This document shows, in pieces, positions 1 to 27,050 of a DNA stretch of 27,050 nucleotides. The translations under genes were made by a program, and so were the position numbers. This stretch comes from a virus, in IMG/VR virus record IMGVR_UViG_3300034071_000263, positions 1-27,050 of that record; one strand, 5' to 3'. The notes under the pieces are model-generated. The model saw only the letters and a program-made list of their open reading frames with translations, was not told the DNA's origin and did no database searches. Every line of letters begins with the position of its first letter. The stretch's first letter is position 1.

Positions 1-1
1 T

Positions 2-1042
2 GACTTTAGTAAAAATTACGATGAATCTATAAAAAGGTTTAACGATGGTACAAAGGAATTAACTAAAACAGAAAAAGAAGAAGCAGAAAAAAGAGAAGAA
101 GCAAGAAAAAAAGCATTAGAGAAAAAACAAGCAGCAGAAGAAAAAGCAAAACAAGCAGCAATTAAAAAAGCAGAAGAAGAAGCGGCAGCATTAAAAGCTA
201 TTGCTGATAAAAAACTAGCTGATGATATGAAGTCGGCACAAGATGCACTTAATATAATAACTGCATTAAATCAATCTTACGAAACACCAGCTGAAAAAGA
301 AACTAGGGAATACAACGAAAAGAAAGCAATATTAGAGGCGAATAATTTAAATACTGAATTATTAACACAAAAGCATTTAGAGAATTTAGCTGGAATAGTA
401 AAGACAGATGCGGATAAAAAGGCGGCTGAAGATGCTAAAATAGCTGCTGATAAAAAGACTAAAGAAGATGCGGCAGCAAAAGAAGAATTAGATAGAGAAC
501 AAGCGGTTGCTAATGGTAAAAAAGCAATACAAGATTCCTATTTAAATGTTGCATCAAATGGAATTTCACTTTTAAAAACTGTATTTGAAAAAAACAAAGC
601 AATACAAAAAGGTTTAATATTAGCAGAAAGTGCGGTTGGTTTGGCTAGAATTGTAACAAATACACAAGCAGCAAATGCTGCAGATAGACTTTTTGCTGCA
701 ACAATGGGACCAGTAGCAGGTCCAATTTATTTAGGAACTAAAATACCTTTAAATTATGTTGGTGCTGGTATAGGTGCAGCCGCAAATATAGCAGCTACTG
801 CAAAAGCATTAAGTGCATTAGGTGGCGGTGGTGCTGGTTCTGCTCCTAGTGGTGGTGGTGGCGCAACAGGTGGTGGTGCTGCTCCACAATTTAACGTAGT
901 AGGTAACAGCGGAGTAAATCAATTGGCAGACGTAATGAATACACAACAACAAACGCCAGTGAAAGCGTATGTAGTTCCTAGCGATGTAACTACTGGACAA
1001 TCATTAGACCGCAATATAATTCGTAACGCTAGTTTAGGATAA
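2..1042 (+). CDS. Tail tape measure protein, C-terminal part (5' truncated)
   Basis: The frame is open from base 2 to the stop at 1042 (346 residues) with no start in the window, so this is the C-terminal part of a longer protein; the ATG at 227 is internal. About the first 190 residues are rich in Lys, Ala and Glu, with AEEKAKQAA-type repeats typical of a long coiled coil. A hydrophobic Ala/Gly segment follows (near bases 620-820), then a Gly/Ser/Ala-rich linker and a short polar tail. This architecture fits tape measure proteins, which set tail length and line the tail tube before DNA ejection. The assignment rests on composition and on the head-protease gene immediately downstream. A long structural coiled-coil protein of another kind cannot be fully excluded. 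Confidence 0.75.
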   Translation, partial: DFSKNYDESIKRFNDGTKELTKTEKEEAEKREEARKKALEKKQAAEEKAKQAAIKKAEEEAAALKAIADKKLADDMKSAQDALNIITALNQSYETPAEKETREYNEKKAILEANNLNTELLTQKHLENLAGIVKTDADKKAAEDAKIAADKKTKEDAAAKEELDREQAVANGKKAIQDSYLNVASNGISLLKTVFEKNKAIQKGLILAESAVGLARIVTNTQAANAADRLFAATMGPVAGPIYLGTKIPLNYVGAGIGAAANIAATAKALSALGGGGAGSAPSGGGGATGGGAAPQFNVVGNSGVNQLADVMNTQQQTPVKAYVVPSDVTTGQSLDRNIIRNASLG

Positions 1043-1090
1043 AACAAAATATTAAAATAATAATTAAATTAATAATAAAAGAAATATAAA

Positions 1091-1690
1091 ATGGCTAAAA
1101 AATTAGAAACGATAGAATTGTTTATTGATGAAAATGGTGAAAACGATGGAATTGAAGCATTAAGTTTGGTAAAATTTCCAGCTACAGAAGAAACTTGGAT
1201 TGCTTTAAATAATCATAGAATAGAATTTAAATCTATTGATGACGAAAAAAGAATTATTATAGGGTTGGCTTTAGTTCCTGATAAACTTATTTATAGAAGA
1301 AATGGTGATTACGAATACAACATTAAATTTTCAAAAGAAACTGTAAAAAAAGCAGGTCAATTATATTTAAAAAAATTAAATAATAATAACGCTACTTTAG
1401 AACATCAAACAGAAGTTGAAGGTGTTTCTGTAGTTGAATCTTGGATAGTTGAAAATACCTCAATAGATAAAACTGCTATTTATAATTTAAATGCTGCTGA
1501 AGGTTCTTGGGCTGTTATTATGAGTATTGAAAATGATAAAGTTTGGGAAGAAATTAAAAACGGAACTTATTTAGGAATAAGTGTTGAGGGTTATTTTAGT
1601 GACGAACAAAAATTATCAGCACAAACAAAAGAACAAGAATTAATTGAAAAAATAAAATCAATAATAATTAATGCTAAAACTAATAACTAA
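1091..1690 (+). CDS. Prohead protease, XkdF-like (S78-type) serine protease
   Basis: This 199-residue protein resembles the XkdF-like/S78 prohead proteases that cleave scaffold and capsid precursors during head maturation. The N-terminus (residues 1-30) has the family's substrate-independent opening followed by a VKFPATEETW-type stretch. The likely catalytic His is H105 in LEHQTEVEG, followed by a VVESWIVE strand. The likely nucleophile is S164 in LGISVEGYF. This His, strand, Ser order matches HK97 gp4-like (U35/S78) proteases. It precedes the scaffold-like and capsid genes, as expected, although an HNH gene is inserted between them. Family assignment is from motif recognition; the third catalytic residue was not identified. 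Confidence 0.8.
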   Translation: MAKKLETIELFIDENGENDGIEALSLVKFPATEETWIALNNHRIEFKSIDDEKRIIIGLALVPDKLIYRRNGDYEYNIKFSKETVKKAGQLYLKKLNNNNATLEHQTEVEGVSVVESWIVENTSIDKTAIYNLNAAEGSWAVIMSIENDKVWEEIKNGTYLGISVEGYFSDEQKLSAQTKEQELIEKIKSIIINAKTNN

Positions 1691-1694
1691 AATT

Positions 1695-1880
1695 ATGGGT
1701 AACAAAACAAATTCGCCAAAAGGCGGTAAAAGAGGGTGTTTATGCGACGATTCAACATACAGTTCAAAATGTTGTGAAGGTGAATTAATGAATCAAGGAA
1801 TTGGAACTACATTACAACAAGGAACTAGCACAGTAACAAACGAAAACGGTGTTAGAACTATGATTAGAATTAATGGGTAA
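1695..1880 (+). CDS. Small Cys-containing protein of unknown function
   Basis: I place the start at ATG 1695 (61 aa), four bases after the protease stop, rather than at the ATG 24 bases earlier that overlaps the protease. The protein has a basic N-terminus (SPKGGKRG), a CLCDDSTYSSKCCEG motif with four Cys in about 15 residues, then QGIG and a short polar tail. I recall similar small proteins with this CLC..TYS.KCC..QGIG pattern in other Bacteroidota phages, without known function. The Cys cluster could bind zinc. A strong terminator follows directly, so it ends the tape measure/protease transcription unit. Confidence 0.7.
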   Translation: MGNKTNSPKGGKRGCLCDDSTYSSKCCEGELMNQGIGTTLQQGTSTVTNENGVRTMIRING

Positions 1881-1891
1881 TTTATAAATTT

Positions 1892-1920
1892 AAAGGGTAG
1901 CTTAATAGTTACCCTTTTTT
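1892..1920 (+). terminator. Rho-independent terminator after the protease unit
   Basis: AAAGGGTA and TACCCTTT form a stem extended by a G-T wobble and a C-G pair around a short TTAATA-type loop, followed by a T run. It lies just past the stop at 1880. The minus-strand HNH gene ends at 1919, so the hairpin is positioned to stop transcription from both sides. Confidence 0.85.
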
Positions 1921-2683
1921 AATAATATTTACTTCCTTTTTTATAATTATCTTTTGCCCATAGTGGTTGAAAATTAGTATAGTGGTTTAATATAATTACA
2001 TCTTCCTCTGTCTTTGCTAATGCTAATGGTTTAATATGGTCTAAATGCCAAGAACCATAATTTTCAAGTGTCATTCCTTCAGTAAATTGTTTTTCAATAT
2101 AATTTCTAAAAAAATCAAAATTACATCCTAAAATACTTTCTGTTTTACTTTTCTTTTTCCAATTATTATTTTTATTTCTTTTAAAAGAAGTGCATACTAA
2201 TTGTCTTACATTAGATTTAAACCTAAAAATATCATCGTTTTTATATCTATTTGAAATATAATTATGTTGCCATTCTTTACCATTATTATTTTCTTTCCAT
2301 TCTTTATGTCTTGTTTTATTACAATTACTACAAGCAGCTACATTTATTTTTGTATTAATACTAAATGAAATGTCTTCAACTAAAAAATATTTAAAACAAC
2401 AATTACATTTAAAAGTTATTTTATTTTCATTTAAAAAACATATAAAACCAAATTGCGTACCCCCATTTTTAATGTGTAATTTATATTTATCATATAAAAT
2501 ATTTAAATAATCAGCATTAGTTTCTTCCTTAATATTATTAATGGTTATAATATTATTTTTTTTATTATAATTTTCATTTTTTAATTTATTAGATAAATAA
2601 AGTTTATCATATTCTAAATCCCAATCTACATTATCGTATAATTTTTTTAATTTTTGTAAATTTTCTTTTTTAGGTAAGTACAT
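1919..2683 (-). CDS. HNH homing-type endonuclease (minus strand)
   Basis: Read from ATG 2683 this is a 254-aa protein. A TTG-started version from 2722 exists, but that TTG lies inside the predicted RNA structure, so I prefer the ATG. A Cys cluster (C93, C95, C96 and C118xxC121) looks like a zinc-binding segment. The C-terminus carries the HNH nuclease motif: WHLDH at 212-216, LNHYTNFQPLWA at 232-243 and DN at 245-246. Free-standing HNH endonucleases of this type cut phage DNA and spread by homing; they are not needed for growth. It is the only convincing minus-strand gene in the window, sits between the protease and scaffold genes, and its C-terminal 70 residues are well over half identical by eye to the HNH protein at 16661-17194. 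No catalytic residue looks missing. Confidence 0.9.
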   Translation of the reverse strand: MYLPKKENLQKLKKLYDNVDWDLEYDKLYLSNKLKNENYNKKNNIITINNIKEETNADYLNILYDKYKLHIKNGGTQFGFICFLNENKITFKCNCCFKYFLVEDISFSINTKINVAACSNCNKTRHKEWKENNNGKEWQHNYISNRYKNDDIFRFKSNVRQLVCTSFKRNKNNNWKKKSKTESILGCNFDFFRNYIEKQFTEGMTLENYGSWHLDHIKPLALAKTEEDVIILNHYTNFQPLWAKDNYKKGSKYY

Positions 2684-2700
2684 TTTTTTTAAAATAAATA

Positions 2701-2766
2701 CCCCCTCTAATAGTACCGCCAAGTAAACTAAAAGAAGGGGATTTATAAAACTTTAAATCTTGGCGG
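2701..2766 (-). promoter_or_regulatory. Pseudoknot-capable structured 5' leader of the HNH gene
   Basis: Read on the minus strand, CCGCCAAG (2766-2759) pairs perfectly with CTTGGCGG (2723-2716). ATTTA (2758-2754) pairs with TAAAT (2745-2741) as an inner hairpin. CCCCTTC (2740-2734), inside the first stem's loop, can pair with GAGGGGG (2707-2701) outside it, using one G-U wobble. These interleaved pairings define an H-type pseudoknot. It ends about 17 bases before the HNH start codon. The last stem is better in minus-strand RNA than in plus-strand RNA, where one pair becomes A-C. Confidence 0.6.
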
Positions 2767-2776
2767 ATTTTAAATA

Positions 2777-2784
2777 CAAATATA
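2777..2784 (-). promoter_or_regulatory. Candidate Bacteroidota -7 promoter element for the HNH gene
   Basis: Read on the minus strand the sequence is TATATTTG, an exact match to TAnnTTTG and the same octamer found upstream of four + strand genes. It would start RNA near 2771, just ahead of the first strand of the pseudoknot. No good -33 TTTG was seen, so this is a partial match in an A+T-rich stretch. Confidence 0.45.
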
Positions 2785-2850
2785 TAAAATATAACAATAT
2801 AAAAAAATATTATTATTGAAATATATTGTAATGTATAAAAAAAGTAAAAT

Positions 2851-3384
2851 ATGAATGTACTAAACGAAATTAAAACTCTTTTGGGTATGGAAGTAAAACT
2901 TGCTCAAATGAAACTAAAAGATGGTGTTACTGTTTTAGAAGCTGAAACTTTTGAAGCAGAACAATCTATTTTTATTGTAAATGGTGAAGAAAGAGTTCCA
3001 GTTCCAGTTGGTGAATACGAACTAGAAGACGGAATGATTTTAAGCGTAGCTGTTGAGGGTATTATTTCTGAAATTAAAGAAGTAGTAATTGAAGAAGAAG
3101 CACCTGAAGCTGAAGTAGAAGTAGAAGTTGAAGCACAAGCGGAAACAGCTACACCTAAAAGAATTGTAGAATCAGTTTCAAAAGAAATGTTTTTCGCTGA
3201 AATTGAAAAACTACAAGCACAAATTGCTGAATTAAAATCAGTAAAACAAGAATTAAGTTCTGATGTTGTTGTTGAACCATTAACACACTCACCTGAATTT
3301 AAAACAGAAGTAAAACTAAACAAATTATCACCTAACCGCCCAATGACGACACAAGATATCGTTATGGCTAAACTATTTAACTAA
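2851..3384 (+). CDS. Head scaffold-like protein
   Basis: This 177-aa acidic protein lies immediately upstream of the capsid gene (5-base gap), where scaffold genes are usually found. The N-terminal half (residues 1-75) looks like a small beta-rich domain. It is followed by a Glu/Val/Ala low-complexity linker (about residues 80-100), a Lys/Glu-rich predicted coiled coil (MFFAEIEKLQAQIAELK, about 120-136), and a polar tail ending PMTTQDIVMAKLFN. The coiled coil and acidic, linker-rich makeup fit an assembly scaffold that the upstream protease could remove. There is no recognisable enzyme motif, so the assignment is positional and compositional. Its 5' region separates it from the divergent HNH gene. 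Confidence 0.7.
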   Translation: MNVLNEIKTLLGMEVKLAQMKLKDGVTVLEAETFEAEQSIFIVNGEERVPVPVGEYELEDGMILSVAVEGIISEIKEVVIEEEAPEAEVEVEVEAQAETATPKRIVESVSKEMFFAEIEKLQAQIAELKSVKQELSSDVVVEPLTHSPEFKTEVKLNKLSPNRPMTTQDIVMAKLFN

Positions 3385-3389
3385 AAATT

Positions 3390-4337
3390 ATGGCTACTAC
3401 TACAAGTATTACAACTACCTACGCTGGTGAATTTGCAGGGAAATATATTTCTGCTGCATTATTATCAGGTTCAACTATCGCAAATGGCGGTATTGAAGTA
3501 AAACCAAACATTAAATTTAAAGAAGTTATCAAAAAAGTTGCTACTGACGGAATCGTTAAAAATGCTACTTGTGATTTTGATGCTACTTCTACAGTAACAT
3601 TGACTGAAAGAATTATCCAGCCAGAGGAATTTCAGGTAAATTTGCAACTTTGTAAAAAAGATTTCCGTTCAGATTGGGAAGCGGTTCAAATGGGTTATTC
3701 TACATTTGACAATTTGCCACCTGCTTTTGCTGATTTCTTATTGGCTCACGTAGTTGCTAAAGTAGCTGAAAAAACAGAGCAAAACATTTGGAAAGGTGCT
3801 ACTGCTACTGCTGGTGAGTTTGACGGATTTGTAACTCTTGCTACTGCTGATGCAACTGTTTTAGATGTAGCGTCTCCTGCTTCTGGTGGTGTAACTGCTG
3901 CTAATGTAATTGCTGAAATGGGTAAAGTAGTAGATTTGATTCCTGCTACACTTTACGGAAAAGAAGATTTGTATTTATATGTTTCACAATCTGTAGCTAG
4001 AGATTATGTACGTGCATTAGGTGGATTCGGTGCATCAGGTTTAGGTGCTAACGGTACTAACAATTTGGGTACTCAATGGTGGAACAACGGTTCACTTTCT
4101 TTTGATGGTGTTAAAATCTTTGTCGCAAACGGAATGGCAAATGATTATATGATGGCAGCACAAAAATCTAACTTGTATTTCGGAACTGGTTTATTAAATG
4201 ACTTGACTAACGAAGTTAAAGTTATTGATATGCAAGACATAGACGGAAGTCAAAATGTTAGAGTTGTAATGAGATTTACTGCTACTGTTCAATACGGAAT
4301 TGGTTCAGAGATTGTTCTTTACACTCCAGCAGCATAA
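3390..4337 (+). CDS. Major capsid protein
   Basis: This 315-aa protein has the size, position (protease, scaffold, capsid) and sequence style of Bacteroidota phage major capsid proteins. It has a Thr/Ser-rich N-terminus, then an ITERIIQPEEFQV-like segment (here LTERIIQPEEF), and a central NIWKGATATAGEFDGF region. The C-terminal strands end VVMRFTATVQYGIGSEIVLYTP. It forms the icosahedral shell, presumably with an HK97 fold, but this is inferred. Codon use (more AAC, TTC, GGT and GCT) differs from the small genes around it, as expected for a very highly expressed gene. A terminator follows at once, so scaffold and capsid form one short unit. Confidence 0.85.
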   Translation: MATTTSITTTYAGEFAGKYISAALLSGSTIANGGIEVKPNIKFKEVIKKVATDGIVKNATCDFDATSTVTLTERIIQPEEFQVNLQLCKKDFRSDWEAVQMGYSTFDNLPPAFADFLLAHVVAKVAEKTEQNIWKGATATAGEFDGFVTLATADATVLDVASPASGGVTAANVIAEMGKVVDLIPATLYGKEDLYLYVSQSVARDYVRALGGFGASGLGANGTNNLGTQWWNNGSLSFDGVKIFVANGMANDYMMAAQKSNLYFGTGLLNDLTNEVKVIDMQDIDGSQNVRVVMRFTATVQYGIGSEIVLYTPAA

Positions 4338-4355
4338 TCATTATAAATAAATTCT

Positions 4356-4390
4356 AAAAGGGTGGTGGAATAAACACCACCTTTTTTTTT
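4356..4390 (+). terminator. Terminator after the major capsid gene
   Basis: GGTGGTG and CACCACC form a G+C-rich stem flanked by A and T runs (AAAAGG against CCTTTT with one bulged G), with a GAATAAA-type loop and nine T residues. It lies 19 bases after the capsid stop and only about 20 bases before the next start. Confidence 0.9.
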
Positions 4391-4410
4391 AACTTTTAAA
4401 TAAAAAAACT

Positions 4411-4938
4411 ATGGCTTGTGATATTACATTAGGGCGTTTAGAACCCTGCAAAAATGCAGTAGGTGGTTTAACTGCTGCTTATTTTATTAATTATGGTGAC
4501 ATAACTGGTTATACTTACGATGGTACATATACTGACGTAATTACTGCGGTAAGTGGTACACCAACTGCATACAAATACGATTTGAAAGGAACGAATAGTT
4601 TTGACCAAACTATAACTTCTTCACGTGAAAATGGAACTACATTTTTTGACCAAAGTTTAAAACTACAGTTGAAAAATTTGACTGTTAATATGCACAAACA
4701 AGTAAAACTTTTATCTTATGGTAGACCTCAAGTTGTTGTTGAAGACAATAACGGAAACTTGTTTCTTTGTGGTTTACAACACGGAATGGAAGTTACTGGG
4801 GGCACTATCGTGACTGGCGCTCAAATGGGCGACCTCTCAGGGTACACATTAGAGCTAAAGGGAATGGAAAAATTACCTGCTAATTTCTTTGGAGATACTT
4901 TAGAAGACGCTGGTTTCACTATTGTTCTAGGTTCATAA
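4411..4938 (+). CDS. Probable major tail tube protein
   Basis: This 175-aa protein is encoded alone between two strong terminators, which suggests its own strong promoter and high expression. The N-terminus is MACDITLGRLEPCK. The middle, SFDQTITSSRENGTTFFDQ, leads into beta-strand-rich sequence with KQVKLLSYGRPQVVVEDNNG, LFLCGLQHGMEVTGG and GYTLELKGMEKLPANF. The R/G..FF.Q..KL pattern, a ligand-like Asn-Gly turn, and GL..G.E..GG then GYTLEL resemble tail tube proteins as I recall them from related phages. A capsid decoration protein is the main alternative. Bases about 4797-4843 are far richer in G+C than the rest of the gene. Confidence 0.6.
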   Translation: MACDITLGRLEPCKNAVGGLTAAYFINYGDITGYTYDGTYTDVITAVSGTPTAYKYDLKGTNSFDQTITSSRENGTTFFDQSLKLQLKNLTVNMHKQVKLLSYGRPQVVVEDNNGNLFLCGLQHGMEVTGGTIVTGAQMGDLSGYTLELKGMEKLPANFFGDTLEDAGFTIVLGS

Positions 4939-4956
4939 TAATATATGTTTTTTATT

Positions 4957-4986
4957 AAAGGGTGGCTTACGTCGCCCTTTTTTATT
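4957..4986 (+). terminator. Terminator after the tail tube candidate
   Basis: AAAGGG (4957-4962) pairs with CCCTTT (4975-4980). The stem is extended by T-G, G-C, G-T and C-G pairs around a TTAC loop, then a T run. It isolates the preceding gene from the portal operon. Confidence 0.9.
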
Positions 4987-5031
4987 TTAAAACAATTTGC
5001 AAATTAAATTATTATTTAAATAAAGTTTATT

Positions 5032-5373
5032 ATGCTAGTTTTAAAGGATTCAACATACACACAAAATTTCAAGTTTATGCCTAGAAGTTACAATATAACG
5101 TCTATGGTATTTCACAACGAAATGGAAAATGTAGATTTTACAATAACAAATCCAGTTTTAGTTACAGAAAAATTTTGGATGCAATTTGAAGAGGATTTAC
5201 AATTTGAATTTTTAAAAGAAAATCATACTTATACACTAACCTGTTTTGATGGTGATATTATTGCATATCGAGATAAAATAATGGTTACAAATCAAGAAAT
5301 TTCGGAATATACAATTAATCAAGGCGTATATGTTCAAAATGTTACTTCAAACGAATTTATAATTTATGAATAA
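5032..5373 (+). CDS. Small beta-rich protein upstream of the portal, unknown function
   Basis: This 113-aa protein opens the portal operon; its last 8 bases overlap the portal start. It appears almost entirely beta-strand, with alternating hydrophobic residues (NITSMVFHNEM, VDFTITNPVLV, HTYTLTCFDGD) and no enzyme motif. The leader has a perfect 12-bp palindrome AATTTGCAAATT (4994-5005) and an A-rich TTTAAATAAA stretch ending 7 bases before the ATG. A head decoration, connector or tail accessory role is possible from the context alone. I do not recognise the family. Confidence 0.85.
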   Translation: MLVLKDSTYTQNFKFMPRSYNITSMVFHNEMENVDFTITNPVLVTEKFWMQFEEDLQFEFLKENHTYTLTCFDGDIIAYRDKIMVTNQEISEYTINQGVYVQNVTSNEFIIYE

Positions 5374-7162
5374 TATTTCAATAGTTAATTTATCGGCTTA
5401 CACTTCACCGTTAATTAAAGAAAATACAAAAGCAAACTATATCGAATATGGTACTGATAATAATTATTTTCAGTATTTAATTGATAGATATTTACATTCA
5501 GCAACAAATGGCTCTATTATAACAGGTATTACTAATATGATATACGGCAAAGGTATATCAGCACTAGATGCTAATAGAAAACCTAACGAATACGCGCAAT
5601 TTGTTTCTTTAATAAAAGGTGATTGTTTAAAGAAAGTAGCATTAGAAAGAAAGTTACTTGGAATGGGTGCTATTCAGGTAGTAATGGAAAAAAAGAGGGT
5701 TAAATCTATTGACCATTTTCCGATGCACACATTAAGAGCAGAAAAATGTAACGATAAAGGAGAAATAGAAAATTGGTATTACCACCCTGATTGGACAAAA
5801 GTAAAACCTAACGAAAAATTAAAAAAGATACCTGCTTTTGGATTTGGTAACGGAAACGAAGTTGAAATTTATATAGTAAAACCTTATGTTAGTGGATTTC
5901 ACTATTATACGCCAATAGATTATTCGGGTGCTTTGCCTTATGCTTTTCTTGAGGAACAGATAGGAGAGTATTTAATAAATGATATAGAAAACGGATTTAG
6001 TGGAACTAAAGTTATCAATTTTAACAATGGTGTACCTAGTGAAGAAATGCGTGACCAAATAAAGCGTGATGTACTTTCTAAAGTAACTGGAGCAAGAGGT
6101 GAAAAGGTAATTGTAGCATTTAACGCAAATGCAGAAAGTAAAACAACAGTTGAAGACTTACCATTGACGGATGCACCAGCACATTATGAATATTTGAGCA
6201 AAGAATGTTTTGAAAAGTTAATTGTAGGACATAGAGTTACAAGTCCTATGCTTTTAGGTGTTCGTGATTCAGGTGGTGGTTTAGGTAACAATGCAGACGA
6301 AATAAAGACTGCTACGCTATTATTTGACAATATAGTTATAAAACCTTATCAGGATGAATTGTGTTACGCTATTGATACTATTATTGCAGTAAACAATATT
6401 TCATTAAATCTTTACTTTAAAACTATACAACCTTTAGAATTTACTGATTTAGAAAATACACAAACACAAGACCAAATAGCTGAAGAAACTGGTTTAAGTT
6501 CGCATACTTGTTTAAATTCAGATTCTTTAGCTGATGAATTAATAAACAAAGGCGAAGTATTAGGTGAAGAATGGTTAATGATTGATGAAACTGAAGTAGA
6601 CTATGATTCAGAAGAAGAATTAGATGCTGAAATAAATCTTATAAATACAAAAAAAGAAGACAAATCTATTTTGTCTAAAGTATGGAATTTTGTAAGTACA
6701 GGAACTGCTAGACCAAACATTAAAAGTAAAGAACAAGATAAAACTATTGATGGTGTAAACTTCATAACACGTTATGTTTATAGTGGTAATTTAAGCGGTG
6801 AAAGAGCATTTTGTAAAAAGATGTTAAATGCTGACAAAGTATATCGTAAAGAGGATATTGTAGCGATGGAAGATTTTGCAGTAAATGCTGGTTTTGGTCC
6901 AAAAGGTTCTGCAAATTATTCTATTTGGTTGTACAAGGGCGGTCCGAGATGCCAGCATAAATGGCTACGTAGAACATACGCAAATTTAGAGGGTGTAAAA
7001 ATAGACCCTACAAATCCAACTGCAAAACCTTTGAGCAACGCAATAGCTGAAAAGTTTGGTTATAGAATTAGAAACGAAAAAGAAGTGGCTATGAAACCAG
7101 CAGATATGCCTACAAAAGGATTCACACAAGAGTATTGGGATAAAATGGGATTTAAAAACTAA
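5366..7162 (+). CDS. Portal protein with a C-terminal extension
   Basis: This 598-aa protein resembles phage portal proteins, the dodecameric ring through which DNA enters and leaves the head. Portal-like features include NIEYGTDNNYFQYLIDRY-type N-terminal helices, LLGMGAIQVV, a PHPDWTKV-like region (YYHPDWTKVKP), the LPYAFLEEQIGEYL core, and VTSPMLLGVRDSGGGLGNNADEIK, which is a typical clip/stem-to-wing motif order. About residues 1-400 make a complete portal. From about residue 440 a further 150 residues form a separate module with SGERAFCKKML (Cys near 483), YRKEDIVAMEDF, and YKGGPRCQHKWLRR (about 526-537). I recall this Cys/His module in Bacteroidota phage structural proteins but not its function. 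It could be a head-morphogenesis domain fused to the portal. Confidence 0.85.
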   Translation: MNNISIVNLSAYTSPLIKENTKANYIEYGTDNNYFQYLIDRYLHSATNGSIITGITNMIYGKGISALDANRKPNEYAQFVSLIKGDCLKKVALERKLLGMGAIQVVMEKKRVKSIDHFPMHTLRAEKCNDKGEIENWYYHPDWTKVKPNEKLKKIPAFGFGNGNEVEIYIVKPYVSGFHYYTPIDYSGALPYAFLEEQIGEYLINDIENGFSGTKVINFNNGVPSEEMRDQIKRDVLSKVTGARGEKVIVAFNANAESKTTVEDLPLTDAPAHYEYLSKECFEKLIVGHRVTSPMLLGVRDSGGGLGNNADEIKTATLLFDNIVIKPYQDELCYAIDTIIAVNNISLNLYFKTIQPLEFTDLENTQTQDQIAEETGLSSHTCLNSDSLADELINKGEVLGEEWLMIDETEVDYDSEEELDAEINLINTKKEDKSILSKVWNFVSTGTARPNIKSKEQDKTIDGVNFITRYVYSGNLSGERAFCKKMLNADKVYRKEDIVAMEDFAVNAGFGPKGSANYSIWLYKGGPRCQHKWLRRTYANLEGVKIDPTNPTAKPLSNAIAEKFGYRIRNEKEVAMKPADMPTKGFTQEYWDKMGFKN

Positions 7163-7165
7163 CAA

Positions 7166-7666
7166 ATGGCACAGGCACTTTTTATTTCGCGAGATGATAT
7201 TATAAAATTCACTGTATTAAATGGAAACATTGACACAGATAAGTTTATTCAATTTATTAAAATAGCGCAAGACGTACACATTCAAAATTATTTAGGTACT
7301 CGGCTTTTTAATAGATTAAATGACGACATAGTAAATGATGATTTAACGCAACCATATAGCGACCTTTTAACGATTTATATTAAACCTATGCTAATACATT
7401 GGGCTATGGTAGAGTTTTTACCTTACGCAGCGTATACAGTAGCCAACAAAGGTGTATTTAAACATAATTCAGAGAATAGCACAAACGTAGATAAAAACGA
7501 AATTGATTTCTTAATAGCAAAAGAGCGTGATGTAGCACAAAGTTATACAAATAGGTTTATTGACTATATGGCTTTTAATCAAGTTAGTTTTCCTGAATAC
7601 AATGCTAATTCAAATGCTGATGTATTTCCTGATAAAGATGCAAATTTCACAGGATGGGTAATATAA
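7166..7666 (+). CDS. Head-tail adaptor-like protein
   Basis: This 166-aa protein starts 3 bases after the portal stop. The predicted fold is mostly helical: FISRDDIIKFTVLNGN, then QDVHIQNYLGTRLFNRLN, a long hydrophobic helix around IKPMLIHWAMVEFLPYAAYTVANKG, and a KERDVAQSYTNRFIDYM helix. I recall this pattern (an early TFIQ.AQ....YLGT.L...L) in the DUF6712-type small proteins after portal genes in Bacteroidota phages. Head-tail connectors in this position attach to the portal ring. The function is inferred from position and helix pattern. Confidence 0.75.
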   Translation: MAQALFISRDDIIKFTVLNGNIDTDKFIQFIKIAQDVHIQNYLGTRLFNRLNDDIVNDDLTQPYSDLLTIYIKPMLIHWAMVEFLPYAAYTVANKGVFKHNSENSTNVDKNEIDFLIAKERDVAQSYTNRFIDYMAFNQVSFPEYNANSNADVFPDKDANFTGWVI

Positions 7667-7806
7667 TCGAAACATATAAACCAAAAGCGATAAACGTAAA
7701 AAAATTACATTTATTTTTAAAACAAATAGAAAATGAACCAATTAAATTTCCAGCACATAAAGTCGGACACATTCGACGAAGTGGACTTTCAAATAAAAAT
7801 AAATGA
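7654..7806 (+). CDS. Possible small overlapping ORF (50 aa)
   Basis: An ATG at 7654, inside the end of the adaptor gene, opens a 50-codon frame that fills the 66-base gap before the next gene and runs 74 bases into it. It encodes a Lys/Ile-rich basic peptide (NIIETYKPKAINVKKLHLF, later KVGHIRRSG). The codons through the gap look normal, and an overlapping start is typical of this genome. The long overlap with the next gene is unusual. It may be a truncated remnant. Confidence 0.4.
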   Translation: MGNIIETYKPKAINVKKLHLFLKQIENEPIKFPAHKVGHIRRSGLSNKNK

Positions 7807-8068
7807 TGTTGAAGTAGATTTAACTGACACAGTTATTCGTATGCAATTACGAAAGGAATATGGCGGTGTTGTTGGTTTATCTTTAACATCTGTAGGTAAT
7901 GCAGGGATAACTATTACTGATGCTGCAAATGGTTTATTTAAAATCAATACTCAAATCATTAACATACCAGCGTTTAACTATATTTACGACATTGAATTTA
8001 ATTTTGATGGTGAAGTAAAAACCTATATTTCAGGGAATTTTCTAATTAGAAACGACGTAACACGATGA
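7733..8068 (+). CDS. Small beta-rich virion or fibre-associated protein, unknown
   Basis: This 111-aa protein lies directly upstream of the large fibre gene, overlapping its ATG by four bases (ATGA). Its sequence alternates short beta strands with Asp/Asn turns (DEVDFQIKINDVEVDLT, then VIRMQLRKEYGG, GLFKINTQII, FNYIYDIEFNFDGE). This resembles the BppU-type N-terminal domains of phage baseplate and fibre proteins, which take the form of a short Ig-like or jelly-roll fold. It probably helps attach or extend the fibre. No catalytic motif is visible. Confidence 0.8.
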   Translation: MNQLNFQHIKSDTFDEVDFQIKINDVEVDLTDTVIRMQLRKEYGGVVGLSLTSVGNAGITITDAANGLFKINTQIINIPAFNYIYDIEFNFDGEVKTYISGNFLIRNDVTR

Positions 8069-10284
8069 GCGACATTATAGACATAACGGTACAAGAAACG
8101 ATTGATGTAGTTGATATTACAGTAAATCCTAACATTATTGAAGTTAATGTAACAAGAACAAGCGGAGGCGGTGGTTCTCAAACACTAGCGCAAACTTTAG
8201 ATTTAGGCAATACAACTGGTGGCGAAAATATACTCGTAAACAATGCCGATGCGATTGAATTAGAAAATACTTCTTTACTTAAAAAGGGAACTTATGATTT
8301 TGGCGGTAATGGTGGTATTTCTAGGATATGCTCTAATCAGTATGAAGATATGTGGCAGAATGGATTTAGACACGTATTCGACCAAAGCGGATTTATAAGA
8401 AATTCAAGTAATGGATTTGATTTAGTTCCAGATTCAAGTTTTGACGTAACATTGCGTTTTAAAGTTGGTTCATTTTGGACTTTAGATAACGGAACAACTT
8501 ACATTTGTACAGATAATACAGAAGGCGCAGCAGAATGGGAAATTTATCATAATTTTATTCCTACACTTCAACAAGTAGTTAATGAAGATGGGCAACTAAC
8601 AGATTCAGCAATTGCATTTGATTCTGTTGGAAATCCTAATTTAACAAGTGCAGTTAGCATAAATGGTTTATCATTTGTAGAAAATGATGGTATTGATGAA
8701 GAAACAACTGTATACGCATCAAATGGTATTCAAAGAAACTTAAACGCAAATGGCACTTTGCTTGATTTTGAAACACCTACAAATCCTGATAACGTAGTAT
8801 TAGTTCCAAACGGAAGTGGAACACTAGCATTTACTTCTGATATTCCAGCAGCAGGAGTTCCTTACACAGGTGCAACTGCTGATGTTAATTTAGGAGAGTT
8901 TGGTTTACTTACGGGAAATATCGAGTTTGACAATACGCCAACAAATATTCCTACTGGTGCTGGTTCATTAGTTTGGAACGATACAGATGGAACTTTAGAT
9001 TTGAAATTAAAAGGCGCAAATGTTACTTTGCAAATAGGTCAAGAAAATGTTATTCGAGTAGTAAACAAAACCGCAACTAACGTAAATCTATTAGAAGCCA
9101 ATTACCAAGCGGTAAGAGTTACTGGCGCACAAGGTCAAAGATTGAAAGTTGATTTAGCACAAGCCACAACAGATGCTTTATCGGCTGAAACAATCGGGCT
9201 TGTCACAGAAACAATAAACAACAATCAAGAGGGTTTTATTACTACAAGCGGACTTATAAGAAACGTAAACACAACGGGTTCTTTACAAAGTGAAACGTGG
9301 GCAGATGGTGATATTTTATATTTATCTCCAACGGTTGCAGGTAGAATTACAAAAGTAAAACCAACTGCACCAAATCATTTAGTTATTATCGGTTATGTAG
9401 TAAGCGCACACGCTACGCAAGGTTCAATATTTGTTAAGGTAGACAATGGTTATGAGTTAAACGAATTGCATAACGTTAAGATAACTAGCGAAACAAACAA
9501 TCAATTATTAGCTTACACTTCTGCGACTGATATTTGGGAAAATAAAAACATAATTGATTTAATTGTAGATTCTAATAGAACCAAAGGAATTGATTTTTTT
9601 GATGATTTTTTAGGAACTAATGATAATGCTGGAATTTCAACATCAACTGGAGTTACAATGTCGGCAGTTGGTACTGGTTCTGCTGCTAGAATTACAGGCG
9701 TTTATCCGAATCGAACAAATCAACAAGGAGTTATTCAATTAGCAACAGGAACAACTGCATCTGGAGGCGGGAGTTTTAGATTAGGTTCGGGAAATACACC
9801 TACATTTTTTGTTGGAAATGGTGCTATTTCTTACGAGGTTTTGATAAATATAGAAACGCTATCAACTTTGACAAATAGATTTGTAAATGTATTTGGTTTG
9901 TATACTGGTTCAAGCATAACAACGAGTAACAATTTAATTAGCTTTATTTATGACGAGGGAGGAGTTTTTGCAAGTGGTGGTATTGGTGCTTCTCCAAATT
10001 GGAAATGTGTAACAGGAAATGGAGGTACAAGAACATCAACTGATTCAACTGTTGCGGTAACTGCTAGCGCGTGGACAAAATTAAGAATAGAAATAAACGC
10101 TAACGCAACATCAGTAGGATTTTACATAAATGATACTTTAGTAGCAACAAACGCTAGTAATATTCCAGCTACAACAACAGCAATGTACTTTTTAAATGGT
10201 ATTCAAAAAACAACTGGATTGACTTCAATTAATATCTACGGTGATTACTTTTCTTTAAAACAAACATTCACAACTGCAAGATGA
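8065..10284 (+). CDS. Tail fibre / receptor-binding structural protein
   Basis: This 739-aa protein is the largest complete gene in the window. Residues 1-35 form a short strand-rich anchor (VQETIDVVDITVNPN) ending in a Gly-rich linker. Residues about 36-260 are Asn/Gly/Thr-rich and fibre-like. VPYTGATADVNLG at 265-277 is a motif widely shared by phage fibres. Residues about 300-475 (GSLVWNDTDGTLDLKLKGANVTLQIGQ onward) form a recurrent beta-rich module. Residues about 505-739, starting FFDDFLG and containing WKCVTGNGGTRT and LRIEINANATSVGFYINDT, look like a ConA-like jelly-roll domain that would bind cell-surface glycan. It lies between the adaptor and lysis genes. Host specificity is expected to reside in the C-terminus; this is inference. 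Confidence 0.8.
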   Translation: MSDIIDITVQETIDVVDITVNPNIIEVNVTRTSGGGGSQTLAQTLDLGNTTGGENILVNNADAIELENTSLLKKGTYDFGGNGGISRICSNQYEDMWQNGFRHVFDQSGFIRNSSNGFDLVPDSSFDVTLRFKVGSFWTLDNGTTYICTDNTEGAAEWEIYHNFIPTLQQVVNEDGQLTDSAIAFDSVGNPNLTSAVSINGLSFVENDGIDEETTVYASNGIQRNLNANGTLLDFETPTNPDNVVLVPNGSGTLAFTSDIPAAGVPYTGATADVNLGEFGLLTGNIEFDNTPTNIPTGAGSLVWNDTDGTLDLKLKGANVTLQIGQENVIRVVNKTATNVNLLEANYQAVRVTGAQGQRLKVDLAQATTDALSAETIGLVTETINNNQEGFITTSGLIRNVNTTGSLQSETWADGDILYLSPTVAGRITKVKPTAPNHLVIIGYVVSAHATQGSIFVKVDNGYELNELHNVKITSETNNQLLAYTSATDIWENKNIIDLIVDSNRTKGIDFFDDFLGTNDNAGISTSTGVTMSAVGTGSAARITGVYPNRTNQQGVIQLATGTTASGGGSFRLGSGNTPTFFVGNGAISYEVLINIETLSTLTNRFVNVFGLYTGSSITTSNNLISFIYDEGGVFASGGIGASPNWKCVTGNGGTRTSTDSTVAVTASAWTKLRIEINANATSVGFYINDTLVATNASNIPATTTAMYFLNGIQKTTGLTSINIYGDYFSLKQTFTTAR

Positions 10285-10511
10285 TAAAATATAGATACAC
10301 ACTAGGAAACCAAACTATTGAAACTTTAAACTTAAATGATATTCCACAAGGGCTTTCATACGAAACAATAGAGTTTGAAATAGAAGTTGAGCAAGAAGTA
10401 ATTGCGCCAAGTTTAACACTTAACGATGTTATTATCGATTTAGTTACTAAACAAGTTCAAGTGATGAGCGATGAGGAAAAAAGCGAACTATTAACTTTGC
10501 TCAATTCGTGA
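10281..10511 (+). CDS. Small acidic protein, unknown function
   Basis: This 76-aa protein overlaps the fibre stop by ATGA, so the two are translationally coupled. The N-terminal half alternates strands (YRYTLGNQTIETL, YETIEFEIEVEQEV). The C-terminal half is a predicted amphipathic helix (LNDVIIDLVTKQVQVMSDEEKSELLTLL). This could be a fibre chaperone or a small virion protein, judged from size and coupling only. I do not recognise the family. Confidence 0.75.
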   Translation: MIKYRYTLGNQTIETLNLNDIPQGLSYETIEFEIEVEQEVIAPSLTLNDVIIDLVTKQVQVMSDEEKSELLTLLNS

Positions 10512-10849
10512 TGAAAAAGATATTAAAATCGATTTTAAGAGATATAAAGAGTTTAGATATGATAATACTAAACCGATGGCATTTACACGCTCCAATAGCT
10601 TTTATTGCGGGTTGTATATTGTATTTTGCAATTCGCGAATCAATTACTGATACATATATTGCTACTGAAATAGCGTTTAAAATCTTTGTTCCTAGTTTTA
10701 TAGGGTTCATTTTCTTATTTTCTTTTGAATCATTGCAACAAAGCGGAAGAATTATTGGCGAACTAGAAAAATTTGAAAGCGATAAGGATTTGTGGGTTGG
10801 CGAGTTTTTTTTAATTATAGGGGTAATATTTAGTTATTTGTTATGGTAA
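10511..10849 (+). CDS. Three-segment membrane protein, holin candidate
   Basis: I start at ATG 10511, overlapping the previous TGA by one base; a GTG three bases earlier would add one residue. The 112-aa product has a basic N-terminus (KKILKSILRDIK) and three hydrophobic stretches, at about residues 27-43 (APIAFIAGCILYFA), 58-74 (FVPSFIGFIFLFSF) and 95-112 (FFLIIGVIFSYLLW). Small multi-span membrane proteins directly ahead of an endolysin are often holins that permeabilise the inner membrane at lysis. Sequence alone does not prove this. Confidence 0.8.
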   Translation: MKKILKSILRDIKSLDMIILNRWHLHAPIAFIAGCILYFAIRESITDTYIATEIAFKIFVPSFIGFIFLFSFESLQQSGRIIGELEKFESDKDLWVGEFFLIIGVIFSYLLW

Positions 10850-11238
10850 ATTTTTTTAGTGAATATTGGGAGGCAATTTTGGCAGCAATAAGCGCACCAG
10901 TTGCGTGGTTCTTTGGAGGTAGAGCAAAGCAAAGACAAGATGCGGTTAGCACTATGAAAACATTATATGATGATTTTTTAATTGTATATCAAGCTAGAAT
11001 GAATGAAGTTATGACTGAAGTAACTGAATTGAAAAAACACAATCTTAATTTACAAACTGATTTTAATAATATCCAAATGAGTTACGCGAAAGAGGTTGAA
11101 AAGTCGCAAAACTGGGAAAAGTTACATAGAGTTTTAACAGACAAATACAACGAACTAGCAAAAGACTACGAAAATTTAAAAGGACTTTATTCAAAACTAA
11201 AAGAGGATTTTGATAAACATAAAAAATTAAAACAATGA
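10843..11238 (+). CDS. Membrane-anchored coiled-coil protein in the lysis cassette
   Basis: This 131-aa protein overlaps its upstream neighbour by 7 bases and the endolysin by ATGA. Residues 5-25 (EYWEAILAAISAPVAWFFGG) form one hydrophobic membrane segment. The remaining approximately 100 residues are a strongly charged predicted coiled coil with regular Leu/Ile spacing. One membrane segment plus a long periplasmic or cytoplasmic coil is seen in spanins, antiholins and some holins. A second spanin-like gene follows the endolysin, so an antiholin or accessory lysis role is possible. The function is not established. Confidence 0.75.
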   Translation: MVNFFSEYWEAILAAISAPVAWFFGGRAKQRQDAVSTMKTLYDDFLIVYQARMNEVMTEVTELKKHNLNLQTDFNNIQMSYAKEVEKSQNWEKLHRVLTDKYNELAKDYENLKGLYSKLKEDFDKHKKLKQ

Positions 11239-11681
11239 GCAAAGTAGTAGAAATTGCAAAAAAAGAAATAGGACAAGGCGAAATACCTTTAAATAGCAAT
11301 AAAACAAAATACGGAAAATGGTTTGGATTTGATGGTGTTGCGTGGTGCGGTATGTTTGTAAGTTGGTGTTATGATAAAGCGGGTTCGCCTCTTGGTAATA
11401 TTGGTTTTAAAAAAGGATTTGCTGGATGTCAAACAGCGGTAGCGCATTATCGTAAAACAAATAGAATTACAACTAATCCAGTTGCAGGAAATATTGTTTT
11501 TTTCGATTGGAATAAAGATGGTAGACACGACCATACTGGCATATTTGTAAGATGGGTAGAAGTAAATAAAACCTTTGAATGTATCGAGGGTAATACCGCA
11601 GTAGGGAACGATTCAAATGGTGGCAATGTAATGTTAAGAAGTAGAAAAAATATTAACGTTTTATTTGTAGACCCTTTTTAA
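11235..11681 (+). CDS. CHAP-domain endolysin
   Basis: This 148-aa protein is a compact CHAP (Cys, His-dependent amidohydrolase/peptidase) enzyme that cuts peptidoglycan during lysis. It has an ARKEIGQ-type opening (AKKEIGQGE), the nucleophile C38 in VAWCGMFVSWC, the general base H100 in GRHDHTGIFV, and an IEGNT segment with E118/N120. No separate cell-wall-binding domain or signal peptide is present, so release through a holin is expected. C45 and C65 are additional Cys residues outside the catalytic motif. It sits between two membrane proteins and a spanin-like gene, completing a lysis cassette. The single-domain length is normal for phages of Gram-negative hosts. Confidence 0.93.
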   Translation: MSKVVEIAKKEIGQGEIPLNSNKTKYGKWFGFDGVAWCGMFVSWCYDKAGSPLGNIGFKKGFAGCQTAVAHYRKTNRITTNPVAGNIVFFDWNKDGRHDHTGIFVRWVEVNKTFECIEGNTAVGNDSNGGNVMLRSRKNINVLFVDPF

Positions 11682-11682
11682 A

Positions 11683-12180
11683 ATGAAATACTTACTACTG
11701 ACATTTTTGCTTATTAGCTGCGGCGCAAAAACAATCAATAAAGAAGAAAAGAAAATTGATAGTATTTCAACTATTACGCAAGTAATTAAAACAGATTCTA
11801 TTTCTAAAGATAGCACTTCAATTAAATTCGATGTTGCAACTGAAGAAATAATTATAGAAGCAGTAGACACTACAAAACCAATAGAGATAATTAACAACGA
11901 AGGAAAAGTAACTAAATACAAAAATGCTCGTTTAAGCCACAAAAAAAGAAAAGATAATACTATTGTAGTAAATGAAAAGATAGTGTCTAAAATCGTTGTA
12001 GATTCACTCAAAAACGAGATAGAAGTAAATAAAGTTGAAAACACAAAGATAGTTTATAAAGAACAATTTAATTGGAGTACTTTTATTCTTCAATTATGGT
12101 GGTTATGGCTACTTATAATTTTAGCTATTTATTTATCTTATAAATACTATAAAAATTATCTTAAATTTCCTTTACTATGA
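11683..12180 (+). CDS. Probable unimolecular spanin (lipoprotein with C-terminal membrane segment)
   Basis: This 165-aa protein starts one base after the endolysin stop. The N-terminus is a lipoprotein signal, YLLLTFLLISC, with lipidation expected at C13. A polar, Lys/Glu/Asp-rich periplasmic middle of about 115 residues follows, then one C-terminal hydrophobic segment (about residues 133-155, FILQLWWLWLLIILAIYL) and a short basic tail. An outer-membrane lipid anchor and an inner-membrane span in one chain is the signature of u-spanins such as T1 gp11, which fuse the two membranes at the end of lysis. I see no nested Rz1-like frame, but this was not searched exhaustively. The identification is from topology, not sequence similarity. 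Confidence 0.75.
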   Translation: MKYLLLTFLLISCGAKTINKEEKKIDSISTITQVIKTDSISKDSTSIKFDVATEEIIIEAVDTTKPIEIINNEGKVTKYKNARLSHKKRKDNTIVVNEKIVSKIVVDSLKNEIEVNKVENTKIVYKEQFNWSTFILQLWWLWLLIILAIYLSYKYYKNYLKFPLL

Positions 12181-12365
12181 GAATATCAAATGTAAAAGGT
12201 GCAACACAGACAAATTTTATAGAAGTAAGACACTATGAGAATAGTTTAATAAATATTAGTCAAAATTTAAAACCTGTTAAATCAGAATTTACAATAGGGT
12301 TTTGGAAAGTAAAAGGAATTAATTTTGTGCCCAAAGAATATTTAAATTTGATAGAGCATAGCTAA
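12177..12365 (+). CDS. Small basic protein, unknown function
   Basis: This 62-aa protein is ATGA-coupled to the spanin-like gene and is the last gene of the structural/lysis block. It starts MRISNVKGATQTNFIEV and has no membrane segment, Cys cluster or known motif. It lies directly before the T-rich intergenic region. I do not recognise it; a short virion or lysis-regulatory role would be speculation. Confidence 0.65.
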   Translation: MRISNVKGATQTNFIEVRHYENSLINISQNLKPVKSEFTIGFWKVKGINFVPKEYLNLIEHS

Positions 12366-12558
12366 CCTAGTTACACACTTTGTTTTTTAACACTTATTTT
12401 GTTTTTTTTTGGTTTTATTTTTAGAATTTTTTTTAGTTTTATTTTCTGTTTTTTTGTAAAACAACTAGGCAAAGTTATAAGATTTAAAATTAAATCCTTA
12501 CTGTTTTAAAATAAAGTTATTTACATCGTTGTTTATAAAGTATTTTTATATTTGACAA
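12366..12558 (+). other. T-rich intergenic control region between lysis and early genes
   Basis: This 193-base stretch has no credible ORF. CCTAGTT (12366-12372) and AACTAGG (12463-12469) are a 7-bp inverted repeat flanking about 90 bases of almost pure T runs with repeated TTTTG and GTTTTATTTT. An 8-base direct repeat AAAGTTAT occurs at 12471-12478 and 12513-12520. It may hold a terminator for late transcripts, an origin, or a pac-like element; I cannot tell which. Confidence 0.6.
12547..12554 (+). promoter_or_regulatory. TATATTTG promoter element before the NinG-like gene
   Basis: This is an exact Bacteroidota -7 consensus (TAnnTTTG), with a TTG at 12529-12531 and a rather short 15-base spacer. 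The ATG at 12559 lies only four bases downstream, so transcription would start at or near the start codon and the mRNA may be leaderless. Confidence 0.65.
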
Positions 12559-12933
12559 ATGAAGAAACAGAGCAGGAAAACACTAGTAAAAAACCTAGAT
12601 AGTATATTTAGCCAGTATATACGAAAAAGATATGCTGTAAACGATATAGCAACTTGTGTTACTTGTGGAAAGAAAGATAATTGGCAAAAATTACAATGCG
12701 GTCACTTTATGAGTAGAAGTAATTATTCAACTAGGTGGGATGAAAATAACGTAGGTGTACAATGTTATGGATGCAACATAGCACGAAGCGGTGAGCAGTT
12801 TAAATTTAGTTTATATCTTGGTAATAAGTTATCAGAAGAAATGTATTTAAAATCAAAACAAACTGTTAAATTTGCTGATGTAGATTTGATTGACTTAATA
12901 AACTACTATACCCAAAAGGTAACCTATATATAA
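12559..12933 (+). CDS. NinG/Rap-like recombination protein (zinc/HNH-type)
   Basis: This 124-aa protein resembles the NinG (Rap) family, structure-specific nucleases that resolve recombination intermediates in lambdoid phages. Visible features are a basic N-terminal helix (KQSRKTLVKNLDSIFSQYIRKR), C33xxC36 in TCVTCGK, C47-G-H49 in QCGHFMSR, and C69xxC72 in QCYGCN. These arrange two Cys pairs around a central Cys/His as in the family's HNH-like core. It opens the early unit with its own promoter, is followed by a terminator, and precedes ERF and exonuclease genes, so it fits a phage recombination module. The start is supported by the promoter position. Confidence 0.85.
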   Translation: MKKQSRKTLVKNLDSIFSQYIRKRYAVNDIATCVTCGKKDNWQKLQCGHFMSRSNYSTRWDENNVGVQCYGCNIARSGEQFKFSLYLGNKLSEEMYLKSKQTVKFADVDLIDLINYYTQKVTYI

Positions 12934-12971
12934 AATCTGTTTCTTTGAATGTTTTTTAATTTGTTTGGAAA

Positions 12972-12998
12972 GAGCTACTGTAACAGGTAGCTTTTTTT
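12972..12998 (+). terminator. Terminator after the NinG-like gene
   Basis: AGCTAC pairs with GTAGCT around a short T-G-TAA-CAG loop, extended by a T-G wobble, followed by seven T residues. It separates the NinG-like gene from the next early unit, which has its own TATATTTG element. Confidence 0.8.
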
Positions 12999-13047
12999 AT
13001 TTTTAAACTTTAACTTTTCTTTAACACTTTTATATAAATAACCTGTA

Positions 13048-13055
13048 TATATTTG
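13048..13055 (+). promoter_or_regulatory. TATATTTG promoter element of the main early operon
   Basis: This is an exact TAnnTTTG match 31 bases before the ATG at 13086. The expected -33 region has TTTAACAC but no clean TTTG. It follows a terminator closely, so it is the obvious promoter for the run of genes from 13086 onward. Confidence 0.6.
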
Positions 13056-13085
13056 CTGAAGAAATAACAAATAAAAAAATACATT

Positions 13086-13286
13086 ATGCAATTTACAATT
13101 CAAAATTCAGAAAGAACAAAAAAAGCAATTATTACAAGAGTAAAATTAAGTGATGGTTATAATTATTATTATACAATATATTCTTTAAATGCACATAATC
13201 ATTTAGTAATTAATGAAGGGTATAAACAAAAAGAAAGTATTTATTCAAAAAGAGAAGCTATTGAAATAGCTGAATCATTAATATAA
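13086..13286 (+). CDS. Small early protein, unknown function
   Basis: This 66-aa protein is the first gene after the early promoter. It is strand-rich and basic at the start (TIQNSERTKKAIITRVKLSDGYNYYYTIYSL) and ends with a helix (REAIEIAESLI). It has no Cys, membrane segment or known motif. Immediate-early position suggests an anti-host or regulatory role, but this is inference from location only. Confidence 0.75.
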   Translation: MQFTIQNSERTKKAIITRVKLSDGYNYYYTIYSLNAHNHLVINEGYKQKESIYSKREAIEIAESLI

Positions 13287-13344
13287 AAACAAAGTGGATT
13301 AGCATACTATAAACTGAATTAACAAACAAATAAAAACAAATATT

Positions 13345-13428
13345 ATGAAAACATTAAAAAACAGTGTATTGGCATTTTTATTATGGGTAGCTTTTTTAGC
13401 TGGAGTATTAACATTAAGTAGTTTATAA
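13345..13428 (+). CDS. 27-residue membrane microprotein
   Basis: ATG 13345 with an A-rich leader (AAATAAAAACAAATATT before it) encodes a 27-aa peptide: MKTLKNS followed by one hydrophobic helix (VLAFLLWVAFLAGVLTL) and SSL. The next gene starts two bases after its stop. The spacing, strong leader and clean amphipathic design argue for a real gene. It could be a small membrane effector in the early region; its function is unknown. Confidence 0.6.
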   Translation: MKTLKNSVLAFLLWVAFLAGVLTLSSL

Positions 13429-13429
13429 G

Positions 13430-13669
13430 ATGAAAACAGCAGTACAAGAATTATTTTCAAAACTAGAAACAGAATATCCTAGTTTATTTAATACGCACTC
13501 GGTAGATGGTAGAAACTTTATTAATAACTACTATCAATTTTTAGAACTAGAAAAGCAGCAAATTATAGATGCTCACGGCAATCAAACTAAAAAATCAGGT
13601 GGAGTTACAAATCACACTTATATTTTGACAGGAGAAGAATATTATAACCAAACATTTAAAACAAATTAA
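13430..13669 (+). CDS. Small early protein, unknown function
   Basis: This 79-aa protein starts one base after the membrane microprotein. A helical N-terminus (TAVQELFSKLETEYPSLFN) and FINNYYQFLELEKQQIIDAHGNQ centre precede a Gly/Tyr-rich tail. I recall small proteins with this LE.EK.QI..A...G pattern as common but uncharacterised in Bacteroidota phages. No catalytic residues are recognisable. Confidence 0.8.
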   Translation: MKTAVQELFSKLETEYPSLFNTHSVDGRNFINNYYQFLELEKQQIIDAHGNQTKKSGGVTNHTYILTGEEYYNQTFKTN

Positions 13670-13670
13670 A

Positions 13671-13850
13671 ATGCAAGATTTATTAGATTACAACAGATTT
13701 AGAATTGAAACTTTACAAAGTAGAGTTTGCGAGTTAGAAAGTTTATTAAGCACATTAGAAACATATTGCTTTGAATTAGCTGATGCTGAATGTACATTAG
13801 AATATAAGACTTTAATAAAATCAGAACTTTACAAATTAAAACAACAATAA
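13671..13850 (+). CDS. Small coiled-coil protein, unknown function
   Basis: ATG 13671 to TAA 13850 encodes 59 residues, overlooked by a simple length cutoff. It fits between neighbours with one-base gaps on both sides. Heptad-like LQSRVCELESLLSTLETYCFEL suggests a helical coil with three Cys residues. It lies directly upstream of the ERF gene and may be an accessory to the recombination module; this is only positional. Confidence 0.75.
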   Translation: MQDLLDYNRFRIETLQSRVCELESLLSTLETYCFELADAECTLEYKTLIKSELYKLKQQ

Positions 13851-13851
13851 A

Positions 13852-14409
13852 ATGAAAGATTTAAACTTAAACCAAAAATTATCTTTAATTCAAAAAGAAT
13901 TTAAAGCAAATAAATCAAAATTTAATAGTTTTGGCAAATACAATTTTCGTAGTGCTGAAGACATTTTAGAGGCATTAAAACCATTTAACGAAAAATATCA
14001 AGTTAGTTTTATAATTACAGAAGAATTGATTAGTTTTGAAAATCCTATACTACTTTCAAAAGCTACAATATTAGATAATAACGGAGTTAATGAAATTTCA
14101 GCTACTGCTATTGTGGGAGTAGATTTACAACAAAAAGGAATGCAAGTGCCGCAGCAATTTGGTTCGGCTAGTTCTTATGGTAAAAAATATGCTTTAGGCA
14201 ACTTATTGTTAATTGATGACACACAAGACCCTGATGCAACAAATAAGCACGATAAAGAACCAGTAGATGATTTAAAATGGTTAAATAAAAACACGCCTGA
14301 ATTTAATAAAGCAATAGAATATTTAAAAAATGGTGGTAATATTGCAACTATTGAGGGTAAGTATAAAATGACTAAAGTAGTAAAAGACGAATTGTTAAAA
14401 GTTAAGTAA
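13852..14409 (+). CDS. ERF-family single-strand annealing protein
   Basis: This 185-aa protein belongs to the ERF superfamily of single-strand annealing recombinases, which pair complementary ssDNA during phage recombination and genome circularisation. Supporting features are an N-terminal helix region, YNFRSAEDILEALKPF at 30-45, the SATAIVGVDL strand, and the family signature QFGSASSYGKKYALGNLLLI at about 102-121, followed by DDTQDPDA. The C-terminal 40 residues are a variable basic tail. It is likely to act with the RecE-like exonuclease at 19705-20478 as a two-component exonuclease/annealase system, although about 5 kb separates the two genes. Confidence 0.88.
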   Translation: MKDLNLNQKLSLIQKEFKANKSKFNSFGKYNFRSAEDILEALKPFNEKYQVSFIITEELISFENPILLSKATILDNNGVNEISATAIVGVDLQQKGMQVPQQFGSASSYGKKYALGNLLLIDDTQDPDATNKHDKEPVDDLKWLNKNTPEFNKAIEYLKNGGNIATIEGKYKMTKVVKDELLKVK

Positions 14410-14464
14410 ATAAAACTGAATAGCCGACAACAGCAAAAAAAGGTAGGCAATAAATAAATATATT

Positions 14465-14764
14465 ATGAGTGCATTAATTAATTTTAGTTTAAGAGTAGAC
14501 AAATTACCAAAAGAAAAATTTGTAGCTGGTAAAGATGGAGCGCATTACTACAATGGCACAATTTCAATTAACGATGAAACAAACGAATGGGGGCAAAATG
14601 TTTCTATAATTGATTCACAAACAAAAGAAGAACGTGATGCTAAAAAACCAAAGACTTATTTAGGTAACGGAAAAGTAGTTTGGAATGATGGGAAAATAAC
14701 AAATGCTACGAAAACTGAAGTTGGGGCTTCAGCAGTAGTTGCTGATGACAATTTACCTTTCTAA
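14465..14764 (+). CDS. SSB-like single-stranded DNA binding candidate
   Basis: This 99-aa protein follows the ERF gene. Beta-strand alternation (INFSLRVDKLP, HYYNGTISINDE, QNVSIIDSQ) could form an OB fold. The last residues are ADDNLPF, closely resembling the acidic C-terminal tip (DDDIPF) by which bacterial SSB recruits repair and replication proteins. It is shorter than usual SSBs. The tip and the position in a recombination/replication cluster are the main evidence; the fold is inferred. Confidence 0.6.
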   Translation: MSALINFSLRVDKLPKEKFVAGKDGAHYYNGTISINDETNEWGQNVSIIDSQTKEERDAKKPKTYLGNGKVVWNDGKITNATKTEVGASAVVADDNLPF

Positions 14765-14772
14765 ATTTAATT

Positions 14773-14798
14773 GGGTAGTGTAAAAGCTACCCTTTTTT
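14773..14798 (+). terminator. Terminator or attenuator before the ATPase gene
   Basis: GGGTAG and CTACCC form a perfect 6-bp stem around TGTAAAAG, followed by six T residues. Only 11 bases separate it from the next ATG and I see no promoter after it, so it may attenuate rather than end the operon. Confidence 0.75.
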
Positions 14799-14809
14799 AA
14801 AACAAACAA

Positions 14810-15658
14810 ATGAAAACAGACAAAGAAGAACAAAGATTAGTGATGCAGGTTTTAGTTGAAGAAGCAATTATTAACCCGCTAGAAAAAATAGATTACCCTA
14901 CACCAGCTATTTCATTTGGTACAAAGCAATACGAAACAAAAGATGGAATTATTGAATATCCTGTTCCAGTTGGAACTTACGGAAATTTTTCTTTTGTTCA
15001 AGCACCGCCTAAAAGCAAAAAAACATTTTTTATCAGTTTACTTTCAGCGGTATATTTAAACGGACAATTAAATGGTATTACAGGCGATTTAAAAGGCAAT
15101 AGAGAAAACAAACACCTAGTGCATTTTGACACAGAACAAGGCAATTTTCACGCTCAAATGGTTTTTAAACGACCTATTGAAATGACTGGAACTGTTACTG
15201 ATAAATACCATACTTTAGCATTAAGACAATATAGCTTTAATACACGCATTCAAGTAATAGAATTTTATCTTTACGATACATTAGACGGAAAAGATATTGG
15301 ATTGGTTATTATTGATGGTATAGCTGATTTATGTAGCGATGTAAACAACATAGAAGAAAGTAATGCAGTAGTGCAAAAGTTAATGAAATGGACTAAAGAA
15401 TTAAATTGTCATATAGTTACAGTAATACATTCAAATTTTGGAACTGATAAACCAACTGGACATTTAGGTAGTTTTTTAGAAAAGAAAGCAGAAACACAAA
15501 TACAATTAGAGTTAAACACAGTAAACAAAGAATTAGTCACAGTAAGTTGTAAAAGAAGTAGAAATGCAAGTTTTGACACATTTAGCTTTAAAGTAAATAA
15601 ATATGGTTTACCACAAGTTGAAGGAGACTTTTACGACCCTTTAAAAGATATGTTTTAA
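14810..15658 (+). CDS. RecA/AAA-fold ATPase, probable replication or recombination motor
   Basis: This 282-aa protein has a RecA-like P-loop core similar to the RepA/AAA_25 ATPases of phages and plasmids. The Walker A-like motif is degenerate: APPKSKKT at 65-72 instead of GxxxxGKT, a variation (K/S/K before KT) I have seen in this family. The Walker B segment is LVIID at 165-169. A VIHSNFG stretch (near residue 207) is the likely sensor. The HFDTEQGNF motif (about 105-113) also fits the family. It may unwind DNA at the origin or load helicase. The degenerate P-loop leaves open weak hydrolysis or a different nucleotide mode. Confidence 0.8.
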   Translation: MKTDKEEQRLVMQVLVEEAIINPLEKIDYPTPAISFGTKQYETKDGIIEYPVPVGTYGNFSFVQAPPKSKKTFFISLLSAVYLNGQLNGITGDLKGNRENKHLVHFDTEQGNFHAQMVFKRPIEMTGTVTDKYHTLALRQYSFNTRIQVIEFYLYDTLDGKDIGLVIIDGIADLCSDVNNIEESNAVVQKLMKWTKELNCHIVTVIHSNFGTDKPTGHLGSFLEKKAETQIQLELNTVNKELVTVSCKRSRNASFDTFSFKVNKYGLPQVEGDFYDPLKDMF

Positions 15659-15659
15659 T

Positions 15660-15947
15660 ATGATAGCAATAAAAAACCACATAGAGCAGTTACAAACATC
15701 AGCTAGTAGAATGTTAGTTTTAAATTCAGATAATTCAATGTTAATAAGTTATTTTAAAGACCTAAACGAAAAGTTGTTATATTTATCGGAATTAGTTAAT
15801 ATGGAAACTAAATTCAAATGGCAAGAACTTGAAAATAATATTGAAAGTTTGAAAAGTCAGGATGAAAATTTAAGTCACATAGCAATTTATTTAAAAATTA
15901 GAGATTTAGAAAAACAATATACTGGTTTAATAAAATTCGAATTATGA
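15660..15947 (+). CDS. Small helical protein, unknown function
   Basis: This 95-aa protein starts one base after the ATPase stop. Most of it is predicted helical and charged (KDLNEKLLYLSELVNM, WQELENNIESLKSQDEN, YLKIRDLEKQYTGLI). No known motif is recognised. Close linkage to the ATPase suggests a replication accessory, but this is inference only. Confidence 0.8.
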   Translation: MIAIKNHIEQLQTSASRMLVLNSDNSMLISYFKDLNEKLLYLSELVNMETKFKWQELENNIESLKSQDENLSHIAIYLKIRDLEKQYTGLIKFEL

Positions 15948-16165
15948 TTTTTGTAACTTTTGTACTGATAACAATTTATTTTTTAATGCAGTTAATGCAA
16001 AAATACGATGGCGATGTAATTATAGCACCAATAAAGGGTTTAATGTTAGGTGCATTATACAACGATGACATTGATAACGAAGAAACAGAACACACTATTC
16101 AAATAGTGATTTTCGTAATATCAATAACCTATATATGGACAACAACAAATGGCTCGAAAAAGTAG
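15944..16165 (+). CDS. Two-span membrane protein overlapping the sigma-like gene
   Basis: This 73-aa protein is ATGA-coupled to its neighbour. Two hydrophobic segments, residues 1-18 (MIFVTFVLITIYFLMQL) and about 52-66 (IQIVIFVISITYIW), flank an acidic loop (YNDDIDNEETEHT). Its last 31 bases overlap the start of the sigma-like gene in another frame. Some extracytoplasmic sigma factors are paired with membrane anti-sigma proteins, but this one is too small to show an anti-sigma domain. The link is only positional. Confidence 0.75.
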   Translation: MIFVTFVLITIYFLMQLMQKYDGDVIIAPIKGLMLGALYNDDIDNEETEHTIQIVIFVISITYIWTTTNGSKK

Positions 16166-16677
16166 CGCAACATCATAAAGAATGGGTTGAGATTATACAC
16201 AAGTTTGGCGAGTATGATTATGCTGAAGACATAGTTCAGGAAACGTATATAGCTTTATACAAGTACGCAAATGCAGAAAAGATAATTGATGCAAATGGTA
16301 ATGTACGGAAAGGATACGTATTTTTTACTCTAAAATCTTTGTTCTTTCAGTTCTATAATAAAAAAATGAAGGTTACAAAAGTGCCTATTGATGACTGCTG
16401 GGACTTATTCGACGATTCCAATGTAGAAGAACATAAAGCATACAATGATATATGTTTGCTTATTGATGCTGAAATAAAGAACTGGAATGATTATGATATG
16501 TTACTATTTAAACTTTATAGGGATAGAGATTTAAGTATGCGTGAAATAGCAAAAGGAACTAATATCAGTTTGATTTCAATATTTAACAGTTTAAAAAATC
16601 ACAAAGCAATATTAAAGCAGAAGTTTCAGAAACAATATACTGATTATATAGAAAGAGATTATGAAAACTTGTACTAA
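16135..16677 (+). CDS. Sigma-70-like (ECF-type) transcription factor
   Basis: This 180-aa protein has the size and layout of a small sigma factor. A region-2-like helix set lies at about residues 15-75, with the typical YAEDIVQETYIALYKY sequence (DIVQETFLRLW-type core). A region-4-like helix-turn-helix lies at about 127-170 with DRDLSMREIAKGTNISLISIFNSLKNHKAILK. It would bind host RNA polymerase and redirect it, for example to late genes lacking host-type -7 elements. Region 2 promoter-melting residues are not clearly recognised, so a sigma-like DNA-binding regulator remains possible. It overlaps its upstream membrane protein by 31 bases and the HNH gene by 17. Confidence 0.75.
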   Translation: MDNNKWLEKVAQHHKEWVEIIHKFGEYDYAEDIVQETYIALYKYANAEKIIDANGNVRKGYVFFTLKSLFFQFYNKKMKVTKVPIDDCWDLFDDSNVEEHKAYNDICLLIDAEIKNWNDYDMLLFKLYRDRDLSMREIAKGTNISLISIFNSLKNHKAILKQKFQKQYTDYIERDYENLY

Positions 16678-17194
16678 ATGTAAAGAAGAAAAAAAATTAA
16701 TTGAATTTCATAAATCAGTAAAAAAATTATTTGGAGTAAATAATATTTGCAAATTATGCAGTAAAGAAGTTTTAAGATTATGGAGAAAAAATAATGTAGA
16801 AAAAGTAAAATATCACAATAAAAAATATAAAAATAAAGAATATAAAAAAAATAGAAAAAAAACTGATAGTTTGTTTAAATTAAAATGTAATATTAGTTCT
16901 TTAATATATTCATCTTTTAAAAAAAATAGCCATCATAAAAACTCAAAAACAAAAGAAATTTTAGGATGTTCATTTGAAAAATTTAAAGTACATTTAGAAA
17001 AACAATTTAAAGATGATATGTCTTGGGAAAATCAAGGCAAATGGCATTTAGACCATATTTATCCTGTATCTTTAGCAAAAGATGAAGAAGAATTAATAAA
17101 ACTAAATCATTACACAAATTTTCAACCACTTTGGGCATTTGATAATATAAGTAAAGGAAATAAAATAATAGAAAAACAATTAATACTAATATAA
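16661..17194 (+). CDS. HNH homing-type endonuclease, second copy
   Basis: This 177-aa protein has an N-terminal zinc-finger-like segment (C4xxC7 and C30xxC33), a basic Lys/Asn-rich middle, and a C-terminal HNH nuclease with WHLDH at 128-132, LNHYTNFQPLWA at 148-159 and DN at 161-162. Over about 70 residues it is well over half identical by eye to the minus-strand HNH protein at 1919-2683. The start overlaps the sigma-like gene by 17 bases. The N-terminal Cys cluster, unlike the longer N-terminus of the other copy, suggests separate acquisition of the DNA-recognition part. It is probably a free-standing homing endonuclease, not required for growth. Confidence 0.9.
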   Translation: MKTCTKCKEEKKLIEFHKSVKKLFGVNNICKLCSKEVLRLWRKNNVEKVKYHNKKYKNKEYKKNRKKTDSLFKLKCNISSLIYSSFKKNSHHKNSKTKEILGCSFEKFKVHLEKQFKDDMSWENQGKWHLDHIYPVSLAKDEEELIKLNHYTNFQPLWAFDNISKGNKIIEKQLILI

Positions 17195-17195
17195 A

Positions 17196-17570
17196 ATGGC
17201 AAGAAAGAAAAAATCAGTAGGTCTTGGAGATACTGTTGAAAAAATTACCACAGCTACTGGAATAAAAAATGTAGTTAAAATATTTACAGAAATAACTGGC
17301 GTTGATTGTAATTGCGATGCAAGAAAAGAGAAACTAAACAAAATATTTCCGTACAGAAAAACAGAATGTTTAAATGAAACTGACTACAATGCACTAGGTA
17401 TTATTTTACAGAAAAACGAATTAACACCAGCCGACCAGTTAATAGTTTCAGATATTTATTTCAATGTATTTAAGCATAGATTACAATTAAGTGATTGTAG
17501 TAGCTGTTGGAGAGGTAAAATACAAGAACTAAAAAGAGTTTTTGACGAATACACTTCTGATGAAATTTAA
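17196..17570 (+). CDS. Cys-containing conserved phage protein, unknown function
   Basis: This 124-aa protein starts one base after the HNH stop. Opening MARKKKSVGLGDTVEKITTA, then TEITGVDCNCDARKEKLNKIFPY and later SDCSSCWRG form a likely metal site (C-x-C ... C-x-x-C). I recall this GLGD...ATGI...DC.CD.RK..LN..FPY pattern in many uncharacterised Bacteroidota phage proteins. It probably binds zinc or DNA. No specific role is known to me. Confidence 0.8.
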   Translation: MARKKKSVGLGDTVEKITTATGIKNVVKIFTEITGVDCNCDARKEKLNKIFPYRKTECLNETDYNALGIILQKNELTPADQLIVSDIYFNVFKHRLQLSDCSSCWRGKIQELKRVFDEYTSDEI

Positions 17571-17934
17571 TAACGATTTTAAATATGATTTAAAGTTTGG
17601 ACAAATAGGTGAAGAATTATTAGGTTCTATTTTTACTGATAAAATGATTGAAGTAAAAAGAGATAATTGGATAGCAAGAAGCGGAAATATAGCTATTGAA
17701 TTTGAGAGTAGAGGTAAACCGTCTGGAATAAATAAAAGTTTAGCTGAATATTGGGTTTTTATTTTTAGTGGTAAATTTGAAGATGATATTCTTTTAATTA
17801 TAAAAACTGAAAGATTAAAGTCAATATTTAAAAAATATTATGATAAAGGAAATATAAAATCTATGGGCGATAATAATACTAGTAAAGCAGTATTAATTCC
17901 TGTAAAAGAAATAACAGATTATAAAAATTATTAA
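17560..17934 (+). CDS. Putative PDDEXK-like nuclease
   Basis: I use ATG 17560, which overlaps the previous gene by 11 bases; the upstream ATG six codons earlier would overlap further. The 124-aa protein has FGQIGEELLGSIF, then MIEVKRDNW (an E-x-K nuclease core), SGNIAIEFESRGKPSGI and LAEYWVF, all of which recur in small PDDEXK phage nucleases resembling Holliday-junction resolvases. Candidate acidic/Lys residues lie in the EVK motif, and the IEFE strand could supply others. It probably resolves or trims branched DNA during replication. Confidence 0.7.
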   Translation: MKFNNDFKYDLKFGQIGEELLGSIFTDKMIEVKRDNWIARSGNIAIEFESRGKPSGINKSLAEYWVFIFSGKFEDDILLIIKTERLKSIFKKYYDKGNIKSMGDNNTSKAVLIPVKEITDYKNY

Positions 17935-17935
17935 A

Positions 17936-18292
17936 ATGGAAACAAATATAATTCAACAGGAGTATTTAAAATCAGTAATTTTAAGCCAGTTATTATTAGA
18001 AGCAAACGAAAGTTTATTTTTTACAACGCAATACAAGCAGCAGATTAAAAACAAAATAAATAGTTTAAATAAAGATTTAGAAGACGTTGTAAGAAACGAA
18101 TATAAAATAGTTTACAATACAGACCCTGAAACAACAACTAATATTTTAAATAGTATTGAAACGATTGTAAAGAAACTACAAACAAGTTCGCTGGATGAAT
18201 TGGTTTTTATAAACTCGGTAATTGATAAATACAAAGAAAATGCAGAATGGTTTAAAGAGTACGGTGAGACTGAATTTTTAAGATTGCAGTAA
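17936..18292 (+). CDS. Helical protein, unknown function
   Basis: This 118-aa protein starts one base after the nuclease stop. It is mostly amphipathic helix (QQEYLKSVILSQLLLEANESLFF, YKQQIKNKINSLNKDLEDVV, NSIETIVKKLQTSSLDELVFINSVIDKYKENAEWFK) with no Cys or membrane segment. Its stop overlaps the next start by one base (TAATG). It might be a coiled-coil accessory of the neighbouring nuclease, but I do not recognise the family. Confidence 0.8.
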   Translation: METNIIQQEYLKSVILSQLLLEANESLFFTTQYKQQIKNKINSLNKDLEDVVRNEYKIVYNTDPETTTNILNSIETIVKKLQTSSLDELVFINSVIDKYKENAEWFKEYGETEFLRLQ

Positions 18293-18549
18293 TGGCTAAA
18301 AAACAAATAGCAAAATACATTCCTACAGATGAAGAAACAAAAGCGATGTATAAATGTGTTAGTAATGATTTAGCTTACGTTATACAACCAACACAAAATT
18401 CTAATAGATATCGCGTATTGAAATTTAAGATATCAAACAGGTTAGAATTATTTACTTACAAAGAAAATGATGTTGAAGTAGAATTTACAGAATACGATGC
18501 ATTAAAAAAAACAATGGAACTTTATAAACTACACTCAAAAAGATTTTAA
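18292..18549 (+). CDS. Small protein, unknown function
   Basis: This 85-aa protein is coupled to its neighbours by TAATG and directly abuts the next ATG. It starts MAKKQIAKYIPTDEETKAMYKCVSNDLAYVIQ and has a basic mixed alpha/beta composition with one Cys. I recall similar short proteins (TDEE....Y.....DLA..I.P) in Bacteroidota phages as hypothetical proteins. No motif reveals a function. Confidence 0.8.
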   Translation: MAKKQIAKYIPTDEETKAMYKCVSNDLAYVIQPTQNSNRYRVLKFKISNRLELFTYKENDVEVEFTEYDALKKTMELYKLHSKRF

Positions 18550-18735
18550 ATGAAAGATACAATAGTAGAAGCAGTAATTAACCAATTTAAAGAACGTTCT
18601 AGCGTAGGAATTAATAAATATGGTGTAACACTAGACAGAACAGATTTAACACGTTTAGAATGGATAAATCACGCCCAGCAGGAAGCTATGGATATGATTT
18701 TATATTTAGAAAAATTAAAGACTTATGAAAAATAA
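18550..18735 (+). CDS. MazG-like / nucleotide pyrophosphohydrolase-related small protein
   Basis: This 61-aa protein resembles short phage relatives of MazG-type pyrophosphohydrolases. The RSSVGINKYGVTLDRTDL stretch followed by WINHAQQEAMDMILYLEKLK resembles the helix pair with Glu/Asp residues (E and D in QQEAMDM) that holds Mg and a nucleotide in that family. It is too short to form a complete classical MazG enzyme alone, so it may act as a dimer or be a reduced version. The match is by pattern only. Confidence 0.65.
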   Translation: MKDTIVEAVINQFKERSSVGINKYGVTLDRTDLTRLEWINHAQQEAMDMILYLEKLKTYEK

Positions 18736-18859
18736 ACAGACTTGCTTACAACGAATAAATAGAATAATGAAATTTAACTACAACAGAGGGTTAAATTCAG
18801 AAAGGGTAAACGCAGTATATCGAAAAATAATTAAACTAAAATTTGAGGGTAGCAATTAG
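18725..18859 (+). CDS. Small basic protein, unknown function
   Basis: ATG 18725 overlaps the previous gene by 11 bases and encodes 44 residues ending at TAG 18859, within the terminator stem. It is basic (CLQRINRIMKFNYNRGLNSERVNAVYRKIIKLKF). A helical N-terminus and regular codon use support it as a real gene, and overlapping starts are normal here. No function is visible. Confidence 0.6.
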   Translation: MKNKQTCLQRINRIMKFNYNRGLNSERVNAVYRKIIKLKFEGSN

Positions 18860-18875
18860 CTATCCTTTTTTTTTG
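18846..18875 (+). terminator. Terminator of the main early operon
   Basis: AGGGTAGC (18846-18853) pairs with GCTATCCT (18859-18866), with one G-T wobble and an AATTA loop, followed by nine T residues. It is followed by a new TATATTTG promoter element. Confidence 0.88.
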
Positions 18876-18926
18876 TTAAATAAAAGTTAAAATTGCATAA
18901 TGTTTTTTTTATGTAAATAAGTTGTT

Positions 18927-18934
18927 TATATTTG
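18927..18934 (+). promoter_or_regulatory. TATATTTG promoter element of the second early operon
   Basis: This exact TAnnTTTG octamer lies 31 bases ahead of ATG 18965 and closely follows a terminator. That is the same -7-to-ATG distance as at 13048. The -33 region is T-rich but lacks a clean TTTG. Confidence 0.65.
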
Positions 18935-18964
18935 TACTCAACAAACAATTAAAACAAAAACAAA

Positions 18965-19171
18965 ATGAAAACAGTACATTACAAAGGATTTGATTTTGAC
19001 TATGAATTAGATTATCAACCAGCAGAACCACAAACTTTAGAATATGCAGGTTGTTGTGAAGAATTTGAGATTTACAACGTAAGTCTTAATGGAATTGATG
19101 CTAGTAATTTACTAGCGAATCAATGGGATAAATTTGTAGAATTTATTATTAACGATTTAAAATCTTACTAA
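18965..19171 (+). CDS. Small acidic protein, unknown function
   Basis: This 68-aa protein is first in the second early operon. It starts MKTVHYKGFDFDYELDYQPAEPQTLEYAGCCEEFEIYNVSLNG; the FDFDY/ELDYQPAEP stretch and CCEEFEI are distinctive. I recall YKGF...YEYDYQPAE..T.EYPG pattern proteins as conserved small phage proteins without known function. It is acidic and has two adjacent Cys residues. Confidence 0.8.
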   Translation: MKTVHYKGFDFDYELDYQPAEPQTLEYAGCCEEFEIYNVSLNGIDASNLLANQWDKFVEFIINDLKSY

Positions 19172-19172
19172 A

Positions 19173-19310
19173 ATGAGAAAACAATTTTACATCTGGACAG
19201 AACAAAACCAACATTCTGAAAAATATTATAGAACTGAAGAACACGCAAAAATTAGAGCGGAGTTATGCGGTTATGAGAATTACGAAATAAGAGAAGTTTA
19301 TACAAATTAA
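19173..19310 (+). CDS. Small protein, unknown function (45 aa)
   Basis: This 45-aa ORF starts one base after the previous stop and fills the space to the next gene. The sequence is mixed alpha/beta (RKQFYIWTEQNQHSEKYYRTEEHAKIRAELCGYENYEIREVY) and looks like one small folded domain. Tight spacing on both sides and normal codon use support it. Function unknown. Confidence 0.65.
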   Translation: MRKQFYIWTEQNQHSEKYYRTEEHAKIRAELCGYENYEIREVYTN

Positions 19311-19314
19311 TATT

Positions 19315-19521
19315 ATGACAAAGCAAGAAATAATTGAAACACTAGAGATTTGTATTTCATTAATGGAATCTAGTCAAAATGTTTATGTAAAAAATCAACT
19401 AACTAAAGTAGCAGAAGCATTAACAGAAAAATGGAATAGAGATGAGTATTATGTAGAACAAATTAAACAGGTTCTTAACTACGATGAAACTATGGAAAAC
19501 TTGAATAACATTAAACTATGA
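19315..19521 (+). CDS. Small helical protein, unknown function
   Basis: This 68-aa, mainly helical protein (EIIETLEICISLMESSQNVYVKNQLTKVAEALTEKW, then EYYVEQIKQVLNYDET) follows four bases after the previous stop and overlaps the next start by ATGA. No recognisable motif or membrane segment is present. Confidence 0.75.
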   Translation: MTKQEIIETLEICISLMESSQNVYVKNQLTKVAEALTEKWNRDEYYVEQIKQVLNYDETMENLNNIKL

Positions 19522-19721
19522 ATGAAGAAGCATTAATTAAGATACAAAGCATTGTAATAGGTTTAGATAGAGATTTACATAAATACGTTAAAGAATTAAT
19601 AGACGGACAAAGCAGATATTCAGACGAACAATTAACAATAACAATTAACAGTACAGAAAAAGAATTAACTATTTATAACTATATTTTAAAATTAATAATA
19701 AACGATGGAAACAAAAATTAA
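19518..19721 (+). CDS. Small helical protein, unknown function
   Basis: This 67-aa helical protein (LIKIQSIVIGLDRDLHKYVKELIDGQ, STEKELTIYNYILKLIIND) is coupled to its upstream neighbour by ATGA, and its last 17 bases overlap the RecE-like exonuclease start. The overlap suggests coordinated translation with the exonuclease. I do not recognise the family. Confidence 0.75.
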   Translation: MNEEALIKIQSIVIGLDRDLHKYVKELIDGQSRYSDEQLTITINSTEKELTIYNYILKLIINDGNKN

Positions 19722-20478
19722 AACATTTGACGGTAAAATTTGGGACAAACAAGAACTATTAGACAATATGTATGACGATAGTTTTTACTATGGTTATTTA
19801 GGACAAAATGCATTAAGTAGTTCAAGTTTAAAAATGCTGATACAATCACCAAAAACTTATAAATACGTTACTAAATATGGTTCAGGTGAATCACAAGCAT
19901 TAAGAGACGGTAAACTATTTCATACAATGGTATTAGAGCCACACAAAATAGATGAATTAGTAATTGTAGATGTAGCAACAAAAGCAGGAAAAGCATACAA
20001 AGAAGCAAAAGAAAAAGGTTTAGAAGTTTACACTAGCAAAGAAGTAAAAGATGCAGAACGTTTAGCTGATGCACTACTTAAAAATGATGAAGCGGTACAT
20101 TATATGTCTAAATCACAATTTGAAATACCAGCTATACAAATGATTGATGAAGTACCATTTAGAGCAAAAGCAGACATACTAAAAGACAATATGATTGTAG
20201 ATTTAAAAACTACTACAGGATTGAATGACTTTAGATATAGCGCAGCGAAATACAGTTATGATTTACAAGCGTATCTTTATAGAGAAATGTTTGATGTAGA
20301 AAACTTTGTTTTTGTAGCAATAGACAAAGGTAGTTTAGACATTGGAATCTTTGAATGTAGTGATGAATTTTATGAAAGTGGAAAACGTAAACTAGAGCAG
20401 GGAATAGCAAATTATAAATACTTCTTTGGAAGTGAAGAAATAGATTTAAACCAGTACGTATTAAGAGGAATTTTATAA
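19705..20478 (+). CDS. RecE-like PDDEXK exonuclease
   Basis: This 257-aa protein resembles RecE/exonuclease VIII and the PDDEXK exonucleases of phages. It has a LSSSSLKMLIQSPKTYKY opening (about 37-53), a GKLFHTMVLEP His motif (H73), E140 before PAIQ, and the catalytic core RAKADIL-x6-VDLKTT with D157, D166 and K168. The AAKYSYDLQAYLY segment (Tyr183, Gln188) follows. It should degrade one strand of duplex ends so the ERF protein (13852-14409) can anneal the exposed strand. The two genes lie in separate transcription units. Length and motif order are normal for the family. Confidence 0.85.
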   Translation: METKIKTFDGKIWDKQELLDNMYDDSFYYGYLGQNALSSSSLKMLIQSPKTYKYVTKYGSGESQALRDGKLFHTMVLEPHKIDELVIVDVATKAGKAYKEAKEKGLEVYTSKEVKDAERLADALLKNDEAVHYMSKSQFEIPAIQMIDEVPFRAKADILKDNMIVDLKTTTGLNDFRYSAAKYSYDLQAYLYREMFDVENFVFVAIDKGSLDIGIFECSDEFYESGKRKLEQGIANYKYFFGSEEIDLNQYVLRGIL

Positions 20479-20500
20479 ATAAACAAACAATTAGAAACAA

Positions 20501-21340
20501 ATGAAAAAAGCACAGATTTTTAATAACCATTTTCAGAACTTTAAAACATACGCTATACCAAAAGCACAATTAATTATAGCAGATATTCCTTATAATTTAG
20601 GAAATAACGCTTATGCTTCAAATCCAGCTTGGTATAAAGACGGGGATAATTCTAATGGAGAAAGTGAATTGGCTGGAAAAAGTTTTTTTGATACTGATGA
20701 AGATTTTAGACCAGCGGAGTTTATGCACTTTTGCAGCACAATGTTAAAACCTGAAAAGAAAAGTGTAAAAGTTGAAGGAGTTGCAAGACAAAAAAGCGAT
20801 GCTCCTTGTATGATTATATTTTGCGCATTTGACCAGCAGATGTATTTGATTGAATTGGCTAAAAGATATGGTTTAAATAATTACATAAATTTAGTTTTTC
20901 GCAAAAACTTTTCAGCGCAAGTATTAAAAGCTAATATGAAAGTAGTAGGTAATTGTGAATATGGTTTAATTTTCTACCGAGATAAACTACCTAAATTTAA
21001 TAATAAAGGGAAAATGGTTTTTAATTGTTTAGATTGGGAACGTGATGATTCTAATATTGAAAAATTACACCCAACACAAAAACCTTTAAAATTATTAAAA
21101 AAGCTAATTGAAATATTTACTGATGAAGGTGATGTTGTTATTGACCCTTGTTCAGGTTCAGGTTCTACTTTAATAGCAGCACAAGAATTAAAAAGAAAAT
21201 CATTTGGATTTGAAATTAAAAAGAACTTTCATAAATTAGCTCAAAATTGGATTGATGAAGAATATCAAAAGTTAAGTGATATTGAAGAATTTGGATTTGC
21301 TAAAACACTAATAGAAAAAACAGAAAAAACACTATTTTAA
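20501..21340 (+). CDS. DNA methyltransferase, N6-adenine/N4-cytosine type
   Basis: This 279-aa protein has the catalytic motif D28-I-P-Y31, a variant of DPPY, near the N-terminus. HPTQKP (190-195) follows, with the SAM-binding motif DPCSGSGS at 215-222 and a later acidic strand near E238. Catalytic motif first and SAM motif last is the beta-class order of N6/N4 methyltransferases. No restriction endonuclease partner is adjacent, so it is probably an orphan enzyme that protects the phage genome or regulates genes. The target site cannot be read from the sequence. It sits 22 bases after the exonuclease stop. Confidence 0.88.
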   Translation: MKKAQIFNNHFQNFKTYAIPKAQLIIADIPYNLGNNAYASNPAWYKDGDNSNGESELAGKSFFDTDEDFRPAEFMHFCSTMLKPEKKSVKVEGVARQKSDAPCMIIFCAFDQQMYLIELAKRYGLNNYINLVFRKNFSAQVLKANMKVVGNCEYGLIFYRDKLPKFNNKGKMVFNCLDWERDDSNIEKLHPTQKPLKLLKKLIEIFTDEGDVVIDPCSGSGSTLIAAQELKRKSFGFEIKKNFHKLAQNWIDEEYQKLSDIEEFGFAKTLIEKTEKTLF

Positions 21341-21341
21341 A

Positions 21342-21848
21342 ATGGAAATTACAGAAAGATTAAAAGAAATAATAAAAGCAGAAACGAATATAGACGTAAA
21401 CCAAAACACTAGACTACGTGAAGTTGTAGAAGCTAGAGCGATGTATTGTTATCTGTTAAAGTATTTACAACCCAGTTCAACATTACAATTTATAGGTAAT
21501 ACAGTAAATAGAAATCACGCTAGTATTATACACTCACTAAAAACTTACCCTATTATTGAGCAGCAAAATAAAGAACTAAAAAACATTAGGTTAAAAGTAT
21601 TATCTTACTTTGAAAGTAATGATGAAGTAATAACTGAAGCCGATGTATTACGTAAACAAATAAATGACTTACATTATAAAATAAACCAATTAGAGCAAGA
21701 AGCAAACAAACCAAAGTACAGCAACACAACAATTAACAAACTAAACGAACTAATGACTAAATACGATGGTACAAACAACAAAGAAATAATTACAGAAAAG
21801 CTAGAAGCATTTTATAAAATGAATAATAACTTAACTAGATTTATATGA
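21342..21848 (+). CDS. DnaA C-terminal domain-like DNA-binding protein
   Basis: This 168-aa protein resembles the helix-turn-helix domain IV of DnaA: TRLREVVEARAMYCYLLKYLQ (about 22-42), then FIGNTVNRNHASIIHSLKTY, where RNHASIIHSLK matches the DnaA signature that contacts the DnaA box. A long helical coiled coil (DVLRKQINDLHYKINQLEQEA) and a polar C-terminus follow. It lacks the AAA+ domain of DnaA. Phage proteins of this type may direct origin binding or recruit host replication factors; the precise role is inferred. Confidence 0.75.
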   Translation: MEITERLKEIIKAETNIDVNQNTRLREVVEARAMYCYLLKYLQPSSTLQFIGNTVNRNHASIIHSLKTYPIIEQQNKELKNIRLKVLSYFESNDEVITEADVLRKQINDLHYKINQLEQEANKPKYSNTTINKLNELMTKYDGTNNKEIITEKLEAFYKMNNNLTRFI

Positions 21849-21979
21849 TAGAAGCAGTAATAGTATTCGGAATAATATTTTTTGTACTTTTGTTTATTAT
21901 GTGCGTTAATGTAGGAAACAAAACAATAAAGGAACTAGAAAAGAAAGCACCAACAACTTACACAGAAAATGAATTATGA
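21845..21979 (+). CDS. Small single-span membrane protein
   Basis: ATGA-coupled to the DnaA-like gene, this 44-aa ORF has one hydrophobic helix (AVIVFGIIFFVLLFIMCV) followed by a Lys/Glu-rich tail (TIKELEKKAPTTY). The N-out or N-in orientation is not fixed. It could be an early membrane effector, but I do not recognise it. Confidence 0.65.
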   Translation: MIEAVIVFGIIFFVLLFIMCVNVGNKTIKELEKKAPTTYTENEL

Positions 21980-22131
21980 CACCACAAGAACGCGCTGAAA
22001 TACTTTATAGCAAATACAGTAAAGAGTATTTAATATCTGTAGTAAAAAAGTATAAGACACAAGAAGAAAAAGAACACTGGATTCTAGTAGCAAACGAATT
22101 AAACAAACTTTACAAGAATGAAAAAGTATAA
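21976..22131 (+). CDS. Small helical protein, unknown function
   Basis: This 51-aa ORF overlaps its neighbour by ATGA. It is helical and charged (QERAEILYSKYSKEYLISVVKKYKTQEEKEHWILVANELNKLY). Its last 14 bases overlap the next ORF. Repeated tight overlaps argue that it is translated. Function unknown. Confidence 0.6.
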   Translation: MTPQERAEILYSKYSKEYLISVVKKYKTQEEKEHWILVANELNKLYKNEKV

Positions 22132-22264
22132 AGTAATAGAGTTAATGACTTTAGCATTTGAAGCAGGATATAACCAAGCATCAGTTGTTGAAGCAGGATT
22201 AGAAAGTAAAGAAACAGAATTATTTGTAAATTGGATTTATACTAAACACGTAAACAATGGCTGA
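22118..22264 (+). CDS. Small HTH-like protein, unknown function
   Basis: This 48-aa ORF (MKKYKVIELMTLAFEAGYNQASVVEAGLESKETELFVNWIYTKHV) overlaps the genes on both sides. ELMTLAFEAGYNQASVVEAGLE could be a short helix-turn-helix segment, but it is too short to be certain. Function unknown. Confidence 0.55.
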   Translation: MKKYKVIELMTLAFEAGYNQASVVEAGLESKETELFVNWIYTKHVNNG

Positions 22265-22505
22265 TATATCAAAATGTAATGACTTCTTATGCCCTTCAAA
22301 AAATATTTGTTATAGATACACCGCAATAAGTAGTGAATATAGACAAAGTTGGGTAAATACAAATAGAGATAGTGATGCTTATAACTGTGAGTTATTTTGG
22401 CATAATGGCACTTGTAAATACTGCGGACAAAACGAAGGCAATCATAAATTAAGTTGCGCCAGTCAGAAAATACAAATTAACCTTTCACCACAAGATAAAC
22501 CCTAA
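22257..22505 (+). CDS. Cys-rich probable metal-binding protein
   Basis: This 82-aa protein has two Cys clusters: CNDFLCPSKNICYRYTA (C7, C12, C18) with C44, and GTCKYCGQNEGNHKLSC (C53xxC56 ... H63 ... C67). The second is zinc-knuckle-like. I recall the first pattern (C..F.CP....CYRYTA....YRQSW) as a common Bacteroidota phage protein of unknown role. Zinc binding, possibly with nucleic acid, is the best inference. Confidence 0.75.
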   Translation: MADISKCNDFLCPSKNICYRYTAISSEYRQSWVNTNRDSDAYNCELFWHNGTCKYCGQNEGNHKLSCASQKIQINLSPQDKP

Positions 22506-22519
22506 AAAATGGGGTTTAT
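22495..22519 (+). other. Inverted repeat at the end of the Cys-rich gene
   Basis: ATAAACCC (22495-22502) and GGGTTTAT (22512-22519) form a perfect 8-bp stem with a 9-base loop overlapping the TAA of the preceding gene. No T run follows, so it is not a clear rho-independent terminator. It may slow transcription or mark mRNA processing. Confidence 0.45.
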
Positions 22520-22537
22520 GTAACAACAAAAAGTAAT

Positions 22538-22897
22538 ATGATTGGATTAAAATATTCAACTAGGATTGTAATATTATTTGACAATGTAGTTATCAAAATA
22601 CCAATATCTCGACGTGGTTATTTACAAGGATTGAATGAAAAATACATTTGGAATAAGTATAAACAAATTGGTTGTTTAGCAGAACTAAAATGGATTTTTA
22701 TGGGAGTAGTTTGTCAAAAAAGATACAAGCCAGTTAAACGAGTGCCAAATACAAAAGTATGGCATATAAAAGAATTAATACCCGAATTTGATTTTGACAA
22801 CTGCGATTTATACAAAGTTGAAAACTGGGGAATAGAAAATAAAAATTACATTTTACTTGACTACGGAATTAACAAACACATAGCAAGTTTATATTAA
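22538..22897 (+). CDS. Conserved protein, unknown function, weak kinase-like pattern
   Basis: This 119-aa protein lies between the small early ORFs and the terminase genes. DNVVIKIPISRRGYLQGLNEKYIWNKYK, MGVVCQKRYKPVK and ENKNYILLDYGINKHIASLY are distinctive. I recall this combination in other phages without a function. VVIKIP followed by an E-bearing helix, and a later LLDYG, resemble the Lys-Glu-Asp layout of a stripped-down protein kinase fold, but the chain is too short for a full kinase domain. Confidence 0.7.
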   Translation: MIGLKYSTRIVILFDNVVIKIPISRRGYLQGLNEKYIWNKYKQIGCLAELKWIFMGVVCQKRYKPVKRVPNTKVWHIKELIPEFDFDNCDLYKVENWGIENKNYILLDYGINKHIASLY

Positions 22898-22951
22898 ATA
22901 AACAACAATAGATTTTATTTATTTTTAATATATTTAAATATAACTTTTATT

Positions 22952-23239
22952 ATGGCATTTGAAAAAGGACACAAGTTAAGCAAAGGCAGACCACCTAAAG
23001 TAGAAGAAGAAAAAGTAAATAACATTTTTCTAAAAGCATTAGGGCAACTTTACAATAAAGAAACTGAAGAAGAAACAAAGATTGAATTTGTTAAAACTAC
23101 TTTGATGGAATCTCAAAGAGGACAGTTATTTATTGCAGAGCATATATTTGGAAAGCCAAAAGAAACTATTGAAGCTACGCACAATATAAATGATTTTAAT
23201 ATAAAAGACATATTTAAAATTGGAAATAAATCTGAATGA
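22952..23239 (+). CDS. Terminase small subunit-like protein
   Basis: This 95-aa protein sits directly before TerL and overlaps it by 20 bases. The N-terminus FEKGHKLSKGRPPKV contains a GRPPK basic motif, like an AT-hook, and resembles the DUF5681/KGR-type start of some phage DNA-binding proteins. A helical core (VNNIFLKALGQLYN, TLMESQRGQLFIAEHIFGKPKETI) follows. Small subunits bind DNA packaging sites. The assignment is positional plus DNA-binding character; the sequence alone is not decisive. Confidence 0.65.
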   Translation: MAFEKGHKLSKGRPPKVEEEKVNNIFLKALGQLYNKETEEETKIEFVKTTLMESQRGQLFIAEHIFGKPKETIEATHNINDFNIKDIFKIGNKSE

Positions 23240-24428
23240 AAAGTATAACTTACTAGGTTCTGAAAGTAGATACTTTGTAATTACAGGTGGTAGGGGTTCA
23301 GGGAAATCTTATTCTTTGAACTCTTTTCTGTTGCTATTGACTTATGAAGTTGGACACGTTATACTGTTTACACGTTATACATTAACATCAGCAAATGTAT
23401 CTATCATTCCTGAATTTATAGACAAAATAGAATCAGCTGATTTAACGAACGATTTTTATATAACTAAAGATGAAATCATAAACTTAAGAACTGGGTCTAA
23501 AATACTATTTAAAGGTATTAAAACAAGTAGCGGAACACAAACCGCTAATTTAAAATCATTAGCTGGAGTAACTACGTGGGTATTAGATGAAGCAGAAGAA
23601 TTGACTGATGAGGAAACATTTGAAAAGATAGACTTTAGCATTAGAACAAAAGGAATTCAGAATAGAGTTTTATTAGTATTGAATCCAGCAACAAAAGAAC
23701 ACTTTATTTATAAGAAATTTTTTGAAGACAAAGGTATTCAAGCAGGAAGCAATTTAATAAAAGGTGATACTACTTATATTCATACAACTTACCTAGATAA
23801 CATCACAAACCTTTCAGAATCGTTTATAAATCAAATTGAGAATATAAAAGAAAGAAGACCTGAAAAATACAAACATCAAATATTAGGTGGCTGGTTAGAC
23901 AAAGCAGAGGGAGTTATATTTACGAACTGGACTATTGGCGAATATAAACAAATAGGTAAATCTGTATTTGGTCAAGATTTTGGATTTAGTAATGACCCAA
24001 CAACATTAATAGAATGTAATATAGACGTTTCTAATAAACGAATTTATATCAATGAAAGATTTTGTTTACCTGCATTAACAACGTCGCAGATATACGCTTT
24101 AAATAAGCAGCATTGTTTAGATAGTTTAATAGTAGCTGATAGTGCCGAACCTAGATTGATTAGCGAACTACAAACATCAGGTTTAAATATAGTATCAGCA
24201 ATTAAAGGTCAAGGTTCTGTGACGTATGGAATATCTTTGCTGCTAGATTATGATTTGATAGTTTCACCTGAATCAATTAATTTGATTAAAGAGTTAAACA
24301 ATTATTGTTGGCTAGAAAAGAAAAGCAACACACCAATAGATAATCATAACCATTTAATTGATGCATTACGTTATGCAGTAGGATATCAATTAGAAAATCC
24401 AAACAAAGGAACTTACTTTATCTACTAA
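23220..24428 (+). CDS. terL: Terminase large subunit (TerL), ATPase and nuclease
   Basis: This 402-aa packaging motor carries a Walker A motif GGRGSGKS at 23-30, a Walker B motif VLDEAEE at 121-127, and an RNaseH-like nuclease domain with D253 (FGQDFGF), D307 (VADSAEP) and D381 (HLIDALRYAV), the expected three acidic residues. The HLIDALRY ending is characteristic of PBSX-type/Terminase_3 TerL proteins. It docks on the portal to drive DNA in and cut it. Length is normal. Unusually, the portal gene is not close downstream in this window; tail genes come next. Confidence 0.95.
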   Translation: MEINLNEKYNLLGSESRYFVITGGRGSGKSYSLNSFLLLLTYEVGHVILFTRYTLTSANVSIIPEFIDKIESADLTNDFYITKDEIINLRTGSKILFKGIKTSSGTQTANLKSLAGVTTWVLDEAEELTDEETFEKIDFSIRTKGIQNRVLLVLNPATKEHFIYKKFFEDKGIQAGSNLIKGDTTYIHTTYLDNITNLSESFINQIENIKERRPEKYKHQILGGWLDKAEGVIFTNWTIGEYKQIGKSVFGQDFGFSNDPTTLIECNIDVSNKRIYINERFCLPALTTSQIYALNKQHCLDSLIVADSAEPRLISELQTSGLNIVSAIKGQGSVTYGISLLLDYDLIVSPESINLIKELNNYCWLEKKSNTPIDNHNHLIDALRYAVGYQLENPNKGTYFIY

Positions 24429-24577
24429 TGACATACGGCGAAATGATAGCGACAATACAATGTTATATTCATCACACAAAAGGAATAGAAATAGATATAG
24501 CATTACCAGCTAATATAGGTCAAATAAAAAAGATGCAGAAAATGTATGCGATAGCAAACGAGTATTTGAAAAGTTAA
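24428..24577 (+). CDS. Small protein, unknown function (49 aa)
   Basis: The ATG overlaps the TerL stop by one base (TAATG). The peptide MTYGEMIATIQCYIHHTKGIEIDIALPANIGQIKKMQKMYAIANEYLKS appears folded, with mixed helix and strand. No motif or function is recognised. Coupling to TerL supports translation. Confidence 0.6.
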   Translation: MTYGEMIATIQCYIHHTKGIEIDIALPANIGQIKKMQKMYAIANEYLKS

Positions 24578-24614
24578 TATTATGTTAAACAATGTAATTG
24601 TATTATAATAAGAT

Positions 24615-24622
24615 TATATTTG
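24615..24622 (+). promoter_or_regulatory. TATATTTG promoter element before the gene at 24638
   Basis: This exact TAnnTTTG match lies 15 bases upstream of ATG 24638, with TTG at 24598-24600 (spacer 14, shorter than usual). The short distance to the start suggests a very short leader. It allows expression of the following gene apart from the terminase operon. Confidence 0.55.
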
Positions 24623-24637
24623 TAAAAACAAAAACAA

Positions 24638-24928
24638 ATGGAAAGACAAATAATCAAAGGCAGAAACAACGTGATTTGGATAAAAGATGGTGCAAACTAT
24701 ATTAAAGGAATCCAATACACAGAATCAAAAGAAAACAATAGTATATTAGATTCAATACCTGACTATCAAATTGTAAAAGAATATACAGTTGAAGGTTGGT
24801 TTAGATACGATGACGAAAAAGATTTTATTACGAAGACCATAAACGCAACAACACCAGCAAGAGCAGAACAGTTATTTAAAAAGAAGTACAAACAACACTT
24901 TACAAATGTTTATGTAGAATTACTATAA
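24638..24928 (+). CDS. Small protein in its own transcription unit, unknown function
   Basis: This 96-aa protein is set between a TATATTTG promoter element and a terminator, so it is probably expressed by itself. It contains NVIWIKDGANYIKGIQYTES, VEGWFRYDDEKDFITKTINATTPARAEQLFKKKY and a final YVELL; the layout looks like a small beta/alpha domain. A lone gene between terminase and tail genes with a host-type promoter may be an accessory or moron-type gene, but I do not recognise it. Confidence 0.75.
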   Translation: MERQIIKGRNNVIWIKDGANYIKGIQYTESKENNSILDSIPDYQIVKEYTVEGWFRYDDEKDFITKTINATTPARAEQLFKKKYKQHFTNVYVELL

Positions 24929-24957
24929 TACCTTTTTTGCCTTACCTACTTGAATTA

Positions 24958-24986
24958 AGACTTACAGAAATGTAGGTCTTTTTTTA
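24958..24986 (+). terminator. Terminator before the tail chaperone operon
   Basis: AGACTTAC (24958-24965) pairs with GTAGGTCT (24972-24979), with one T-G wobble and an AGAAAT loop, followed by a T run. It closes the single-gene unit at 24638. The next 67 bases contain the palindromic AATTGC-TTT-GCAATT (24991-25005). Confidence 0.88.
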
Positions 24987-25053
24987 TTTTAATTGCTTTG
25001 CAATTTCGTATAATACAATATTGACTTTATTTTATTATTAAATAAAAATCTAT

Positions 25054-25716
25054 ATGAATTTAAGTATTACAATACCAACTTCACTTAACGAAATAACACT
25101 AGAACAATATCAAAAGTATTTAAGTATTGCAAAAGATAATGCTGATACTACTTTTTTAAATCACAAAATGATTGAAATATTTTGCGGTGTATCTTTGCTT
25201 GAAGTATCACTAATGAAACTAAAAGATATTAGTGATATTCTTTTAAGATTAGAAGAAACATTTAAAACCAATACAGATAAACTAATTAGAACATTCAAAC
25301 ATAATGGTGTTGAGTATGGTTTCATTCCTAATTTAGATGAAATAACTTTAGGCGAATATACTGATTTAGATACTTACATTTCTGACTGGGATAATATGCA
25401 CAGAGCTATGGCGGTACTCTACAGACCAATAAAAAATAAATTAAGTAACAACTATACAATAGTAGAATATAATGGCTCACAAGAACGCTGTGAGTTGATG
25501 AAGTCAATGCCTTTAGATGTAGTATTAAGTTCTACAGTTTTTTTTTTCAATTTACTAGCAGAATTGTTGACATATACAGCGAACTTTTTGGAGACGGACA
25601 AACAGATTCAGCGTTTACTAGAGAAGCCCAATTCGGAGTTAAGTGGGGATGGTATTCAAGCTATTACGCACTTGCTAAAGGAAACATCCTTGAGTTTGAA
25701 AACGTCTCTAAATTAA
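25054..25716 (+). CDS. Tail assembly chaperone, short (gpG-like) form
   Basis: This 220-aa zero-frame product resembles tail assembly chaperones of Bacteroidota phages, opening with IPTSLNEITLEQYQKYLSIA and continuing with LRLEETFKTNTDKL, LDEITLGEYTDLDTYISDWDN and MHRAMAVLYRP. These proteins bind the tape measure during tail assembly, as lambda gpG does. Upstream lie a terminator and an A-rich leader; a poly-T slip site (25538-25547) falls near residue 163. Past that site the zero-frame codons (CCC, TCG, GAG, AAG, GGG) are unusual for this genome, because the -1 frame is also coding. Confidence 0.8.
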   Translation: MNLSITIPTSLNEITLEQYQKYLSIAKDNADTTFLNHKMIEIFCGVSLLEVSLMKLKDISDILLRLEETFKTNTDKLIRTFKHNGVEYGFIPNLDEITLGEYTDLDTYISDWDNMHRAMAVLYRPIKNKLSNNYTIVEYNGSQERCELMKSMPLDVVLSSTVFFFNLLAELLTYTANFLETDKQIQRLLEKPNSELSGDGIQAITHLLKETSLSLKTSLN

Positions 25717-25784
25717 GATTAACCGCAGCGTTTACATATTTGACATTTGAGAAAGAAAAATTAGAACTAGAAAGAATAAAATAA
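25054..25784 (+). CDS. Tail assembly chaperone, long (gpGT-like) form by -1 frameshift
   Basis: Slipping back one base at the T run makes the ribosome read a frame open from 25494 to TAA 25782-25784. The fusion would be about 243 aa: the first 164 residues of the short form, then about 79 residues including IVDIYSELFGDGQTDSAF, FGVKWGWYSSYYALAKGNI and LTAAFTYLTFEKEKLELE. This GWY...YALAKG...F..V.KL...A..YLTFEK pattern is, as I recall, characteristic of the second chaperone product in related phages. The extension ends one base into the next gene's ATG. In lambda the equivalent gpGT arises from G and T by a -1 slip. The extension is inferred, not demonstrated here. Confidence 0.75.
25538..25547 (+). 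promoter_or_regulatory. -1 ribosomal frameshift slippery run (ten T)
   Basis: Ten consecutive T residues in the zero frame read GTT TTT TTT TTC. The T TTT TTT heptamer permits tandem re-pairing in the -1 frame. It lies just where the -1 frame begins to look like a conserved tail protein. No obvious downstream stimulatory stem-loop was identified; the downstream 60 bases are A/T-rich. Confidence 0.7.
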
Positions 25785-26245
25785 TGAGAACATATTATAA
25801 AGTTACTGAAGCAATAAAAGAATCATTACAAGCTGATGGTATAATTAATAACGTTTCAACAGGAGATTTGTTTAACGTAGATTTAAACAAAGTAACTATA
25901 TTCCCTTTAGCGCACGTTATAGTTAATACAGTAACAGAATCAGCATTAGGTAATACAAATCTATTTAACGTTTCTGTATTGCTTATGGATGTTTGCGATA
26001 TATCACCAAAAGAATCAACTGACTTATGGTTAGACAATGACAATGAGCAGGATATATTTAACACCCAATTAGAACTAGGCAAACGATTTGTCGAATCAAT
26101 GCGTAGAGGTGATTTATATAATAAAGGTTATCAATTAAATGGAACTGCAAACTACGAAGCGTTTTCAGATAGATTTGAAAACAAGTTAGTAGGTTGGACA
26201 ATTACATTTAATTTAGAAACTGCAAACGATACAACTATTTGCTAA
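25784..26245 (+). CDS. Tail terminator/completion-like protein
   Basis: This 153-aa protein starts within the TAATG that ends the chaperone long form. It opens RTYYKVTEAIKESLQADGIINNVSTGDLF and contains KVTIFPLAHVIVNT, VSVLLMDVCDISP and LGKRFVESMRRGDLY, then ends with VGWTITFNLETANDTTIC. The alpha/beta order (helix, strand, PLAHV, strand) and position next to the chaperone fit a tail terminator of the gpU/gp17 type, which caps the tail tube. This is inference from position and secondary-structure pattern. Confidence 0.7.
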   Translation: MRTYYKVTEAIKESLQADGIINNVSTGDLFNVDLNKVTIFPLAHVIVNTVTESALGNTNLFNVSVLLMDVCDISPKESTDLWLDNDNEQDIFNTQLELGKRFVESMRRGDLYNKGYQLNGTANYEAFSDRFENKLVGWTITFNLETANDTTIC

Positions 26246-26802
26246 TGCGTGAAATAGAAAAAACAAGATTGACTTTAGAAAAGTTTAGAGATTACGTTAT
26301 ACAGCAAAGTAGAAGTAATTTAACTAAAGATGGAAAGAACGACACAAAGAGTTTATACAACGAAATAAAGGGCGATGTATTTGTAGGTGCTAATAGTATA
26401 GGTTTAAACTTTTCAATGCCTATGTATGGGCAATTTCAGGACAAAGGTGTAAAAGGTTCAGACCCGTCACAAGTATCTAAAAACGCAAAGATAAAAGGTC
26501 AACAAGCACCGAATAGTCCGTTTAGTTTTAAAGGTAAAAGACCACCAAGCCAACCGCTAGAGTTATGGGCAAAAAGAAAAAATATAAGATTGCGAGATGA
26601 CAAAGGAAAGTTTAAAGCAGGTAGTTATAAAACAATAGGAATAATAATAGCAAAAAATGTTTGGGCAAGAGGTATAAGACCTAGTTTGTTTTTCACTACA
26701 CCATTTGAAGCAGGATATAAAAAATACATAGATAAAGAATTAATAGAATCATTTGCGTTGGATGTTGAAAGTTTAATGGAATCAAGTTTAAAAGATATAT
26801 AA
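26245..26802 (+). CDS. HK97 gp10-like neck/minor tail protein
   Basis: I use ATG 26245, which overlaps the previous stop by one base; a TTG two codons earlier is the alternative. The 185-aa product has a helical start, MYGQFQDKGVKGSDPSQ, a long polar linker rich in Ser, Pro and Lys (SKNAKIKGQQAPNSPF, GKRPPSQPLELWAKRK), and RGIRPSLFFTTPFEAGYKKYIDKELI. The Y..F.DKGV then RPSLFFT.PFE layout resembles HK97 gp10-type head-tail joining proteins (G...; ARPF...P). It is probably a neck component; the match is weak. Confidence 0.65.
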   Translation: MREIEKTRLTLEKFRDYVIQQSRSNLTKDGKNDTKSLYNEIKGDVFVGANSIGLNFSMPMYGQFQDKGVKGSDPSQVSKNAKIKGQQAPNSPFSFKGKRPPSQPLELWAKRKNIRLRDDKGKFKAGSYKTIGIIIAKNVWARGIRPSLFFTTPFEAGYKKYIDKELIESFALDVESLMESSLKDI

Positions 26803-27050
26803 TGAAAGTAATATTTGTACGAAGTCCTTATAAGATATTAGTTGATGAAGCTACGCAAGTTTACACTAAAGTTGTAGTTAATATTTCAGACCCTGCTGGA
26901 GTTTTACCATTAAAAACCGTAACACTTGAAAAGCAAATTCCTGACACAGTAAATAGAGCTTGTTGGTTTAATATTTCTCCTTATATTAAAGACGAAATAG
27001 AAAACATAGCACCGAGCGCAATTACGCCAACAGATGAGGATGCAAATATG
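26802..27050 (+). CDS. Tail protein, N-terminal part (3' truncated)
   Basis: ATG 26802 overlaps the previous stop by one base (TAATG), and the frame stays open to the last base (83 codons), so the end is outside the window. The visible part is mainly beta strand (KVIFVRSPYKILVDEATQVYTKVVVNI, LPLKTVTLEKQIPDTVNRACWFNISPYIKDEIENI). I do not recognise it. It lies where minor tail genes usually precede the tape measure. Confidence 0.75.
   Translation, partial: MKVIFVRSPYKILVDEATQVYTKVVVNISDPAGVLPLKTVTLEKQIPDTVNRACWFNISPYIKDEIENIAPSAITPTDEDANM

Follow-up and report, generated by a model that had tools for sequence, protein, structure and literature searches.

Frameshifting in tail-chaperone genes is a textbook case of ribosomal slippage, and it is the function of these genes that is conserved, not their sequence. 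Slippage of a different kind, at the level of transcription, occurs at runs of at least nine A or T in Thermus dnaX, in Shigella mxiE and spa13, and in some IS elements. Frameshifted pairs of tail chaperones are well known, and the known G/GT pairs have low sequence similarity even among themselves, as described in PMC5009743. In phage lambda, gpG and gpGT share one start, gpG being the short product and gpGT a minor product extended in the -1 frame, and they are encoded in the tail cluster, upstream of the tape measure gene. The E/E+E' gene of phage P2, also upstream of the tape measure gene, acquires its -1 extension through a frameshift at a T-rich, in-phase heptamer, T_TTT_TTG.

We analyzed a viral contig of 27,050 bases and 29.5% G+C (hereafter, the window), in which a gene following the terminase large subunit gene has the layout of these systems. 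It resembles the lambda pair in its single start, its predicted short and minor -1 extended products, and its place in a tail cluster upstream of the tape measure gene. However, it has no detectable sequence similarity to lambda G/T or P2 E, its putative slip site, a run of T residues, is invariably nine or more long, about 55 zero-frame codons lie beyond that site while the shift in lambda comes close to the end of G, and four genes separate it from the tape measure gene, which is downstream in the same cluster. It shares with P2 a T-rich, in-phase heptamer, the -1 extension and the position upstream of the tape measure gene, but the P2 site has only six T residues, and gpE lacks similarity to the alignment of G-like proteins. 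With the bacterial slippage genes, it has in common a homopolymer of roughly nine A or T residues at a frame junction, apparently maintained there by selection and avoided in other genes. Slippage is experimental for several of those genes, whereas here it is deduced from sequence, and in a gene of a phage structural module.

The features of the window are listed in Table 1. The zero frame, as read from the letters, runs from an ATG at 25054 to a TAA at 25714-25716, and the -1 frame is open from 25494, directly after a TGA at 25491-25493, to a TAA at 25782-25784, whose last base is the first base of the next ATG (25784). The ten-T run contains an in-phase heptamer T_TTT_TTT at 25539-25545 that fits the pattern X_XXY_YYZ. 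Residues 1 to ~164 of the zero-frame protein are common to both predicted products. The original prediction of a hidden -1 frame, overlooked by a plain open reading frame (ORF) call, is upheld as a conserved, programmed -1 transition at the T run; its coordinates for both frames and the run, and its in-phase T TTT TTT, agree with the letters, although the extension comprises 78 codons, not 79, when counting starts at 25548.

Table 1. Positions in the window of the frameshifted gene, its parts and its neighbors.
Feature	Position	Strand	Remarks
Terminase large subunit	23220..24428	+	phrog_2, E 6e-44; upstream neighbor
G-like zero-frame gene	25054..25716	+	220 aa + stop; homologues in 444 distinct loci
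Slip site, ten-T run	25538..25547	+	zero frame GTT TTT TTT TTC
-1 frame extension, T-like	25548..25784	+	78 codons + TAA; predicted helical domain with FGVKWGWY motif
Dual-coded overlap	25548..25716	+	C-terminal tail of G in the zero frame, together with the initial two thirds of the -1 extension
Next gene, phrog_30964 (unknown function)	25784..26245	+	ATG overlaps the -1 frame stop; same order as P12024L gp42
phrog_29822 gene	26245..26802	+	gp43, its counterpart in Nonlabens phage, has a further match to phrog_5 (tail completion/Neck1)

Relatives of this gene are numerous and diverse. Scanning IMG/VR with the zero-frame protein as query returned 80 loci, of which L043 ends at a contig edge before the junction. 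The remaining 79, and the isolates P12024L and P12024S, have a run of at least nine T residues at the junction, an open -1 frame and a conserved extension domain. Further scans, with alignments of either part as queries and with distant members placed first, raised the number of distinct loci to 444, mostly in public viral contigs but also in a few metagenome-assembled genomes (MAGs), with identities down to about 25%. The search patterns came from the protein of either part alone, with no requirement for the run, though some span the FF that it encodes. An unbroken run of at least nine T residues is present at the junction in all 444 loci, and in 442 of them the extension is a separate ORF in the -1 frame, that is, relatives have the same offset as the window. 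Among these 442, the run is T9 in 397, T10 in 41, T11 in one and T12 in three. Only five runs of at least nine T residues occur in 1.27 Mb of coding sequence from other genes of the relatives' contigs, and the presence of the run in 444 of 444 junctions is therefore far beyond chance. The -1 frame sequence is conserved at about 25-90% identity, with invariant F, WGW and Y positions, and this conservation starts at the T run. From these sequence comparisons, the gene pair belongs to a large, unnamed phage family that includes the isolate Nonlabens phage P12024L. Pairs homologous to that of the window occur in this phage (gp40/gp41) and in P12024S (gp38/gp39), with a T9 junction and the same gene order after the terminase gene, but with only ~30% identity, and they are annotated as two hypothetical proteins with no mention of a frameshift.

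The two exceptions among the 444 loci are L601 (T9), whose frame is broken near the contig end, and L597, a T10 member of a T9 clade, where one ORF holds both G and the extension (L597:2021-2770). The zero-frame tail of L597 stays intact if read with one T fewer, and its single ORF is probably due to the insertion of one T or to faulty assembly; a natural swap of the default product is another option. Five proteins of uncultured phages in BFVD (A0A516L611, A0A516L5A8, A0A6J5N0W0, A0A6J7WJY4 and A0A6J5SVK3, 241-267 aa) match the structural models of both the G-like part and the extension, and relatives with both parts in one ORF may therefore exist; a subsequent search for such fusions among the relatives found L597 only. 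In Elizabethkingia phage TCUEAP1, gene 3 (L465:2074-2616) is a 180-aa single ORF in the same place after the terminase gene, with a C-terminus that resembles the extension (hhalign 75%) and an unrelated N-terminus. The homologue L168 comes from a MAG assigned to Epsilonproteobacteria, although its contig may be a misbinned one from a phage with a Bacteroidota host. A search of 395 Bacteroidota genomes gave a match in the starting genome only.

Substitutions counted by codon position in 81 independent pairs of relatives bear out the original prediction that the -1 frame is under selection. Upstream of the run, zero-frame positions 1, 2 and 3 carry 520, 312 and 2391 substitutions, which is the strong third-position bias of an ordinary gene. 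In the overlap, the corresponding counts are 141, 372 and 350, that is, the zero-frame wobble position is restrained and the -1 frame wobble position is freed. Where only the -1 frame is read, its codon positions 1, 2 and 3 carry 79, 42 and 208. Since these counts show constraint on each frame in the overlap, both frames code, and comparative sequence data thus confirm the zero frame and the overlapping -1 frame as real coding sequence. In 268 of 269 loci, the +1 frame is closed no more than three codons away from the run (25549-25560 in the window), which may limit the products of one-base deletions, or may be a mere consequence of coding in two frames.

We propose that one start would lead to two products, an abundant G-like zero-frame protein (220 aa) and a minor G-T fusion for which reading enters the -1 frame at the T run, gaining the helical 78-residue domain. 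RNA polymerase passing over a run of at least nine T residues would give some transcripts one extra U, and ordinary translation of these transcripts would make the fusion, since the gain of a single U shifts reading precisely to the -1 frame. Slippage of the ribosome on U_UUU_UUU could be a contributor or the main route. We give a probability of roughly 0.55 to this two-product scheme in which RNA polymerase does at least part of the slipping, whether as the principal route or as a contributor.

The length of the run is suggestive of polymerase slippage. Although T_TTT_TTT requires only seven T residues, the run never has seven or eight. A tree of 95 members shows five or more switches of its codon phase, with its length still at least nine. 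On a 118-row tree of length 42.8, whose rows were picked for a common phase with only a few cases thereby removed, the nine T columns show zero changes, while every other column within ~40 nucleotides shows at least five. The remaining genes on the contigs of the relatives contain fewer long T runs than expected; T8, T9 and T10 are observed 13, 6 and 1 times versus 52, 19 and 10 times after shuffling of synonymous codons. Baranov and co-workers read such depletion of homopolymers as avoidance of transcriptional slippage (PMC1088944). Slippage is described as efficient at runs of nine A or T in bacteria (PMC5009743, PMC1088944, PMC5574713), and single-base insertions at A/T runs as rising exponentially with run length (PMC5574713). 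Because runs this long are counterselected elsewhere, polymerase slippage is to be expected at the junction too.

Signals that often accompany a ribosomal shift were sought around the run. A downstream stem-loop was considered as a stimulator, but sliding-window folding of 70 relatives, limited to nested structures, gave a mean z of about 0, so that no local RNA structure is seen to be conserved behind the run. A Shine-Dalgarno-like stimulator was rejected, as the motif precedes the run in only 12% of relatives and forms no conserved signal. Taken together, the invariant length of at least nine, the avoidance of such runs elsewhere and the failure to find conserved RNA structures or Shine-Dalgarno-like motifs lead us to favor polymerase slippage slightly over ribosomal slippage. 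The missing stimulators are in themselves no argument against the ribosome, since certain tailed phages apparently shift without them (PMC5009743).

The same G and G-T products could instead arise if the ribosome shifts by -1 at T_TTT_TTT, in the programmed manner of lambda G/GT and P2 E/E', with the run being at least nine long solely because the flanking codons must give hydrophobic residues in both frames. We consider this combination quite possible. The window does have the heptamer in phase, known tail genes use -1 ribosomal shifts (PMC5009743), and P2 E shifts at GGT TTT TTG. Moreover, the amino acid constraint can freeze T1 and T9. Codon 1 of the run encodes V, I or L and needs T at its second position in the zero frame, and at the far end the -1 frame keeps F or L, which also needs a second-position T; a check over the whole gene found the second positions of other hydrophobic columns to be equally frozen. 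Two-frame protein coding could thus by itself hold the outer two T residues, that is, hold the run at nine, and so we no longer take the nine-T constraint as proof of polymerase slippage, but only as suggestive. Against ribosomal slippage as the sole route, six T residues suffice for P2, whereas 0 of 444 loci here fall below nine, whatever the codon phase, and runs this long are selected against in other genes of the same contigs. The slip at the T run, as first proposed, therefore stands as to its site, conserved in 444 of 444 loci, but the ribosome is not established as its agent, and polymerase slippage, which the original prediction left out of account, is at least as likely because the run of at least nine T residues is invariant.

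Layout and genomic place are best read as those of a chaperone pair of the G/GT type. The gene order is terminase, the G/GT-like gene, the phrog_30964 gene, a tail completion/Neck1-like gene, two large genes and the tape measure gene. The contig begins inside a tape-measure-like ORF (positions 2-1042) and ends inside the preceding group of genes (26802-27050), and a near-identical contig (L004) supplies the genes missing between these two ends; the genome is thus cut at the window ends and is probably circularly permuted. Elsewhere in the window, two ORFs, at 1919-2722 (- strand) and 16661-17194 (+ strand), have in common an HNH-like C-terminal motif, WHLDHI...NFQPLWA, and are probably free-standing endonucleases.

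The comparison with lambda gpG/gpGT makes a role in tail assembly, as chaperones, probable for the pair, with the fusion as the minor partner at a fixed ratio. AlphaFold predicts a mixed helix/strand fold for the G-like part (pLDDT 84.6) and a helical fold for the extension (pLDDT 84.7). A structural search with these models retrieved uncharacterized phage proteins and one named tail assembly chaperone, at weak similarity (E 0.05, TM 0.36), and a search of the PDB with the G model gave no match. Pfam and PHROG profile searches yielded no significant match to a chaperone and no family with a function; the phage models among the many sub-threshold Pfam matches shown include PF10109, a tail-chaperone family, and Gp15 (PF06854). 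Missing similarity to known tail assembly chaperone families lowers the chaperone claim without excluding it, because known G/GT pairs, too, have low mutual similarity (PMC5009743). The pair might also be some other protein of the head, neck or tail that has a minor form with a changed C-terminus, whichever way the slip occurs. The lack of significant chaperone families or folds and the location of the gene near the terminase gene, four genes from the tape measure gene and not adjoining it, fit this alternative, but we consider it unlikely, given that the layout is that of G/GT, that the gene opens the tail/neck cluster, and that PF10109 and PF06854 are among the sub-threshold matches and a named chaperone gives a weak fold match. 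The original assignment as a tail chaperone thus agrees with layout and neighborhood but lacks a significant Pfam or PHROG match, a strong fold match and an adjacent tape measure gene, and no annotated family could be tied to the extension, which had been recognized as the second chaperone segment of Bacteroidota phages.

That a G-T fusion is made is, on the comparative sequence evidence, very probable. The -1 ORF of the window contains no ATG or GTG, and its first TTG is at 25740, just 14 codons before the end. Likewise, 423 of the 442 relatives have no ATG or GTG in the -1 ORF before the conserved WGW motif. As the -1 ORF lacks a usable start of its own, the extension can only be made as an addition to the zero-frame protein. 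The P12024L GenBank record lists gp40 and gp41 as separate hypothetical genes, which would fit two overlapping genes with the second initiated inside the first, but this survey of start codons and the onset of -1 frame conservation at the T run make an independent start highly improbable. Homopolymers are prone to errors, and L597 reads as one ORF, but a sequencing or assembly error, with a true run differing by one base and a continuous gene, is just as improbable for a family in which 442 of 444 assemblies and the isolate genomes P12024L and P12024S have the same offset and the zero frame past the run is conserved and under selection.

Our searches of the open-access literature, covering titles, abstracts and selected passages, found no proposal of polymerase slippage for a tail gene. 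We suggest, tentatively, that this phage family, probably of Bacteroidota, could well set the ratio of its tail-chaperone products by slippage of the polymerase and not of the ribosome. If so, the G/GT ratio control known from lambda would be built here at the step of transcription, and would operate in phages whose hosts' recoding is little studied. The -1 frame supplies the missing half of a gene for hundreds of phage genomes, and in P12024L it names a cultured isolate in which the frameshift can be tested.
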